Source: Pseudomonadota bacterium
GTDB taxonomy: Bacteria; Desulfobacterota; Desulfovibrionia; Desulfovibrionales; Desulfovibrionaceae
Assembly: GCA_018822105.1 (NCBI GenBank)
Contig: JAHJLB010000001.1
Coordinates: 62,001 to 126,000 of the forward strand
Reading direction: 5' to 3'
Length of the DNA stretch: 64,000 nt
In this document: positions 1 to 64,000 of the stretch, in pieces
Layout of the letters: each line of letters opens with the position of its first letter
Position numbering within the stretch: position 1 is the first letter of the stretch
Program-made: the position numbers and the translations under genes
Notes under the pieces: model-generated
Seen by the model: the letters and a program-made list of their open reading frames with translations, nothing else
Databases searched by the model: none
What the model was told of the DNA's origin: nothing

Positions 1-1837
1 GGCGGTCGGCGGAGACGTTGAGGGACAGGCTGCCGAACACGGCCACGCGCGGTGCCGGCAAAAGCTGTGCGTGATCCAGGCCCTTGCGCGCGTTGTCCAG
101 GGCGTCGGCCTTGGGCAGGTGCAGGAAGGGATGCCCGGCCAGGCCCACGGCCAGGTCCAGGCCGTGCTCCTCGGCGGCCAGGCGGCACAGCTCAAGGACG
201 CGCGCCTCCACCTCCGCCGGGTCCGCGCCGGGCAGGAAATGCACCAGCCCGCCAAGGCCGAAGCGGCCCCCGGCGGCCCGTGCGGGCTTTTCGCCGGGCC
301 GGGCGGGCGAACAGCCCGCATCCTGCAGGAGCACGCGCTCGGCCAGGGCCGCCACCTGGGCCACCGCAGCGTCCAGGCGCTGCTGGAGCCCGCCGGTCCT
401 GCCGCCCGGGGCGTCCGCGGGCAGGCTGGCCAGGGGCTGGTCGGCGCGGGAGTCCTGGATGCGCGTCAGCACCACGCAGAAGCGCTCCGAGCGCGGGCGC
501 GCGCGGGCGAAGAAGGCCAGAAAGTCGCGGTAGCCGTAAAGCCCGGTGAGCATGTCGCGGCGGGGCTGGGCGTTGTCCTGGGCGTTGTCCTGGGAGGCGA
601 AGAGGCTGTCGCGCTCCTGGATGAGGGTCAGCTGGTCGCCGGGCTCCGGGACCCAGGCCGGGTCGCCGGCGTGGAGCACCTCGGCGAAGGACATGTCCTC
701 CTGCACCTCGGAGAGCACGATCTCGCTCTTGTACAGGGTGGGCGAGCGGCCCAGGAGCCGCTCATCCCCGGAAAGCCGGGCCTCCAGGGTGCGCTGCTGG
801 AACCGGGGCGACCAGACGAGGTAGCGCAGGCCCTCCTGCGCGCCCACGCTGCGGCCCAGGCTCACGGCCAGGCGCTGCATGGGCAGCACGTCCAGGATGC
901 GCCCGCCGGTCTTGAGGATCTCGCCGAAGCCGAAGACCCGGTTGCGGCCGTGGTCCTTGGAGGCGCCCACGGCCTTGCCCGCTGCGCGCATGAGGATGCG
1001 CGCCTGCTCGCGCGGGGTGCGCTGGAACTGCCGCCCGCGCAGGCTCTGGGGGTAATTGGCGTAGCCCAGGCTGGCCGTGACCCCGATGTTGTCGCCCGTG
1101 ACCTCGTCCTGGAAGCTGAGGCGGCTGATGGCCTGGCGCACCAGTTCGGCCAGTTCGAAGCAGGTCTTGGGGCTGGCGTCCGGGGCCAGCAGGGCGAAGG
1201 TGTCGTTGTGGATGCGCGCGGCGGTGACGTGGCGCGGGCAGGCCCCGGCGATGGCCTGGCCCACCTGGGCGTTGATGCTGTCGCCCACCTGGTAGCCGTA
1301 GCGCTCGTTGATCCACTGGAAGGAGTCCAGGTCGAGCAGGATGACGCCCAGGGATGCGCTGAAGCCCTGGAGCTCCGGGTCGGAGCGGCCGCCGGTGGTG
1401 GCCTCCAGGCTGTGCTGGATCAGGTCGATCTCCTGGGTCAGGCTCTGCAGGAAATGTTCGCGGTTGGCCAGGCCCGTGAGGGCGTCGGTGACGCTGCGCT
1501 TGTAGAGCAGGAGCTTCTCCAGCACGGCCGTGGCCAGAAGCTGGAGCACGGGCGGCAGGGCCCTGGGCGCGGCCAGGCGCACCCCGCGCGCCACGAAGAC
1601 CCCCAGGGTCTCGCCGCGCAGCACCAAAGGCAGCGCCAGCTCCCTGGCCTTGTGGTCATAGCGCAGCGCCGGGCAGGGGTCGCCCTGGCGCGGGAAGAAC
1701 AGGCTGTAGGAGGCGAAGGGCAGGAACGCCTGCACCCCGTGCTGCAGGGCGTGCTCGAAGTCGATGAGGTCCTGCCTGGTCAGGCTGACGGTCCTGTCAA
1801 CGATGGTGGCGGCGAGGATATCGGCTGGGGAGCGCAT
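1..1837 (-). CDS. GGDEF-family protein with two degenerate GGDEF-like domains, 3' end outside window
   Basis: The gene is read on the minus strand from ATG at 1837 (GGGAG just upstream) and runs off the left edge, so the C-terminus is missing; about 612 residues are visible. Residues 1-110 look GAF-like. A diguanylate cyclase fold follows: DALTGLANR at 118-126 and LLDLDSFQWINERYGYQVGD near 167-186. The catalytic GGDEF position reads HNDTF (about 210-214), so cyclase activity is doubtful. A second domain starts with DMLTGLYGY (about 428-436) and has GLGGL (about 527-531) where GGDEF should be. By family logic it may bind c-di-GMP or GTP, or act as a scaffold; that is inference. It is divergent from panC. 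Confidence 0.8.
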   Translation of the reverse strand, partial: MRSPADILAATIVDRTVSLTRQDLIDFEHALQHGVQAFLPFASYSLFFPRQGDPCPALRYDHKARELALPLVLRGETLGVFVARGVRLAAPRALPPVLQLLATAVLEKLLLYKRSVTDALTGLANREHFLQSLTQEIDLIQHSLEATTGGRSDPELQGFSASLGVILLDLDSFQWINERYGYQVGDSINAQVGQAIAGACPRHVTAARIHNDTFALLAPDASPKTCFELAELVRQAISRLSFQDEVTGDNIGVTASLGYANYPQSLRGRQFQRTPREQARILMRAAGKAVGASKDHGRNRVFGFGEILKTGGRILDVLPMQRLAVSLGRSVGAQEGLRYLVWSPRFQQRTLEARLSGDERLLGRSPTLYKSEIVLSEVQEDMSFAEVLHAGDPAWVPEPGDQLTLIQERDSLFASQDNAQDNAQPRRDMLTGLYGYRDFLAFFARARPRSERFCVVLTRIQDSRADQPLASLPADAPGGRTGGLQQRLDAAVAQVAALAERVLLQDAGCSPARPGEKPARAAGGRFGLGGLVHFLPGADPAEVEARVLELCRLAAEEHGLDLAVGLAGHPFLHLPKADALDNARKGLDHAQLLPAPRVAVFGSLSLNVSADR

Positions 1838-1960
1838 GTGCGTCTCCCTACCTTGAGCCGGGGCGCAGCACAAGAGCCTGCCCGCCGCGGCCCGGAAATA
1901 TCTGTGGACAGCGCGGCGGCTTCATGCCAAGGCTGCCTTTCGAAAGGCTTACCCCCTGAG

Positions 1961-2815
1961 ATGAACATGGACCTCCTCGTCGACCCCGCACCCCTCCGCC
2001 AGCAGTGCCAGAAGTGGCGCTCCCAGGGCCTGGGCATCGCCCTGGTGCCGACCATGGGCTTTCTGCACGCCGGGCATCTGTCCCTGTTCGACCATGCGCG
2101 CACCCTGGCCGGGCGCCTGGTGGTGAGCATCTTCGTCAATCCCGCCCAGTTCGGCCCCGGCGAGGACCTGGACCGCTACCCGCGCGACCTGCCCCGCGAC
2201 CTGGAGCTGTGCCGCGCCCATGGCGTCGACCTTGTCTTCGCGCCGGAGCCTGGGGCCATGTACCACCCGGACCACGCCGCCTGGATCGACGTGCCGGAGC
2301 TTGGGGCCGGGCTCTGCGGGGCCTCGCGGCCAGGCCATTTCCGGGGCGTGTGCACCGTGGTGGCCAAGCTCTTCGGCCTGGTGCGGCCCCATGTGGCCGT
2401 GTTCGGGGAAAAGGACTGGCAGCAGCTGGCCATCCTCCGGCGCATGACGCGCGACCTGGAGCTGGGCGTCACCATCGTGGGCCGGCCCATCTTCCGCGAG
2501 CCCGACGGCCTGGCCCTGAGCTCGCGCAACGTGAACCTGACGCCGGAGGAGCGCGCCGGCGCCCCGGCCATCCGCCAGGGGCTCCTGCTCGTGCAAAAGG
2601 CCGCGCGCGCAGGCCAGCTTGACGCCGCCGCCCTGGGCCTTATCTTCCGTCGGCACCTGGCCGAAAAGCTGCCGGCGGCCCGCCTGGACTACGCCGAGTT
2701 CGTGCACCCCGAGGCCCTGACCCCGGCGGCGCGCCTGGAGGCTCCCGCGCTCCTCGCCGTGGCGGTGTTCTTGGGACGCGTGCGCCTTATAGACAATATC
2801 CTGCTGGAGGTATAA
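1961..2815 (+). CDS. panC: Pantothenate synthetase (pantoate--beta-alanine ligase)
   Basis: PanC joins pantoate and beta-alanine with ATP to make pantothenate, the vitamin B5 precursor of CoA, in the cytoplasm. The 284-aa product has the usual family length. It shows the nucleotide-binding start PTMGFLHAGHLSLF (HxGH signature), the pantoate loop SIFVNPAQFGPGEDL, the GEKDWQQL segment and the REPDGLALSSRN motif, all diagnostic. Two in-frame ATGs (1961, 1967) are possible; neither has a strong ribosome-binding site. It is followed 6 nt later by panD, which makes the beta-alanine substrate, then metK, and the three probably form one transcript ending at the terminator at 4403. Confidence 0.95.
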   Translation: MNMDLLVDPAPLRQQCQKWRSQGLGIALVPTMGFLHAGHLSLFDHARTLAGRLVVSIFVNPAQFGPGEDLDRYPRDLPRDLELCRAHGVDLVFAPEPGAMYHPDHAAWIDVPELGAGLCGASRPGHFRGVCTVVAKLFGLVRPHVAVFGEKDWQQLAILRRMTRDLELGVTIVGRPIFREPDGLALSSRNVNLTPEERAGAPAIRQGLLLVQKAARAGQLDAAALGLIFRRHLAEKLPAARLDYAEFVHPEALTPAARLEAPALLAVAVFLGRVRLIDNILLEV

Positions 2816-2821
2816 AAGCTC

Positions 2822-3175
2822 TTGCCCAGACGGACTTTCCTAAGCGCCAAGATCCACGGGGCCACCCTCACCTCGGTGAATTTGGACTACGAGGGCAGCA
2901 TCTCCGTGGACGTTGCGCTGCTCGAAGCGGTGGGGATCCTGCCCTTTGAGCGCATTGACGTGTACAACCTGGCCAACGGCGAGCGGCTGACCACCTACGC
3001 CATTCCCGGAGCGCCCGGCGAGATCTGCCTCAACGGAGCGGCAGCCCACAAGGGCAAGGTTGGGCAGAAGGTCATCTTAGCGACATATCTGGAGCTTGAA
3101 CCCGAGGAGATACCCGGACACAGGCCCAGTGTGATTCGAGTGGACGCCGCCAACAGGCCCGAGGCGGCGCACTGA
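2822..3175 (+). CDS. panD: Aspartate 1-decarboxylase (pyruvoyl enzyme precursor)
   Basis: PanD decarboxylates L-aspartate to beta-alanine for PanC. The product is 117 aa and the start is TTG, with GGAGG 11 nt upstream at the end of panC. The self-cleavage site is visible as DYEGSIS: cleavage falls between Gly25 and Ser26, and Ser26 becomes the pyruvoyl group. Other family hallmarks are the N-terminal RTFLSAKIH, the Lys at position 10, and NGAAAH in the C-terminal half. The short spacing to panC argues for coupled expression of both pantothenate genes. Confidence 0.95.
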   Translation: MPRRTFLSAKIHGATLTSVNLDYEGSISVDVALLEAVGILPFERIDVYNLANGERLTTYAIPGAPGEICLNGAAAHKGKVGQKVILATYLELEPEEIPGHRPSVIRVDAANRPEAAH

Positions 3176-3208
3176 TCCAAATCTTACCTGATATACTGGA
3201 GGACTTGC

Positions 3209-4378
3209 ATGATTTCACCGAAAAGCCGTTACATGTTCACGTCCGAGTCCGTCACCGAGGGACACCCGGACAAGGTGGCCGACGCCATCTCCGACGCCGT
3301 CCTTGACGCCCTCATCGGCCCGGACCCCGCCTCGCGCGTGGCCTGCGAAACCCTGGTCACCACCGGCATGGCCTTCATCGCCGGCGAGATCACCACCAAG
3401 GCCTACGCCGACCTGCCGACCATCGTGCGCGAGACCGTGAAGGAGATCGGCTACAACAGCTCCGAGATGGGCTACGACTACGCCACCTGCGCGGTCATGT
3501 CCTCCATCGACAAGCAGAGCGCCGACATCGCCCAGGGCGTGGACCGCGTGAAGCCCGAGGACCAGGGCGCCGGCGACCAGGGCATGATGTTCGGCTTCGC
3601 CTCCAAGGAGACCCCCACGCTGATGCCCGCGCCCATCTACTACGCGCACCAGCTCTCCCAGCGCCTGACCTTCGTGCGCAAGCAGGGCATCCTGAAGTTC
3701 CTGCGCCCCGACGGCAAGACCCAGGTGGCCGTGGAATACGAGCACGGCAAGCCCGTGCGCATCGACAACGTGGTCGTCTCGGCCCAGCACGACGAATCCA
3801 TCGCCCACGCCGACCTGGTCGAGGCCATCAAGAAAGAGGTCATCTACGCCACGCTGCCGCAGAACCTCATCGACGACAAGCTGAAGATCTACGTGAACCC
3901 CACCGGCCGCTTCGTCATCGGCGGACCTGTGGGCGACTGCGGCCTCACCGGCCGCAAGATCATCCAGGACACCTACGGCGGCGCGGGCGCCCACGGCGGC
4001 GGCGCCTTCTCCGGCAAGGACCCCTCCAAGGTGGACCGCTCCGGCGCGTACATGGCGCGCTATGTGGCCAAGAACATCGTGGCCGCCGGCCTGGGCGAAA
4101 TCGCCGAGGTCCAGATCGCCTACGCCATCGGCGTGGCCGAGCCCGTGAGCGTGGTCTGCACCACCCACGGCACCGGCCAGGTGGCCGACGACGTGCTGAC
4201 CAAGGCCGTGCGCGAGGTCTTCGACCTCAGGCCCTACTTCATCCTGAAGCGCCTGGACCTGCGCCGCCCCATCTACCGCCTGACCACCAACTACGGCCAC
4301 TTCGGCCGCGAGCTGCCGGAATTCACCTGGGAGGCCACCGACGCTGCGGCCGACCTGAAGACGGCCTGCAAGGTCTAG
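3209..4378 (+). CDS. metK: S-adenosylmethionine synthetase
   Basis: MetK makes S-adenosylmethionine from methionine and ATP. The 389-aa product has the normal length and carries both family signatures: [12 protein letters not shown] in the N-terminal half, and the glycine-rich [20 protein letters not shown]-loop-like segment near residue 260. The N-terminal [12 protein letters not shown] supplies the ATP-binding His and metal-binding residues. The start ATG has a strong GGAGG 8 nt upstream. It lies 33 nt behind panD and is followed by an intrinsic terminator. No SAM riboswitch is seen in the short upstream gap. Confidence 0.97.
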
Positions 4379-4402
4379 CCTTCCCTCCGACCAGAAACGC
4401 CA

Positions 4403-4440
4403 GCGGGGCGGGGAGTCTACAGCTCCCCGCCCCGCTTTTT
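4403..4440 (+). terminator. Intrinsic terminator after metK
   Basis: GCGGGGCGGGGAG pairs perfectly with CTCCCCGCCCCGC across a 7-nt loop and is followed by TTTTT. It closes the panC-panD-metK unit. Confidence 0.9.
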
Positions 4441-4490
4441 ATCGGCCTGGGCGCCCGGCGCGGGCGCCGCCCCCGCGGCAGCGGAAGGGC

Positions 4491-5123
4491 TCAGGCCGCC
4501 GGGGGCGGAGCCCCATATCCTTCCGCCGGCTCCGGCCGCAGCTGCAGCCCCCAGCGCCGGGCCGCGGCCAGCCACAGCCGCCAGCACAGCCAGCCCATGC
4601 CCAGGCCCAGGAGCCAGCCGCCGAGGATGTCCGTGGGGTAGTGCTTGCCCAGGTAGATGCGCGACCAGCCCACCAGCAGCGGCAGGGCCCAGATGCCCCG
4701 GCGCAGGCGCGGCCAGAACATGGCCGCAAGCAGGGCCAGGGCCGCGGAGTTGGCGGCGTGGGCCGAGGGGAAGGAGGTGCCGCGCTCGCGGTCCGGGGCC
4801 AGGTCCGCGGGCAGGCGTTGCCACTGGCCGGACTCCTGGCGGAAGGTGCCGCCCACGGCGTTTTCCGGGCGCAGGCGGCCCACGCCGTGCTTGACCTGGT
4901 TGGTGGCCAGGTCGCTTAGGCCCATGGCCAGCACCAAAAGCATGAAGTACAAAGCCTGGCCCTTGTCGCGCAGCCTGCAGCGCCACACCAGCAGCCCGGC
5001 CAGGAGGGCGAAGAGCAGCGCGCGGGAGGAGAACAGCGGCAGGGCCAGGTCCAGCACGGGCGCGCGCCAGTCCTGGTTCAGCAGCAGCAGCAGGGCGTGG
5101 TCCAGGGCGGGGGTGGGGAACAT
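4491..5123 (-). CDS. PAP2-superfamily membrane phosphatase
   Basis: A 210-aa integral membrane protein with the three PAP2 (type 2 phosphatidic acid phosphatase) motifs in order: KHGVGRLRP, SFPSAH and SRIYLGKHYPTD. These provide the catalytic His pair and the phosphate-binding Arg/Lys residues. Several hydrophobic segments surround them, with the active site expected on the outer face of the inner membrane. Likely substrates are lipid (pyro)phosphates such as undecaprenyl pyrophosphate or lipid A phosphate, but the sequence does not decide which. The start at 5123 is chosen for its AAGGAG site. It is divergent from the glycosyltransferase pair, consistent with an envelope role. Confidence 0.85.
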   Translation of the reverse strand: MFPTPALDHALLLLLNQDWRAPVLDLALPLFSSRALLFALLAGLLVWRCRLRDKGQALYFMLLVLAMGLSDLATNQVKHGVGRLRPENAVGGTFRQESGQWQRLPADLAPDRERGTSFPSAHAANSAALALLAAMFWPRLRRGIWALPLLVGWSRIYLGKHYPTDILGGWLLGLGMGWLCWRLWLAAARRWGLQLRPEPAEGYGAPPPAA

Positions 5124-5262
5124 GGGCTGGCTCCTTGGGTATGGCAAGGCGTGCCCGCGCGAAGGCCGGACCCTCCGCCTATGCCCCAGGCCCGCCCGGC
5201 TTGTCAAGGCCCGGGATTTCGTTCAAGACTGCGGCCACCGCGAACCACCGGAGAATGTGCAG

Positions 5263-6402
5263 ATGCCCAGAATCGCCCTGACCATGCCCCGCCTGGGCCT
5301 TTACGGAGGCGCCGAGGGCTTTGGCTGGCGGCTGGCCGAGGCCCTGGCCGCCGAGGGCCACGCCGTGGACTTCCTCTGCGGCCGCGCCGAGGGCCGACTC
5401 CCGGGGGGGGTGCGGCCCGTGGTCCTGGGTCGTCCGCCCCTGGGCCGCGCGCTGAAGAACCTCTGGTTCGCCCATGCCGTGGAGAGGCGTTTGGCCCGCG
5501 AGGGCTATGACCTGGTCATCGGCCTGGGCCGCACCTGGACCCAGGACCTCCTGCGCGTGGGCGGCGGGCCGCAAAGCGTCTTCAACGAGCTGACGGAAGC
5601 GGCCCACGGCTCCTCCCCGGCGCGGCTGTTCAAGCGCCTGCGCCGCGCCGTGTCGCCGTCCTCGGCGGTCATCGCCTGGCTGGAGGCCCGGCAGTTCGAC
5701 GCCCCGGCCAGCGCCGCCCAGCACATCGTCTGCGTGTCCGACCTGGTGCGCGACTGGCTGCTCCGGGCGCACCCGGCGCTCGATCCGGCGCGGGTCAGCG
5801 TGGTCTACAACCGCCCGGACCTGGCGCGCTTCGCGCCGCTGGCCCCGGAACGCCGGGCCCTGCTGCGCTCGGCCCAAGGCCTCGGCGACTTGGACACCGT
5901 GGTCTGCACCGCGGGCACCAATTTCGCCCTCAAGGGCGTGGGCACCCTCATCCGCGCCCTGGCCCTCCTGCCGCCGCAATTCCATCTGGCCGTGGCCGGG
6001 GGGCGCGGGCCGGGCCGCTGGCTGGCCCTGGCCAGGGAGCTCGGCGTTGCCCAGCGCGTGCGCTTCGCGGGCAAGGTGGACGACATGCCCGGCTTCTACG
6101 GCGCCTCCGACGTCTTCGCCCTGCCGACCTATTACGACGCCTGCTCCAACGCCGTGCTGGAGGCCCTGGCCTGCGGCCTGCCGTCCATCTCCAGCAGCCG
6201 CAACGGCAGCGCCGTGTTCGTGCCCGAGCGCCATGTCCTGGCCGACCCGGCCGACGCCCGGGGCCTGGCCCGGCTCATCCGGGAGGCCGCTGCGGAAAAG
6301 GACCGCCCGGCCTTTGTCTGGCCCGACGACCGGCCCTGCGGCCTTGAGCCCTATCTGGAGATGGTGCGCGGCCTGCTGGCCCGGAAGGGGGTGCGGCCAT
6401 GA
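5263..6402 (+). CDS. GT4-family glycosyltransferase, WaaG-like
   Basis: A 379-aa GT-B fold glycosyltransferase. The N-terminus (ALTMPRLGLYGGAEGFG) has the glycine loop that binds the acceptor side; the C-terminal half has KGVGTLIRAL, FAGKVDDMPGFYGASDVF and NAVLEALACGLPSI, typical of family GT4 enzymes such as LPS-core WaaG. In the E-x7-E donor motif the first Glu appears as Asp (YYDACSN...LEAL). The start is ATG 5263 with GGAGAA upstream. It overlaps the next glycosyltransferase by 4 nt (ATGA), so the two are translationally coupled and probably extend the same surface glycan. Donor and acceptor cannot be told from sequence. Confidence 0.85.
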   Translation: MPRIALTMPRLGLYGGAEGFGWRLAEALAAEGHAVDFLCGRAEGRLPGGVRPVVLGRPPLGRALKNLWFAHAVERRLAREGYDLVIGLGRTWTQDLLRVGGGPQSVFNELTEAAHGSSPARLFKRLRRAVSPSSAVIAWLEARQFDAPASAAQHIVCVSDLVRDWLLRAHPALDPARVSVVYNRPDLARFAPLAPERRALLRSAQGLGDLDTVVCTAGTNFALKGVGTLIRALALLPPQFHLAVAGGRGPGRWLALARELGVAQRVRFAGKVDDMPGFYGASDVFALPTYYDACSNAVLEALACGLPSISSSRNGSAVFVPERHVLADPADARGLARLIREAAAEKDRPAFVWPDDRPCGLEPYLEMVRGLLARKGVRP

Positions 6403-7445
6403 GCGGCCCGGCCGGGCCGGCCGGCCTGCTCGACGTCCTGTTCCTGACCCCGTCGGGCGAGACCCTGCCCAGCGTGCGCTTCCGGGTGCTGCCCTTTGTG
6501 GAGGCGGGCCGGGCCTCCGGACTGGCCGTGGACTGGCGGCGCGTCCCCAAGGCCATCCACAAGCGCCTGGCCTTCCTCTTCACCCTGCCGCGCGCGCGGG
6601 TCATGGTCATCCAGCAGAAGCTCTTCGCGCCCTATGAGCTGGCCCTGATCCGCCGCCGCTGCCAGCGCCTGGTCTACGACGTGGACGACGCCCTGTGGGC
6701 CCTGCACCCCTCGGAGATCGGGCAGCCCGGCATGGCCGAGAAGTCGGCCAAGATCGCCCGGCGCTTCGCCGACACCTGCGCGCGCGTGGACCTGGTGGTG
6801 GCCGGAAACAGCTACCTGGCCGGGCGCGCTCGCGAGCACCAGCCCAACATCTTCGTGCTGCCGACGCTCATCGACACCCGCAAATACACCCCGGCCCCGC
6901 CGGACGCCGCCGCAGTCCCCCCTTTCCGCGTGGGCTGGATGGGCACCTCGGGCAACCTCTGGTTCCTGCCGGAGGTCCTGCGCGAGCTGGCCCCGCACCA
7001 GAAGCGCCTGGACATCCGCGTGGTGGCGGACAAGCCCTATGAGGGCGAGCTGGAGGGCCTGGTGCGCTTCGAGCGCTGGGGCCCGGCCCTGGAGGCCGAG
7101 CAGCTGCGCGGGTTCCAGTGCGGCCTCATGCCCTTGACCGACGACGAGTACACGCGGGGCAAATGCGGCTTCAAGATCCTGCAGTACATGGCCTCGGGCG
7201 TGGTGCCCATCGCCTCCTGCGTGGGCTTCAACCGCGAGATCATAAGCCACGGCGTGGACGGGTTCCTCGTGCAGCACCCCGGCGACTGGGCCGAATACGT
7301 GCTGCGTCTGGCCGATGACCTGGAGCTCCTTGAGCGCATGGCCTGGGCCGCGCGCAGGACCGCCGAGGACCGCTTCAGCCTGGAGGCGCGGATCCCCGGG
7401 CTGTGGTCGGCGCTGGGCGTGGGCACCGGATTCCGTCCGGGATAG
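6399..7445 (+). CDS. Glycosyltransferase, GT-B fold
   Basis: A 348-aa protein starting at an ATGA overlap with the upstream glycosyltransferase. YDVDDALW near residue 91 and GLMPLTDDEYTRGKCGFKIL with QYMASGVVPI in the C-terminal half are typical of a GT4-like family often annotated as glycosyltransferase group 1. It lacks a signal peptide or membrane segment, so it works on the cytoplasmic side. With its partner it probably modifies LPS core or another envelope glycan; the specificity is unknown. Confidence 0.8.
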   Translation: MSGPAGPAGLLDVLFLTPSGETLPSVRFRVLPFVEAGRASGLAVDWRRVPKAIHKRLAFLFTLPRARVMVIQQKLFAPYELALIRRRCQRLVYDVDDALWALHPSEIGQPGMAEKSAKIARRFADTCARVDLVVAGNSYLAGRAREHQPNIFVLPTLIDTRKYTPAPPDAAAVPPFRVGWMGTSGNLWFLPEVLRELAPHQKRLDIRVVADKPYEGELEGLVRFERWGPALEAEQLRGFQCGLMPLTDDEYTRGKCGFKILQYMASGVVPIASCVGFNREIISHGVDGFLVQHPGDWAEYVLRLADDLELLERMAWAARRTAEDRFSLEARIPGLWSALGVGTGFRPG

Positions 7446-7503
7446 GCCGGGCAAAGCGGGCTTTGCGGCTGAAAGGGCCGTGCCCGGTCGGGAGAATGGG
7501 AAA

Positions 7504-9708
7504 GTGAAGACGACTGCCGCCAAAGCAACCGAAGCACAATCGGAGAAGTTTGGAACATTTGGCGGAGTTTTTACGCCGAGCCTGCTGACCATCCTGGGCG
7601 TCATTATGTTCCTGCGGTTTCCCGCGATCGTCGGGAATGCCGGGCTATGGAACGCGCTGCTCATCCTGGCCGTCTCCAAGACGATATCGCTGACAACCGG
7701 CCTGTCGATCGCCTCCATTGCCACCAACATGCGCATGAAGGGGGGCGGCCCATACTATTTGATCAGCCGGAGCCTGGGACTGGAGTTCGGCGGGGTGATC
7801 GCGATCTTTTTTTACATCGCCCAGGCTGTGGCTGTAGCGATGTACGTGATCGGCTTCACTGAGGCGTTCCTGTCGGCCTTTCCCTCTGCTGGCCTTTCAT
7901 TCCGGGCTGTTGCGACAATAACAAACCTGTGCGTTTTCGTGAGTGTCTATGTTGGCGCGGGCTGGACCATCAGACTCCAGTACGGCATTTTGGCGGTTCT
8001 GGGTCTGTCCATAGCTTCGTTTCTCGGGGGCGCGTGGAGCGGGTTCCAGGCGGATGTTCTGGCAGCCAACTTCAGCCCACAATGGCTTCCCGGCGAATCC
8101 TTCTTTACCATGTTCGCGCTCTTTTTCCCTGCGGTGACGGGTATCATGGCCGGGGTGAGCATGTCCGGCGATCTCAGGGATCCCGGAAGGTCCATACCCA
8201 CAGGCACCTTCGCGGCGATCGGCGTATCCGCCGTCACCTACTGCGTCATGACCGTGATGCTGGCGGCGAGCGTGCATCGAGCCGATCTTGTGGCGGACAC
8301 GTTCGTCATACGTGACCGCGCGCTGTTCCCGTTGTTCATCTACGCCGGCGTCATTTGCGCCACCCTGTCCTCGGCCTTGGGCAGCATGATGGGGGCGCCA
8401 AGGATATTGCAGGCGTTTGCCCGGGACAACGTCTTCCGTTGGCTCGGCTTCTTTGCAAGGGGGAGCGGCAAGGCGGGCGAACCCCGGCGGGCCATTTCGC
8501 TCACCTTCCTTCTCGCCCAGGCGGGCATTTTCATCGGGGATCTGAACACCATCGCGCCCGTCATCACCATGTTCTTTTTGATGACGTATGGCACGGTCAA
8601 CCTGGCTTGCTTCTATGAGGGCCGTTCGAATAATCCCAGCTTCCGCCCCACCTTTAGGCTCAACCACTGGAGCGTCGCATTGTCTGGCGCCCTGGGATGT
8701 CTTGGGGTGATGTTCCTGATCAATCCTCTTTGGGCGGGGGTGTCGATAGGCCTCTCCGCCGCCCTCTATTTCTTCATCGCGCAGTCCGATCTCCGTGCCA
8801 AGTGGGGCGACATCGAAAGCGGATTGGCCTACCAGCGGGCGCGCACCGCCCTGCTCCGACTGGAGCGTGAGCGCTACCACCCAAAAAACTGGCGCCCCTC
8901 CATACTTGTTCTCAGCGGAACCTCCGCGCACAGACTGCATCTTTCCCAGTATGCCAATTGGCTCACGGCGGACAGCGGCATTGTTTCGGTCGTCCAAGTC
9001 ATGCTGGGCGATGCGGACCAACTCCACGAGCGCCGCAACGAGGCGGAAAGCCTGTTGCGTAAATCCATATCCAGATCTGGGCTCCAAGCCTTCCCTGTCG
9101 TTGTGGTCGAAGAGAGTCTGCCCGAGGCGGCGAGATCCTTGCTGCAGTGTCATGGCATAGGCGGATTGCGCCCGAACACGGTCATGGTCGGGTTGAGCAG
9201 GGCGCCGGAGCGGCTTCAGGTGTTCATGGAAACCATCAACATCATCCAGCGCATGGGGGCAAGCCTCATCATCGTCGCCGACAAGCGGAGCGAAGAAGAT
9301 GCGGCCATTCCAGAGGGCTGCATAAACATCTGGTGGGCCGACAAGGAGAACAGCGCCCTCATGCTCCTGCTCGGTTTTATGTTGAAGAAAGAGCCGGGTT
9401 GGAGTTCCAGGCCCATCCGCATCCTCCGCCCGGTCTCTCCCATGGCGGATATGGAAAACATGACCCAAGAGATGGTGGGGATGCTGGAGGAGGCCCGCAT
9501 AGAGGCGGAAATTGTCCTGCTCCCCACGGAGCGCCCGCTGGATGCAGTGGCCCAGGCCCTGCAGCCCTCGGCGATTTTGTTCGCCGGACTAAAAGATCTT
9601 GGCGGGGCGGGTGATGTGCGTGCGTTGGCGAGGCTTGAACAGATTGCCGAGTTCGCAGAACGCGTGCTCTTTGTCCACAACGCGGGCGGGATTTCGCTGA
9701 AAGCCTAG
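7504..9708 (+). CDS. Cation-chloride-cotransporter-like (SLC12/APC superfamily) permease
   Basis: A 734-aa protein with an APC-fold transport domain (about residues 20-490) and a soluble C-terminal domain (about 500-734). The opening KFGTFGGVFTPSLLTILGVI followed by MFLRFPAIVGNAG matches TM1 of the Na-K-Cl/K-Cl cotransporter family, and the C-terminal half, with IVVADKR and INIWWADKENSALMLLLGFM, resembles the regulatory domain of those carriers. The ions are not deducible. GTG 7504 is preferred because GGGAG lies 9 nt upstream. Codon choice is more mixed and less GC-biased than in adjacent genes, which suggests transfer. A short GCAAAG/CTTTGC hairpin lies just upstream at 7451-7466. Confidence 0.8.
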   Translation: MKTTAAKATEAQSEKFGTFGGVFTPSLLTILGVIMFLRFPAIVGNAGLWNALLILAVSKTISLTTGLSIASIATNMRMKGGGPYYLISRSLGLEFGGVIAIFFYIAQAVAVAMYVIGFTEAFLSAFPSAGLSFRAVATITNLCVFVSVYVGAGWTIRLQYGILAVLGLSIASFLGGAWSGFQADVLAANFSPQWLPGESFFTMFALFFPAVTGIMAGVSMSGDLRDPGRSIPTGTFAAIGVSAVTYCVMTVMLAASVHRADLVADTFVIRDRALFPLFIYAGVICATLSSALGSMMGAPRILQAFARDNVFRWLGFFARGSGKAGEPRRAISLTFLLAQAGIFIGDLNTIAPVITMFFLMTYGTVNLACFYEGRSNNPSFRPTFRLNHWSVALSGALGCLGVMFLINPLWAGVSIGLSAALYFFIAQSDLRAKWGDIESGLAYQRARTALLRLERERYHPKNWRPSILVLSGTSAHRLHLSQYANWLTADSGIVSVVQVMLGDADQLHERRNEAESLLRKSISRSGLQAFPVVVVEESLPEAARSLLQCHGIGGLRPNTVMVGLSRAPERLQVFMETINIIQRMGASLIIVADKRSEEDAAIPEGCINIWWADKENSALMLLLGFMLKKEPGWSSRPIRILRPVSPMADMENMTQEMVGMLEEARIEAEIVLLPTERPLDAVAQALQPSAILFAGLKDLGGAGDVRALARLEQIAEFAERVLFVHNAGGISLKA

Positions 9709-9826
9709 GCTCCTGGCCGCGGGCAAGGACCTCTGCCCCTCCCGCTTTGCACAAGCGGCAGGTTTCCCCCCGCGACAGGGCGCAAAGGGCGGAGTCCCTG
9801 GGGAAGCTTCCGCGGCCCGGTCTGCC

Positions 9827-10705
9827 TCAGGCCCCGAGCAGGCGCCGCAGGCCGGCGCCGCGTTCGGCCGGGGGCATGCGCAAAAGTGCGCTCAGCAGGT
9901 CCTGGGCGAAGGCGCAGAGCGTTTCCGGCGCGACGCGCGCGGCCTGGGCCGGGTCGCTCAGGGCTGCGAACAGGGCCTGGACCTTTTTGGGGTCGCCGTA
10001 GGATTCCTGGAAGGCCGGCAGGTTTTCGCCGAACATCTCGGCCAGGGCGGCGTCGGCCCTGGCGGGGAAGGGGGCGGCCTGGGGGCGGAGCGCGCTTGAG
10101 GCCAGCACCAGGGCCAGGGCATCATCGAATTTCCTGCGCACATCGCCGCGCATGCTCGTCAGCGCTGCGGCCTGCAGCTGGGCCTGGGCGTCGGGGTGCA
10201 GCAGGCCGACGCACAGGGTGGCGTCGGCGGCGGAGAGCTCCTTCAGGGCGGCCAGCAGCGCCTCGGCCAGGCGCGCCGCCGATTCGTCCGAGGCGTTGCC
10301 CAGGCGCGCCAGTCCGGCGGCCAAGGCCAGGGCCGTGGCCTCGTCCTGCATGCGCTCCTCCACGGCCAGGCGCTCCGCTCCGTCGCCCGTGGCGGCCAGG
10401 CCCCTGGTCAGGCGCTGGCGCAAAAGCGCGGCGCGTTCCGGCTCGGCCTGGACCAGGGCGCGGAGCAGGCCCCCGGTGCGGAACAGGTCCTCGGCGCGCG
10501 ACGCGGCGTACTCCTGGCGGAGGTGCTCGGTGAGGGGCGCGCGGGCCAGGAAGCCCCCGACCGCGCCCGCAGCCAGGAAGGCCGCGAGGGCCAGCACGGC
10601 CCGGCGCCCGCGCACAAAGCGCAAGCGCCCCCACCAGGCCGCGGCCAGTGCGGTCAGGACGGCCAGGGCCGCCAGGGCTGCCCAGATCCAGATGGTTTGC
10701 GTCAT
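9827..10705 (-). CDS. Uncharacterised membrane-anchored protein
   Basis: A 292-aa protein starting at ATG 10705, with GAGG upstream. Two hydrophobic helices lie near residues 4-23 and 31-52, followed by a long Ala/Leu-rich, highly charged helical domain with no motif that I recognise. The likely topology is two N-terminal membrane anchors and a soluble helical domain. It is divergent from the GH17-GT2 gene and shares a 508-bp intergenic region with it. No function is assigned; the high alanine content makes fold guesses unreliable. Confidence 0.65.
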   Translation of the reverse strand: MTQTIWIWAALAALAVLTALAAAWWGRLRFVRGRRAVLALAAFLAAGAVGGFLARAPLTEHLRQEYAASRAEDLFRTGGLLRALVQAEPERAALLRQRLTRGLAATGDGAERLAVEERMQDEATALALAAGLARLGNASDESAARLAEALLAALKELSAADATLCVGLLHPDAQAQLQAAALTSMRGDVRRKFDDALALVLASSALRPQAAPFPARADAALAEMFGENLPAFQESYGDPKKVQALFAALSDPAQAARVAPETLCAFAQDLLSALLRMPPAERGAGLRRLLGA

Positions 10706-10797
10706 GTCTTGCCTCGCCAAGGCCCTTGTGCCTGATTTCGCCGCCCGAGGGAAGCGGGCAGCCCACGGTGCGCCGTCCAGTGCCGTACCTCCCTTGG

Positions 10798-10839
10798 TGC
10801 GCAAGTGCGCAAATATTAGACTGCAAATGTGTTTGCGCA
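10798..10839 (+). promoter_or_regulatory. Candidate enhancer-binding site: three TGCGCAA repeats
   Basis: TGCGCAAG (10798-10805) and TGCGCAAA (10806-10813) are adjacent direct repeats; TTTGCGCA (10832-10839) is the exact inverse, 18 bp further on. The array ends 44 bp before the sigma-54 -24 element, a position suited to an upstream activator. It could instead serve the divergent membrane-protein gene. Confidence 0.5.
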
Positions 10840-10883
10840 GTTGGCTTGCTTTGATAGACCTGTGATTCCGGTGTGTTGTCAAG

Positions 10884-10899
10884 TGGCACGGGCCTTGCT
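10884..10899 (+). promoter_or_regulatory. Sigma-54 (RpoN) promoter, -24/-12
   Basis: TGGCACG, 4 nt, TTGCTA matches the consensus TGGCACG-N4-TTGCW; the invariant GG and GC are separated by exactly 10 nt. Transcription should start near 10910 and run toward the GH17-GT2 gene, 300 bp downstream. Confidence 0.8.
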
Positions 10900-10909
10900 A
10901 TTCTGTGGC

Positions 10910-11095
10910 TGCAAGGCGCCTGCGAAGGCGCCGGGAGTGCTGCGAGTGCGCACGAATGGTACACTGTGGCCAAAGTTCGCAGGGGCCGGAGGAGACGGGC
11001 GCTTGCCTGAATCGTGCGGATGCAGTATGCGCTCCCCCGCAAGAATGGAGCGGGGGCGCAGCGCGCCAGGGGCGGCCGGCAGGGCCGCTGTTTTT
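10910..11095 (+). ncRNA. Candidate sigma-54-dependent small RNA or attenuated leader
   Basis: An RNA started from the sigma-54 promoter would carry a perfect 6-bp hairpin at its 5' end (10915-10932) and reach a terminator-like hairpin with a T-rich tail at 11095, giving about 185 nt. The product could be a free small RNA, or read-through could feed the downstream gene under attenuation. There is no family match that I recognise. Confidence 0.35.
11072..11095 (+). terminator. Terminator-like hairpin in the leader
   Basis: GCGGCC, 5-nt loop, GGCCGC, then TGTTTTT. It lies 119 bp before the ATG of the GH17-GT2 gene, so it either ends a small RNA or attenuates that gene. Confidence 0.55.
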
Positions 11096-11213
11096 ATGGG
11101 GTGGGACCAGCATTTCGGGCCGGCATGCGGCCGCAGGCGGAAACAGGGCCAGGGCCCCCGCCGGGAACTGAGGGAACTTTAGCTTTTCGCGCCATCCTGG
11201 AGTTGGCGGCACT

Positions 11214-13883
11214 ATGCGCAAGAACGCACTCATCGTGCTCATCGTCATGGCGGTGAACCTGGGCCTCTGGGCCTTCTTCAACCGCCCGGCCGACCCGCAG
11301 CTCGACTTCACCGGCCAGGTCAAGGCCGTGTCCTTCAGCCCCTACCGCGCCGACCAGGACCCCCTGGTGAACAAGTTCCCCACGCCCAGGCAGATTGAGG
11401 AGGACATCGTCTTCCTCAAGGGCAAGGCCGGCGCCATCCGCACCTATTCCTCCCTGGACGGCATGGAGCTCATCCCCGGCCTGGCCGAAAAGCACGGCAT
11501 GCCCGTCATGGCCGGCGCCTGGCTGGACAAGCGCCTCAAGCGCAACGAGCTTGAGATCGCCGGGCTCATCAAGAACCTGAAAGAGCACAAGAACATCACC
11601 CGCGTCTTCGTGGGCAACGAATCCATCCTGCGCGGCGACTTCACCATCGCCCAGCTCTCGGAGTACATCCGCCGCGTCAAGGAGGCCGCCCCCGACGTGG
11701 AGGTGAGCACCGCCGAGCCCTGGCACGTCTGGATCAACAACCCCAAGCTGGCCGAGAACGTGGACTTCATCTCCATCCACATCCTGCCCTACTGGGAGCG
11801 CATCCCCGAGGACAAGGCCATCGAGTGGAGCATGAATCGCTACAAGCAGGTGGTGCAGCGCTTCCCGGACAAGCACGTGCTCGTGGCCGAAATCGGCTGG
11901 CCCTCCAACGGCGAGCGCTGGGGCAAGGCCAAGGCCTCCATCGCCAACGAGGCCAAGTTCCTGCGCCAGTTCATGAACCTGGCCGTGCAGCAGAACATCG
12001 ACTACTGCGTCATGGAGGCCTTTGACCAGCCCTGGAAGCGCCCCCTGGAGGGCGTGGTGGGCGCGCACTGGGGCATCTGGACCGTGGACCGCAGCCTCAA
12101 GATCCCGCTCACCGGCGTGATCATGGAAGACACCCTGTGGCCCGTGCAGTGGGGCGTGTCGCTTCTGTGCCTCATCCCCATGCTCTTCTTCCTTTACCGC
12201 CGCCGCTCCCAGCCCTTCTCCGGGCGGCTGTTCTTCTCGCTGCTGCTGCAGACCGTCACCAGCTCCCTGGTCTGGATCGCCTTCACGCCCATCACCATCG
12301 AGTTCCTGCCCGCCGAGACCGCGGCCTGGGCCATGCTGCTGCCCATGCAGATCGGCCTCCTGGCCGTGGTGCTCATCAACGGCTTTGAGATGAGCGAGAT
12401 GCTTTGGCCCGAAGGCCTGCGCCGCCGCTTCTTCCCCCTGCGCCACGACCTGGACCAGGGCCTGCCCAAGGTCTCCATCCACGTGGCCTGCTGCAAGGAG
12501 CCGCCGGACATGGTCATCGCCACCATGAACTCCCTGGCGGCGCTGGACTACCCCGACTTCGAGGTGCTGCTGGTGGACAACAACACCACCGACCCGGCCC
12601 TGTGGAGGCCCCTGGAGGAGCACTGCGCCATGCTCGGGCCCCGCTTCCGCTTCTTCCACCTGGAGGAGTGGCCGGGCTACAAGGCCGGCGCCCTGAACTT
12701 CGCCCTCAGGGAGACAGCCAAAGACGCCCGCGTCGTCGCCGTGGTGGACTCCGACTATCAGGTGCGGCCGAGCTGGCTGCGCTCCCTGACCCCGTACTTC
12801 GAGAAGCCGGACATCGCCATCGTGCAGAGCCCGCAGGACCACCGCGAGTGGACCGGCGACCCGTACAAGACCGTGTGCGCCTGGGAATACGACGGCTTCT
12901 TCCGCATCGGCATGGTGCACAGGAACGAGCGCAACGCCATCATCCAGCACGGCACCATGACCATGATCCGCAAGGTCGTGCTCGAGGAAGTGGGCGGCTG
13001 GGGCGAATGGTGCATCTGCGAGGACGCCGAGCTCGGGCTCAAGGTCCTGGAGCGCGGCTACCAGGCCATCTACGTGCCGGAGAGCTTCGGCCACGGGCTG
13101 ACGCCCGACACCTACGCCGGGTTCAAGCGCCAGCGCTTCCGCTGGGCCTACGGCGCGGTGCAGATCCTGAAGCGCCACTGGCGGCAGCTGCTGCCCTGGA
13201 ACAAGACCACGTCCCTGGACAACGGGCAGAAGTACCACTTCATCGCCGGCTGGCTGCCCTGGTTCGCCGACGCCACGCAGATCGCCGTGCTGGTGGTCAG
13301 CCTGGTGTGGAGCCTGGGCATGCTGGTGCTGCCCAGATACTTCGGCACGCCGCTGTCCATCTTCCTCCTGCCGCCCCTGGGCGCGTTCCTGTTCAAGCTC
13401 TTCCACTTCATGTGGCTGTACAAGACCCGCGTGAAGTGCGGCGTGTGGGAGCGCATCGGCGCGGCCATCGCCGGCCTGGCGCTGACGCACACCATCGCCA
13501 AGGCCATCTTCCAGGGCGTGTTCACCAAGAGCAAGCCGTTTCTGCGCACGCCCAAGTGCGAGGAGCGCTGCGCAGTGATGCGCGGCCTGCTCATGGCGAG
13601 AGAGGAGCTGATGATCCTGGGGCTTTTGTGGCTGGCCGCCGCTGGCGTCATCGCCCGCTACGGCACCGAGAACCCGGACATAGTCACCTGGGCATTGATC
13701 CTGCTGGTGCAGAGCACCCCGTACCTGGCGGCCCTGTGCCTCTCGCTCCTGTCGGTGATGCCGAACCTCATCCCCGGCGTGAACGTGCAGCGGGCCTGCC
13801 AGAACGCCTGCCAGATCGTGACCTCCTCCGGCCCGGCCATGATGGCCATCCCCACGGCCTCGGAGCGCAAGGACAGGGTCTAG
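11214..13883 (+). CDS. GH17-GT2 fusion, beta-glucan synthase/transglycosylase-like (NdvB-type)
   Basis: An 889-aa inner-membrane protein with an N-terminal membrane anchor (residues 5-22), a GH17-like domain (about 30-300) and a processive GT2 domain flanked by membrane helices. GH17 catalytic glutamates are visible in VFVGNESILRG and VLVAEIGWPSNG. The GT2 part shows PKVSIHVACCKEPP, VVDSDYQ (DxD), ICEDAELG and QRFRWAYG (QxxRW), the full set for processive beta-glycan synthases. The same architecture occurs in NdvB-type proteins that make periplasmic or cyclic beta-1,3-glucans; that product is inferred. GGAG lies 11 nt upstream. Expression is expected from the sigma-54 promoter at 10884. Confidence 0.85.
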   Translation: MRKNALIVLIVMAVNLGLWAFFNRPADPQLDFTGQVKAVSFSPYRADQDPLVNKFPTPRQIEEDIVFLKGKAGAIRTYSSLDGMELIPGLAEKHGMPVMAGAWLDKRLKRNELEIAGLIKNLKEHKNITRVFVGNESILRGDFTIAQLSEYIRRVKEAAPDVEVSTAEPWHVWINNPKLAENVDFISIHILPYWERIPEDKAIEWSMNRYKQVVQRFPDKHVLVAEIGWPSNGERWGKAKASIANEAKFLRQFMNLAVQQNIDYCVMEAFDQPWKRPLEGVVGAHWGIWTVDRSLKIPLTGVIMEDTLWPVQWGVSLLCLIPMLFFLYRRRSQPFSGRLFFSLLLQTVTSSLVWIAFTPITIEFLPAETAAWAMLLPMQIGLLAVVLINGFEMSEMLWPEGLRRRFFPLRHDLDQGLPKVSIHVACCKEPPDMVIATMNSLAALDYPDFEVLLVDNNTTDPALWRPLEEHCAMLGPRFRFFHLEEWPGYKAGALNFALRETAKDARVVAVVDSDYQVRPSWLRSLTPYFEKPDIAIVQSPQDHREWTGDPYKTVCAWEYDGFFRIGMVHRNERNAIIQHGTMTMIRKVVLEEVGGWGEWCICEDAELGLKVLERGYQAIYVPESFGHGLTPDTYAGFKRQRFRWAYGAVQILKRHWRQLLPWNKTTSLDNGQKYHFIAGWLPWFADATQIAVLVVSLVWSLGMLVLPRYFGTPLSIFLLPPLGAFLFKLFHFMWLYKTRVKCGVWERIGAAIAGLALTHTIAKAIFQGVFTKSKPFLRTPKCEERCAVMRGLLMAREELMILGLLWLAAAGVIARYGTENPDIVTWALILLVQSTPYLAALCLSLLSVMPNLIPGVNVQRACQNACQIVTSSGPAMMAIPTASERKDRV

Positions 13884-13916
13884 CCCGCCGCCCCGGAACC
13901 GACCTGACGACAACCA

Positions 13917-13957
13917 GCGGCCCGGCCCCCACACAGGGAGCCGGGCCGCTTTTGTCT
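13917..13957 (+). terminator. Intrinsic terminator after the GH17-GT2 gene
   Basis: GCGGCCCGGC pairs with GCCGGGCCGC around a 13-nt loop and is followed by TTTTGTCTT. Confidence 0.85.
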
Positions 13958-13975
13958 TGGGGCTTGGGAGGGCGG

Positions 13976-15589
13976 CTAGAGCAGCTTGGCCTGTTTGGCC
14001 TTGGGGCCTTTCTCCTTGGGCGCCTTCTTGAAGGTCACGGCGCCCAGGGACAGGTCGAGGTATTCCGCGCGTTCGTGCCCCGACAGCAGGCCCTCGATGG
14101 TCAGTATCTGGATCTTGGGGTAGGCCTTTTTGTTGTGTGGGCACTCGTAGAACCCCACGCTGGCGGCCTCCTTGAGCATGGGCGCTGTTGGCCTGGCCAG
14201 GGTGACGAAAAGCCCGATGGCCGCCTTTTCGCGCTCCACCACATGCGCCAGGTCGCGGATCATGGGCACCTGCACCTTGTCCCCGCCCTTGACCGAGACC
14301 ACGATGCGCTTGGTCGCGCCCGTGGCGTCGTCCTGAAAATAGATCAGGCCGTCGATGCCGCCGTCCGCGCCCTTCTTCTTGCCGCCGTAAGGCTGGGCGT
14401 TGACGAGCGAACAGGCCCACCACTGGAACTGGTATTTGTCGCGCCGGGCCAGGTCCTCCGCCCCCGCGAAGTCCTTGGGCGTGCCGTGGGTCTCGAAGGT
14501 GATGCCGGGAAAGGCGTCGCGCAGGCGCTTTTCGATGAGGCTGATGGCTAGGTGCGTGATGTCGATGCCGATCCAGGCACGACCAAGCTTCTGCGCGGCG
14601 TGCAGGGCCGTGCCGCAGCCGCAGAAGGGGTCGAGCACCACGTCGCCGGGGTTGCTGGAGGCCTGGATGATGCGCTCCAGGAGCGCCAGGGGCTTCTGGG
14701 TGGGGTAGCCAAGGCGTTCATGCTGGGCAGCGCTTAATGGGTTTATGTCCGTCCACATGTCCGTCATCGGCTGCCCACCGAGTTCGTTTAGATAGACCTT
14801 GCGCTTAATGCGACCCTGCGGATTTGGCGGAAAATAGAGCCGCCCATCTCGATCCAGCTCTTCCATCACCTTTAGGCTAACGCGCCAACCAAGCTCTGGC
14901 GGGGGGTATCCCTTGTATTCGTACGTGAGATTTGGCCGAGGGCTTGGTGAATTTAAATTTTCATGCTTGTATCGTCCGCGCTCGTCTTCGTAACGGAACA
15001 TCGTCTCCAAATATCGCGGATCATGTTCATGAAAGAATCGATTCAGAATGTATGAAGCACTTTTTGTATAGTAAAATATGGCATCGTGGCTTCGGCCCAT
15101 ACTGCGTCGTGAGTCGCCATGCCCATATGAACGTTTCCAAATAATCTCGTTGCGAAAATTCTCCTTCCCAAACACCCCGTCCAACACTATCTTCAAATAG
15201 TGGCTGGCCGTGGGGTCGCAGTGCAGGTACAGGCTGCCCGTGGGTTTGAGCACAATGTGCAGCTTCAGCAGACGGTTGGCCATCATGGTCAGGTAGGCCA
15301 TCATGTCGTTCTCGCCCAGAAACCGCCGCAGCGCCTCCATCATCTGCGCCACGTCGGTGTTCTCCTGGCGCAGCAGTTCGCGGTACTCGCCCTCGGCCTG
15401 CTCGCCCCAGTGCCAGGTGTCCTCAAAGGCCTCGATCTGGGCCTGGCTGTCCTGGCCCTGCGGGCTCTTGAAGAGCACGTTGTAGTTGGCGTTGGAGTTG
15501 AACGGCGGGTCCAGGTACACGAGGTCCACGCTCTCCGGCGGGAAGCCGCGCAGAACGTCCAGGTTGTCGCCGTAGTGCAGTGCGTTCAT
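13976..15589 (-). CDS. DNA methyltransferase (beta-class) fused to an Mrr-like nuclease domain
   Basis: A 537-aa protein. DPPF (27-30, motif IV) precedes DPFCGCG (320-326, motif I, SAM binding), the order of beta-class adenine-N6 or cytosine-N4 methyltransferases. The region between them (about 131-285) is the target-recognition part, and its DNA is strikingly AT-richer than the rest of the gene. Residues about 405-500 contain GADGGIDG and VVSVKGG, which look like the D...xK catalytic core of Mrr-type PD-(D/E)xK nucleases. One polypeptide might therefore both modify and cut, as in type IIG systems; a methylation-only role with a degenerate nuclease is the alternative. GAGG lies upstream of ATG 15589. 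No separate restriction gene is adjacent. Confidence 0.85.
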
Positions 15590-15727
15590 GAAAACCTCGC
15601 GCCTGGGTGGGCAGTTTCGCCCGTTCTACCCAGCGCATACAGCCCCGTCAATGCACGGGCGCGGATCCCCCTTCGTCCCTGGGAAAACCGCCGCCGCATC
15701 CCCGGCAGCCGGGGGCCATTCCGCTCC

Positions 15728-17614
15728 TTACGTCCTGCTCCACAGCGCCAGCACCAAAAGCCGCCAGAGCATGTTCTTGCGGTTCTGGCCGGCTGCGTGT
15801 TCGCGGGCGATGTCCCTGGCCGCGTCCAGGTTGATGTGCCGGGCCAGGGCCGGGTGGGCGGAGGCCAGGGCGTCCATGACGAAGCCGTGCATGGGCCCGG
15901 CCATCCATTCGCGGATGGGCAGGTCGAAGCCCTGCTTGCGGCGGTAGAGGATGTGTTTGGGCAGCACGCGTTCGGCCATCTTCTTCAGCAGGTACTTGGT
16001 CTCCCGGCCGCGCACCTTGAGCTCCACGGGGAAGGTGGCGAAGAGCTCGATCAAGGCGTGGTCCAAAAGGGGCGAGCGCACCTCCATGCTGGCGGCCATG
16101 CTGGCGATGTCCATCTTCACCAGCAGGTCGTCGGGCAGGCAGGTGGCGTTGTCGATGTAGAGCATGCGCTCCACGGGGTTGCCGGCGTGGAGGAAGGAGC
16201 GCTCCAGCCAGGGCAGGTGCCAGTCGGCGAAGGCGCCGGCCAGGCGGGCAGAGGTCTCCGGGGTGTACAGACGGCGTTTCAGCGGGCGCTGGGCGGGCTC
16301 GTTGCGCAGCAGGGGCTTGGTCTCCGGCCAGATGTTGGCCGAGAGGAAGGCGCGCAGGGCGCGGGCCGCGTGGCCCTTGCCCGCCGCCAGCCGGCGCAGG
16401 CTTTCGCCCCTGGGCAGGGTCAGCGGCAGCAGGGCCTGAATGGCGCTGGCCGCGCGCGCGTGGCGGTAGGTGGGGTAGCCGCAGCACAGTTCGTCGCCGC
16501 CGTCGCCGCCCAGGGCCACGGTGATGTGCCGGCGGGCCATGCGGCAGAGGAACAGCGAGGGCAGGGCGGAGTCGTCGGCATAGGGCTCGCCGTAGCGCAG
16601 GGCCACCTCGGGCAGGGCCTCCAGGGTGGCCGGGGGCATGATCTCAAAGGTCAGGTTCAGGCCCAGGTGCCGGGCCACGTCCTGGGCGTGGGGCAGCTCG
16701 TTGTACTTCTTCTCGTCGAAGCCGATGCAGAAGGCGCTCGCCTGGCCGGGGCAGAGCTCTGCCAGCACGGCGGCCACCAGGCTGGAGTCCACCCCGCCGG
16801 AGAGCAGCAGGCCCAGGGGCACGTCCGACTCCAGGCGCAGGCGCACGCTCTCGCGCAAGCAGGTCCAGGCCAGGTCCAGGGCCTCGGCCTCGGACACGGC
16901 GACCTTGGCGCGGTAGTCCACGTCCCACCAGCGCCACACGCGCAGCCCGCGTCCGTCGTACACGGCGCAGTGCGCGGGCGGCAGCTTGGCCACGCCGCTC
17001 AGGATGGTGCGCGGCGCGGGCACGTAGCCCAGGCTCAAATACAGGTCCAGGGCCTCGGGGTCGAGGCCTTCCACGGAGCCCGCGGCCGGGCAGAGCGGGT
17101 GCGCGCGCAGGGCGCGCAGCTCCGAGGCGAAGACCAGGCCTTCGGGCCCGTCGAAATAGAACAGGGGCTTCTTGCCCAGGCGGTCGCGGGCCAGGAAGAG
17201 CTCGCCCCGGCCCGCGTCCCAGAGGGCGAAGGCGAACATGCCGCGCAGCATGGGCAGGCAGTCCCGGCCGTGCACACGGTAGAGCGCCAGCAGCACCTCG
17301 GTGTCGCCCGTGGTGGTGAACCGCTCCCCCTGTTTTTCTAAAACGGCGCGAAGCGCCCGGAAGTTGTAGATCTCGCCGTTGAAGACGATGACGTTGCCGG
17401 TGTGCGGGTCGCGCATGGGCTGGCCCGCGCGCGGGTCCAGGTCCAGGATGGCCAGGCGGGTGTGGCCCAGGGCCGCGCGCCCGCCCTCGTCACGCCAGCG
17501 CGCGGTCTGGTCGGGCCCGCGGTGGCCCAGGAGCTCCAGCAGGGGGGCCAGGGCCTCGGGGTCGGCTCCGCCGGGGCCGCCGGGCAGGCGGACGTGTCCG
17601 CAGATGCCGCACAT
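15728..17614 (-). CDS. asnB: Asparagine synthase, glutamine-hydrolysing
   Basis: A 628-aa class II glutamine amidotransferase. Cys2 (MCGICGH) is the N-terminal nucleophile of the glutaminase domain, with RGPD and FNGEIYNF around it. The C-terminal synthetase domain has the pyrophosphatase loop LLSGGVDSS and GGDGGDELCCGYPTY. Length and architecture are standard for AsnB, but close relatives in glycan clusters amidate sugars or peptides instead of aspartate. It sits 16 nt behind uxs on the same strand, which favours a polysaccharide-linked role. Confidence 0.85.
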   Translation of the reverse strand: MCGICGHVRLPGGPGGADPEALAPLLELLGHRGPDQTARWRDEGGRAALGHTRLAILDLDPRAGQPMRDPHTGNVIVFNGEIYNFRALRAVLEKQGERFTTTGDTEVLLALYRVHGRDCLPMLRGMFAFALWDAGRGELFLARDRLGKKPLFYFDGPEGLVFASELRALRAHPLCPAAGSVEGLDPEALDLYLSLGYVPAPRTILSGVAKLPPAHCAVYDGRGLRVWRWWDVDYRAKVAVSEAEALDLAWTCLRESVRLRLESDVPLGLLLSGGVDSSLVAAVLAELCPGQASAFCIGFDEKKYNELPHAQDVARHLGLNLTFEIMPPATLEALPEVALRYGEPYADDSALPSLFLCRMARRHITVALGGDGGDELCCGYPTYRHARAASAIQALLPLTLPRGESLRRLAAGKGHAARALRAFLSANIWPETKPLLRNEPAQRPLKRRLYTPETSARLAGAFADWHLPWLERSFLHAGNPVERMLYIDNATCLPDDLLVKMDIASMAASMEVRSPLLDHALIELFATFPVELKVRGRETKYLLKKMAERVLPKHILYRRKQGFDLPIREWMAGPMHGFVMDALASAHPALARHINLDAARDIAREHAAGQNRKNMLWRLLVLALWSRT

Positions 17615-17630
17615 GTCCTGGCCGGCCCGC

Positions 17631-18578
<948 letters not shown>

Positions 18579-18902
18579 GTGCTCTCCTGACTTTGCTGGA
18601 TGTGGCTGTATCTCAGCGCTGGAGTAAGCAAAATATGGGCGCAGCACAAGGCCGCTGCGGGGGGGAATCTGTGCCTGCGCGGGCAGTGCCCCGGGGGCCC
18701 GAGAGGGCAAAATGTGAAAAAAAATACACTAGCAATTCAAGCTATTAGCACGTCAGTTCGGCCGCGCGGCGGCGTGTTCGAAGCTTGAAATTCCGGTCCA
18801 GGGGTTGACGTCACTCGCAAGTCCGGGCAGAAGAGGTCATCATTTTCCAAAGTTTGGACAAAGGCCTGGTTATCAGGCCGAATTTGTGGAAGGGGGAGGG
18901 CT
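18579..18902. other. 324-bp divergent intergenic region, uxs / nuoA
   Basis: Holds the upstream regions of uxs (minus) and the complex I operon (plus). No strong sigma-70 promoter is evident for either side; TTGACG at about 18803 lacks a good -10 at the right spacing. The right end carries the palindrome and hairpin described at 18846-18879. Confidence 0.6.
18846..18879 (+). promoter_or_regulatory. Palindrome and hairpin before nuoA
   Basis: TCCAAA-G-TTTGGA (18846-18858) is a perfect palindrome around one base. GGCCTG, 5-nt loop, CAGGCC (18863-18879) can form a hairpin just before the GGGGGAGG site of nuoA. Operator and 5' leader roles are possible. Confidence 0.35.
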
Positions 18903-19280
18903 ATGGTCTTTAGCTGGCTGCATTTGGCCATCATCCTGTTCCTGATCGGGGGCCTGCTTTTCGCGGGCGGCCCGCTGATCCTGTCCTACCTGGTGGCGCC
19001 CCGGGCGCGCGGTGGCGACATGGGTATGCCGTACGAGTGCGGCATGCGCCCCTACGGCGGCGCCTGGACCAGGTTCGGCATCAATTACTACGTTTACGCC
19101 TTGCTGTTCCTGGCCTTCGACGTGGACGTGCTCTACCTGTTCCCGGTGGCCACGGTGTACCGCGCCACGGAGGGCTGGCTGCCCTTCCTGGAGATGTTCA
19201 TCTTCCTGTTCGTGCTTGTGCTCGCGATTATCTACTTTTGGGCGAAAGGGGTGTTCACATGGCCGCGCAAAGTCTCGTAG
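18903..19280 (+). CDS. nuoA: Complex I subunit A
   Basis: A 125-aa protein with three membrane helices and the NuoA signature PYECGMRP with [23 protein letters not shown], the loop between TM1 and TM2 that senses the quinone-site state. It is the first gene of a 13-gene operon and has a strong GGGGGAGG site. It overlaps nuoB by 22 nt. Confidence 0.95.
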
Positions 19281-19807
19281 CGCAGAAACCCGATGTCCTC
19301 GTCGCCGACCCGATCATCAGCATCGGGCCTGCGAAGCAGATCGTCGATCTCTGCCGCTCCATGTCCCTGTGGCCCATGACCTTCGGTCTGGCCTGCTGCG
19401 CCATCGAGATGATGTCCGTGGGCATGGCCAGATGGGACATGGCCCGGTTCGGCATGGAAGTCTTCAGGCCCTCGCCGCGCCAGTCGGACGTCATGATCGT
19501 GGCCGGCACCGTGACCAAGAAGATGGCCCCGGCCGTCATCCGCCTCTACGAGCAGATGCCCGCCCCGCGCTGGGTCATCGCCATGGGCAACTGCGCCATC
19601 TCCGGCGGCCCCTTCAAGTTCAAGGGCCAGTACGGCATCATCGAGGGCGTGGACAACCTGATCCCCGTCGATGTGTTCGTGCCCGGCTGCCCGCCCCGGC
19701 CCGAGGCGCTCCTGGAGGGCCTGTTCAAGCTCCAGGAGAAGATCAGCGGCAAGCGGTTCTGGCCCAGCGCCCCGCTGGACGGGCCCTTTGAAGCGGAGGG
19801 CAAGTAG
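19259..19807 (+). CDS. nuoB: Complex I subunit B, N2 cluster subunit
   Basis: A 182-aa subunit that holds the terminal [4Fe-4S] cluster N2, which passes electrons to quinone. The ligands are visible as the tandem Cys in [10 protein letters not shown], the Cys in GNCAISGG and the Cys in [11 protein letters not shown] 19259 with AAAGGGG upstream is chosen because longer versions would run deep into nuoA in another frame. The next start codon directly abuts its stop (TAGATG). Confidence 0.95.
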
Positions 19808-20356
19808 ATGGAAGCGCTCTTCACCGGACTGGGTGCGCTGTACCTGGCCAAATGCGACGCCGCAAAGACCGGGCAGGCCTTCCAGGCCTTCCTGCCTGCG
19901 GGCTTCCTGGTGCGCGCGGCCGAGCGCCTGCTTCAGGCCGACTACCACCTCGAGGACATCTGCGCCGTGGACTGCGCCGAGGGCTACGTGGTGGTCTACC
20001 ACTTCGACCACTTCGAGACCCCGGGCCGTCTGACCCTGCGGGTGCTGGCGCCCCACGCCGCGCCCACGGTGCCCTCCATAGCGCAGCTGTTCCAGGGTGC
20101 GGAGTGGCACGAGCGGGAGACCCGCGATTTCCACGGCGTGCTCTTCGAGGGCAATCCGAACTTCATTCCCCTCTTGATCGATCCCGACATGGCCGACTGC
20201 TTTCCCCTGCGCAAGGAGGAGAAGGCCCGGGCCCGGGCCAAGGACATGCTGGAGGCGGGCGAGGTGGTCTTCTGCCACCCGGCCTTTACCCTTATGACGC
20301 CTGATGCGCCCGTTGAGGGCAACGAGTCCGGCGGCGCTAAACCCGCCACGGCATAA
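19808..20356 (+). CDS. nuoC: Complex I subunit C
   Basis: A 182-aa peripheral-arm subunit of the 30-kDa family, recognised by EWHERETRDFHGVLFEGNP in the middle and by its place between nuoB and nuoD. It is not fused to NuoD here, unlike in E. coli. The C-terminal tail beyond the conserved block is short and Ala/Gly-rich. Confidence 0.92.
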   Translation: MEALFTGLGALYLAKCDAAKTGQAFQAFLPAGFLVRAAERLLQADYHLEDICAVDCAEGYVVVYHFDHFETPGRLTLRVLAPHAAPTVPSIAQLFQGAEWHERETRDFHGVLFEGNPNFIPLLIDPDMADCFPLRKEEKARARAKDMLEAGEVVFCHPAFTLMTPDAPVEGNESGGAKPATA

Positions 20357-20376
20357 ACCAGGACAGCGGCACGCCT

Positions 20377-21543
20377 ATGACACGCTATCAGAACATGGAA
20401 CAGCTCACGGGCGATTTCTACACCCAGAATTTCGCCAAGACCGCTCGCGAAGGCTCCCTCATCCTGAACCTTGGCCCCCAGCACCCCTCCACCCACGGCG
20501 TTCTCCGGGTGATCGTGGAGCTCGACGGCGAATACGTCATGCGCGCGGAGCCCATCCTGGGCTACCTGCACCGCATGCACGAGAAGATGGCCGAGGTGAA
20601 GACCGCAGCCCAGTTCATCCCCAACATGGGCAGGGTGGACTACGGCCACGCAATGGGCTGGAACTGGGCCTTTGTTGGCGCGGCGGAGAAGGCCGGGGGC
20701 ATCGAGGTGCCGGAGCGCGCCGAGTACGTGCGCGTCATCACCTGCGAACTGAACCGCATCGCCTCGCACCTGCTGTGGTGGGGCGCGTATCTCCTGGACC
20801 TCGGGGCCTTCACGCCCATCATGTACGCCTTCGACGACCGCGAAAAAATCCTCGACATCCTGCAGATACCCACGGGCTCGCGCCTGACCTACAGCTACTT
20901 CCGCATCGGCGGCGTGGCCCAGGACCTGGACGCGGACTGCATCCGGCGCATCCGGGAGTTCATCCCCTGGTTCCGCTCGCGCCTGCCCATGTACAAGGAC
21001 CTGGTCAGCGACAACATCATCCTCAGGAAGCGCATCGAGGAGATCGGCGTCATCGAGCAGGACGTGTGCCGCCGCTACGGCGCCACGGGCCCTGTGGCCA
21101 GAGGCTCGGGCATCAACTACGACGTGCGCCGCGCCGCGCCCTATTCGGTCTACCCCAAGCTGGACTTCGAGATTCCCACCTCGGACCTCAAATGCGCCCG
21201 CGGCCGCTACGACGTGCGCATGGCCGAGATGGAGCAGTGCCTGCGCATCGTCGAGCAATGCCTGGACATGATGCCCGAGGGCGAGGTCCTGGTGAAGGGC
21301 GCGCCCAAGCCTTCGTGGAAGGTGCCCAAGGGCGAGGCCTACTTCGCCGTTGAGGGCGCCCGCGGCAAGATCGGCGCCTACGTGGTCTCGGACGGCGGGA
21401 AGAACATCTACCGCACCAAGCTCCGCGCGCCGGGCTTCTGCAACTTGAGCCTGTTCGCCGAGGTCTCCCGCGGCACCATCCTGGCCGATGCCGTGGCCAT
21501 CCTGGGCAGCCTGGACCTGATCATCCCGGAAATCGACAGGTAG
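20377..21543 (+). CDS. nuoD: Complex I subunit D, quinone-site subunit
   Basis: A 388-aa 49-kDa-family subunit. LNLGPQHPSTHGVLR contains the conserved His that contacts quinone; GRVDYGHAM, ARGSGINYDVRR and the C-terminal LRAPGFCNLS are family landmarks. The usual C-terminal aspartate/glycine tail reads LDLIIPEIDR. It pairs with NuoB to form the quinone chamber and lies in the operon 20 nt after nuoC. Confidence 0.95.
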   Translation: MTRYQNMEQLTGDFYTQNFAKTAREGSLILNLGPQHPSTHGVLRVIVELDGEYVMRAEPILGYLHRMHEKMAEVKTAAQFIPNMGRVDYGHAMGWNWAFVGAAEKAGGIEVPERAEYVRVITCELNRIASHLLWWGAYLLDLGAFTPIMYAFDDREKILDILQIPTGSRLTYSYFRIGGVAQDLDADCIRRIREFIPWFRSRLPMYKDLVSDNIILRKRIEEIGVIEQDVCRRYGATGPVARGSGINYDVRRAAPYSVYPKLDFEIPTSDLKCARGRYDVRMAEMEQCLRIVEQCLDMMPEGEVLVKGAPKPSWKVPKGEAYFAVEGARGKIGAYVVSDGGKNIYRTKLRAPGFCNLSLFAEVSRGTILADAVAILGSLDLIIPEIDR

Positions 21544-21551
21544 GAGAATCA

Positions 21552-22532
21552 ATGAACGCCATACCTGCTGAATTGTTGCGTATCCTTATCGGACTGGTGG
21601 CGGTCGCCGCCAGCGTCGGCCTCATCGGCCTGGTCATGGTCTGGGTGGAGCGCAAGGTCGCCGGCCACATCCAGCGCCGGCCCGGCCCCTTTGAGGTCGG
21701 CCCCAGCGGCGTGCTGCAGCCCCTGTGCGACGCCCTCAAGCTCGTGGGCAAGCAGCTGTTCATGCCCAGCGGCGCGGACCCCATCCTGTTCTGGCTGGCC
21801 CCGGTGCTGGCCTTTCTGCCGGTGCTGCTGCTGTTCCTGCCCCTGCCCGTGGGCGACGGCCTCCAGGCCCTGAACATCAACCTCGGCCTGCTGCTCATCC
21901 TGGCCTTTTCGGGCCTGGCTGTGCTCTCGGTGCTTCTGGGCGGCTGGGCCTCCAACAACAAATACGGCCTCCTCGGCGCCGCCCGCGCCGTGGCCCAGTC
22001 CGTGGCCTACGAAATCCCGCTGCTGCTGTCCGTGCTGGCCGTAGCCTTCGTGGCCGGAAGCCTGGACTTGGCCGAGGTGGTCAAGGGGCAGGGCACCTGG
22101 CCCTGGAACTGGAACGTCATGACCCAGCCCCTGGCCTTTCTGATCTACTTCGTCAGCGCCCTGGGCGAGACCAACCGCGCCCCCTTCGACCTGCCCGAGG
22201 CCGAAAGCGAGCTCACCGCCGGATTCCACACGGAGTATTCGGGCATGGGCTTCGGCCTCTTCTTCCTGGCCGAATACGCCAACATGGTGGTTGTCTGCTC
22301 CGTGGCCACGGCCCTGTTCCTGGGCGGCTGGCACGGGCCGGTGCTGCCCGGGCCGGTGTGGTTCGTGCTCAAGGTTTCGGCGCTCATGCTGCTCATGGTC
22401 TTCGCGCGCTGGACGTATCCCCGCGTGCGCTTCGACCAACTCCTGGTGATCAACTGGAAGTGGCTCTTGCCCCTGGCCGTGGCCAACCTGCTGCTGACGG
22501 CCTTCTTTGTGAAGCTGGCCCAGTTCGCCTAA
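21552..22532 (+). CDS. nuoH: Complex I subunit H
   Basis: A 326-aa membrane subunit that carries the quinone entry path. Family motifs are ERKVAGHIQRRPGPFEVG near the N-terminus and ALGETNRAPFDLPEAESEL in the middle, whose acidic residues start the proton-translocation axis, then GFHTEYSGMGF. Eight membrane helices are expected. It starts 8 nt after nuoD. Confidence 0.95.
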   Translation: MNAIPAELLRILIGLVAVAASVGLIGLVMVWVERKVAGHIQRRPGPFEVGPSGVLQPLCDALKLVGKQLFMPSGADPILFWLAPVLAFLPVLLLFLPLPVGDGLQALNINLGLLLILAFSGLAVLSVLLGGWASNNKYGLLGAARAVAQSVAYEIPLLLSVLAVAFVAGSLDLAEVVKGQGTWPWNWNVMTQPLAFLIYFVSALGETNRAPFDLPEAESELTAGFHTEYSGMGFGLFFLAEYANMVVVCSVATALFLGGWHGPVLPGPVWFVLKVSALMLLMVFARWTYPRVRFDQLLVINWKWLLPLAVANLLLTAFFVKLAQFA

Positions 22533-22548
22533 GACGGTGGTGTAAGGT

Positions 22549-23109
22549 ATGATAAAAGAAGCCTTGAATACCATGTCCGACCTGTGGAGCCTCATGGTCG
22601 GCCTGCGGGTGACCAAGAAGTACTTCCTGGATCCCCAGGTGACGGTGCGCTACCCTTGGAAGGCGGTGTCCAACATCGATTCCTACAAGGGGCACCTGAT
22701 GCTCGTGGGCGGCAAGAAGGACAAGGGGCTGGCCAAGTGCATCTCCTGCGGCATGTGCGCCATGGCCTGCCCGAGCAACTGCCTGACGGTTGTCAAGCGC
22801 AAGGCCCCCAAGCCCACTCCGGAAGAGGAGCAGGCCCTGGCCGAGGCCAAGGCCAAAGGCGAGAAGCCCAAGGACAAGACCCCCAAGGATCCGGAGAAGT
22901 TCCTCTACGACTTTACCCTGTGCAGTCTGTGCGGCACGTGCATGGAGAACTGCCCGGTGGGCGCGCTGGACTTCACGGGCAGCCCGTATCTGGCTGGCTA
23001 CAGCCGGGAGGATTTCCACTTCGACCTGGTGCAGGTCCTGAAGAACCAGGCCGCTATCGAGGGCGTGGACGAGTCCGCCGCCCCCGAGGCCGGACAGAGC
23101 GAGGCCTAG
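22549..23109 (+). CDS. nuoI: Complex I subunit I, two [4Fe-4S] ferredoxin subunit
   Basis: A 186-aa subunit with two ferredoxin-type cluster motifs, CISCGMCAMACP and CSLCGTCMENCP (clusters N6a and N6b), joined by a Lys/Pro/Glu-rich linker about 30 residues longer than usual. With no nuoE, F or G in the operon, this subunit or a partner docked on it is the likely entry point for electrons from ferredoxin or another donor. That is inference. Confidence 0.93.
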   Translation: MIKEALNTMSDLWSLMVGLRVTKKYFLDPQVTVRYPWKAVSNIDSYKGHLMLVGGKKDKGLAKCISCGMCAMACPSNCLTVVKRKAPKPTPEEEQALAEAKAKGEKPKDKTPKDPEKFLYDFTLCSLCGTCMENCPVGALDFTGSPYLAGYSREDFHFDLVQVLKNQAAIEGVDESAAPEAGQSEA

Positions 23110-23110
23110 C

Positions 23111-23620
23111 ATGGAATACATGGCAAAAATAGCCTTCGGGTTCTACACGCTCATCATCCTGGCCGGCAGCATCCTGGCCGTGGGGGCCAAGAGCCTGGTC
23201 CGGTCCATGGTGGGCCTGATCGCCACGCTGCTGGGCGTGGCGGGCATGTACATGCTCTTGAACGCCCAGTTCATGGCCTTGATGCAGATCCTCATCTACG
23301 TGGGCGCCATCTGTGTGCTCATCTTCTTCGCCATCATGCTCACCCGGGCGGACGACGGCGGCGAGGAGGCGCAGAGCGCATCGGTGCGCCAGAATCTGCT
23401 GGCCCTGCTGGCCGTGCTTTCCGTGGGCGGAATCCTGGGCTGGCTGGTGCTGACCCGGCCGCTGGCCACCACGGGCGTTCCCGTGGAGGTGACCATCGAG
23501 AAGCTGGGCCTGGGGCTGCTTGGAACCTATGGCCTGGCCTTTGAGCTCATCTCGGTGGTGCTCCTGGTGTCCATGGCCGGGGCGGTGCTCCTGACCTGGG
23601 AGAGGAGGAACGGCAAATGA
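23111..23620 (+). CDS. nuoJ: Complex I subunit J
   Basis: A 169-aa membrane protein with about five hydrophobic helices. The conserved MQILIYVGAICVLIFFAIML contains the pi-bulge helix TM3 that gates proton transfer. It overlaps nuoK by 4 nt (ATGA). Confidence 0.93.
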   Translation: MEYMAKIAFGFYTLIILAGSILAVGAKSLVRSMVGLIATLLGVAGMYMLLNAQFMALMQILIYVGAICVLIFFAIMLTRADDGGEEAQSASVRQNLLALLAVLSVGGILGWLVLTRPLATTGVPVEVTIEKLGLGLLGTYGLAFELISVVLLVSMAGAVLLTWERRNGK

Positions 23621-23925
23621 GCGCGCTTACGCTCTATCAACTGGTGGCCCTGATCCTGCTGATGGCGGGATTGTTCGGCATCACGCAGCGCAAGACCCTG
23701 GTGGGCATGCTCATCAGCGTGGAACTCATGCTCAACGGCGCAGGCCTGTCCATTGTGGCGGCCAGCCAGCTCACCCCGGCCAACGCCATGATGGGGCAGC
23801 TGGGCACCTTGTTCGTCATGGGTCTTGCGGCGGCGGAGGCGACCCTGGTTCTGGCCATGATAGTGGTCATCGCCAAGCGTTTCGGCACCACAAAAACCAG
23901 TGTCGTTTCGACTCTGAAGGGATAG
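23617..23925 (+). CDS. nuoK: Complex I subunit K
   Basis: A 102-aa, three-helix subunit. GMLISVELMLNGAGL contains the membrane glutamate of TM2 and AEATLVLAMIVVI that of TM3, both part of the central proton channel. It shares the ATGA overlap with nuoJ. Confidence 0.94.
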   Translation: MSALTLYQLVALILLMAGLFGITQRKTLVGMLISVELMLNGAGLSIVAASQLTPANAMMGQLGTLFVMGLAAAEATLVLAMIVVIAKRFGTTKTSVVSTLKG

Positions 23926-23929
23926 CGCC

Positions 23930-25423
23930 ATGACCGGGATCATAGAAAGCGCACAAGTGCTCCTGCCCGTCGCGATCACCCTGGTTGCGCCGTTTATAAT
24001 CTGGCTCTGCCGGAACGACCAGAACCGGCGCGAGGGGGTCTCCTTCGCCGCCGGCGGGCTCACCTTCCTCTCCGTGCTGTCCCTTGCGCCTCAGGTTCTC
24101 GCGGGCAACATCTGGAAGTTCACCCTCTTCAACATCATGCCCGGCATCACGGTGACCTTCTGCGCCGACGGGCTCTCGCTCATCTTCGCCCTGGTGGCCT
24201 CCTTCCTCTGGATGTTCGCCACCAGCTACAACATCGGGTACATGCGCAGCCTGGACGAGCATGCCCAGACCCGCTACTACGTCTGCTTCGCCGTGGCCAT
24301 CTTCGGCGCCGAGGGCGTGGCCCTGTCGGCCAACGTGTTCACGCTCTACCTCTTCTACGAGGTCATCACCGTCTTCACGTACCCGCTTGTGGCCCACCAC
24401 CAGGACGAGACAAGCTTCAGCGGCGCGCGCAAGTACATCGTCTACCTCATGGGCACCTCGAAGCTCTTCCTGCTGCCCGCCATGGTCATGACCTACGTGC
24501 TCCTGGGCACCCTCGACTTCCACCTGGGCGACGTGGCCAAGGGCATGTTCCCGCCCGAGGTGGTCGCCGCGCATCCCCTGGCCGTGACCATCACCTACGT
24601 GCTGTACATCGCCGGCATCGGCAAGGCGGCGCTCATGCCCTTCCACAACTGGCTGCCCTCGGCCATGGTGGCGCCCACGCCGGTCTCGGCCTTGCTGCAC
24701 GCCGTGGCGGTGGTGAAGGCGGGCGTGTTCTGCGTCTGCCGCATCATCCTCTCCGGCTTCGGCGTGGAGGTCATGGACAAGCTGGGCCTGGGCCTGCCCA
24801 CGGCGTACGTGGCGGGCTTCACCCTGGTGGTGGCCAGCTTCATCGCCCTGACCAAGGACGACCTGAAGGCGCGGCTGGCCTACTCCACGGTGGCGCAGCT
24901 GTCGTACGTTGTGGCCGGCGTGGCCATGCTCACCCCCATGGCGGTGCAGGGCGGCATGGCCCACATCGCGCACCACGCCTTCTCCAAGATCACCCTGTTC
25001 TTCGCGGCCGGGGCCATCTACGTGGCCACGCACCTGAAGAAGATCAGCCTCATGGACGGCCTGGGGCGCAAGATGCCCTGGACCTTCGGGGCCTTCGCCA
25101 TCGGGTCGCTGTCCATGATCGGCATGCCGCCGGTCTGCGGCTTCGTCTCCAAATGGTATATCGTCAATGGCGCGCTGCAGGCCGGGCAGATTGGCATGCT
25201 CCTGGTCTTCATGCTCTCCACCATCTTGAACGCGGGCTACTTCCTGCCGGTGATCTACCGGGCCTTTTTCAAGGAGCCGTTGCCAGATCCGCACTTCCAC
25301 CATTACAAGGAAGCGCCGCTGACCATGGTCATCCCGCTGTGCACCACGGGACTCATCTCCGTGATCCTGGGCCTGTATCCCGCCCTGTTCATGGATTTTG
25401 TCCGAATCTTTGGCAAGTTCTAG
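23930..25423 (+). CDS. Additional antiporter-like subunit (MrpD/NuoL-related)
   Basis: A 497-aa membrane protein of the proton-conducting antiporter family with about 14 helices. The key charged residues are present: Glu in LYLFYEVITVF, Lys in GTSKLFL, Lys in GKAALMPFHNWLPSAM, and HAVAVVKAGVF. It lies where nuoL usually starts, but it lacks the C-terminal lateral helix and so cannot be NuoL proper. Together with the L, M and N homologues it gives four antiporter-like subunits. The closest types by eye are MrpD and the Na+/H+ antiporter-like Nuo subunits. It may add a fourth ion-translocating unit; that is inference. Confidence 0.85.
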   Translation: MTGIIESAQVLLPVAITLVAPFIIWLCRNDQNRREGVSFAAGGLTFLSVLSLAPQVLAGNIWKFTLFNIMPGITVTFCADGLSLIFALVASFLWMFATSYNIGYMRSLDEHAQTRYYVCFAVAIFGAEGVALSANVFTLYLFYEVITVFTYPLVAHHQDETSFSGARKYIVYLMGTSKLFLLPAMVMTYVLLGTLDFHLGDVAKGMFPPEVVAAHPLAVTITYVLYIAGIGKAALMPFHNWLPSAMVAPTPVSALLHAVAVVKAGVFCVCRIILSGFGVEVMDKLGLGLPTAYVAGFTLVVASFIALTKDDLKARLAYSTVAQLSYVVAGVAMLTPMAVQGGMAHIAHHAFSKITLFFAAGAIYVATHLKKISLMDGLGRKMPWTFGAFAIGSLSMIGMPPVCGFVSKWYIVNGALQAGQIGMLLVFMLSTILNAGYFLPVIYRAFFKEPLPDPHFHHYKEAPLTMVIPLCTTGLISVILGLYPALFMDFVRIFGKF

Positions 25424-25433
25424 GGGGCCTGAT

Positions 25434-25694
25434 ATGAGCTTGTTCGGGATGTTGCTGACTGAACTGCGGGCCAGGAGAGGGGCGGTTGGCGTCCTGTTCT
25501 TCCTGGGCCTGGCGGGTCTGGTTGGGGCCAACGTGTTCATCCGGCCGCACGAGGCTGAATTCGTTTACGACGCCTATGCCGGGTTCTGGGCCGTGTTCGG
25601 CCTTGTGGTGGGCCTGGCCCTGGTCATCGTCATGAAAAAGATCGTCCAGCCCATGATCAGCCGCGGAGATGATTATTATGAGCGCAATAACTAG
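25434..25694 (+). CDS. Small two-helix membrane protein in the complex I operon
   Basis: An 86-aa protein with two hydrophobic helices (about 18-34 and 47-67) and a charged C-terminal tail. ATG 25434 is preceded by a GGGGG site. It overlaps the next gene by 17 nt, so it is co-translated with the NuoL-like subunit. I recognise no family. Its position between two antiporter-like subunits suggests a structural spacer or anchor in the membrane arm. Confidence 0.7.
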   Translation: MSLFGMLLTELRARRGAVGVLFFLGLAGLVGANVFIRPHEAEFVYDAYAGFWAVFGLVVGLALVIVMKKIVQPMISRGDDYYERNN

Positions 25695-27462
25695 CTCCTT
25701 CATCCACCCGACCGTGGGCTTCTACGCCCTGGCGCTGATCCTGCCGTTCCTGCGCGGCAAGGCCTGGAAATGGCTCCTGCTCATTCCGCCCGTCATCGCC
25801 ATCTGGAGCGTCATGACCGTGAGCCCCGGGTTCTACGGCGAGTTGAACTACCTGGGCCAGAAGCTCATGATGGGCCGGGTGGACAAGCTCTCCCTGGTCT
25901 TCGCCCAGGTCTTCGCCGTCATGAGCCTCATCGGCATGGTCTACGCCCTGCACGTGGAGGACAAGCTTCAGCACATCATGGCCTGCGTGTACGTGGGCGG
26001 CGCCTTCGGCTGCACCTTCGCCGGCGACCTGCTGACCCTGTTCATCTTCTGGGAGCTCATGAGCATCGGCTCAACCTTCCTCATCTGGCTGGCCCGGAAC
26101 CCCGTGTCCACCAAGGCGGGCTTCCGCTACTTCATGTACCACACCATCGGCGGCCTGTTCCTGCTGATCGGCCTGCTGCTGCGCTATAAGGCCGTGGGCA
26201 CCTTCTCCTTCGACGCCGTGGACCCGCACCACCTCATGGCCTACGACTGGATGATCCTCCTGGGCTTCTGCGTCAACGCGGCGGTGGTGCCCCTGCACGC
26301 CTGGCTGCCCGACGCCTATCCCGAGGGCACGGTCACCGGCTCGGTGTTCATGTGCGCCTTCACCACCAAGACGGCGGTGTACGTGCTCATGCGCGGCTTC
26401 GCCGGGGTGGAGCTCCTGGCCATCGCCGGAACCGTCATGTGCGTCTACGGCGTGCTCTACGCGTGCATCGAAAACAACGCCCGGCGCATCTTGTCCTACC
26501 ACATCGTCTCCCAGGTGGGCTACATGGTGGCCGGCATCGGCATCGGCACGGCCATGACCCTGAACGGCGCCACGGCCCACGCCTACGCCCACATCCTGTA
26601 CAAGGGCCTGCTCTTCATGGGCACGGGCTGCCTGCTCTACGCCGCCGGCACCACCAAGCTGGACAAGCTGGGCGGGCTGGTGCACCGCATGCCCTGGGTC
26701 ATGGTCATGTACATGGTGGCGGCCCTGTCCATCTCGGGCATGCCCCTGTTCAACGGCTTCATCTCCAAGACCATGACCATCGTGGGCGCAGCCGAGGCGC
26801 ACCGCACCTGGCTGGCCATCGGCATGGAAGTGGCCGCCGTGGGTACGTTCCTCTCTGTGGGCATCAAGCTGCCGTACTTCGCCTTCTGGGCCAAGCCGGC
26901 CAACGACAAGATCGTGCTCAAGCCCATCCCGGCGAACATGTACGTGGGCATGGCCATGGGCGCGGTGCTGTGCATCGCCCAGGGCCTCTACCCCGACATG
27001 CTCTACCGCTACCTGCCCTTCGAAATGGAGCACGCCTACCACCCCTGGACCGTGTGGCATGTGCTGCAGTCCTTCATGCTCCTGGGCTTCTCCGGGCTGG
27101 CCTTCTACCTCACGCGGGACATCATCACCCCGCACGCCAAGACCAACCTGGACTTTGACTTCTTTTACCGGCTCATCGGCCGGGGCGTAATGGCCCTGGT
27201 ATGCAAGCCCCTGGCCTGGATCGACGACCGCTGGACCGAGGCGTACCGCGTCGCCGGACTGAGCGGCCTGCTCACCCTGGCGCGGGGCACGATGTGGTTC
27301 GACACCAAAGGAATCGACACCGTGGTGGACGGCTCGGCGTACACGGTCCAGAACGTGGGCGTGCTCAGCGCCAGGGTGCAGACCGGACGGCTCCAGGACT
27401 ACCTGGGCCTTGCCGCTGCCCTTGCCCTGTGCGTGTTCGCGGCGGTCTGGTACTTCGCCTAA
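25678..27462 (+). CDS. nuoL: NuoL-like antiporter subunit with lateral helix
   Basis: A 594-aa antiporter-family membrane subunit. Proton-channel residues are visible: Glu in FIFWELMSIGSTF, His/Lys in VVPLHAWLPDAYPEG, and TTKTAVYVLMRGF. The C-terminal part (about 480-572) ends with WFDTKGIDTVVDG and ARVQTGRLQDY before a last helix, the typical end of the NuoL lateral helix. That segment is about 90 residues, possibly longer than in a standard NuoL. ATG 25678 is chosen because GGAG lies 9 nt before it; the in-frame ATG 25669 is too close to the site. Confidence 0.85.
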   Translation: MSAITSSFIHPTVGFYALALILPFLRGKAWKWLLLIPPVIAIWSVMTVSPGFYGELNYLGQKLMMGRVDKLSLVFAQVFAVMSLIGMVYALHVEDKLQHIMACVYVGGAFGCTFAGDLLTLFIFWELMSIGSTFLIWLARNPVSTKAGFRYFMYHTIGGLFLLIGLLLRYKAVGTFSFDAVDPHHLMAYDWMILLGFCVNAAVVPLHAWLPDAYPEGTVTGSVFMCAFTTKTAVYVLMRGFAGVELLAIAGTVMCVYGVLYACIENNARRILSYHIVSQVGYMVAGIGIGTAMTLNGATAHAYAHILYKGLLFMGTGCLLYAAGTTKLDKLGGLVHRMPWVMVMYMVAALSISGMPLFNGFISKTMTIVGAAEAHRTWLAIGMEVAAVGTFLSVGIKLPYFAFWAKPANDKIVLKPIPANMYVGMAMGAVLCIAQGLYPDMLYRYLPFEMEHAYHPWTVWHVLQSFMLLGFSGLAFYLTRDIITPHAKTNLDFDFFYRLIGRGVMALVCKPLAWIDDRWTEAYRVAGLSGLLTLARGTMWFDTKGIDTVVDGSAYTVQNVGVLSARVQTGRLQDYLGLAAALALCVFAAVWYFA

Positions 27463-27489
27463 ACCTCGCAACGAGACGGAGAGCGAGCC

Positions 27490-29028
27490 TTGGAATTCGG
27501 ATACCCAGTTTTATCAACACTGATTGTTTTTCCGCTTCTGGCCGCAGCGGGGCTTTTCCTCATCAAAAGCCCGCAGGTCGCGCGCGCCTACACCATGGGC
27601 GCAAGCATCCTGGAGCTGATCCTGGCCATCCCGCTCTTCACCTTTAAACACAACGCCGAGTGGCAGTTCGTGGAGCGAGCGTCCTGGGTGCCGCAGTGGG
27701 GGCTGGAATACCACCTCGCTGTGGACGGCATCAGCTACCTCATGGTCATGCTGACGCTGTTCATCCTGCCCCTGTGCGTCATGTGCTCCTGGACGTACAT
27801 CTCCAAGCGGGTCAAGGAGTTCCACTTCTGCCTGCTGTTCATGACCGCGGCCTGCGTGGGCGTGTTCGCGGCCCTTGACTTCGTGCTCTTCTACGTCTTC
27901 TGGGAGGCCATGCTCATCCCCATGTACCTGCTCATCGCGGTCTGGGGCGGCGATCAGCGCCGGTACGCCTCGCTCAAGTTCTTCCTGTTCACCCTGGCCG
28001 GCAGCACCCTGCTTTTGGCGGCCATCGTGGCCTTCCGCATCACCGGAGGCACCTTCTCCATACCGGAGCTCATGCAGTTCCCCTTCACCTTCCAGTTCCA
28101 GTTCTGGGCCTTCCTGGCCATGGCCCTGGCCTTCGCCATCAAGGTGCCCATGTTCCCGTTCCACACCTGGCTTCCGGCAGCCCACGTGCAGGCCCCCTCG
28201 GCCGGCTCGGTCATCCTGGCCGCCGTGCTGCTCAAGATGGGCACCTACGGCTTCCTGCGCTTCTGCCTGCCCCTGACGCCCGAGGCCAGCGTCTACTTCG
28301 CGCCCCTCATGATCGCCGTGTCCGTCGCCAGCATCCTTTACGGCGGGGCCATCGCCCTCGGCCAGTCGGACATCAAGAAGCTGGTGGCCTATTCCTCGGT
28401 GGGCCACATGGGCTTCGTGACCCTGGGCATCTTCCTCTTCAACCTCCGCGGGGTCGAAGGCGCCCTGTTCCAGATGCTCAACCACGGCATCATCACCGGC
28501 GCGCTGTTCATGATGATCGGCGCGGTCTATGAGCGCAGCCACAGCCGCGCCATCACCGACAACATGGGCCTGGGCAAGTATCTGCCCGCGTTCATGGGCT
28601 TCTGGGGCCTTTACGCCCTGGCCAGCTTCGGCTTCCCCGGCACCAACGGGTTCGTGGGCGAGATGCTGGTCTTCACCGCGGCCTTCCAGGTCAGCCCCTA
28701 CATCGGCGCACTCCTGGTGCCCGGCGCGCTCCTGGGCGCGGCCTACATGTTCCGCGTGTCGCTCAAGATGGCCTGGGGACAGCCCAGCTCGGCCAAGACC
28801 TGGCGCGACCTGAACACGCGCGAATGGGCCTACCTGCTCATTCCCGCGGTCTTCGTCTTCTACATCGGACTTGCTCCGGGTCTGTTCTTCAAGCTCATAG
28901 ACCCGTCCGTCGAGAAGCTGGTAAGCGATCTCAAGCAGCGCTCCAAGGTGGAGCAGAAGGTGGCGGCACAACCCGCGCCTCCTGCGGTGGCCGCCGTGGT
29001 GATTCCTGCCGAACCGGTCAACAATTAG
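27490..29028 (+). CDS. nuoM: Complex I subunit M
   Basis: A 512-aa antiporter-like subunit. FYVFWEAMLIPMYLLI holds the TM5 glutamate, and KVPMFPFHTWLPAAHVQAPS with LLKMGTYGFLRF holds the channel Lys/His residues; SDIKKLVAYSSVGHMGFV follows. These are standard NuoM features. The start is TTG 27490 with GGAG upstream. The C-terminal 40 residues are a Lys/Ala/Pro-rich tail. Confidence 0.93.
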   Translation: MEFGYPVLSTLIVFPLLAAAGLFLIKSPQVARAYTMGASILELILAIPLFTFKHNAEWQFVERASWVPQWGLEYHLAVDGISYLMVMLTLFILPLCVMCSWTYISKRVKEFHFCLLFMTAACVGVFAALDFVLFYVFWEAMLIPMYLLIAVWGGDQRRYASLKFFLFTLAGSTLLLAAIVAFRITGGTFSIPELMQFPFTFQFQFWAFLAMALAFAIKVPMFPFHTWLPAAHVQAPSAGSVILAAVLLKMGTYGFLRFCLPLTPEASVYFAPLMIAVSVASILYGGAIALGQSDIKKLVAYSSVGHMGFVTLGIFLFNLRGVEGALFQMLNHGIITGALFMMIGAVYERSHSRAITDNMGLGKYLPAFMGFWGLYALASFGFPGTNGFVGEMLVFTAAFQVSPYIGALLVPGALLGAAYMFRVSLKMAWGQPSSAKTWRDLNTREWAYLLIPAVFVFYIGLAPGLFFKLIDPSVEKLVSDLKQRSKVEQKVAAQPAPPAVAAVVIPAEPVNN

Positions 29029-29040
29029 GGAGTGGCGGCC

Positions 29041-30477
29041 GTGGTTTTCAATCCCATCCAGATTGTCCCGGAATTGTATCAACTGTTGCTGATCCTCGCC
29101 TTGTTCTTCCAGAGCCTGGGCGACGGCTCGGACACCCCTCCTGCGGAGCGCTGGCTTCCGTTCTTCGCCGGGTTCGGGGTCTTCGTGACCATCGTCTCCT
29201 GGGGCGCGGAGGGGCTGATCTTCGGCGGGGCCTACAAGCTCGACGCGCTCTCGCAGTTCATGAAGCTGGCCATTGCCGGCGGCTTCTACGTGACCGTGCT
29301 GAACGCCTCCCGCCAGCCCTCCCTTGAGGAGCGCAAGCGCCCGGACTACTTCATGTTCCTTGCGATCTCCGCCTGGGGCCTGATGATCCTGTCCTCGGCG
29401 GTGGAGCTCATCACCATCTACCTGGCCCTGGAGATATCCTCCTACAGCCTCTACGCCGTCATCCCCCTGCGCACCACGAATGGCGTGGGCGACCGCGGCG
29501 CGGCCGAGGCCGGCATCAAGTACATCCTCTTCGGCGCGGTGGCCACGGCCATGGCCCTGTACGGCTTCTCCTACATCCTGGCCAGCCAGCACACGAGCTA
29601 CATCTCGCAGCTGGCCCTGCGCACCTGGACCTGGGACGGCGCGCCCATGGCCGTGGTCGGCCTGTCGCTGTTCCTGGGCGGCATGTTCTACAAGCTGGCC
29701 CTGTTCCCCTTCCACTTCTGGTGCCCGGACGTCTACCAGGGCGCGAGCAACGAGACCGCCGGTTTCGTGGCCACCCTGCCCAAGCTGGGCGCCGTGGTGG
29801 TCCTGGTGCGCCTGGCCGTGCTGCTCAAGCCCGGCCTGGAGATAACCACGCTCCTGGCCGTGCTGGGCGCGCTATCCATGACCTACGGCAACCTCTGCGC
29901 CCTGGCCCAGACGGACCTGAAGCGCATCCTCGGCTTCTCCTCCGTGGCCCACGCGGGCTACATCATGGTCGGCCTGGTCTCCGGCACGGCCATGGGCCTT
30001 TCGGCGGCCATCTTCTACGCCCTGGCCTACGTGGTCATGAACCTGCTCTGCTTCTGGGTCATCAGCCGCATCGCCTCCGACGGCCGCAACCTGCAGCTGA
30101 ACGATCTGAACGGCCTGTACAAGCGCTCCCCGGCCCTGGCCTTCGCCCTTGGCGTGGGCGCCTTCGCCCTGGTGGGCCTGCCGCCGACCATGGGCTTCAT
30201 GGGCAAGTTCTTCCTCATCACCTCGGCCTGGGACCACGGCTACAACTGGCTGGTCATCACCCTGGTCCTGAACAGCGCCATCGCCATCTACTACTATCTG
30301 GGCCTGGTGCGCCACGCTTACACCCATGAGGCGGGCGAGGACGTGCCCGCGCCGGACAACAGCGCCTTCAGCGTGGCCGGAGCGAGCATCCTGGCCGCAT
30401 TGGTGCTGGTGCTGGGCCTGGTGCCGGGCCGCGTGTTCGACTTCGCCATCCTGGCGGGCAAGCAGCTCCTGCCGTAG
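29041..30477 (+). CDS. nuoN: Complex I subunit N
   Basis: A 478-aa antiporter-like subunit with YLALEISSYSLYAVIP (TM5 glutamate), KLALFPFHFWCPDVYQGASN and TDLKRILGFSSVAHAGYI. GTG 29041 is preferred: the GGGAG site (29028-29032) overlaps the earlier in-frame GTG 29032 but is well spaced from 29041. It is the last gene of the operon, and a terminator follows 24 nt after its stop codon. Confidence 0.93.
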   Translation: MVFNPIQIVPELYQLLLILALFFQSLGDGSDTPPAERWLPFFAGFGVFVTIVSWGAEGLIFGGAYKLDALSQFMKLAIAGGFYVTVLNASRQPSLEERKRPDYFMFLAISAWGLMILSSAVELITIYLALEISSYSLYAVIPLRTTNGVGDRGAAEAGIKYILFGAVATAMALYGFSYILASQHTSYISQLALRTWTWDGAPMAVVGLSLFLGGMFYKLALFPFHFWCPDVYQGASNETAGFVATLPKLGAVVVLVRLAVLLKPGLEITTLLAVLGALSMTYGNLCALAQTDLKRILGFSSVAHAGYIMVGLVSGTAMGLSAAIFYALAYVVMNLLCFWVISRIASDGRNLQLNDLNGLYKRSPALAFALGVGAFALVGLPPTMGFMGKFFLITSAWDHGYNWLVITLVLNSAIAIYYYLGLVRHAYTHEAGEDVPAPDNSAFSVAGASILAALVLVLGLVPGRVFDFAILAGKQLLP

Positions 30478-30500
30478 CCCCGCTTTGCTCCGACAAACGA

Positions 30501-30528
30501 AAGGCCCGCTTGCGCGGGCCTTTTTTGT
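30501..30528 (+). terminator. Intrinsic terminator of the complex I operon
   Basis: AGGCCCGC, 4-nt loop, GCGGGCCT, then TTTTTGTT. Confidence 0.93.
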
Positions 30529-30536
30529 TGCGCCAC

Positions 30537-30564
30537 TTGACTTCACGGCCCAAGCCTTTAGCGT
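30537..30564 (+). promoter_or_regulatory. Sigma-70-type promoter before the HsdR-N-like gene
   Basis: TTGACT, 16-bp spacer, TAGCGT. The predicted start is about 30571, shortly before the AGGAGGG site. Other candidate promoters in the window share a TAGnnT-type -10. Confidence 0.45.
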
Positions 30565-30586
30565 AAGCATTGAAGCAGGAGGGCAT

Positions 30587-31186
30587 ATGCACGAAGTCAG
30601 CCTTGGCGGCATGCTCACCGACTACCTCACCGGCCAGGCCATCGAGGAGACCACCTACGAGGAGTTCCGGCAGGCCCTGGCGAAATTTCTGGTGGAGGAG
30701 AAGGGCTTTCCCAGGGACAGCCTCCGGGCCAAGGTGCCCCTGGTCTTCCAGATCGACGGCCAGGACACCGGCCGGCACGTCGATCTGGTGGCCTCTGACG
30801 CCTCCGGCCGCCCGCTTTTGCTGGTGATCTTCTGCGCCGGCGACGTGGGCAGCTTCGAGCGCGAGACCGTGAGCTGCGCTCGCCTGTTCCCGGGCGGGCC
30901 CGTGCCCGTGGCCATCGCCACGGACTCCATCGGCGCCAGCGTCCTGGACACCGCCACGGGCGACGCCCTCTCCCACCCGCAAAGCGGGGCCGCCGGCGTG
31001 CGCGCCATACCCACCTGGAACGAGCTGCAGGCCCTGGTGGCCGCAAGCGACGCCCGCACCCTGCGCCAGCCGCTGTCCGAGGAGCGCCGCCGCAAGGAGG
31101 AGCGCATCCTGCACGCCTACAACGGGTTTTTGTACGGCACCTGCTGCAGCGAATCCTGCCGCGTGCCGCCAAAGCGCGAAAGCTAG
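30587..31186 (+). CDS. HsdR N-terminal-like domain protein, catalytic core degenerate
   Basis: A 199-aa protein resembling the type I restriction enzyme R N-terminal domain family (HSDR_N_2). The segment HVDLVASDASGRPLLLVIF keeps the first metal-binding Asp of a PD-(D/E)xK fold, but the expected E-x-K reads I-F-C, so nuclease activity is unlikely. The C-terminus has an unusual [13 protein letters not shown] precedes the ATG, and a promoter lies upstream. The stop is 9 nt before the fapA-like gene, so the two are probably an operon. The role is unknown; it may bind nucleic acid. Confidence 0.7.
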   Translation: MHEVSLGGMLTDYLTGQAIEETTYEEFRQALAKFLVEEKGFPRDSLRAKVPLVFQIDGQDTGRHVDLVASDASGRPLLLVIFCAGDVGSFERETVSCARLFPGGPVPVAIATDSIGASVLDTATGDALSHPQSGAAGVRAIPTWNELQALVAASDARTLRQPLSEERRRKEERILHAYNGFLYGTCCSESCRVPPKRES

Positions 31187-31195
31187 GGCCGGGCA

Positions 31196-33154
31196 ATGAC
31201 GGACAACATGGACAAGACCCAAGGCAACGGCGGCGCTCTGGATGCCGGAGCTGTTGACGCCGACGCGGGCCTGCGCTTCGGGGGCAGCCCGGACCGCATG
31301 ATGGTCGGCGTCAGCCGTTACGTGCCTGCGCGCGGCTCGGGGCGGCCCTTGTCGCTGGAGCTGCTGCGCGAAGCCATGCGCAAGACCGGCATCACGGCGC
31401 CCATGGATGAAAAGCACGCCGCCGAGGCCGTGCGGCTTCTGCTGGCCGGGCAGGAGGCCCGCAGCATCGTCATCGCCCGGGGGGTGCGGCCGCAGAACGC
31501 CCAGGACGCCTGGGTGGAGCTCCTGGGCTCCCTGGAGCGCCCGGTGCTGCCCGGTCAGGTCTTCGCCCGGCTGCACGCCGCGGTGCCGGCGCAGGAGGGC
31601 CGGGACGTGGCGGGCAACCCGGTGCCGCCTGAGGAAACGCGCGCCCCGCGCACGATCGCTGTGGGCGGGGGCATCCTCCAGGACCGGGACGGCGCGCTCT
31701 CGGCCCAGGTGGCCGGCCTGGTCCGCGTCAGCGAGGCCAGGATCGAACTGGCGCCGCTGGTCCAGGTGTCCCCGGACAGGCTCCGGGCCACGGCCACGCT
31801 CTACGCCAGGGACGCCCTGGGCAACGAGATAACGCCCGAGGGCCTGGCCCAGGCCCTGGTCAGCCAGGGCGTGGTCTTCGGCCTGCAGCTGGAGTCCCTG
31901 GCCGCCGGCCTGGCCCAGGCCAAGGCAGGGGGCAAGGCAGTGGAGGGGGTCGTGGTGGCCCAGGGGCAGGCCCCGGCGCACGGCGAAAACGGGCGGCTGG
32001 AGCTCTTGTGCGGTGAGCAAGCCTGCGCGGAGCCCCCGGATGAGCATGCGCGGCTGGACTACCACCAGCGCAACCTGTTCCACGTGGCGGAGCAGGGGCA
32101 GGACATCGCCCGCCTGCGCCAGCCCACAAAGGGCGTGCCGGGCCGGGACGTGGCCAACGGGCCGATTCCGGCCAAGGACGGCGCGCCCCTGCGCCTGCAG
32201 ACGGGCAAGAACGTGGAGACCCTGGAGGGCGGGGCGCTCTTCCGCGCCAAAATCGCGGGAGTGGTGCTGGCCACCAAGGGCGGCCTGGACATGAGCGAGC
32301 TGCTCTCCATCCCCGGGGACGTGGATTTCGGCAGCGGCAACATCCAGCTGGCCCAGGGCTCCCTGCGCGTGGGCGGAACGGTTCGCACGGGCTTCACGGT
32401 GGAGGTGCCGGGCCAGGTCCTGGTGGAGGGCATGGTGGAGAGCGCGCGCATCATCGCCGGGGGCGATGTCATCGTGCGCGGGGGCATCTTCATGTCCGGC
32501 GACGAAACCGCCCATGTGGAGGCTGGCGGCAGCGTCGTCGCCGCCTTCACGCACAACGCCCAGGTCCAGGCCGCGGGGGATGTGACCGTGACCATGTCCA
32601 TGGTCGGCAGCAAGACGAACAAGGGCTCCCGCGTGACCGCCGGCGGTTTCCTGCGCGTCACCGACCCCAAGGGCCGCATCATGGGCGGCACCGTGATCAG
32701 CGCCAAGGGCGTGGAGGTCTTCGACGCCGGGTCTGACCGGGGCATGGTCACCACCCTGGCCCTGAGCCATGAGACACCGGAGATCGAGGCCCTGATCAAG
32801 GAGATGCGGGAGCTGAAGGTCCTCAAGGCGCGCGCGGTGTTCGTGGTGGGCGAGGGCGACGGCGCGGCGGCCCTGACCAGGCTCTTCGCCGAGCGCCGGG
32901 AGGAGGCCGAGGAGCTTCTGGCCCGCAGGGAGGGCATCGAGGCCCGGCTGAAGCAGATCCAGCGCAGCCTGGCCGAGCTGGCCCAGGAGCACCTGGAGCG
33001 TGTTTCCACCGCCCGCATCACCATCCGCGGCACAGCCTACCCTGGCGTGGCCATCAAGATGGGCGGCCGCTCCCTCTACGTGGAGCGGCCCCTGGAGCGC
33101 TGCTTCTTCGCCTGGGACGCGCAGGACAAGGAGATTGTCACCGGCAGCCTGTAG
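31196..33154 (+). CDS. FapA-family protein (DUF342)
   Basis: A 652-aa cytoplasmic protein of the FapA (DUF342) family. Features are an N-terminal domain, the repetitive glycine/valine-rich beta-helix region (about 380-520, e.g. IPGDVDFGSGNIQL and GDVIVRGGIF), and a charged coiled-coil region (about 545-600) before a conserved C-terminal domain (ITIRGTAYPGVAIKMG). FapA-like proteins are thought to form polymers and influence flagella, septum or polarity in some bacteria; the role here is not known. An alternative start lies at ATG 31208. Confidence 0.8.
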   Translation: MTDNMDKTQGNGGALDAGAVDADAGLRFGGSPDRMMVGVSRYVPARGSGRPLSLELLREAMRKTGITAPMDEKHAAEAVRLLLAGQEARSIVIARGVRPQNAQDAWVELLGSLERPVLPGQVFARLHAAVPAQEGRDVAGNPVPPEETRAPRTIAVGGGILQDRDGALSAQVAGLVRVSEARIELAPLVQVSPDRLRATATLYARDALGNEITPEGLAQALVSQGVVFGLQLESLAAGLAQAKAGGKAVEGVVVAQGQAPAHGENGRLELLCGEQACAEPPDEHARLDYHQRNLFHVAEQGQDIARLRQPTKGVPGRDVANGPIPAKDGAPLRLQTGKNVETLEGGALFRAKIAGVVLATKGGLDMSELLSIPGDVDFGSGNIQLAQGSLRVGGTVRTGFTVEVPGQVLVEGMVESARIIAGGDVIVRGGIFMSGDETAHVEAGGSVVAAFTHNAQVQAAGDVTVTMSMVGSKTNKGSRVTAGGFLRVTDPKGRIMGGTVISAKGVEVFDAGSDRGMVTTLALSHETPEIEALIKEMRELKVLKARAVFVVGEGDGAAALTRLFAERREEAEELLARREGIEARLKQIQRSLAELAQEHLERVSTARITIRGTAYPGVAIKMGGRSLYVERPLERCFFAWDAQDKEIVTGSL

Positions 33155-33210
33155 GGTGGGGTGCTGCCCCGCAGGCCCGGGGGCATGATGCCCCCCGAAC
33201 CCCCTCAGGC

Positions 33211-33257
33211 AAGCGAAAGGGCTGCTTCCGGCAATGCCGGAAGCAGCCCTTTCGCTT
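33211..33257. repeat. Perfect 22-bp inverted repeat
   Basis: Arms 33211-33232 and 33236-33257 are exact reverse complements around AAT. There is no T tract on the plus side, so it is not a classic terminator, though it lies between two convergent genes and could still stop or protect both transcripts. Confidence 0.8.
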
Positions 33258-33325
33258 GGGAGACTATGGACAGTCCTGAGGGGCTAAAGGCCCTTTGGCG
33301 GGGGCCAGGAACAACGCCCCTTGGC

Positions 33326-33550
33326 TCAATAGAACTCCTCGGTCCAACCCTCGGCGGTGATGCAGCGCCTGGGGCAGAGGCTGATGGCCTCGCGCACCTC
33401 GTCGTGGGTGGCGTGCTGGCGCTTCAGGCTGGGCCGCCCCAGGTCCTCGTCCCACTCGAAGATGTCCGGGCAGATGTCGCAGCAGCCCGAGCAGGCGTTG
33501 CAGCCGGAAAGATCGATGAGCACCTCGTGTTGCACCTCTGACTGAAGCAT
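33326..33550 (-). CDS. Single-cluster [4Fe-4S] ferredoxin
   Basis: A 74-aa ferredoxin of the Desulfovibrio type. CNACSGC (Cys17, 20, 23) plus a distal Cys in SLCPRRCI ligate one [4Fe-4S] cluster; extra cysteines at 24 and 27 could support an additional or different cluster. The acidic surface (DIFEWDEDLG) is typical. GGAGG precedes ATG 33550. It follows the YchF-like gene by 51 nt on the same strand. It is a candidate electron carrier for the NADH-module-less complex I. Confidence 0.88.
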   Translation of the reverse strand: MLQSEVQHEVLIDLSGCNACSGCCDICPDIFEWDEDLGRPSLKRQHATHDEVREAISLCPRRCITAEGWTEEFY

Positions 33551-33601
33551 GAGCCAAGCCTCCGGGTCTCTTGACAGATCCGGAACGGCCAGGCCGGATC
33601 G

Positions 33602-34615
33602 TCAGACGTTGAAACGGAATTCGATGATGTCGCCGTCCTGAACATAGTAATCTTTACCCTCAAGCCTGGCAAGACCCAACTCCTTGGCTTTCTTGAAATC
33701 GCCGGCCTTGAGGAAGTCGGCATAGCCGATGACCTCCGCGCGGATGAAGCCCTTCTGGAAGTCCGTATGGATGACCCCGGCGGCTTCCGGGGCGGTGGCG
33801 CCCACGCGCACGGGCCAGGAGCGGACCTCCTTGTCCCCGGCGGTGAGGAAGCTCATGAGGCCCAGCAGCTTGTAGGTGCGGGAAATGACCATGGACAGGG
33901 CGCTCTCGCTCAGGCCCAGGTCGGTGAGGAACATGGCGCGCTCCTCGGGGTCCTCGATGGCGGCCAGCTCGCGCTCCAGGCGGGCGCTCACGGCCATGTG
34001 CATCTGGCCCAGGCCGTCGGCGGGCAGCTCGAAGGAGCCCATGTCCTTCTCGGCGATGTTCCAGGTGTAGAGGATGGGCTTGGCCGTCAGGAAGCGGTAG
34101 CCGCGCATGGAGGGCTCATTGCACAGCGCCGGGTCGACCCGCAGGGGTTTTTCCTCCTCCAGCAGTGCGTGCGCCTTGGCCAGGCACTCCTCCTCCTTGG
34201 CGTCCACCAGGTCCTTGTTCTTCCGCTTGTCGCTGGCCATGCGCTCCTGGCGCTTCTCGATGACGGCCAGGTCGGACACCAGGAGATCGGCCTCCACGGC
34301 CCCATGCTGCTGCCTGGGGTCGCTCAGGCCGGAGAAGGCGTCCAGGGTGCAGAGCAGGCAGTCGTAGGGGCGGATGTCGTTGAGCACGCGCTCGCCCAGG
34401 CCGTGGCCCTTTCCGCCGCCGCCGGGCACGTCGAGGTATTCGATTTCGCTCAGGGTGATCTTCTTCGGGTTGAAGAGCTTGATCAGCGGGTCCAGGCGCG
34501 GCTCGGGAACCTTGACCATGGCGCGGTTTCCGGCCAGGGCGGCCTTCTCGCCCGCCAGGGCGGCGAACATGTCGGTCTTTCCGGAACCGGAAAAACCGAA
34601 GATTGCGGTTTTCAT
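33602..34615 (-). CDS. YchF/Obg-family P-loop NTPase, divergent paralogue
   Basis: A 337-aa protein. The C-terminal TGS-like domain ends with GFIRAEVIGYADF and RLEGKDYYVQDGDIIEFRFN, nearly identical in pattern to YchF. The G1 loop is GFSGSGKTD instead of the YchF GLPNVGKST; DVPG (G3) and NIAE (an NxxE G4, the ATP-preferring type) are present. It is thus a YchF-like ATPase, but not the standard housekeeping one, which should exist elsewhere. A helical insertion lies between G3 and G4. The partner and substrate are unknown; the conserved ferredoxin neighbour may be informative. Confidence 0.8.
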   Translation of the reverse strand: MKTAIFGFSGSGKTDMFAALAGEKAALAGNRAMVKVPEPRLDPLIKLFNPKKITLSEIEYLDVPGGGGKGHGLGERVLNDIRPYDCLLCTLDAFSGLSDPRQQHGAVEADLLVSDLAVIEKRQERMASDKRKNKDLVDAKEEECLAKAHALLEEEKPLRVDPALCNEPSMRGYRFLTAKPILYTWNIAEKDMGSFELPADGLGQMHMAVSARLERELAAIEDPEERAMFLTDLGLSESALSMVISRTYKLLGLMSFLTAGDKEVRSWPVRVGATAPEAAGVIHTDFQKGFIRAEVIGYADFLKAGDFKKAKELGLARLEGKDYYVQDGDIIEFRFNV

Positions 34616-34718
34616 GGATATTCCTCGTGTTGAAAATGCCGGTCATGCATCGTTGCAGGCCCGGGAGTGTAGGCAGGAACAGGCAAGGATGCAAGCGCGG
34701 CCTGGGGCGGGAGCGCGT

Positions 34719-34747
34719 TTGAATCCCGGCGAGAATTGCCGTAGGGT
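34719..34747 (+). promoter_or_regulatory. Sigma-70-type promoter for aroK
   Basis: TTGAAT, 17-bp spacer, TAGGGT; the predicted start near 34754 leaves a leader of about 24 nt. Confidence 0.4.
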
Positions 34748-34777
34748 CAATACAGCAAAATCGTGGGGGAGCATGAC

Positions 34778-35311
34778 ATGTCGGGCGAGGCGAACATCTA
34801 TCTCATCGGGGCGCGGGCCTGCGGCAAGACGACCCTGGGCCGCAGGCTGGCGGCCAGGCTCAAGCGGCCCTTCGTGGACACGGACCAGCGCATTGCGCTG
34901 AGCACGGGCAAAACCGTGGCCGAAATCGTGGACGCTGGAGGCTGGGAAGCCTTCCGCGCAGCCGAAACCCTGGCCTTGTCCGCCGTGGCGGTGTTCAGCG
35001 GCCAGGTGGTGTCCTGCGGCGGCGGCATGGTGTTGAGCCAGGAGAACCGGGACATGCTGCTGGGCGGCCGGGTGTTCTACCTGCAGGCCTCGGCGGAGCT
35101 TCTGGCCGAGCGGCTGGAGAACTCGCCGGTGCACCACCAGCGGCCCTCGCTCACCGGCGCGGACATCGTGGCGGAGGTGCGCCAGGTGCTGGCCGAGCGT
35201 GAGCCGCTGTACCTGTCCTGCGCGCAGGTGGTGCTGCGGGCGGACCAGCCCCTGGAGGCGCTGGTGGAGCAGGCCCTGGCCGAGGTGGCGCGCCTTGAGG
35301 GGCGCGGCTAG
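34778..35311 (+). CDS. aroK: Shikimate kinase
   Basis: A 177-aa kinase that phosphorylates shikimate at the 3-position. GARACGKTTLGRRLA is the P-loop, DTDQRI supplies the metal/shikimate Asp residues, FRAAET gives the shikimate-binding Arg, and CGGGMVL forms the glycine triplet; RPSL lies in the lid. ATG 34778 is chosen because a GGGGGAG site is 6 nt upstream. The chorismate synthase gene of the same pathway lies 5.9 kb downstream, with the GAK cassette between them on the same strand. Confidence 0.9.
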   Translation: MSGEANIYLIGARACGKTTLGRRLAARLKRPFVDTDQRIALSTGKTVAEIVDAGGWEAFRAAETLALSAVAVFSGQVVSCGGGMVLSQENRDMLLGGRVFYLQASAELLAERLENSPVHHQRPSLTGADIVAEVRQVLAEREPLYLSCAQVVLRADQPLEALVEQALAEVARLEGRG

Positions 35312-35316
35312 CGGCG

Positions 35317-35345
35317 TTGCCAGGGCCGTGCGAATCCCGTAGCAT
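35317..35345 (+). promoter_or_regulatory. Sigma-70-type promoter for the GAK cassette
   Basis: TTGCCA, exactly 17 bp, TAGCAT; the predicted start is about 35352, 32 nt before the first cassette gene. Confidence 0.5.
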
Positions 35346-35383
35346 GGCGCCAGGTTGGAAGGCCGTGGCAGAGGAGGTCGCCC

Positions 35384-35995
35384 ATGGGGTCGTGGAAGAC
35401 GGAAGCTGAGCTGGACGAAGTCGGCCTGCCGGGGCTGTTGCGGGAGCTGGCCAGCGCCCTGGAGACCGGCCTGGCTGGCGGCGGCCTTGACGGGATGCCG
35501 GTGCGCGACCTGCATAAGCTGGTGCTGGTGGCGGAGCGCCGCAAAGGCGGGCTGCGCGTGAAGATCAAGGCCAAGCGCGCCGGGGAGGTCCTGGTGCCCG
35601 CGGCGGCCCTGGCCGGGCCTGAGCCTGCGGCCGCCGCAAGGCCAAGGGACAGGGACAAGGCCCTGGACGGCCGCGACAAGTACCGCCAGCTCAAGAAGGG
35701 CCTGCAGACGGAGTACAAGGCCTTGCAGGCCTCCGCGCGCGAGGGGCGGCTGCCCGCGGCCGAGGCGCTGGAGAGTTTTCTCGGCCTTGCGGAGCTCATG
35801 GGACAGGCCAGGCAGCCCGTCAGCGGAGCGGCCCTGGCCGAGATGGCCCGGGCCGGAGCGGCGTTTTGGAGCGACTGCCAGGCCCTGCGCCAGGCCTATG
35901 CCGCGCGCGACGCGGCGGCCCTGGCCGCAGTGCTGGAGCGCCTGGCCCGGCGCAAATCCGCCTGCCACGCGCAGTTCCGCCAGGAGGGGCGATGA
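35384..35995 (+). CDS. XXXCH-domain protein, GAK system
   Basis: A 203-aa soluble, mostly helical protein. The C-terminal motif RKSACHAQF is the Cys-His signature of the XXXCH domain family known from GAK cassettes, and the neighbours confirm the context. Residues 45-65 form a short basic beta-like segment, and a low-complexity Ala/Pro linker follows. The Cys-His pair might bind metal or be modified; the function is unknown. It overlaps the next gene by 4 nt (ATGA). Confidence 0.75.
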   Translation: MGSWKTEAELDEVGLPGLLRELASALETGLAGGGLDGMPVRDLHKLVLVAERRKGGLRVKIKAKRAGEVLVPAAALAGPEPAAAARPRDRDKALDGRDKYRQLKKGLQTEYKALQASAREGRLPAAEALESFLGLAELMGQARQPVSGAALAEMARAGAAFWSDCQALRQAYAARDAAALAAVLERLARRKSACHAQFRQEGR

Positions 35996-37152
35996 CGCAT
36001 ACGGAGGACGGCGGCGAGTGCTGCGCGCCCATGGACGGCAGCTCCCTGTGCCCGGAGGCCACCGAGGCCGACGAGCGGCTCTTCGCGGCCATCACCAGCA
36101 CGGGCCTGGACGAGGCGGCGCGGGCGCGCGTGGTGACGCCCGCCGTGGTCCAGCCGGCGCAGGAGGCCGTGCTGGCCGTGCACTGGCACCCGGAGTTCGT
36201 GCCCATGGACCTCATCCGCAGGCGCATCGAGGCCAGCTACCCGGCCATGCGCACCCGGCTCATCATCCCCACCCAGCACAACGAGCTCATGGAATACGGG
36301 CCGTACAGCGGGGTGGAGGTGGACTGCTACTCGCGCGGGTTCAACCAGAAGGTCCAGATCCTGCTGCATTTCCGGACCGAACGCCTGGCCGAGGCCAGCG
36401 CGCTGAAGAGCATGCTCGCGCACACCCTGAGCTACCGCTCCAGCCAGCTCTTCGACTACCTGCGCGCCGTCACCGGCGAGGACGAGGCCATTTTGTCCGC
36501 CGCAGCGCGGGAGACGGGCGCCGAGGAGGAGATCGTGGCCCTGGCGCGCGTCCTCTGCCGCAAGCTCTCGGCCCTGGTGGAGAAGCAGCGCGACAGCCTG
36601 GCGCAGGACGCCTTCAAGAACAAGCTGGTGCGCAATTTCGTGGACGGCCACCGGCCGCTGCTCGGCGACCGCCTGGTGAACCGCGTCCAGGTCTTTCTCA
36701 AGGCCGTGAAGCAGATGGTCAAGGCCCAGTTTCCGCTGACCTATTTCTACCGCACCACGGAGTTCATCGAGGAGGCGCGGGCCCTGGGCGGCGGGGTGGT
36801 CATCCCGCACCCGGAGCAGTTCTGGCCCATCCTGCTGGCCGAGTACGACGTGGACGGCTACGAGGTCTGGAACCCGCAGTCCCAGCGCTATACGGAGTTC
36901 CTCATCAACGTGCTGTACGAGAAGAACCGGCGCAAGGCCGCGGGCGAGCGGCGCATGCTGGTGTTCATGGGCGACGACACGCACATGGGCGAAAAGACCC
37001 TGCCGGCGGCCAACGGCAACTCGTGCAAGACCCGGCGCGAAATCGGCCTGCAGCCCGCCTGGGACGACATCTCCATCGGCAAGAAGCTCATCATTGCGGA
37101 CATGGACAGGGTGCGGGTCATCGAGGAATACGCGGCGCGGCTTGACGGCTAG
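35992..37152 (+). CDS. PHP-like metal-dependent hydrolase, GAK cassette
   Basis: A 386-aa protein. A PHP-type metal site can be read: HWHPE (His64, His66), TQHN (His96), a His at 126, IPHPEQFWP (His273), and MGDDTHMG (His331), similar to the G-x-D-x-H ending of PHP phosphoesterases. This suggests a phosphoesterase or similar hydrolase. SYRSSQLFDYLRAVTG and a central helical region have no motif that I know. AGGAGGGG precedes the ATG. In this cassette it is the obvious candidate to reverse a phosphorylation. The family assignment is by eye. Confidence 0.6.
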   Translation: MTHTEDGGECCAPMDGSSLCPEATEADERLFAAITSTGLDEAARARVVTPAVVQPAQEAVLAVHWHPEFVPMDLIRRRIEASYPAMRTRLIIPTQHNELMEYGPYSGVEVDCYSRGFNQKVQILLHFRTERLAEASALKSMLAHTLSYRSSQLFDYLRAVTGEDEAILSAAARETGAEEEIVALARVLCRKLSALVEKQRDSLAQDAFKNKLVRNFVDGHRPLLGDRLVNRVQVFLKAVKQMVKAQFPLTYFYRTTEFIEEARALGGGVVIPHPEQFWPILLAEYDVDGYEVWNPQSQRYTEFLINVLYEKNRRKAAGERRMLVFMGDDTHMGEKTLPAANGNSCKTRREIGLQPAWDDISIGKKLIIADMDRVRVIEEYAARLDG

Positions 37153-37173
37153 CGCCTGCCGGGAGGTTTGATC

Positions 37174-37446
37174 ATGGGCCACGATCAGAGATTTGTCTTC
37201 GAATCCGTGCAGGACGCCGCGAGCATCCGCAAATACCTGGAGGCCGTCATGGAGGGCCTGGACAAGGGCCGGCTGGTGGTGGCCACGGGGACCGAGGAGT
37301 TCGTGCTGGAGCCTTCCGGGCTTCTGTCCTTCACGGTGAAGGCGCGGCGCCGGGGCGGCGAGGGGCGGCTGTCCCTGGCCATCAACTGGAAGTGCCCGGA
37401 CGAGGACGCCCCGAAGGCCGGCGAGACGCTGCGCATCAAGGCCTAG
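37174..37446 (+). CDS. Amphi-Trp domain protein, GAK cassette
   Basis: A 90-aa protein with one amphi-Trp domain: the N-terminal QDAASIRKYLEAVMEGLDKG helix, a Gly-rich beta segment, and the closing strand LSLAINWK with the characteristic Trp. The function of the domain is unknown. ATG 37174 is chosen because GGGAGG is 7 nt upstream; TTG 37168 overlaps the spacer. It may be the small scaffold or substrate that the kinases and ligase of the cassette act on; that is inference. Confidence 0.75.
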   Translation: MGHDQRFVFESVQDAASIRKYLEAVMEGLDKGRLVVATGTEEFVLEPSGLLSFTVKARRRGGEGRLSLAINWKCPDEDAPKAGETLRIKA

Positions 37447-37452
37447 GCAGCG

Positions 37453-39102
37453 ATGAAAGCCCTGGAGGGACTTGAGGAGAATTTCCGCTTCCTCGTGCTG
37501 GAGGTGACCAGCCAGGTGAGCGAGACCCGCGCCTTCGTGTCCGCGCCGACCCACGCGGGCTACGACAAGGTCGTCTCGCGCGACGACTACATCGACAACC
37601 TCAAGAACATCGTGGAGGAGAAGTGCTTCTCCAGGATCCACACGGCCCGCGGGCTGTCCAAGCGCGACATCGACCGCATCCGGGGCCTGCAGATCATCTC
37701 CGGCAACCTGGAGCGCATCGCCGACTATTGCGTGAACATCGCCGGGCAGATGCGCTACCTGCACGACAAGAACATGCTCATCCGCAATGACCCCGGGCCG
37801 CTGTTCGACATCATCGAAGAGAGCCTGTCGCGCATCCTGGAGGTGCGCTCCCGGGCGGAGGTGGCCGGGGCCCTGGGCATCTGCCGCGCGGAGTTCGAGC
37901 TGGACCGGCTGTACAAGGACACCTTCGACCGGCTCATGAACGAGCTGCGGCACGGCCGCGAGGTGGAGAACTGCATCACGGCCATCTTCATCTTCCGCTA
38001 CCTGGAGCGCATCGGGGATTCGCTGCTGAACATCGGCGAGGCGCTGCTGTTCTCGGTCATCGGCGAGAAGATCAAGATCGAGCAGTTCCAGGCCCTGCAG
38101 CAGAACCTCACGCAAAGCGGCTTCGAGGGCGACGTCTCGGACATCGACTTCCGCTCCATCTGGGGCACGCGCTCCGGCTGCCGCATCGGCCGGGTGAGCC
38201 CCAGGGACGCGGCCCCGGACCCGGCCCAGAGCGGCATCTTCAAGGAAGGCAACCTGAAGAAGATCCGCCGCGAGCGCGAATGCATCGAGCTCTGGGCGCG
38301 GGTCTCGCCCGGCACCGGCCCGCGCATCTTCAGCTACCACGAGGACGAGGAGAACGCCTCCATGCTCGTGGAGTTTTTGTCCGGCTGCACCTGGAACGAG
38401 GTGGTGCTCACCGCGGACTGGGACGTGCTGGAGGACGCCATCTTCGTCTTTGAGCAGACCGTGGGCGACATCTGGCGCGCCACCCTGGAGCGCGGCCCCG
38501 TGCCCGCCGCCTTCATGGCCCAGCTGGACGGGCGGCTGGCCGCGGTGCGCCACGTGCACCCGGACTTCTTCCGCAAGGCGCGCCGCCTGGGCGGGGTGGG
38601 CCTGCTCTCCACCGAGGAGCTCATCGAGCGCTGCCGGGCCATCGAATCCGGCCTCTCTGCGCCCATGACCGTGCTTTTGCACGGGGATTTCAACGCCAAC
38701 AACATCGTCTACGACCATGCCGCCCCGCGCATGCACTATGTGGACCTGCACCGTTCGCACCGGGGCGACTGGCTGGAGGACGTGAGCGTGTTCCTGGTGT
38801 CCTTCTTCCGCATGCCCATTTTCGAGCCGGCCCTGCGCGGCCGCATCAACCACATGATCGCCTCCTTCCACGACCATGCCCAGGCCTTCGCCGACGACAT
38901 CGGCGACAGCGCCTGGCAGGTCCGGCTGGCCCTGGGGCTGGTCCGCTCCCTGCTCACGTCCACGCGGTTCGAGCTGAACTACGACTTCGCCCGGGAGATG
39001 TCCCTGCGCGCCCACTACCTCATGGAGGGCCTGGAGGAGCACAGGGCGGGCGGCGCGCCCTGGGAGGAGTATCGTCTGCCCAGGCCCGTGCTGTTCACTT
39101 GA
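37453..39102 (+). CDS. PhoU-domain/aminoglycoside-phosphotransferase-like kinase fusion
   Basis: A 549-aa two-domain protein. Residues 1-215 are PhoU-like, with the paired motifs GNLERIADYCVNIAGQM and RYLERIGDSLLNIGEAL that bind metal clusters in PhoU. Residues about 260-549 are an APH/choline-kinase-like fold with LLHGDFNANNIVY (His410, Asp412, Asn417) and VDLHRSHRGDW (Asp431 for Mg-ATP). The kinase therefore looks active, acting on a small molecule, and may be controlled by phosphate or metal through PhoU. There is no Pst transporter next to it. It sits inside the GAK cassette. Confidence 0.8.
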   Translation: MKALEGLEENFRFLVLEVTSQVSETRAFVSAPTHAGYDKVVSRDDYIDNLKNIVEEKCFSRIHTARGLSKRDIDRIRGLQIISGNLERIADYCVNIAGQMRYLHDKNMLIRNDPGPLFDIIEESLSRILEVRSRAEVAGALGICRAEFELDRLYKDTFDRLMNELRHGREVENCITAIFIFRYLERIGDSLLNIGEALLFSVIGEKIKIEQFQALQQNLTQSGFEGDVSDIDFRSIWGTRSGCRIGRVSPRDAAPDPAQSGIFKEGNLKKIRRERECIELWARVSPGTGPRIFSYHEDEENASMLVEFLSGCTWNEVVLTADWDVLEDAIFVFEQTVGDIWRATLERGPVPAAFMAQLDGRLAAVRHVHPDFFRKARRLGGVGLLSTEELIERCRAIESGLSAPMTVLLHGDFNANNIVYDHAAPRMHYVDLHRSHRGDWLEDVSVFLVSFFRMPIFEPALRGRINHMIASFHDHAQAFADDIGDSAWQVRLALGLVRSLLTSTRFELNYDFAREMSLRAHYLMEGLEEHRAGGAPWEEYRLPRPVLFT

Positions 39103-39113
39103 GGGGGCCGGGG

Positions 39114-40061
39114 ATGCGCATCGCAGTTGTGGGCATACCGGGGGGCTGGTCCTCGGAGGCGCTGGCGGACGCCGCAGCCGGGGCAACCGGGGAGCGGCTG
39201 CTGCTGGACCTGGGCTCCGCGCGCCTGGAGCTGGCCGCGGACGGGGCGGGGGGCGGCGTGCTCTGCGCCCGCCCCGGCCTGCCCGCCGTGGACCTCTGCC
39301 AGATGGACGCCGTGCTCATCAAGAAGGCCGCGCCCCAGTACTCGCCGGACATGCTCGACCGTCTGGAGCTGTTGCGCTTTGTGGCCGGGCGCGGGGTGCC
39401 GTGCTTTTCCGACCCTTCGCGGATCCTGCGCCTGGTGGACCGCCTGGCCTGCTCCGTGACCCTGTCCCTGGCCGGGCTGCCCCTGCCGCCCACCACGGTC
39501 ACCGAGGATTTGGCCTGCGCCCTGGACGCGGTGCGGTCCTATGGCCGCGCCATCCTGAAGCCCCTGTACACGTCCAAGGCGCGCGGCATGGTCCTGCTGG
39601 ACATGGCCCAGGCCGGGCCGGAGGCCGCGGCCGTGGTGCTGGAGCGCTTCCAGGCCGTGAACCGGGTCCTGTACATCCAGCAGGCCCTGGACCTGCGCGG
39701 CCAGGACCTGGGCGTGTGCTTCCTGGGCGGCGAGTACCTGGGCACCTACGCCCGGCGCAAGCAGGCCGGCCCGTCCTCCGGGGCGGTGGGCGCGGCCTGG
39801 AGCACCAGCACGGCGAGCGGCGGCCGCTACGCCGCCTTTGACCCGCCCGCGGAGATCATCGCCCTGGCCGACCGCGCCCGGCAGCCCTTTGGCCTGGACT
39901 TCACCTGCGTGGACGTGGCCCTCACCCAGAGCGGCCCCTACGTCTTCGAGGTCTCGGCCTTTGGCGGGTTCCGGGGGCTCAGGGAGGCGCGCGGCCTGGA
40001 TGTGGCCGGGCTGTTCACGGCCCACGCCCTGCGCCGCCTGCGGCAGGGGCCGCAGGCGTGA
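39114..40061 (+). CDS. ATP-grasp enzyme, GAK system
   Basis: A 315-aa RimK-like ATP-grasp protein. The N-terminus MRIAVVGIPGGWSSEAL forms the preATP-grasp fold; GRAILKPLYTSKARGMVLLD holds the ATP-binding Lys; YVFEVSAFGGFRGL is the terminal metal/nucleotide segment. Such enzymes join an amine to a carboxylate through an acyl phosphate, often on peptides. GAGGGGG lies upstream of ATG 39114. Its stop overlaps the GTG of the HprK-like gene. Substrates are unknown. Confidence 0.82.
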   Translation: MRIAVVGIPGGWSSEALADAAAGATGERLLLDLGSARLELAADGAGGGVLCARPGLPAVDLCQMDAVLIKKAAPQYSPDMLDRLELLRFVAGRGVPCFSDPSRILRLVDRLACSVTLSLAGLPLPPTTVTEDLACALDAVRSYGRAILKPLYTSKARGMVLLDMAQAGPEAAAVVLERFQAVNRVLYIQQALDLRGQDLGVCFLGGEYLGTYARRKQAGPSSGAVGAAWSTSTASGGRYAAFDPPAEIIALADRARQPFGLDFTCVDVALTQSGPYVFEVSAFGGFRGLREARGLDVAGLFTAHALRRLRQGPQA

Positions 40062-41197
40062 GCGCCCCGAGCCTGGCGACCCTGGCGCAGGGCCTGTCCG
40101 CGCGCTTTCCGGTGCGCTTTGGCCTGCGGCTGCGCATCGAGGAGCTGACGCTTCGCCTGCGCAGCAACTCCGCCGCGGTGTTCGAGGATCTGCGCGGCTA
40201 TTTCACGGGATTCGTGCAGGCCGGGGACTGCGGCCCGGCGGACCTGGAATTTCTGCTGCTTGAGGCGCCCCAGCAGGAGCCCCCCGTGGACCTCGCGGTC
40301 AAGGCCCACGCGCCGGGCAAGCGGGCGGACAAGGAGCGCTTCGCCGACTTTCCCGGCGCAAACGGGGAGGAAAACGGGGACGGAGGCGGGCGCGTGGTGC
40401 GCAAGCAGGCCACGGGCATGCTCTTTCTCTTCGGCGCGGGCCGGAACCTCGCTGTGGGCCCCTGCGCGGCCAACCGCAACCAGCTGGTGAACTTCATCTG
40501 CGCGCGCTACATGGAGCGGCGTCTGGCCGCGGGCTGGATGCTCGGCCATGCCGCCGGGGTGGCCCGGCCGGTCTCCCGCGGGGGCAGGGCCCTGGCCCTG
40601 TGCGGGTTCGCCGGGCTGGGCAAGTCCACCCTGGCCCTGCACCTGCTCACGCGCGGCCTGGATTTTCTGAGCAACGACAGGGTGCTGGTGGAGCCCGCCG
40701 GGCCCGGGCGCGGGCCGGTGCTGCACGGCATCCCCAAGCATCCCCGGCTCAATCCCGGCACGGCCCTGGGCAACCCGGCCCTGGCCCCACTGCTGATGGG
40801 GGTGCTGCCCGAGGCCGCCCGGCGGGCCTATGCGGGCCTGGGCCCCGAGGCCCTGCGCGCGGTGGAGGACAAGTTCGACGCGTCCATCGACGCCTGCTTC
40901 GGACCCGGACGGTTCCGCCTGGCCGCGCCCCTGGCCGGGGTGGTGGTGCTGAACTGGCGGCAGGGGGGCGGCGCTGTGCTGCCCCGCCGGGTCCATCTGC
41001 CCCAGCGCCCGGACCTGCTGGAGGCCCTGCGCAAGCCGCCGGGCCTGTTCTATCTGCCCCAGGCCCTGGCTGCGGGCGCGCGGCTCACCCCGGAGCAGTG
41101 CCTGGAGGCCCTAGACGGCGTGCCGGCCCTGGAGCTGGCCGGGGGCGTGGATTTCGAGGCCGGGGCTGCGGCCTGCGAGGCCTTTCTGGGCGCGTGA
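40058..41197 (+). CDS. HprK-related kinase B, GAK system
   Basis: A 379-aa protein starting at GTG in a GTGA overlap with the ATP-grasp gene. The C-terminal half has the Walker A loop GFAGLGKSTLA (183-190 core) and SNDR (205-208), the HPr kinase/phosphorylase pattern, but the N-terminal HPrK domain is absent; instead it carries an unrelated domain (about 1-160). HprK-like kinases phosphorylate a serine on a small protein, so a small partner such as the amphi-Trp protein is plausible; that is inference. Confidence 0.8.
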   Translation: MSAPSLATLAQGLSARFPVRFGLRLRIEELTLRLRSNSAAVFEDLRGYFTGFVQAGDCGPADLEFLLLEAPQQEPPVDLAVKAHAPGKRADKERFADFPGANGEENGDGGGRVVRKQATGMLFLFGAGRNLAVGPCAANRNQLVNFICARYMERRLAAGWMLGHAAGVARPVSRGGRALALCGFAGLGKSTLALHLLTRGLDFLSNDRVLVEPAGPGRGPVLHGIPKHPRLNPGTALGNPALAPLLMGVLPEAARRAYAGLGPEALRAVEDKFDASIDACFGPGRFRLAAPLAGVVVLNWRQGGGAVLPRRVHLPQRPDLLEALRKPPGLFYLPQALAAGARLTPEQCLEALDGVPALELAGGVDFEAGAAACEAFLGA

Positions 41198-41227
41198 CGC
41201 GCCCGCAATATACAAGGACGGTATCTT

Positions 41228-42286
41228 ATGAGCGGCAACACCTTCGGCACCCTGTTCAAGCTGACCACCTTCGGCGAATCCCACGGCCCGGCCCTTGGCG
41301 GCGTGGTGGACGGCTGCCCCCCGGGCCTGGCCCTCTCCGAGGCCGTGATCCAGGCCGAGCTGGACCGCCGCAAGCCCGGCCAGGGCGGCGCTGCCACCAC
41401 GGCGCGCCAGGAGGCCGACGCCGTGCGCCTGCTCTCCGGCGTGTTCGAGGGGCTGACCACGGGCACGCCCATCGGCTTTGTCATCGAAAACGAGGACCAG
41501 CGCTCGCGCGACTATTCCAAGATCAAGGACGTGTACCGCCCGGGCCACGCGGACCTGACCTTTGACGCCAAGTTCGGCCTGCGCGACTACCGGGGCGGCG
41601 GGCGCTCCTCAGGACGGGAGACCGTGTCGCGCGTGGCCGGCGGGGCCATCGCCCAGGAGCTGCTCGGCGCGCTGGGCGTTCACGTCCAGGCGGCCACCGT
41701 GGAGCTGGGCGGCATTCCGGCCACCCTGCGCGATTTCGGCGGGGCGCTCCTGCGGCCCTTCTTCAGCGTGGACCCGCATGTGGTGGCGGCCTGGGAGGAC
41801 CGGGTGCTCCAGGTCAAGGCCGGCGGCGACACCCTGGGCGGCGTGGTGGAGCTGCGCGCCACGGGCGTGCCCGCGGGCCTGGGCGAGCCGGTGTTCGACA
41901 AGCTGGACGCGCGCCTGGCCTACGCCCTCATGGGCGTGGGCGCGGTGAAGGCCGTGGAGATCGGCGCGGGCTGCGCGGCCGCGTGCCGGCTCGGCAGCGA
42001 GAACAACGACGCCATGACCCCGGAGGGATTCAGCTCCAACCACGCCGGGGGCATCCTGGGCGGGATCTCAAGCGGCCAGGAGCTCGTCGCGCGGGTCTAC
42101 GTCAAGCCCATTCCGTCCATCGCCCGCGAGCAGCAGACCGTGAACCGCCAGGGCGAGGCCGTGCGCCTGAGCATCGGCGGCAGGCACGACATCTGCGCCA
42201 TCCCGCGCATCGTGCCGGTCCTGAAGGCCATGGTCATGCTGACCCTGGCGGATTTCGTGCTGTTGCAGCGCAGGCTGGGGCGGTAG
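41228..42286 (+). CDS. aroC: Chorismate synthase
   Basis: A 352-aa enzyme making chorismate from EPSP with reduced FMN. GESHGPALGGVVDGCPPGL, RPGHADLTFDAKFGLRDYRG and GGGRSSGRETVSRVAGGAIA are diagnostic signatures, and SSNHAGGILGGISSGQ and RHDICAIPR follow. An AAGGACGG site lies upstream. It is 30 nt behind the HprK-like gene and may be transcribed with the GAK cassette and aroK. Confidence 0.96.
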   Translation: MSGNTFGTLFKLTTFGESHGPALGGVVDGCPPGLALSEAVIQAELDRRKPGQGGAATTARQEADAVRLLSGVFEGLTTGTPIGFVIENEDQRSRDYSKIKDVYRPGHADLTFDAKFGLRDYRGGGRSSGRETVSRVAGGAIAQELLGALGVHVQAATVELGGIPATLRDFGGALLRPFFSVDPHVVAAWEDRVLQVKAGGDTLGGVVELRATGVPAGLGEPVFDKLDARLAYALMGVGAVKAVEIGAGCAAACRLGSENNDAMTPEGFSSNHAGGILGGISSGQELVARVYVKPIPSIAREQQTVNRQGEAVRLSIGGRHDICAIPRIVPVLKAMVMLTLADFVLLQRRLGR

Positions 42287-42306
42287 GGATAGGCTTCAGT
42301 CAGGGC

Positions 42307-43767
42307 TCACACCAGCGGCGGCAGGTCCGGGGCCAGCACGTCCGGCTCCATGTGGATGGTCACGCGGACCAGCTCCGGCAGGCGTGCGCGCAGGGAAGCC
42401 TCCAGCGCCACGGTGACGTCGTGGGCGCGGGTGATGGGCGTCTGCGGGTGCATGCGGCAGTGGAACGAGGCCCCGAAGCGCGCGCCCGAGCGGTGCAGCT
42501 CCAGCCGGTGCATGTCGCACACCCCGTCGGTTTCCTCCACCATGTCCTCGATGGCCTGGCGCAGGGCCTGGGCGGCCTCGCCGTGCTCGGGCATGGGCGC
42601 CGGGTGCGCGCCCTCGGGCTCGATGTGCGTGACCACGGAGAGCACGGGCCCGAGCTCGCGGCGCAGGGCCTTCTCCATGTCCGTGACCCGGGCGTGGGCC
42701 TCGGCCAGGGACAGGCTCCCCGGCACCTCGGCATGCAGGTCGAGGGCCAGGCCCTCGTCGACCTGGCGCACCTGGATGTCGTGGGCGCTCAGGGAGAATA
42801 GCCCGGCCACCGCGCGCACGCGCTCCAGAAGGCCGCTGGCGCCCTGCTCCTGGGGGCGCACCTCCACCAGCACATCGGCTCCGGGCAGCACGCTGCGGGC
42901 CGCCTCTCGCGCCTCTCGCGCCACCTGGTGGGCCTCGTCGGCGTCGAGCCCCGGCTGGATGAGCAGGCGCATGTCCACGAAGCTGGCCGGGCCGCTGGCG
43001 CGCACGCGCACGCGGCGCACGCCCGTGACGCCGGGCAGGCTGCCCACGGCCCGTTCGATCTGACCCGAGGCCTTCTGCACTCCGGAGTCCAACAGCACGT
43101 CCACGGCCTGGCAGCCCAGCTTCCAGCTGACCCAGAGCACGATGCCGCTGACCGCCAGGGCGGCCAGGGAGTCGGCCCGCAGCAGCCAGGGCTTGAGCGC
43201 GGAGCCAGGCGCGACGAGGTCGGCCAGGGCCAGGGCGCCCAGGCCAGCCAGCACCACCAGGGACGACCAGATGTCCGTGGAGAAGTGCAGGGCGTCGGCC
43301 TCCAGGGCCTGGCTGTTGTGCTTCTTGGCAGCGGCCAGCAGCATGCGCGAGCGCGAGAAGTCCACCACGATGGACACCACCATGACGCCCACGGCCCAGA
43401 GGGAGGCGTCCACCTCGCGCGGGTGGTAGAAGAGCCGGTCCACGGCCTCGTAGATGATCCAGACGCAGGTCAGGAGCAGAAGCCCGGTCTCGGCCAGGGC
43501 CGAGAGGTTCTCCACCTTGCCGTGGCCGTAGGGGTGCTTGGCGTCCGCGGGCAGGGCCGAGAGGCGCACGGCGTAGAGGGTGACCCCGGCGGCCACCAGG
43601 TCGAGTCCGCTGTGGGCGGCCTCGGAAAGAATGCCCAGGCTGCCGGTGTACAGCCCGGCGGCCAGCTTCATGCCCGTCAAAAGCAGCGCCGCCAGCACAG
43701 AGGACAGCGCGGCGCCGTTCTTTTCCTTCATGGCCTGGGCATGTGCTGCGGAAGGGGTTTCGACCAT
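42307..43767 (-). CDS. Cation diffusion facilitator with three C-terminal dimerisation-type domains
   Basis: A 486-aa inner-membrane metal efflux pump. TM2 has SEAAHSGLDLV and TM5 has ALHFSTDIWSS (HxxxD), the zinc/iron-type metal site of CDF transporters; about six helices lie in residues 15-220. The soluble part then repeats a ferredoxin-like ZT-dimer domain three times (starting about 237, 320 and 410) instead of once. Each copy has a PGV or equivalent start and an HxEP-type or VEVRP end. The extra copies may sense metal. ATG 43767 is chosen as the start; ATG 43731 is also possible. It is divergent from the chemoreceptor gene. Confidence 0.87.
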   Translation of the reverse strand: MVETPSAAHAQAMKEKNGAALSSVLAALLLTGMKLAAGLYTGSLGILSEAAHSGLDLVAAGVTLYAVRLSALPADAKHPYGHGKVENLSALAETGLLLLTCVWIIYEAVDRLFYHPREVDASLWAVGVMVVSIVVDFSRSRMLLAAAKKHNSQALEADALHFSTDIWSSLVVLAGLGALALADLVAPGSALKPWLLRADSLAALAVSGIVLWVSWKLGCQAVDVLLDSGVQKASGQIERAVGSLPGVTGVRRVRVRASGPASFVDMRLLIQPGLDADEAHQVAREAREAARSVLPGADVLVEVRPQEQGASGLLERVRAVAGLFSLSAHDIQVRQVDEGLALDLHAEVPGSLSLAEAHARVTDMEKALRRELGPVLSVVTHIEPEGAHPAPMPEHGEAAQALRQAIEDMVEETDGVCDMHRLELHRSGARFGASFHCRMHPQTPITRAHDVTVALEASLRARLPELVRVTIHMEPDVLAPDLPPLV

Positions 43768-43839
43768 GGCCGACCCTACGGCAGGTCGTGCGCCTGCGTC
43801 AATGAGCACGGTGTGCCAAGCCTTGCTCCGTAAGATATG

Positions 43840-43868
43840 TTGACCTAACGTCGAAGAGGAAGGATACT
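43840..43868 (+). promoter_or_regulatory. Sigma-70-type promoter for the chemoreceptor gene
   Basis: TTGACC, 17-bp spacer, GATACT; start near 43875 with a leader of about 70 nt before ATG 43946. Confidence 0.55.
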
Positions 43869-43945
43869 TCGTGTCCAGGCAAATTCGCACTACACAATAG
43901 AGGTTGGGCTGCCTGCCCCCCTTCCTCGCCTTTGAAGGAGCATAT

Positions 43946-45673
43946 ATGCCTCAGCCTGCCTCGGCCAGCATCAAATCCCGGTTGGCCTTCTCCGGCCTGA
44001 TCCTCGTGGGCGCGGCCAGCGCCTTGTTTGCCACCAGCTTCTGGCCGGACACCTCCCTGGCCCTGCGCTTGGGGCTGTTTTTGCTGGCCATGCTGGGTGC
44101 GGCGGCCCTGTTCATGACCGTGCATGCTCAGCTTGTGCTGCCGCTGGACGCCCTGCGCGGATACGCCAGCCAGATCGCCAAGGGCACGGCTGCGGCCTGC
44201 CCGGCCCAATCCATGCCCAGCGAGTTCGCCGACCTGCGCGAGGTCTTGTGCGGTCTGGTGGTGCATCTGGGCAAGGCCGCCGAGGTTGCGCGGGAGAAGG
44301 AGGCCCAGGCCGAAAGCGAGACCGCCTCCACCCAGCGCGTCCTGGCCGAGAGCCGCGAGAAGGAGATGGCGATGGCCGAGCTCCTGGAGAACATGCGTGT
44401 CGCTTCGGCCAAGGCCAAGACCTCCGCTGAGCGCATCTTCGGGGCCGTGCGCGAACTCAATGGCAACATGGAGCAGGTGGGCAGCGACGTGCAGGTGCAG
44501 ACCGAGCGCGTTTCCGCCACCACACTGGCCATGGAGCAGATGAGCGAGGCCATCCTCGACATCGCCCGCAACACCGGCGACGCGGCCCAGAGCGCCGACC
44601 GCGCCAAGGGCAACGCCCAGACCGGGGCCAAGGGCGTGCGCGAGGCCGTCACCTCCATCGAGCGCGTCAAGGACCGCATCCTGGCCCTGAAGGAGACCAT
44701 GACCAGCCTGGGCAACCAGGCCGAAGGCATCGGCCAGGTCCTGGGCGTCATCTCCGACATCGCCGACCAGACCAACCTGCTGGCCCTGAACGCCGCCATC
44801 GAGGCCGCCAGAGCAGGCGACGCGGGCAGAGGCTTCGCCGTGGTGGCCGACGAGGTGCGCAAGCTGGCCGAGAAGACCATGACCGCCACCAAGCAGGTGG
44901 GCGACTCCGTACGCAGCATCCAGGAGCGCGCCCGGGAGAACGTGGTGGCCGTGGACGCCGCCGCCTCCGACATCATCGAGAGCTCGCGCGTGGCCGAGGA
45001 ATCCGGCCACTACATGGAGGAGATCGTGTCCATCGTGCAGGAGACCGCCATGGAGGTGGCCTCCATCGCCACGGCCAGCGAGGAGCAGTCCGCCACCAGT
45101 GAGGAGATCAACCGCTCTGTGGCCGAGATCAACCAGGTGGCCCGGAAGACCGCCGCAAGCGTGGAGCAGTCCGCCCGCGTGGTGGTGGAGATCTCCGGGC
45201 TGGCCGAGGAGTTGGACTCCATCATCCAGGGCATGGCCAGCGGCAAGCTCTCAGGCGTGTCTTCGGACAAGCTCATGGAGTGGTCGGGCGACCTGTCGGT
45301 GGGCATCCGGCTCATCGACGAGCAGCACCAGGTGCTTCTGGGGCTCATCAACGAACTGCACACGGCAATGCGCGCGCGCAAGTCCGAAGCGGTGCTCGCG
45401 GGCGTTGTGCAGCGCCTCAAGGAATATACGGTGAAGCACTTCGGCCAGGAGGAGGAGTACTTCGACCGATACGGCTATCCGGAATCCATCCAGCACAAGG
45501 CCGCCCACGCCAAGCTGGTGCAGCAGGTGCTGGACTTCGAGGCGGGCCTGAAGAGCGGCAAGGCCAAGGTGACCATGGAGATCATGCGCTTCCTGAAGGA
45601 CTGGCTGGTAAGCCATATCCAGGGCACGGACAAGCGCTACAGCTCGTTCCTGAACGGCAAGGGCCTCCACTAG
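43946..45673 (+). CDS. Methyl-accepting chemotaxis protein with C-terminal bacteriohemerythrin domain
   Basis: A 575-aa receptor. Two hydrophobic helices lie near residues 13-33 and 40-60 with almost no periplasmic domain between them, followed by a signalling region with the hairpin-tip pattern [20 protein letters not shown]. Residues 443-575 form a hemerythrin: [18 protein letters not shown] and HIQGTDKRY supply the di-iron ligands. DcrH of Desulfovibrio vulgaris has the same ending and senses oxygen or redox state. AAGGAG lies 5 nt before ATG 43946. Sensing is expected to be cytoplasmic. Confidence 0.92.
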
Positions 45674-45712
45674 TCCCACCAAAGGCCTTGAGGCCCTTTG
45701 GAATCCGCATTC

Positions 45713-45764
45713 AAGCCGAACGGGCTGTTTCAGGAGGAACCTGGAACAGCCCGTTCGGCTTTGT
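45713..45764 (+). terminator. Long hairpin terminator after the chemoreceptor gene
   Basis: AAGCCGAACGGGCTGTT pairs with AACAGCCCGTTCGGCTT, with an inner CAGG/CCTG pair, then a short T run (TTTG). Stable but with a weak T tract. Confidence 0.65.
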
Positions 45765-45776
45765 CCGGTCATACGG

Positions 45777-45809
45777 GGCGTCCAGAGGGCCTCAGGCCCT
45801 TTGGACGCC
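45777..45809. repeat. Imperfect palindrome with dispersed AGGCCCTTTGG element
   Basis: GGCGTCCA and TGGACGCC enclose AGGGCCT and AGGCCCT around a single C, with one G-T pair. The core AGGCCCTTTGG recurs at 45691-45701 and 33288-33298, always between genes. On the minus strand it lies just after the selenoprotein-like gene. Confidence 0.6.
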
Positions 45810-45824
45810 GGAGACCTCCCCGCC

Positions 45825-47057
45825 CTATTCCAGGTCCACGGCCTCGGCCAGGTAGCCGCTGAACAGGTGCACGGCCGCGGGCACCTCATGGGCCTTGAGC
45901 CCGTCGCGGATGCCGTCCTCGCAGTTGTGGCAGGCCACCACGGCCACCTCGGCCCCGGTGGCGCGGATGCACTCGGCCTTGGCCCTGGCCGTGGCCAGGC
46001 GCTTCTGCTTGTACTCGCTCATGAGCCCGTGCCCGCCGCCGGAGCCGCAGCAGTAGGTGTGCACGCCGTTGGGGTGCATCTCCCGGAAGTCCGCCGCGAC
46101 ATGGTCCAGGAGCAGGCGCGAGTCCTCGAAGTGTCCGGCGTTGCGGATGAAGTTGCAAGAGTCCTGGAAGGTCATGGGCTCTTTGTGAAAGTGATGCTTG
46201 AGCTTCAGCCGGTCCTGCCGGAAGAGGTCGGCCCACATCTTCATGGGCGCCACCACCTCGAAGGGAAAGTCACGTTTCAGCCAGTTGGGTCCCTCAAACT
46301 TGAGGGCGCGGATGGAGTGCCCTCACTCCGCCGTGAGCACCGTTCGGACCCCCAGGTTTTCGCCCGCCGCCACCACGCGGCGGCACATCTCCGTGGCCCC
46401 GGCGTCGTCGCCCGCGAAGAGGCCCAGGTTGGTGGAGTCCCAGCCGGTCTCGCTGGTGAGGGTGAAGTCCAGCCCGGCGGCGTTGTACAGCTTCAGGTAG
46501 CCGTAAAGGTTCTGGGGGTAGAACTTGATGTCGCGCGGGTGGAAGGTCAGCATGACCTCCGCGCCCTTCTTGTCCATGGGGGCCTTCGCGTCGGGCATCT
46601 CGGCCTGGAGCTCCTCCAGCTGCCACTCCACGGTCTCCAGGTACTCGTCCTGGGTGATGCCCAGGTTGTTGCCGATGGAAAGGGCGTTGGCCAGGCCGTC
46701 GGCCAGGCCCTTGGGTGTCAGGCCCTGGCTCACGGCCAGCGAGCGCGTGGCGCGCACCAGGAAGGGCACGGAGATGCCGTGGGGGCAGAACATGGTGCAG
46801 CGCTGGCACATGGTGCAGGTGCCGTAGGCCACGTCCACCAGCCACTGAATGAAGGCCTCGTCCACCTCTCCCTTTTTGCGCAGGAGTTCGGCCAGGGGCT
46901 TCAGGCGGTAGGCGGGAACGTGCTCGGGGATCGGGTCGGACTGGAAAAAGTGGCAGCCCTGGGCGCACAGCCCGCAGCGCGCGCAGATCTCCATCCACAG
47001 CTTGAGCCGCGCGCCGCTCTTGCCCGCCAGGGCGGTTTTCAGCTTGGCGATGTCCAT
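45825..47057 (-). CDS. HdrD/TmcB-like iron-sulfur protein, probable selenoprotein with in-frame TGA
   Basis: One reading frame of 411 codons interrupted only by TGA at 46325-46323 (codon 245). The N-terminal part has two [4Fe-4S] motifs, CARCGLCAQGC (25-35) and CTMCQRC followed by C91. The C-terminal part is a complete CCG domain: DSCNF, TYCCGSGG, ACHNC. The TGA falls in VLTAE-TGA-GHS, where this family has Cys in E-C-G-H. A hairpin with a G in the second loop position follows at 22 nt, as in bacterial SECIS elements. The protein is read as 410 aa with Sec245. Family relatives (HmcF, TmcB, DsrK, HdrD) reduce disulfides or pass electrons to membrane cytochrome b. A TGC-to-TGA error or pseudogene is the alternative. 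Confidence 0.8.
46291..46325 (-). promoter_or_regulatory. Candidate bacterial SECIS element
   Basis: On the minus strand, 22 nt after TGA, CCCUCA pairs with UGAGGG around the tetraloop AGUU. The loop has G in its first two bases, and the distance fits the 16-37 nt range of bacterial SECIS models. An overlapping stem, GAGGGC/GCCCUC, begins inside the TGA. Confidence 0.55.
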
Positions 47058-47087
47058 CAGGTCTCCTTGAAACGGATATTCCGGGGG

Positions 47088-47747
47088 CTACCAGGCGCCC
47101 ACGCTGCGCTTGCCGAAGTCGCTGCCGGTGACGGCGCGCGAGACGAAGAAGAGCACGGCGTGGGAGAGCTTGGTGCAGGGCACGGCCAGCAGCAGAAGAT
47201 TTGCGGAAAGCACATGCAGGGTGATCAGGAGGTCGTAGTCGCCCCACTGGCGAAAGGCCATCAGGCCCGTGAGCATGGGCAGGGCGGTGAGCGCCAGCAC
47301 CAGCCAGTCCGAGGGCGTGGTCAGGGCGCGCACGTGCGGCAGGGCCAGCCGCCGCCAGACGAAAAAGGCCGCCGCGGCCAGGAACAGGTACGTCAGCCAG
47401 TCCGCGGCCTCGTCGGGCAGGGCGGGCCAGGAGAGGTTCCAGGCCAGGTCCACCAGCACCACGTGGGCCGAGAAGCACAGCGCCACGGCGAGGAGCGCCA
47501 GGTGGAAGGCGAACCCGGCCAGGGTCATGAGCGGGTTCGCCCGCGCGGTGATGTTGGCGGGCACCAGCCAGTGCAGGACGCTCTTCAGCGCCCAGGCCGG
47601 GCGGAAGCCCTTGAGGGCGGCGGGGTCGGCCTTCTGGGCCAGCAGGATGAAGCGCAGCACGCGCCACGCCGATCCCAGCGCGAACACGCTGAAGGAGAAG
47701 GCGAAGAGCGGTCCGGCGGCAAAATCATACACGCTGAGCAGGGTCAC
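47088..47747 (-). CDS. TmcC/NarI-like membrane cytochrome b subunit
   Basis: A 219-aa integral membrane protein with about five helices and several intramembrane histidines (e.g. FAFHLALLA, LITLHVLSAN, KLSHAVLF) suited to binding b hemes. This is the pattern of NarI/DsrM/TmcC-type quinone-interacting subunits. The start is GTG 47747 with AGGAGG 5 nt upstream. Its partner iron-sulfur gene begins 30 nt downstream, so the two form a quinone-linked redox module. The cytochrome c (TmcA) and Trp-rich (TmcD) subunits of a full Tmc complex are absent nearby. Confidence 0.8.
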   Translation of the reverse strand: MTLLSVYDFAAGPLFAFSFSVFALGSAWRVLRFILLAQKADPAALKGFRPAWALKSVLHWLVPANITARANPLMTLAGFAFHLALLAVALCFSAHVVLVDLAWNLSWPALPDEAADWLTYLFLAAAAFFVWRRLALPHVRALTTPSDWLVLALTALPMLTGLMAFRQWGDYDLLITLHVLSANLLLLAVPCTKLSHAVLFFVSRAVTGSDFGKRSVGAW

Positions 47748-47832
47748 GGTTCCTCCTGATTGCAGGGCGGCTTGGGCGCGCTGGGGCAGGCGGGAATGAG
47801 CGTTGGCGTGGCCTGCCGGGTGCGCCTTCTGC

Positions 47833-47962
47833 CTAGCAGAACTTGCGGCGCAGGGCAATTCCCCTTTTGCGGTGGGGATTGGGATTGGGCGGGTGCTGTC
47901 CACACTCCCCCGGCTGGTTCACCCGGTCCATGGTGCGGAAGTTGACGGCCTCGGCCAGGCGC
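47833..47962 (-). pseudogene. Detached comM 3'-end remnant
   Basis: In the comM frame, the sequence reads LAEAVNFRTMDRVNQPGE, then 23 further residues to TAG. The first part matches the C-terminus of comM; the last 23 residues may be the original comM tail, cut off when the AT-rich segment was inserted. It has no start and is not expected to be translated. Confidence 0.6.
47903..47962. repeat. Left copy of 60-bp direct repeat (comM 3' end)
   Basis: Matches 49432-49491 at 58 of 60 positions; the two differences (C/T) change one Ile to Val and one His to Arg in the comM frame. Together with the right copy it brackets the AT-rich island like attL/attR. Confidence 0.9.
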
Positions 47963-48072
47963 ACCTGGTGGGGGATGTATGTGGGGGAGAGTTGTATCGA
48001 AAGACAAAGGTTGCGCAGGGTAATGACACCTGCGCTTAAGAACTTCAACGACAAACTGGCGTTGGGAAAAGA

Positions 48073-48113
48073 GACTTCTCTGCTTTGTCTTTGATTGACA
48101 AAGCAGAGAAGTC
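48073..48113 (-). terminator. Terminator of the mini-island operon
   Basis: A perfect 17-bp stem (GACTTCTCTGCTTTGTC and its complement) around a 7-nt loop, followed on the minus strand by TCTCTTTT. It lies 10 nt after the last island gene. Confidence 0.85.
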
Positions 48114-48123
48114 CCCCGAACAG

Positions 48124-48279
48124 TCAGCCTGAAGCGTTTGCCGCTGCCTTTACGGTCACCTTGGGCTGTTTAAACACGCTTTGATCGAAGACAATATACC
48201 CAACCGTACGCTTTGAGGTCTCGTCGGGTTTTGTCTGCCGCTGCTTGTCGTGTTCGGTCGGTATTGTCTTGTGAGACAT
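48124..48279 (-). CDS. Small 51-aa island protein
   Basis: A 51-residue, Lys/Thr-rich, hydrophilic protein (starts MSHKTIPTEHDKQRQ, ends KVTVKAAANASG). CTGGAG lies 6 nt before ATG 48279 and overlaps the end of the preceding gene, whose stop is 2 nt upstream, so translation should be coupled. It is followed directly by the terminator. No family recognised. The good ribosome-binding site and exact packing argue that it is real. Confidence 0.6.
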   Translation of the reverse strand: MSHKTIPTEHDKQRQTKPDETSKRTVGYIVFDQSVFKQPKVTVKAAANASG

Positions 48280-48281
48280 GT

Positions 48282-48956
48282 TTACTCCAGATTGTGAGAT
48301 CTTAAAATGTCTTTTGCCTCGTTCCGTATATGTGAGGAGTCAATGTACATGATGCGCAGCCAGAGAAAAATGCTAAACAAGTCCGAGAGGATGAAGGCGA
48401 ATCTGGCATCGTTCTCTACGTCAAAATAATTAGCAGAGGGATGGTCCATGCACAAAAGCCCAAAGACGGGGTCAAAATGGTTATCCTCTAAGGTCCCTAT
48501 GTCATCAGGAAAGGCAACATGTAAAGATCTTTCCTTCACCTTCTGGATCAGGGCACCCGCAAAGTCTGAACCGACTTGGTTTCTCAGGGCGATGGGGATG
48601 ACGATGGTCGATTTATAGCAAGAGTCACGAGAGGGGGGGACATTACCAATGCTGCGCCAGCACGCGACCCAGGCAGGATCATTGTGCCTTAAGTATTTGA
48701 TACGCAGACGCTGCCACACGCTAAGTATGTATTCTTCCCTCACGCGGTCGATGTCTAGCCGGTCGTTGTTGTAATCTGGAGGGTCCTTGAGGCAGGCTGC
48801 TGGGATGTCAGGGCAAGAGTAATAGTCTACTTTTTCTTCATATATACGGTATGCGGCAGAGCCTGGATTGATGGTTGTTTCGTGATCACTGTAGCTGCAT
48901 GGTCTGCTCCGGCGGCGTGACTTTAGGACTACCACCCCGTTGCGGTTTGTCGACAC
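48282..48956 (-). CDS. Island protein with possible GAF-like domain, unknown function
   Basis: A 224-aa protein starting at GTG 48956, 9 nt after the upstream gene. The C-terminal half has the look of a GAF-type sensor: STIVIPIALRNQ, then VFGLLCMDHPSANYFDVEND, then a hydrophobic helix (FILSDLFSIFLWLRIMYI). The N-terminal 70 residues are polar with several cysteines. Codon use is AT-rich and unlike the host genes. I cannot name a family. Its company and position in an island would fit an accessory trait such as defence or stress sensing, which is speculation. Confidence 0.65.
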   Translation of the reverse strand: MSTNRNGVVVLKSRRRSRPCSYSDHETTINPGSAAYRIYEEKVDYYSCPDIPAACLKDPPDYNNDRLDIDRVREEYILSVWQRLRIKYLRHNDPAWVACWRSIGNVPPSRDSCYKSTIVIPIALRNQVGSDFAGALIQKVKERSLHVAFPDDIGTLEDNHFDPVFGLLCMDHPSANYFDVENDARFAFILSDLFSIFLWLRIMYIDSSHIRNEAKDILRSHNLE

Positions 48957-48965
48957 GAGCTTGAT

Positions 48966-49349
48966 TCACAGCCTTGGACAGTCTTCTCGCTTGTTACGCG
49001 ATGTAAAGTAATTCTCGAGGGTTTCGAATAGCTTGTTGGATGCAACATCAATCGCTTCGCCAACATCCCGCTCAATTTTTGCCGTTCTATCTTTTATCAC
49101 TTTGGCGTTACGCAGTTTCTCCGCCGAACTCCTTAAGGGGCGGTATGCCTCAATGCTTTTCCTGAGTCGTTTGTGTTCTTCACCGAGAAGAAACGATTGT
49201 TGTATTATTTCAGCCTGATAGTAGCAGACAATTTTTTTAACGCGCTCAAATTTAGTTTTGAATAATTGTGTAGCAAGCCAGCGTCTAACGGGCTTTACGG
49301 CGATGTGGAGTGCCGACATAACCAATTCGAAAGCGGACATAATCTCCAT
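48966..49349 (-). CDS. Island protein, helical, unknown function
   Basis: A 127-aa protein, first gene of the island operon. It is basic and helical, with a hydrophobic N-terminal stretch (about 5-20) and a long charged helix region (about 55-110) that could form a coiled coil. ATG 49349 has no ribosome-binding site but coincides with the predicted transcription start, so it may be leaderless; ATG 49340 has GGAG only 3 nt upstream. Family not recognised. Confidence 0.6.
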   Translation of the reverse strand: MEIMSAFELVMSALHIAVKPVRRWLATQLFKTKFERVKKIVCYYQAEIIQQSFLLGEEHKRLRKSIEAYRPLRSSAEKLRNAKVIKDRTAKIERDVGEAIDVASNKLFETLENYFTSRNKREDCPRL

Positions 49350-49355
49350 GGATGC

Positions 49356-49384
49356 AATATAGCCAAGGGGTATCGAAGTGTCAA
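49356..49384 (-). promoter_or_regulatory. Near-consensus sigma-70 promoter of the island operon
   Basis: On the minus strand: TTGACA, exactly 17 bp, TATATT. Transcription should begin about 7 bp beyond the -10, at 49349, the first base of the first island ATG. Confidence 0.85.
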
Positions 49385-49430
49385 TGGCTTGTCATGTATA
49401 TGATTGTGGTGCATAGGGACTGCGGCTCTT

Positions 49431-50999
49431 TCACTCCCCCGGCTGGTTCACCCGGTCCATGGTGCGGAAGTTGATGGCCTCGGCCAGGTGCGGGATCCCG
49501 ACGTTTTCAGCGTCCTCCATGTCGGCTATGGTGCGGGCGATGCGCAGCACGCGCGTGTACGCCCGGGCCGAGAGCCCCAGCCGCCGCACGGCCTGCTCGA
49601 GAAATCCGTGCTCGGCCTCGCCCACCTTGCACCAGCGCTCCAGGAGCGCGCCCTGGAGGTCGGCGTTGAGCCGGATGCCTGAGCCCTTGTAGCGCCCGGC
49701 CTGGATGGCGCGGACTTTGACGATGCCTGCGCGCATGGTGGCCGAGTCGCGGCTGCCGCGCGGGGCCTTCAGGTCCTCGTAGGGCACGGCCGGCACCTCC
49801 ACCTGCAGGTCGATGCGGTCCATGAGCGGGCCGGAGATGCGCGAGCGGTAGCGGTGGATGGCCAGCGGCTGGCAGGAGCAGACGTGCCGGTCGTCGGTCA
49901 AGTACCCGCAGGGGCAGGGGTTCATGGCCGCCACGAGCATGAAGTCTGATGGGTAGGTGAGCGACTGGGCCGCGCGGGAGATGGTCACCCGGCCGTCCTC
50001 GAGCGGCTGGCGCAGCACCTCCAGCACGTGCTTCTTGAACTCCGGCAGTTCGTCGAGAAACAGGACACCCCGGTGGGCGAGCGAAACCTCGCCGGGCCGG
50101 GGGCTGACCCCGCCGCCGATGAGGCCCGCGTCGGAGATGGTGTGGTGCGGCGAGCGGAACGGGCGGCGGACCACCAGGGCCGAGTCGCGGTCAAGCATCC
50201 CGGCCACGGAATAGATCTTGGTGACCTCGAGCGCCTCGTCAAAGGTCAGCGGCGGCAGCACGGTGGGGATGCGCTGGGAGAGCATGGTTTTGCCGCTGCC
50301 CGGCGGACCCACGAAGAGCAGGTTGTGCCCGCCCGCAGCAGCGATCTCGATGGCGCGCTTGGCGTGCTCCTGGCCCTTGACCTCGGCGAAGTCGCCCTCG
50401 AAGCCCGCCTGGCCGGCCCACAGGGCGTCCACGTCCACCACGGCGGGGGCTGGCGCGTCCTCCCCGGTGAGGATGCGCACGGCCTGACTCAGGCTGTCCG
50501 CGCCGTAGACCGCGAGCCCCTGCACCACGGCGGCCTCGGCGGCGTTGTCCGCGCTGACGATGAGCCCGGCCGCGCCCTGGTCGCGGGCCAGGATGGCCAG
50601 GGGCAGGATGCCCGGCACGGGCTTCAAGGCCCCGTCCAGGGAGAGCTCCCCGGCCAGGAACCAGCCGCCCGCTCCGGTGGCGTTGTCGTCCGGGGCCAGC
50701 AGCCCGGCGTCCAGGCCCTCGGAGGCCGCCAGCAGGCACAGGGCCAGGGGCAGGTCGTAGGCGCTGCCCTCCTTGCGCAAGTCCGCCGGGGCCAGGTTCA
50801 CGGTGATGCGCGCGGGCGGCAGCCTGTACCCGGCGTTCTTGAGCGCCGAGAGCACGCGCTCCTTGGCCTCGCGCACGGCGCCCTCGGCCAGGCCGACGAG
50901 CGTGAAGGCGGGCATGCCGGAGCGGGTCAGGTCCACCTCAAGGGACACGGGCAGGGCGTCGATGCCGAGCAGGGCGGCGGTGCGGGCTTTGGCGATCAC
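49431..50999 (-). CDS. comM: ComM-family Mg-chelatase-like AAA+ ATPase
   Basis: A 522-aa YifB/ComM protein. Residues 1-170 form the Lon-protease-like domain (SLEVDLTRSGMPAFTLVG); the AAA+ module has GPPGSGKTMLSQRIP (Walker A) and VLFLDELPEF (Walker B); a zinc-like CPCGYLTDDRHVCSC follows; the C-terminal domain ends INFRTMDRVNQPGE. ComM is a hexameric branch-migration helicase used in natural transformation in other bacteria. GTG 50999 has AAGGAG 9 nt upstream. Its last codons are part of the 60-bp repeat, and its stop codon is contributed by the island junction. Confidence 0.93.
   Translation of the reverse strand: MIAKARTAALLGIDALPVSLEVDLTRSGMPAFTLVGLAEGAVREAKERVLSALKNAGYRLPPARITVNLAPADLRKEGSAYDLPLALCLLAASEGLDAGLLAPDDNATGAGGWFLAGELSLDGALKPVPGILPLAILARDQGAAGLIVSADNAAEAAVVQGLAVYGADSLSQAVRILTGEDAPAPAVVDVDALWAGQAGFEGDFAEVKGQEHAKRAIEIAAAGGHNLLFVGPPGSGKTMLSQRIPTVLPPLTFDEALEVTKIYSVAGMLDRDSALVVRRPFRSPHHTISDAGLIGGGVSPRPGEVSLAHRGVLFLDELPEFKKHVLEVLRQPLEDGRVTISRAAQSLTYPSDFMLVAAMNPCPCGYLTDDRHVCSCQPLAIHRYRSRISGPLMDRIDLQVEVPAVPYEDLKAPRGSRDSATMRAGIVKVRAIQAGRYKGSGIRLNADLQGALLERWCKVGEAEHGFLEQAVRRLGLSARAYTRVLRIARTIADMEDAENVGIPHLAEAINFRTMDRVNQPGE
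49432..49491. repeat. Right copy of 60-bp direct repeat, inside comM
   Basis: Covers the last codons and part of the stop codon of comM; see the left copy at 47903-47962. Confidence 0.9.
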
Positions 51000-51126
51000 G
51001 GCAGGGTGCTCCTTGGCGTCGGTTGACGCATAGAGCGTAAGCGATTTCGCGGGTTTTGCCCAGAGCTTTCCGCAGGAGGGGCTGCGCTGGCCCGGGTTCT
51101 GCCGGCCTGGCGACCGGGCCGCGGCG

Positions 51127-51158
51127 AAAAAAAACGGCCCGCGCTTGGGCGCGGGCCG
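51127..51158 (-). terminator. Intrinsic terminator after lepB
   Basis: On the minus strand: CGGCCCGCGC, 4-nt loop, GCGCGGGCCG, then eight T. Confidence 0.95.
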
Positions 51159-51186
51159 GAGGTGTCCAGTCGGAGGCTTGCCGGGT

Positions 51187-51906
51187 CTAGTGCAGCATGC
51201 GGCCGATGCGGCTCCAGCGCACGTTGGTGGGGCCGGTCCAGGACCAGTAGATGACCATGGCCTTGCCCTTGATGGCGGCGCGGTCCACAAAGCCCCAGAA
51301 GCGGGAGTCGAAGGACTCGTCGCGGTTGTCGCCCATGCAGAAGTACTTGCCCTCGGGCACGGTGATCTTGGGCATCCAGTCGCGCTTGGAGCGGCAGGTG
51401 GAGCTCACGTCCTCGCAGTGGTCGAAATAGGCCTGGGGGTCCACGCTGACAGCGGGATGGCCCTCGGGCAGGGGGTTTGGCTCCACGTCCTCGCGGGTGT
51501 GCTGGATGTAGGGCGCGTTCACGGGCTGGCCGTTGACCAGCACCTCCTTGGCGCGGATCTCCACCGTGTCGCCGGGGATGCCCACGACGCGCTTGACGAA
51601 GTCCACGTCCTTCAGGTTCGGGCGCGAGACATCGAGCTTCTCGTCAAAGGGGTACTCGAAGACCACGATGTCGCCGCGCGCGGGTTCGTACACGGGCACG
51701 AGCACGCGGTCGGTGAAGGGCAGCCGGAGGCCGTAGTGGAACTTGCTCACCAGGAGCTGGTCGCCGATCTGCAGGGTCTCCAGCATGGAGCCGGTGGGGA
51801 TCTTGAAGGCCTGGACGACGAAGGCGCGGATGATGAGCGCCAGCACCACCGCCACCAGCAGGGCCTCCACGTATTCCTTGAGGGTCTTGAGCCATCTGGG
51901 GTTCAT
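51187..51906 (-). CDS. lepB: Signal peptidase I
   Basis: A 239-aa membrane-anchored serine protease that removes signal peptides from exported proteins. One N-terminal helix (about 14-33) precedes the catalytic box PTGSMLETL with Ser40; the general base is Lys105 in DFVKRVVGIPGD, and box E is GDNRDESFDSRFWGFV. An insertion with two cysteines (about 165-172) lies in the variable domain. It starts 39 nt after lepA on the same strand, the classic lepA-lepB pair. Confidence 0.96.
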   Translation of the reverse strand: MNPRWLKTLKEYVEALLVAVVLALIIRAFVVQAFKIPTGSMLETLQIGDQLLVSKFHYGLRLPFTDRVLVPVYEPARGDIVVFEYPFDEKLDVSRPNLKDVDFVKRVVGIPGDTVEIRAKEVLVNGQPVNAPYIQHTREDVEPNPLPEGHPAVSVDPQAYFDHCEDVSSTCRSKRDWMPKITVPEGKYFCMGDNRDESFDSRFWGFVDRAAIKGKAMVIYWSWTGPTNVRWSRIGRMLH

Positions 51907-51945
51907 GCATCTTCCTTTGGCGGCGGGGAGCTGCCGCGCGGTTTG

Positions 51946-53754
51946 CTACTCGTCGTCGCCGGCCTTGAGCACGGCCAGGAAGGCCTCCTGGGGGATCTCC
52001 ACGTTGCCCATGCGGCGCATGCGGCGCTTGCCTTCTTTCTGCTTCTCCAACAACTTGCGCTTGCGGGTGATGTCGCCGCCGTAGCATTTGGCGATGACGT
52101 CCTTGCGGAAGGGGGCCACGCGCTCCTTGGCGATGATCTTGTTGCCGATGGCCGCCTGGATGATGACCTCGAACATCTGGCGGGGGATGCTCTTCTTGAG
52201 CTTCACGGCCAGGCTGCGGCCGAAGCGGTAGGAGGCGTCGCGGTGGATGATGACCGAGAAGGCGTCCACGGGCTCGGTGTTGATGAGGATGTCCATGCGC
52301 ACCAGGTCGGACTGGCGGTAGTCGACGATCTCGTAGTCCAGCGAGGCGTAGCCCTTGGTGTTGCTTTTGAGCTTGTCGAAGAAGTCGTACATGATCTCGG
52401 CGAAGGGCATCTCGTAGGTGATGACCACGCGGTTGGCGGTCAGGTACTTCATGTCCTTCTGGATGCCGCGCTTCTCCTCGCACAGGCCCAGCACGTTGCC
52501 CACAAAGTCGTTGGGCACGTGGATCTCCACCTTGGCGTAGGGCTCGTGCAGCTCGGCGATGTGGCTGGGGTCGGGCAAAAGGCTCGGGTTGTCGATCTGG
52601 AGCTCGCGGCCGTCGGTGGTCTTGACCTTGTAGATGACCGAGGGCGCGGTGGTGATGAGCCGGGCCTGGAACTCGCGCTCCAGGCGCTCCTGGATGATCT
52701 CGATGTGCAGCAAGCCGAGAAAGCCGCAGCGGAACCCGAAGCCCAGGGCCTTGGAGGTCTCCGGCTCGAAGCTGAAGGCGGCGTCGTTGAGCTGCAGCTT
52801 CTCCAGGGCCACCTTGAGCATCTCGTATTCGTTGGGCTCGATGGGGTACAGCCCGGAGAAGACCATGGGCTTGACCTTCTTGAAGCCGGGAAAGGGCGTC
52901 TTGGTGGGGTTCTCGGCCTTGGTGATGGTGTCGCCCACGGGCGCGTCGGAAAGCTCCTTCATGTTGGCGCACAGAAACCCGACCTCGCCGGGGCCGAAGT
53001 CCGGGACCTCGACGCTCTCGGGGCTGAACACGCCGAGCTTCATGACCTCGAACTCCTTGCCCGAGGAGAAGATGCGGATCTTCTCGCCCTTTTTCAGGGT
53101 GCCGTCGAGGACGCGGAAGAGCACCACCACGCCAAGGTACGTGTCGTACCAGGAGTCGAAGATCAGCGCCTTCAGGGGGGCGCCCGCGTCGCCCTTGGGC
53201 GGCGGCAGGTGCGTGATGATGCGCTCGATCAAGTCGGCCACGCCCAGGCCGCTCTTGGCGCTGACCAGGGCCGGGTCCGTGCAGTCCAGGCCGATGACCT
53301 CCTCGATCTCGCGGGCCACGCGTTCGGTCTCGGCGCTGGGCAGGTCGATCTTGTTCAGCACCGGCACGACCTCCAGGTCGTTGTCCAGGGCCAGATAGAC
53401 GTTGGCCAGGGTCTGGGCCTCCACGCCCTGGGAGGCGTCGACCACCAGCAGCGCGCCCTCGCAGGCGGCCAGGGAGCGCGAGACCTCGTAGGAGAAGTCC
53501 ACGTGGCCGGGGGTGTCGATGAGGTTCAGGATGTACTTCTGGCCGTCGCGCGCGGTGTAGGGGATGCGCACGGTCTGGGCCTTGATGGTGATGCCGCGTT
53601 CGCGCTCCAGGTCCATCTTGTCCAGGTACTGGGCCTTCTGGTCGCGCGCCGACACCACCCCGGTGATCTCCAGGATGCGGTCCGCAAGGGTGGACTTGCC
53701 GTGGTCGATGTGCGCGATAATGCTGAAATTTCGAATAAATTTGGTTTCGGTCAT
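51946..53754 (-). CDS. lepA: Elongation factor 4 (LepA) GTPase
   Basis: A 602-aa translational GTPase with full family length. [13 protein letters not shown] (G1), [10 protein letters not shown] (G2), DTPGHVDF (G3), NKIDLP (G4) and SAKSG (G5) are all intact. The C-terminal LepA domain starts near MRRMG and shows KQKEGKRRM. Start ATG 53754 begins the conserved [17 protein letters not shown]; no strong ribosome-binding site is seen. EF4 helps stalled or mistranslocated ribosomes. Confidence 0.97.
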
Positions 53755-53926
53755 GGTCTCGCACGTTTGGGCCGGAGGGTCTCCGGGCCGCATTCTTAAG
53801 GGTCTGCCCCGATGCAGGGCGAGAGGTCATATACGGCATAATTGCGCGGCTGTCTAATGGCCTCAAGGCCGGCCGGCGCGGGGCCCCGGCTTGCCCTGGA
53901 GGCTGTTTGCGCGTATCCCGCAGAAC

Positions 53927-54844
53927 ATGCGCACCATCATTCTCGGCGGCACAGGATTTATCGGCAGGGCCTTGGCGCGCCTGCTCCTGCACCAGGGGCA
54001 TGAGGTCGTCGTGCCCTCGCGCAGGCCGGACAGGGTGCCGGCGGTGCTGGGCCAGGGGATCCTTGCTGCGCCCTTTGACGGCGTCAGCGGCGCGGGCTGG
54101 GCCGGGCTCCTCACGCCGGGCACGGCCATCGTGAACCTGGCGGGCGAGAACATCGCCGACGGCCGCTGGACCCCGGACAAGAAGCGGCGCATCCTGGAAA
54201 GCCGCATGGAGGCCGGGGCCGCGGTCATGGACGCCATCAGCCGGGCCGGGGTGCTCCCGGCGGCGCTGGTGCAGGCCTCGGCCGTGGGCTACTACGGCGC
54301 GCGCGGGCCGGAGAGCGTGTCCGAGGACGCCCCTGCGGGCGGGAATTTTCTGGCCCAGGTGGCCAGGCGCTGGGAGGATTCGACCCGCGCGGCCGAGGAC
54401 CTCGGCGTGCGCCGCGTGGTGGTGCGCACGGGCATGGTCCTTGGTCCCGGCGGGGCCCTTGCGAAGATGCTGCCCGTGTTCCGGCTGGGGCTGGGCGGGC
54501 CGCTGGGCGCGGGAACCCAGATGCTGCCCTGGATCCACCTGGACGACGAGGCCGGGGCCATTGCCTTTTTGCTGCGGAGCCCGGGCCTGGCGGGCCCGTT
54601 CAATCTGGCCGCGCCCGAGGCCGTGGACTCCCGCGGCTTTGCCCGGGCCCTGGGCCGGGCCCTGGGCCGCCCGGCCCTGCTGCCCGCGCCCGGCCTTGCG
54701 CTCAAGCTGCTGCTGGGGCAGATGGCCGAGGAGGTGCTGCTCTCCGGCGCGCGCGCGGAGCCGGACAAACTTTTGGCGGCCGGGTACAGGTTCCGGCACC
54801 CGAGCCTGGCCGGAGCCCTTGCGGATGCGCTGGGCCGGACGTAG
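53927..54844 (+). CDS. SDR-type epimerase, TIGR01777 family (YfcH-like)
   Basis: A 305-aa NAD(P)-dependent protein. ILGGTGFIGRALARLLL is the dinucleotide-binding start, VNLAGENIADGRW and QASAVGYYGARG follow, and the DUF1731-type C-terminal end contains LLGQMAEEVLLSGARAEPDKL. All are typical of the YfcH/TIGR01777 group. The substrate is unknown. ATG 53927 starts the conserved fold; its ribosome-binding site is poor, so an upstream start is possible. A promoter for the next gene lies within its 3' end. Confidence 0.85.
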   Translation: MRTIILGGTGFIGRALARLLLHQGHEVVVPSRRPDRVPAVLGQGILAAPFDGVSGAGWAGLLTPGTAIVNLAGENIADGRWTPDKKRRILESRMEAGAAVMDAISRAGVLPAALVQASAVGYYGARGPESVSEDAPAGGNFLAQVARRWEDSTRAAEDLGVRRVVVRTGMVLGPGGALAKMLPVFRLGLGGPLGAGTQMLPWIHLDDEAGAIAFLLRSPGLAGPFNLAAPEAVDSRGFARALGRALGRPALLPAPGLALKLLLGQMAEEVLLSGARAEPDKLLAAGYRFRHPSLAGALADALGRT

Positions 54845-54847
54845 AGT
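54819..54847 (+). promoter_or_regulatory. Possible promoter for the response regulator operon
   Basis: TTGCGG, 17 bp, TAGAGT; the predicted start is near 54854, 18 nt before ATG 54872, just ahead of the GAGGAG site. The -35 is weak. Confidence 0.35.
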
Positions 54848-54871
54848 CGAACTGCTATCCGAGGAGCGTGC

Positions 54872-56301
54872 ATGGGCAAGGGCAGGATTCTGGTGGTGGA
54901 GGACGAGGCCATCGTTGCGCTGGGCATCCAGGCGAGCCTGGAGCGTCTGGACTACGAGGTGGCCGGCCGCGCCTCCACCGGCGCCCAGGCCCTGGCCCTG
55001 GTCGAGACCGCGCGTCCGGACCTGGTGCTCATGGACGTGCTGCTCCCGGGCGGCATGGACGGCATCGACGCGGCCATGGAGGTGCACGAGCGCTTTCATG
55101 TGCCGGTGGTCTACCTCTCCGCCATCACCGACGGGGCCACCCTGGACCGCGCCAAGCGCACCGACCCCTTCGGCTACGTCACCAAGCCCTTCAAGGACCA
55201 TGAGCTGGCCCTGGCCATCGAGCTGGCCTTGTACAAGTCGCGCACCGAGTCGCAGCTGCTGGAGAACGAGCGGCTGCTCTCCACGACCCTGGGCAGCCTG
55301 GCCGAGGCCGTGATCTCCACGGACACCCAGGGCCGCGCGAGCTACCTGAACCCCGCGGCCGCGGCCCTCCTGGGGCTGGAGCCGGAGGCCGCCCTGGGCC
55401 GGGAGGTCACCGACTTGTTCAGCATCCTGGAGCCGGACACCCGCCTGCCGGTGACCAGCCTGGAGGAGATCTGCAGTCCCGCCGGGCCGCATCCCCTGTG
55501 CGAGGACATGGTGCTGGTGACCCCGAGCGGGCTGGAGGTGCCGGTGGGGCTGTCGGTCTCGCCCATCCTCGGGGCGCGCGGCAATTTCGTGGGCCGGGTC
55601 CTGGTGCTGCGCAACGTGGCCCTGCGCAAGCAGGCCGAGACGGAGCTGCTGACGAGCATGCAGGCCCTGAGTACCGCCTTCCGCCAGACGGTGCGCGCCC
55701 TGGCCAGCATGGCCGAGAAGCGCGACCCCTACACGGCCGGGCACCAGCAGCGCGTGGCCAGGCTGGCCTGCGCCATCGGGGGGCGGATGGGCCTGCCGCA
55801 GGAGACCCTGGAGGGCCTGGAGGTCTCGGGCATCCTGCACGATGTGGGCAAGGTCTATGTCCCGGCGGAGATCCTGGCCAAGCCGGCCCGGCTCTCGCAC
55901 ATGGAGATGGGCATCATGAAGAGCCACTCCGAGGTGGGCTTTGAGATCCTGCGCGAGGTGAATTTCCCCTGGCCCGTGGCGCGCACCGTGCTGGAGCATC
56001 ACGAGCGCCTGGACGGCTCCGGCTATCCGGGCGGCCTCAAGGGGCAGGAGATCTCGCGCGAGGCGCGCATCCTGGCCGTGGCCGACGTGGTGGAGGCCAT
56101 GAGCTCGCACCGGCCGTACCGCGCCGCCCTGGGCCTGGACAGGGCCCTGGAGGAGATCCGGGCCGGGCGCGACCTGATCTATGACCCCGAGGCCGTGGAC
56201 GCCTGCCTTGGGCTCATGGGCGACGGGGGCTTCTCCTTTGAGGACGCCGCAAGGCGCGCTCCTGAGTCGGTCCGGCTGGGCGCGCCGGAACTGTTGGAGG
56301 A

Positions 56302-56305
<4 letters not shown>
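54872..56305 (+). CDS. Response regulator with PAS and HD-GYP domains
   Basis: A 477-aa cytoplasmic signalling protein. The receiver domain (1-120) has the phospho-acceptor Asp in LVLMDVLLPG and YVTKPF with the conserved Lys. A PAS domain follows (about 135-255), and the HD-GYP domain (about 270-440) has LHDVGK and HHERLDGSGYPGG intact, so c-di-GMP hydrolysis is likely. GAGGAG precedes the ATG. It overlaps the sigma-54 regulator by 4 nt, so both are co-translated. No histidine kinase is adjacent. Confidence 0.9.
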
Positions 56306-57768
<1,463 letters not shown>

Positions 57769-58047
57769 GTGTTCCGGCGCGCCGCGGCAGGGGCACCAAA
57801 GGCGTGGGCTTAAGCCTCCGGGATGTTGTCGCCTTTGCCGGAGCGGGCATTGCCATGCTCTCCCGTTCCTGATAGCGCTTCTGAAAAGGCCTTTTGTCCC
57901 CTGACGCGGGTTGAAGCGCAAGGGCGGCTTGAGCAGGCCGCTGCGGATTTTGCTCCGGGGCCTGGCGGAATCGGAAGGCCCAGCCGGCGGGCCATGTCCT
58001 GTCGGCACAACCCCTCTGCCCCCGGCGGCAGGGGCCATGGAGGGCGT

Positions 58048-59067
58048 ATGGATCTTGACGGGCTCTCTCAGGCATCCTCCACGCGCGGGCCCGCCCCTGG
58101 GGGCAGGGCTCCCCTCGTCCTGGTGGTGGACGACTCCCGGGCCATCCGCGATTTCATGAAAAACCACCTGGCCAGCGCAGGGTATGCGGTGGTCAGCGCC
58201 GGAAACGGCAAGGAAGCCCTGGCGGTGATGAGCGAGCGCCGGGTGGACATGGTCATCTCCGACATCCACATGCCCGTCATGGACGGCAAGGCCTTCCGCG
58301 CCAAGCTGCTTGAGATCCCCGAATTCGCCCCCATCCCCTTTGTGGCCATGAGCACCGACGACAGCCTGGAGAACGCCCGGAGCATGCGCGAGCTGCGGGC
58401 GGCGGCGTTTCTGACCAAGCCCTTCAAGGCCGACCAGATGATCATTTTGGTGGAGAGCATCCTGGACTACAGGGATCTCCTGGAGCGCACCCTCCAGGAG
58501 ATGGAGGGCCTGGAAAAGCGGATGCTCTTGTCCAGCATCATGAGCCTGGCCCATGCCCTGGACGCGCGGGACCACTACACCAGCAGCCATTCCGAAAACG
58601 TGGCCCACACCGCGGTCAAGATCGTCAGCCACATGGGCCATGACGCCGCCCTGGTGGAGATGGCCAATACCGCCGGCCGCCTGCACGACATCGGCAAGGT
58701 GGGCATTCCCGACAACGTGTTGCAGAAGCCGGGCCGGCTCACTGTCGAGGAGTTCGAGGTCATCAAGACCCATCCCGGCATCGGGGCCATGATCCTCAAG
58801 CCCATTCCGAGCCTTGCCGAGGTGGCCGACATCATCCACTGCCACCACGAACATTTTGACGGCAGCGGCTATCCCCGCGGGCTGGCCGGCGGGGACATCC
58901 CCTTCCTGGCCAGGGTGCTGGCCCTGGCCGATGTCTTCGACGCCCTGACCAGCGACCGCCCCTACCGGTCCGGCATGGACCTGGAAAAGGCCCTGGGGAT
59001 CATGAAGGATGGGCGGGGCAGCCACTTTTGCCCGCAATGCCTGGACGCCTTTCTGGACACGGTCTGA
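58048..59067 (+). CDS. Response regulator with HD-GYP domain
   Basis: A 339-aa protein. Receiver (about 22-145) with MVISDIHMPVMDG and FLTKPF; HD-GYP output (about 165-330) with LHDIGK and HCHHEHFDGSGYPRGL, intact for c-di-GMP phosphodiesterase activity. GGAGG lies 5 nt before ATG 58048. The 279-bp gap before it contains no recognisable gene. With the upstream regulator pair it makes a small signalling locus; the kinases are unknown. Confidence 0.9.
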   Translation: MDLDGLSQASSTRGPAPGGRAPLVLVVDDSRAIRDFMKNHLASAGYAVVSAGNGKEALAVMSERRVDMVISDIHMPVMDGKAFRAKLLEIPEFAPIPFVAMSTDDSLENARSMRELRAAAFLTKPFKADQMIILVESILDYRDLLERTLQEMEGLEKRMLLSSIMSLAHALDARDHYTSSHSENVAHTAVKIVSHMGHDAALVEMANTAGRLHDIGKVGIPDNVLQKPGRLTVEEFEVIKTHPGIGAMILKPIPSLAEVADIIHCHHEHFDGSGYPRGLAGGDIPFLARVLALADVFDALTSDRPYRSGMDLEKALGIMKDGRGSHFCPQCLDAFLDTV

Positions 59068-59183
59068 AGGGACGGACAGGTCCTGCGGCCGCAGCCAGGC
59101 CCAGGGCCGTCGCGGCCTGCGGCGCTGAAAGGCCGGCTAGACCGGCGGGTGAAGGAAGTTCAAGACCCGGGGCGGCGGTCCCA

Positions 59184-59213
59184 CAAAAGGCCGGAAGCCT
59201 GCGCCCCCGGCCT
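59184..59213 (-). terminator. Terminator after the CBS-ACT gene
   Basis: On the minus strand: AGGCCGG, 12-nt loop, CCGGCCT, then TTTG. Confidence 0.55.
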
Positions 59214-59242
59214 CAGCCTTTCCAATGTCCGAGCCCCCGCGT

Positions 59243-59893
59243 CTAGACCCAGTAGACCACTTCAAAGGCCTTCTGCATCTCGGCCTTGAAGGTCTTCAGC
59301 GCGCTCTTGTCCATGTCGCGGATGCGGATGTACACGTCGCGGCTGCCCACCTCGGCGGGCTCGCAGGAGGTCAGGAGGCTCATGAGCCGCGCGCCGTGGC
59401 TCTTCAGGTAGTCCAGCACCGGCACCAGCCCGCCGGGTTCGTTGGGCAGGCGCACCCCGATCTGCACGCCGCCCTCCTGCACGCCGGTGATCCGCACCAG
59501 GGCCTTGAAGATGTCCGAGTCCGTGATCACGCCCACGACCTTGCCGGCCTCGTCCACCACGGGCATGCCGCCGACGTTGTGCTCGAGCAGCATGGCCGCC
59601 GCGCTGTCCACGGTCTCGCCCTGCTTGATGGTCACGACCTTCTTGGTCATGATGTCCTTGAGCTTGATCTCCGAGAGCAGGTAGTAGAGCTCGTGCATGT
59701 CCAGGGTGGTGGCCTTGGAGGGCGAGGCGTCCTTGATGTCCCGGTCGGACACGAGGCCCACGAGCATGCCGCGCTCGTCCACCACGGGCAGACGGCTGAT
59801 GCCCTTCTCCTTCATGATCTTGGAGGCCTTCATCATGGAGGTCTCCGGGGTCGCGGTCACTACGTCCTTTGTCATCCAGTTGTCGATGAGCAT
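59243..59893 (-). CDS. CBS-pair and ACT domain protein (AcuB-like)
   Basis: A 216-aa cytoplasmic sensor. Two CBS motifs lie at about 6-60 (MTKDVVTATPETSMMKASKI) and 78-130 (IMTKKVVTIKQGETVDSAAA), a module that binds adenine nucleotides. An ACT domain follows (about 142-216), probably binding an amino acid or other ligand. GGAG sits 10 nt before the ATG. The target is unknown; AcuB-like proteins are often linked to central metabolism. Confidence 0.85.
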   Translation of the reverse strand: MLIDNWMTKDVVTATPETSMMKASKIMKEKGISRLPVVDERGMLVGLVSDRDIKDASPSKATTLDMHELYYLLSEIKLKDIMTKKVVTIKQGETVDSAAAMLLEHNVGGMPVVDEAGKVVGVITDSDIFKALVRITGVQEGGVQIGVRLPNEPGGLVPVLDYLKSHGARLMSLLTSCEPAEVGSRDVYIRIRDMDKSALKTFKAEMQKAFEVVYWV

Positions 59894-60070
59894 GGGGGGT
59901 CTCCTGTGCTTCGCCCGCGGGCGGTGGTGTCCTTTTGTGGGATTCTACCCCAGCAGGAGCCTGATGGCTAGCGAAATGTAAGGGAAAGCCGCTGCCCGCC
60001 TCGCTCCGAAGGATCTTCGGCGCGCCCTGGCGCGCGCCTGCGCTTTACCTTCTGCACGCCAGGGGATAGC

Positions 60071-60970
60071 ATGACGCCCATGTTTGTGGTCGTAAACGTG
60101 GATGATCTGGGCCTCTCGCCCGCCGTGCGCCGCGCCGTGGAGGATCTGGCCGCGCTTTCGCGCGTGAGCTCGGCCACGCTCCTGGTCAACGGGCCGGACG
60201 CCGCGGCCGCGGCCCGCCTGTGCGCTGGCGTCGGCGGGGCCCTGGGCGTGGGCGTGCACCTGAACATCCTGCGGGGCCGTCCGGAAAGCCCGGCGCGCGA
60301 GATCCCCGGCCTGCTGCGGCCCGACGGCCTGTTCCTGGGCCGCTACACCGAGCTGTTCAGCCGCTATCTGGGCCGGGCCTTCAGCGTGGCGGACGTTGAG
60401 CTGGAGTGGACCCGTCAGGTGGAGCGGGCCATGGAACTCGGGGTCTCGCCCACGCACCTGGATTCCGAGAAGCACATCCATGCCTGGCCCGGGCTTTTCG
60501 AGGCCGCCTGCCGCGTGGCGGAGCGCTTCGGCATCGGCTGGGTGCGCAGGCCCGTGGAGCTGGTGCACCCCCTGCGCTGGGACAAGGGCGGGCGGCGGGC
60601 GCGCATCCTGAATATCTTCGCCCTGTGGCACCAGGTGCCCAAAGGCGGGCGCGTGGCCTGCCCCACTTGCGTGTTCGGCGTGGCCGACCAGGGCGCGGAC
60701 TTGTTGCCGGGCCGGCTCGCGGCGTATATGAAGCGGGTGCGGCCCGATGTGCTGGAGGTGGTCTGCCACCCCGGCGCGCCCCTGCCCGGGGACGCCCCCC
60801 TGCCCGAGGAGTACGGCCCCATGCGCATCGGCGGCCAGTGGCTGCCCGAGCGCGCCGCCCTGGCCGCAGCGGGCTGGGACGAGGCCCTGGCCGGCGCGGG
60901 AGCCCGGCTGGCGCACTACGGCCAGCTCGATCCGGCCACGCGGGGCCTCAGGGCCCAGTACCGGCAATAA
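60071..60970 (+). CDS. YdjC/ChbG-family carbohydrate deacetylase
   Basis: A 299-aa protein of the YdjC/HpnK/ChbG family. VVNVDDLGLSP gives the metal-binding Asp pair; GVHLN and THLDSEKHIHAWPG give the His ligands; VVCHPGAP is the C-terminal His motif. These enzymes deacetylate N-acetylated sugars on lipids or oligosaccharides. It starts with AGGGG upstream of ATG 60071; ATG 60080 is possible. It precedes a polyprenyl-phosphate glycosyltransferase, suggesting a shared lipid-linked sugar pathway such as aminosugar addition to LPS. Confidence 0.85.
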   Translation: MTPMFVVVNVDDLGLSPAVRRAVEDLAALSRVSSATLLVNGPDAAAAARLCAGVGGALGVGVHLNILRGRPESPAREIPGLLRPDGLFLGRYTELFSRYLGRAFSVADVELEWTRQVERAMELGVSPTHLDSEKHIHAWPGLFEAACRVAERFGIGWVRRPVELVHPLRWDKGGRRARILNIFALWHQVPKGGRVACPTCVFGVADQGADLLPGRLAAYMKRVRPDVLEVVCHPGAPLPGDAPLPEEYGPMRIGGQWLPERAALAAAGWDEALAGAGARLAHYGQLDPATRGLRAQYRQ

Positions 60971-61004
60971 CGCACCAAGACGCCAGAACAACGGGATAGA
61001 GAAC

Positions 61005-62045
61005 ATGTCGCGACCCGCCCAGCACAGCGCAGCCAACGGATCCTTCGCCCAGTCCTGGCCCGTGGAGGTCAGCATCGTGACCCCCATGCACAACGAGGAG
61101 CTCTGCGTGCGCGAGTTCCACCGGCGCATGGGCGCGGCCCTGGCGGGCATGGGCGCGAGCTACGAGATCATCCTGGTCAATGACGGCAGCACGGATGCCA
61201 CTCCGGAGATCATCCGCGAGCTGGCGGCGGACGACCCGCACCTCGCCGGCGTGTTCCTGGCGCGCAACCGCGGCCAGTGCACGGCCATCTACGCGGGCAT
61301 CCAGCATTCCTGCGGGCGGTATGTGGTCATCATGGACGGGGACCTGCAGCACCCGCCCGAGGAGGTCCCAAGCCTCATCGAGAAGATCCGCGAGGGCTAC
61401 GACCTGGTCAAGGGCGTGCGCCAGAAGCGCCTGGAGTCTTTGCTGCTGCGCCGCATCCCCAGCCTCGTGGCCAACTACCTCATGCGCGCCACCAGCAAGT
61501 GCGAGGTCCACGACATGGGCGGGCTGTCCTGCCTCCAGGGCGACCTGGCGCGTTCGCTGAAGCTGCGCGAGGGCCAGCACCGGCTCATCCCGGCCCTGGT
61601 CTATTCCCAGGGCGGCGCGGTGTGCGAGGTGCCCACCAGCGCACCGCCGCGCTTTGCCGGCAAGAGCCACTACGGCATCGGCCGCAGCGTCGACGTGCTC
61701 TTCGACATCGTGCTTTTGTGGTTCCAGAACTCCTACAAGCAGCGGCCTGTCTATCTTTTCGGGCGCATCAGCCTCTGGCTGTTCCTCCTGGCCTCCCTCA
61801 CCATGTGCTGGCTTCTGTTCGAGAAGATCGTCTGGGGCGTGCACATGGGCACCCGCCCGCCCTTCATGGGGGCCGTGCTGTTCTACCTGGCGTCCCTGGG
61901 CTTCATGAGCACCGGGCTCATCCTGGAGGTGTTGGTGAACACCCACGACGCCGTGAGCGGCAACATGCCCTACAAGGTGCGCGAGGTGGTGCGCGGAAAA
62001 TTCCCCGGCCACCCGGTGGCCGGCCTCGCCGACCTGCGCGACTGA
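61005..62045 (+). CDS. Polyprenyl-phosphate glycosyltransferase (GT2, ArnC/GtrB-like)
   Basis: A 346-aa inner-membrane enzyme. The GT2 domain shows VSIVTPMHNEE, LVNDGSTDATPEI, VIMDGDLQHPPEEV (DxD) and LARNRGQC; two C-terminal helices (about 245-268, 285-310) anchor it. The pattern is that of enzymes that transfer a sugar to undecaprenyl phosphate. It lies 34 nt after the deacetylase, the same order as in aminosugar-modification systems in which a deacetylase follows a transferase. The exact sugar is unknown. Confidence 0.88.
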   Translation: MSRPAQHSAANGSFAQSWPVEVSIVTPMHNEELCVREFHRRMGAALAGMGASYEIILVNDGSTDATPEIIRELAADDPHLAGVFLARNRGQCTAIYAGIQHSCGRYVVIMDGDLQHPPEEVPSLIEKIREGYDLVKGVRQKRLESLLLRRIPSLVANYLMRATSKCEVHDMGGLSCLQGDLARSLKLREGQHRLIPALVYSQGGAVCEVPTSAPPRFAGKSHYGIGRSVDVLFDIVLLWFQNSYKQRPVYLFGRISLWLFLLASLTMCWLLFEKIVWGVHMGTRPPFMGAVLFYLASLGFMSTGLILEVLVNTHDAVSGNMPYKVREVVRGKFPGHPVAGLADLRD

Positions 62046-62065
62046 CCTGCGGCCCGGAACCAGCC

Positions 62066-63745
62066 ATGCGCATAGGCCTGCTCCAGATCAACCCCGTGGT
62101 GGGCGACATGGCCGGCAACGCCGCGCTTGTCGAGGCGGCCTACGCTCGGGCCGCGGCAGCCGGCGCGGAGCTAGCCCTGACCCCGGAGCTGGCCCTGACC
62201 GGCTACCCCCCGCGCGACCTGCTGCTCTATCAGGGCTTCTGCCGCCTGGCCTGGGCCGGGGCCGAGGCCCTGGCGGCGCGTCTTGAGGCCGCGCATCCCG
62301 GCGGACCGGCGCTGGTCCTCGGCTGCCCGGAGCCCAACGCCTCGGGCCAGGGCAAGCAGCTCTACAACGCGGCCCTGTGGTGCGAGGGCGGGGCCGTGCG
62401 CCGCACCATCCGCAAAGCCCTGCTGCCCACCTACGACGTGTTCGACGAGGCGCGCTATTTCGAGCCGGGCCAGGCCCAGGACGGCGGCAACGTGGTGGAG
62501 TATCGGGGCCGCCGGCTGGCGGTGACCATCTGCGAAGACCTCTGGAACGACAAGGACTACTGGCCGCACCGCCTGTACCCCGTGGACCCCGTGGAGGCCG
62601 CCGTGGCCGGCGGCGCGGAGGCCCTGCTGAATCTCTCGGCCTCGCCCTTCAGCCTGCGCAAGCAGGCCCTGCGCCAGGACATGCTCTCGGCCGTGGCCGC
62701 CCGGCGCGGCCTGCCCCTGGCCTATTGCAACCAGGTGGGCGGCAACGACGAGCTGGTCTTTGACGGCCGCAGCGCCGTGCACGGCCCGGACGGGTCCGTG
62801 GCGGCGCGGGCGGCGGGCTTTGCCGAGGACGTGCTGGTGGCCGACCTCTTCGGCTCTGTGCCCGGGCGGCTGGAGCAGGACGGCCTCGACCCCAGCGCCG
62901 AGATCTGGCGGGCGCTGGTGCTGGGCACCCGCGACTACCTGCGCAAGTGCGGCTTCACCAAGGCCCTGCTCGGCCTGTCCGGCGGCATCGACTCCGCCGT
63001 GGTGGCGGCCGTGGCCGTGGAGGCCATAGGCGCGCAGAACGTGCTCGGCGTACTCATGCCCTCGCCCTGGTCGAGCGCAGGCAGCATCGACGACTCCCTG
63101 GCCCTGGCGCAGAACCTGGGCATGGCCACGCGCACCATGCCCATAGAGCCGCTCATGCAGGGCTTCGACGCGGCGCTCTCGGAGAGCTTCGCGGCGCTGG
63201 CGCCGGGGCAGGGGCCGGGCACCACGGAGGAGAACATCCAGTCGCGCATCCGCGGCAACCTGCTCATGGCCCTTTCCAACAAGACCGGAGCCCTGCTTCT
63301 GACCACGGGCAACAAGAGCGAGCTGGCCGTGGGCTACTGCACCATCTACGGCGACATGAGCGGCGGGTTCGCGCTCATCAGCGACCTGCGCAAGACCCAG
63401 GTCTACGCCCTGGCCCGGCACATCAACGCGGTGAAGGGCCAGGTCATCCCCGAGAACATCCTCGTGAAGGCCCCCTCGGCCGAGCTTAGGCCCGGCCAGA
63501 CCGACCAGGACTCCCTGCCGCCCTACGACGTGCTCGACGCCATCCTGGCCCTGCACCTGGAGAAGAACCAGGTGGCGGCGGAGATAGTGGCCGCCGGCTT
63601 TGATGCCGAGGTGGTGGCGCGGGTCTGCCGGCTGGTGAAGTTCGCCGAGTTCAAGCGCAGGCAGGCCGCGCCGGGCATCAAGATCGCCTGGCGCTCCTTT
63701 GGTTCGGGCTGGCGCATGCCCCTGGCCGCCGCGCCGCTGCCGTAG
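62066..63745 (+). CDS. nadE: Glutamine-dependent NAD+ synthetase
   Basis: A 559-aa enzyme forming NAD from nicotinic acid adenine dinucleotide. The N-terminal nitrilase-type glutaminase carries the catalytic triad Glu41, Lys117, Cys156 (VTICEDLW). The C-terminal synthetase has LLGLSGGIDSAVV (pyrophosphatase loop) and LLTTGNKSELAVGY. The size matches the two-domain form. It starts 20 nt after the glycosyltransferase gene with only a weak ribosome-binding site. Confidence 0.96.
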   Translation: MRIGLLQINPVVGDMAGNAALVEAAYARAAAAGAELALTPELALTGYPPRDLLLYQGFCRLAWAGAEALAARLEAAHPGGPALVLGCPEPNASGQGKQLYNAALWCEGGAVRRTIRKALLPTYDVFDEARYFEPGQAQDGGNVVEYRGRRLAVTICEDLWNDKDYWPHRLYPVDPVEAAVAGGAEALLNLSASPFSLRKQALRQDMLSAVAARRGLPLAYCNQVGGNDELVFDGRSAVHGPDGSVAARAAGFAEDVLVADLFGSVPGRLEQDGLDPSAEIWRALVLGTRDYLRKCGFTKALLGLSGGIDSAVVAAVAVEAIGAQNVLGVLMPSPWSSAGSIDDSLALAQNLGMATRTMPIEPLMQGFDAALSESFAALAPGQGPGTTEENIQSRIRGNLLMALSNKTGALLLTTGNKSELAVGYCTIYGDMSGGFALISDLRKTQVYALARHINAVKGQVIPENILVKAPSAELRPGQTDQDSLPPYDVLDAILALHLEKNQVAAEIVAAGFDAEVVARVCRLVKFAEFKRRQAAPGIKIAWRSFGSGWRMPLAAAPLP

Positions 63746-63931
63746 GGGGCCTCAACGTCGAGGACATCGCCGCAGCCAAGCTCCGGTCCATGGTGGCTGC
63801 GGCGCGGATGCTTGAGGGAGCGGCACGGGTAGCCTTCCTCCCCCCTTCCCAAACCCCAAAAAATCGCGCAGAACGACAGAGGGTGCCGCGCCCTTTCCGC
63901 GCGCCCGAAACCCCCGTGAGGAGTCCCGTCC

Positions 63932-64000
63932 ATGCTCCACAGCGCCCTGGGCCTTTGCGCCCTGATGTTTCTGGCCTGGCTGGCCAGCGCCGAACGCGGC
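63932..64000 (+). CDS. Start of a membrane protein, possibly a nucleoside transporter; cut by the window edge
   Basis: ATG 63932 has GAGGAG 9 nt upstream and opens MLHSALGLCALMFLAWLASAE, a hydrophobic first helix. The pattern resembles the start of Na+- or H+-coupled nucleoside transporters (CNT/NupC family), but only 23 residues are visible, so the assignment is a guess. The 186-bp gap before it shows no other gene. Confidence 0.45.
   Translation, partial: MLHSALGLCALMFLAWLASAERG

Follow-up and report, generated by a model that had tools for sequence, protein, structure and literature searches.

When two neighboring open reading frames share one frame and are parted by a single TGA, do they represent two genes, one broken gene, or one selenoprotein gene? 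We addressed this question for a Desulfovibrionaceae locus within a 64,000-nt stretch of DNA (the window; GC 67%). Two ORFs lie on the minus strand, one at 47057-46323 (244 aa, ATG start) and the other at 46256-45825 (143 aa, GTG start). They begin 801 nt apart, and the sole interruption is the TGA at 46325-46323, an arrangement that matches the original prediction, in which the strand was left unstated. Reading through the TGA yields a 410-aa product in which ...LTAE-U245-GH... is followed by DSCNF, YCCGSGG, and CHNC, the downstream motifs named in that prediction.

On sequence grounds, the locus almost certainly encodes a selenoprotein. We propose that SelB and tRNA-Sec, acting at a SECIS hairpin, would decode UGA 245 as selenocysteine (Sec) to produce a single 410-residue subunit. 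The proposed gene (45825..47057, minus strand), for a Sec-encoding TmcB/HmcF-like (HdrD/DsrK-type) iron-sulfur subunit, extends from the ATG at 47057 to a TAG stop at 45825-45827, and a Shine-Dalgarno-like AAGGAG read from the sequence precedes the ATG (47063..47068, minus strand). Standard annotation would split this gene in two, masking a probable respiratory selenoprotein in Desulfovibrionaceae. An Rfam scan of the gene returned three matches, all sub-threshold and irrelevant.

An in-frame TGA at a conserved cysteine column

Homologue alignment shows that the in-frame TGA (46323..46325, minus strand; Sec245) occupies the column of the Cys in E-C-G-H. In a family-wide comparison of 68 homologue rows (at least 200 query residues aligned, copies of one record excluded), the motif E-[C/TGA]-G-H was present in 65, with Cys in 44 and TGA in 21, so that the column is indeed Cys in HmcF/TmcB-type homologues, as had been claimed. 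The three rows lacking the motif comprise L038, which ends early at a contig end, L023, which ends early at a TAG, and L045, a second paralogue that reads PDCGGG.

The TGA recurs wherever close relatives were sampled. Within the genus, an orthologue was found in 7 of 15 genomes (six complete, including the window, and one contig-end fragment), each with TGA at codon 245. Among 199 genomes of the family sample, 12 gave matches at E<=1e-100, and all 13 matches carry the TGA; one genome (G037) holds a second protein, 41% identical, that also has it. A collection of named genomes contributed 12 loci, again with TGA in every one, although six are the same records as the genus genomes and the whole set of 12 consists of metagenome assemblies. 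At the phylum level, 27 of 395 genomes had a match at E<=1e-92, with an internal TGA in five (window included) and none in 22. Homologues with TGA at this position, proposed as a check of the prediction, were thus recovered in five further genus genomes in full, one fragment, and additional genera. Close relatives with TGC, which the original prediction had named as a refutation, did not appear; Cys forms were found only at ~45% identity or less.

In a tree built from 66 rows (21 with Sec and 45 with Cys, after two cut-short rows were dropped), partly unsure at L094 and other long branches, the window sequence falls in a clade of 13 rows with 100/100 support. All 13 have the TGA, spanning several genera at 60-89% identity. 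The tree requires five changes of state, at least four of which are forced by well-supported branches, and both states occur within one genus (g53). On this tree, the residue would have alternated between sulfur and selenium more than once, possibly in either direction.

The sequence on both sides of the TGA is under purifying selection. Between the window gene and five genus members, dN/dS is 0.22-0.28 on the 5′ side and 0.14-0.16 on the 3′ side; the corresponding values against three more distant sequences are 0.18-0.60 and 0.40-0.57. This is not the behavior of a broken gene. Residues 246-267, which belong to neither ORF, include eight that do not vary among 11 sequences (G246, H247, L252, F254, E255, P257, W259, and F266).

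SECIS-type hairpin and selenocysteine machinery

The original prediction also included a SECIS-like hairpin 22 nt after the TGA. A constraint scan and covariation support a bacterial SECIS-type hairpin, CCCUCA-AGUU-UGAGGG, at 46291..46306 (minus strand), with a 6-bp stem beginning 16 nt past the TGA, a 4-nt loop (AGUU) 22 nt past it, and an energy of -8.1 kcal/mol. These values satisfy the bacterial constraints given in passages of a 2026 review (loop 3-9 nt, stem 4-16 bp, G within the first two loop positions, spacing 16-37 nt, energy at most -7.5; PMC13188914). The hairpin is present, conserved, and covarying, but it is weak evidence standing alone: 140 of the 1395 TGA trinucleotides on both strands of the window also fit this model when the stem is set to at least 6, an equally long helix arises at the hairpin site in 511/2000 synonymous recodings, and the 81-nt fold has z = -1.07. 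We therefore dropped any claim of significance from the single hairpin, which is not above chance; what exceeds chance is the conservation of the TGA across the clade, the purifying selection after it, and the covariation of the stem.

Comparison across rows separates the two forms of the gene. The longest helix at the SECIS place measures 4-8 bp in the 21 Sec rows versus at most 3 bp in 43 of the 44 Cys rows, and all four SECIS constraints were passed in the constraint scan by 12/21 Sec rows versus 2/44 Cys rows. Taken alone, the apical stem is weaker than -7.5 in L054 and L063-L066, and another helix scores best in that scan for L062, L069, L070, and L075. Recoding of the 21 Sec rows reached the observed helix 247-511 times in 2000 for 15 rows and 8-29 times for six (L067, L085, L056, and L045-L047). 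In six genus sequences, the minimum-energy fold of a 57-nt stretch is a different helix, with the UGA inside it.

Within the window clade (13 rows, 11 distinct), pairing across the stem reaches 90.9%; 4/11 distinct rows show a double change (A-U to G-C), and the outermost pair is broken in 6/11. Its covariation score of 0.224 was reached by 0/500 shuffles (0.132 +/- 0.030). Eight Sec rows of other lineages share an 8-bp stem, shifted in register by one, that is 95.3% paired with 14 double-change cells and one column pair broken in three rows; the score here is 0.527 against 0.204 +/- 0.051, again reached by 0/500. The shuffles ignore relatedness, and these counts are not probabilities. Two of the five covariation measures (pairs with a double change, and pair types) were not above shuffles in either Sec set.

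The one exception among the Cys rows (L074/L098, genome G202) carries, at the SECIS position, a 7-bp hairpin whose loop is GUU, and this genome (91% complete) gave no SelB match at E<=1e-65. It is a candidate for Sec-to-Cys reversion with a fossil SECIS, being a single case that can also be chance. Reduced synonymous change around the SECIS was not used as evidence; several hairpin codons are quiet, and other 7-codon windows are quieter.

All components of the selenocysteine machinery are encoded in the window genome, namely tRNA-Sec (81.9 bits), SelB (373.7), SelA (581.5), and SelD (323.7). The expected selA, selB, selD, and tRNA-Sec are thus in place, and their absence, the other refutation envisaged for this locus, did not occur. 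Across the genus, SelB scores over cut-off in 12/15 genomes. The misses (G004, G009, and G013) are 73-84% complete, and G004 bears the second TGA paralogue (L046). SelB presence was rejected as an explanation for Sec versus Cys, since it was detected in 14/16 Sec-form genomes (it was missed in two that are 73% and 76% complete) and in 20/22 with the Cys form. SelD of the window genome (L096, G000:C10:18145-19074) itself contains one in-frame TGA, within G-U-A-A-K (U-x-x-K), and is probably a selenoprotein.

These data bear on whether the TGA could be a true stop. If so, the locus would yield a ferredoxin-like product of 244 residues and, from an internal start, an independent C-terminal CCG protein; otherwise it would be a pseudogene broken by nonsense or would contain a sequencing error. 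ORF calling does yield two ORFs, the second with its GTG start, the hairpin alone is within chance, and a fragmentary genus orthologue (L015/L068) has a TAG at codon 53 besides the Sec TGA, reflecting either a draft assembly error or a broken copy. We nevertheless regard a true stop as very improbable given the identical TGA throughout the clade, purifying selection on both sides of it, a break that hits the sole conserved Cys of that half-domain, the covarying stem, and the eight invariant positions outside both ORFs. Reading of the TGA as another residue, through a reassigned code or simple readthrough, is more improbable still, as nothing specific favors it beyond the compatibility of SECIS-free readthrough with the sequence, while the full Sec machinery, Cys in the other 44 motif rows, the conserved hairpin, and the in-frame TGA of SelD in the same genome all speak against it.

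Subfamily placement and the membrane partner

For the protein read through in this way, the closest curated model is HmcF (NF045711; 336.9 bits, cut-off 750), followed by TmcB (NF045724; 315.6, cut-off 735) and DsrK (NF045796; 192.7, cut-off 400). By these sub-cut-off NCBIfam scores, the protein is placed in the HdrD/DsrK/TmcB superfamily and in none of the named subfamilies. Pfam domains CCG (PF02754; 39.6 bits, gathering cut-off 20.6) and Fer4_8 are both over cut-off. The protein shares with TmcB of TmcABCD its domain order, the E-C/U-G-H motif, the CCG domain, and a TmcC-like partner encoded upstream. It differs from TmcB in scoring far below the cut-off, in forming a separate clade on the tree, and in having Sec rather than Cys.

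That partner is a TmcC/HmcE-like membrane b-type cytochrome (47088..47747, minus strand), for which we propose a GTG start at 47747 after AGGAGG. The membrane subunit lies directly upstream of the Sec gene in 18/18 clade loci, some being one record fetched twice, and four of its His residues are conserved in an alignment of 12. It scores below cut-off for both TmcC (226 bits, cut-off 240) and HmcE (183 bits, cut-off 275). A profile built for it detected the partner in 17 of 20 further loci, the three without it being L045-L047.

An associated cytochrome c is found in only part of the clade. In 4/12 clade loci scanned (L064-L067, from a set comprising the window and L057-L067), a TmcA-like cytochrome c ORF stands ahead of the membrane subunit. 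These ORFs score 57-104 bits to TmcA (cut-off 114), and the L066 copy looks frameshifted. No TmcA-like gene was found near the window copy, a difference from the TmcB context; no ORF with at least two CXXCH motifs was seen in the 12 kb of the window scanned, nor at L057-L061. Four-CXXCH ORFs lie just downstream of a Sec relative (G037, L056/L102; L102:5544-6308) and a Cys relative (G330; L103:6010-6480), which indicates that a c-type cytochrome adjoins the gene pair in other lineages too. At L062 and L063, the position occupied by the TmcA-like cytochrome in L064-L067 is taken by a gene with a PocR domain (sensory; Pfam) directly upstream (L062:3655-4188, L063:3697-4212).

The window genome (G000) also encodes two over-cut-off TmcB proteins, both adjacent to an ORF with four CXXCH motifs, and a single HmcF of 792.6 bits (contigs C54, C4, and C53; L106, L107, and L109, the last being the HmcF), and none of these three genes has an in-frame stop. 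The Sec unit would therefore be an additional, Tmc-like complex. Our protein is very probably its selenocysteine subunit, which would assemble at the membrane into this Tmc-like complex with the TmcC-like cytochrome b of the gene immediately upstream.

The unit has further neighbors in the window. A chemotaxis receptor with a C-terminal haemerythrin domain (43904-45673) lies beside it, as in 4/4 genus relatives with enough flank. Between the membrane subunit and a YifB-like gene is a stretch of low GC (48098-49350; 48% vs 67% for the window), in which two minus-strand ORFs (48282-48956 and 48966-49349) gave no Pfam or NCBIfam match. The YifB-like gene and the membrane subunit gene are 9 nt apart in L058 and ~950 nt apart in L060.

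The predicted noncubane cluster site and related selenoproteins

What might selenium do in such a subunit? Two ferredoxin-type Cys sets, C25, C28, C31, and C35 (46953..46985, minus strand) and C81, C84, C87, and C91 (46785..46817, minus strand), are invariant in alignments of 11 and 12 rows. The same holds for the five Cys of the complete CCG domain (45921..46157, minus strand), and C301, C336, C337, C376, and C379 are predicted by analogy with EtfD to bind one noncubane [4Fe-4S] cluster. Sec245 sits in a degenerate first CCG half, apart from these five ligands.

An AlphaFold2 model from 12 sequences was of moderate quality (mean pLDDT 75.3, pTM 0.79), with values <50 at 27-51 and 85-96, the ferredoxin loops. 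Its best fold match was EtfD (Z 24.3), ahead of an uncharacterised Helicobacter pylori protein (3kwl; Z 19.6, 6% identity, 5.3 A), the integrative model of LutA (18.4), and HdrB (17.3-18.1). The window protein has the same fold and five-Cys noncubane site as HdrB (5odc) and the Mycobacterium smegmatis EtfD (9ojn). Sequence alignments pair U245 with EtfD C581, H247 with H583, and S248 with C584. As described in passages of the EtfD paper, C581 and C584 bind a linear [3Fe-4S] cluster, His583 completes the noncubane cluster, and the two unusual clusters serve as an electron wire (PMC13083937). Neither EtfD nor HdrB contains Sec; the place filled by a linear [3Fe-4S] cluster in EtfD and by a second noncubane cluster in HdrB has only Sec245 in the window protein (same passages, PMC13083937). 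In the stretch that starts 100 residues ahead of Sec245 and ends 50 beyond it, the 12 clade sequences have no Cys position in common, so that the first cluster has presumably been lost, leaving Sec as its only remnant.

The EtfD and HdrB comparison suggests that the selenol points toward the noncubane cluster. The E-U-G-H loop, derived from the degenerate first CCG half, would cover this cluster, with H247 where EtfD caps its cluster by His and Sec245 where EtfD and HdrB hold the first cluster, missing in the Sec protein. At one end, electrons would be exchanged with the menaquinone pool or, in relatives with a TmcA-like gene, with periplasmic cytochrome c3, and would pass by way of haem b, two [4Fe-4S] clusters, and the noncubane [4Fe-4S] cluster (C301, C336, C337, C376, and C379). 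At the other end, the selenol and noncubane cluster may exchange electrons with a cytoplasmic disulfide, for example that of DsrC or another thiol carrier. To our knowledge, substrate handling by HdrD/DsrK/TmcB-type subunits is not settled.

A redox role for Sec at the noncubane site is somewhat favored; the original prediction held that, if it were right, a catalytic Hdr-type site carries selenium, which we infer rather than observe. More tentatively, and with less confidence, selenium may act directly at the noncubane [4Fe-4S] site of a membrane-bound Tmc-type complex, the selenol and cluster making up the whole disulfide-exchange site. If true, the complex would be a selenium-dependent disulfide reductase, linked to quinone or cytochrome c3, in which the first Hdr-type cluster has been lost.

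Alternatively, Sec could be inserted yet non-catalytic, serving a structural purpose or supplying a further ligand by which the noncubane cluster is tuned or protected, with the subunit only passing electrons as EtfD does. The best structural match wires electrons through two clusters, one of them completed by His583, according to the passages cited (PMC13083937), and H247 of E-U-G-H occupies the place of that residue. Relatives with Cys at the same place mostly have SelB in their genomes (20/22), which is also compatible with such a role. Recurrent Cys/Sec switching at one site, and selenium at the sole conserved chalcogen of the half-domain, instead suggest redox chemistry, without proof, and we consider the non-catalytic role rather unlikely. 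The family offers a natural series of Cys and Sec forms at a residue that otherwise does not vary, with the Sec machinery common to most of the genomes, and so points to the residue to test. That residue is a spectroscopic and mutational handle on electron exchange between a noncubane cluster and thiols in sulfate reducers.

Selenoproteins of this general kind have been reported before. "Fe-S oxidoreductase (GlpC)" selenoproteins were described in 2006, with Desulfovibrio vulgaris among the sources (PMC1794560), a readthrough cluster that includes DP1009 in 2007 (PMC1914089), the HdrD-type selenoproteins hdrD4 and hdrF2 of Desulfobacterium autotrophicum HRM2 in 2009 (PMC2702500), and one such selenoprotein in a marine deltaproteobacterium in 2021 (PMC8318568). 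The 2026 review describes an Fe-S oxidoreductase-like selenoprotein with the motif UGH (PMC13188914). In excerpts of three sources, this GlpC family (COG0247/PTHR43551) is listed as predicted with high confidence and, like the window protein, combines an in-frame UGA with U-G-H in an Fe-S oxidoreductase of Deltaproteobacteria (PMC13188914, PMC9312934, PMC1794560). The window protein carries this motif, with E-U-G-H at 244-247 along with CCG and Fer4 domains. The window clade may already figure in the review's UGH list (example WP_174406253.1).

The context differs, however. The GlpC family is described in an operon glpC-hdrA-frhD-frhG-frhA (excerpts of PMC1794560) versus the TmcC-like membrane partner in the window. 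By description, hdrD4 and hdrF2 are HdrD-type selenoproteins like ours, but the account of hdrF2 includes a fumarate-reductase domain and a membrane region (passages of PMC2702500). Searches of open-licence PMC papers yielded no report of a Sec-containing Tmc or Hmc subunit, an HmcF with selenocysteine, or a DsrK selenoprotein, nor a DsrMKJOP cryo-EM paper on the site of DsrK. The passages of PMC5109826 name five Sec genes, none Tmc, and those of PMC2702500 contain no Sec TmcB, with further selenoproteins in its Table S3. The kind of protein is thus already known as a UGH Fe-S oxidoreductase-like selenoprotein, and its complex context is apparently undescribed. Apparently new are the Tmc-type setting, the all-Sec clade, the at least four Sec/Cys switches, and, in comparison with EtfD and HdrB, the placement of Sec beside a noncubane-cluster site.

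The window genome also carries a second TGA-containing HdrD-like gene (L045:6440-6493, contig C4; also at L046 and L047), with E-U-G-H and an 8-bp hairpin. At L045 it adjoins another HdrD-like gene and ORFs resembling, by eye, HdrB, HdrA, and a universal stress protein. This paralogue is perhaps the already described GlpC-type selenoprotein and appears, by eye, nearer to the hdr-linked kind.
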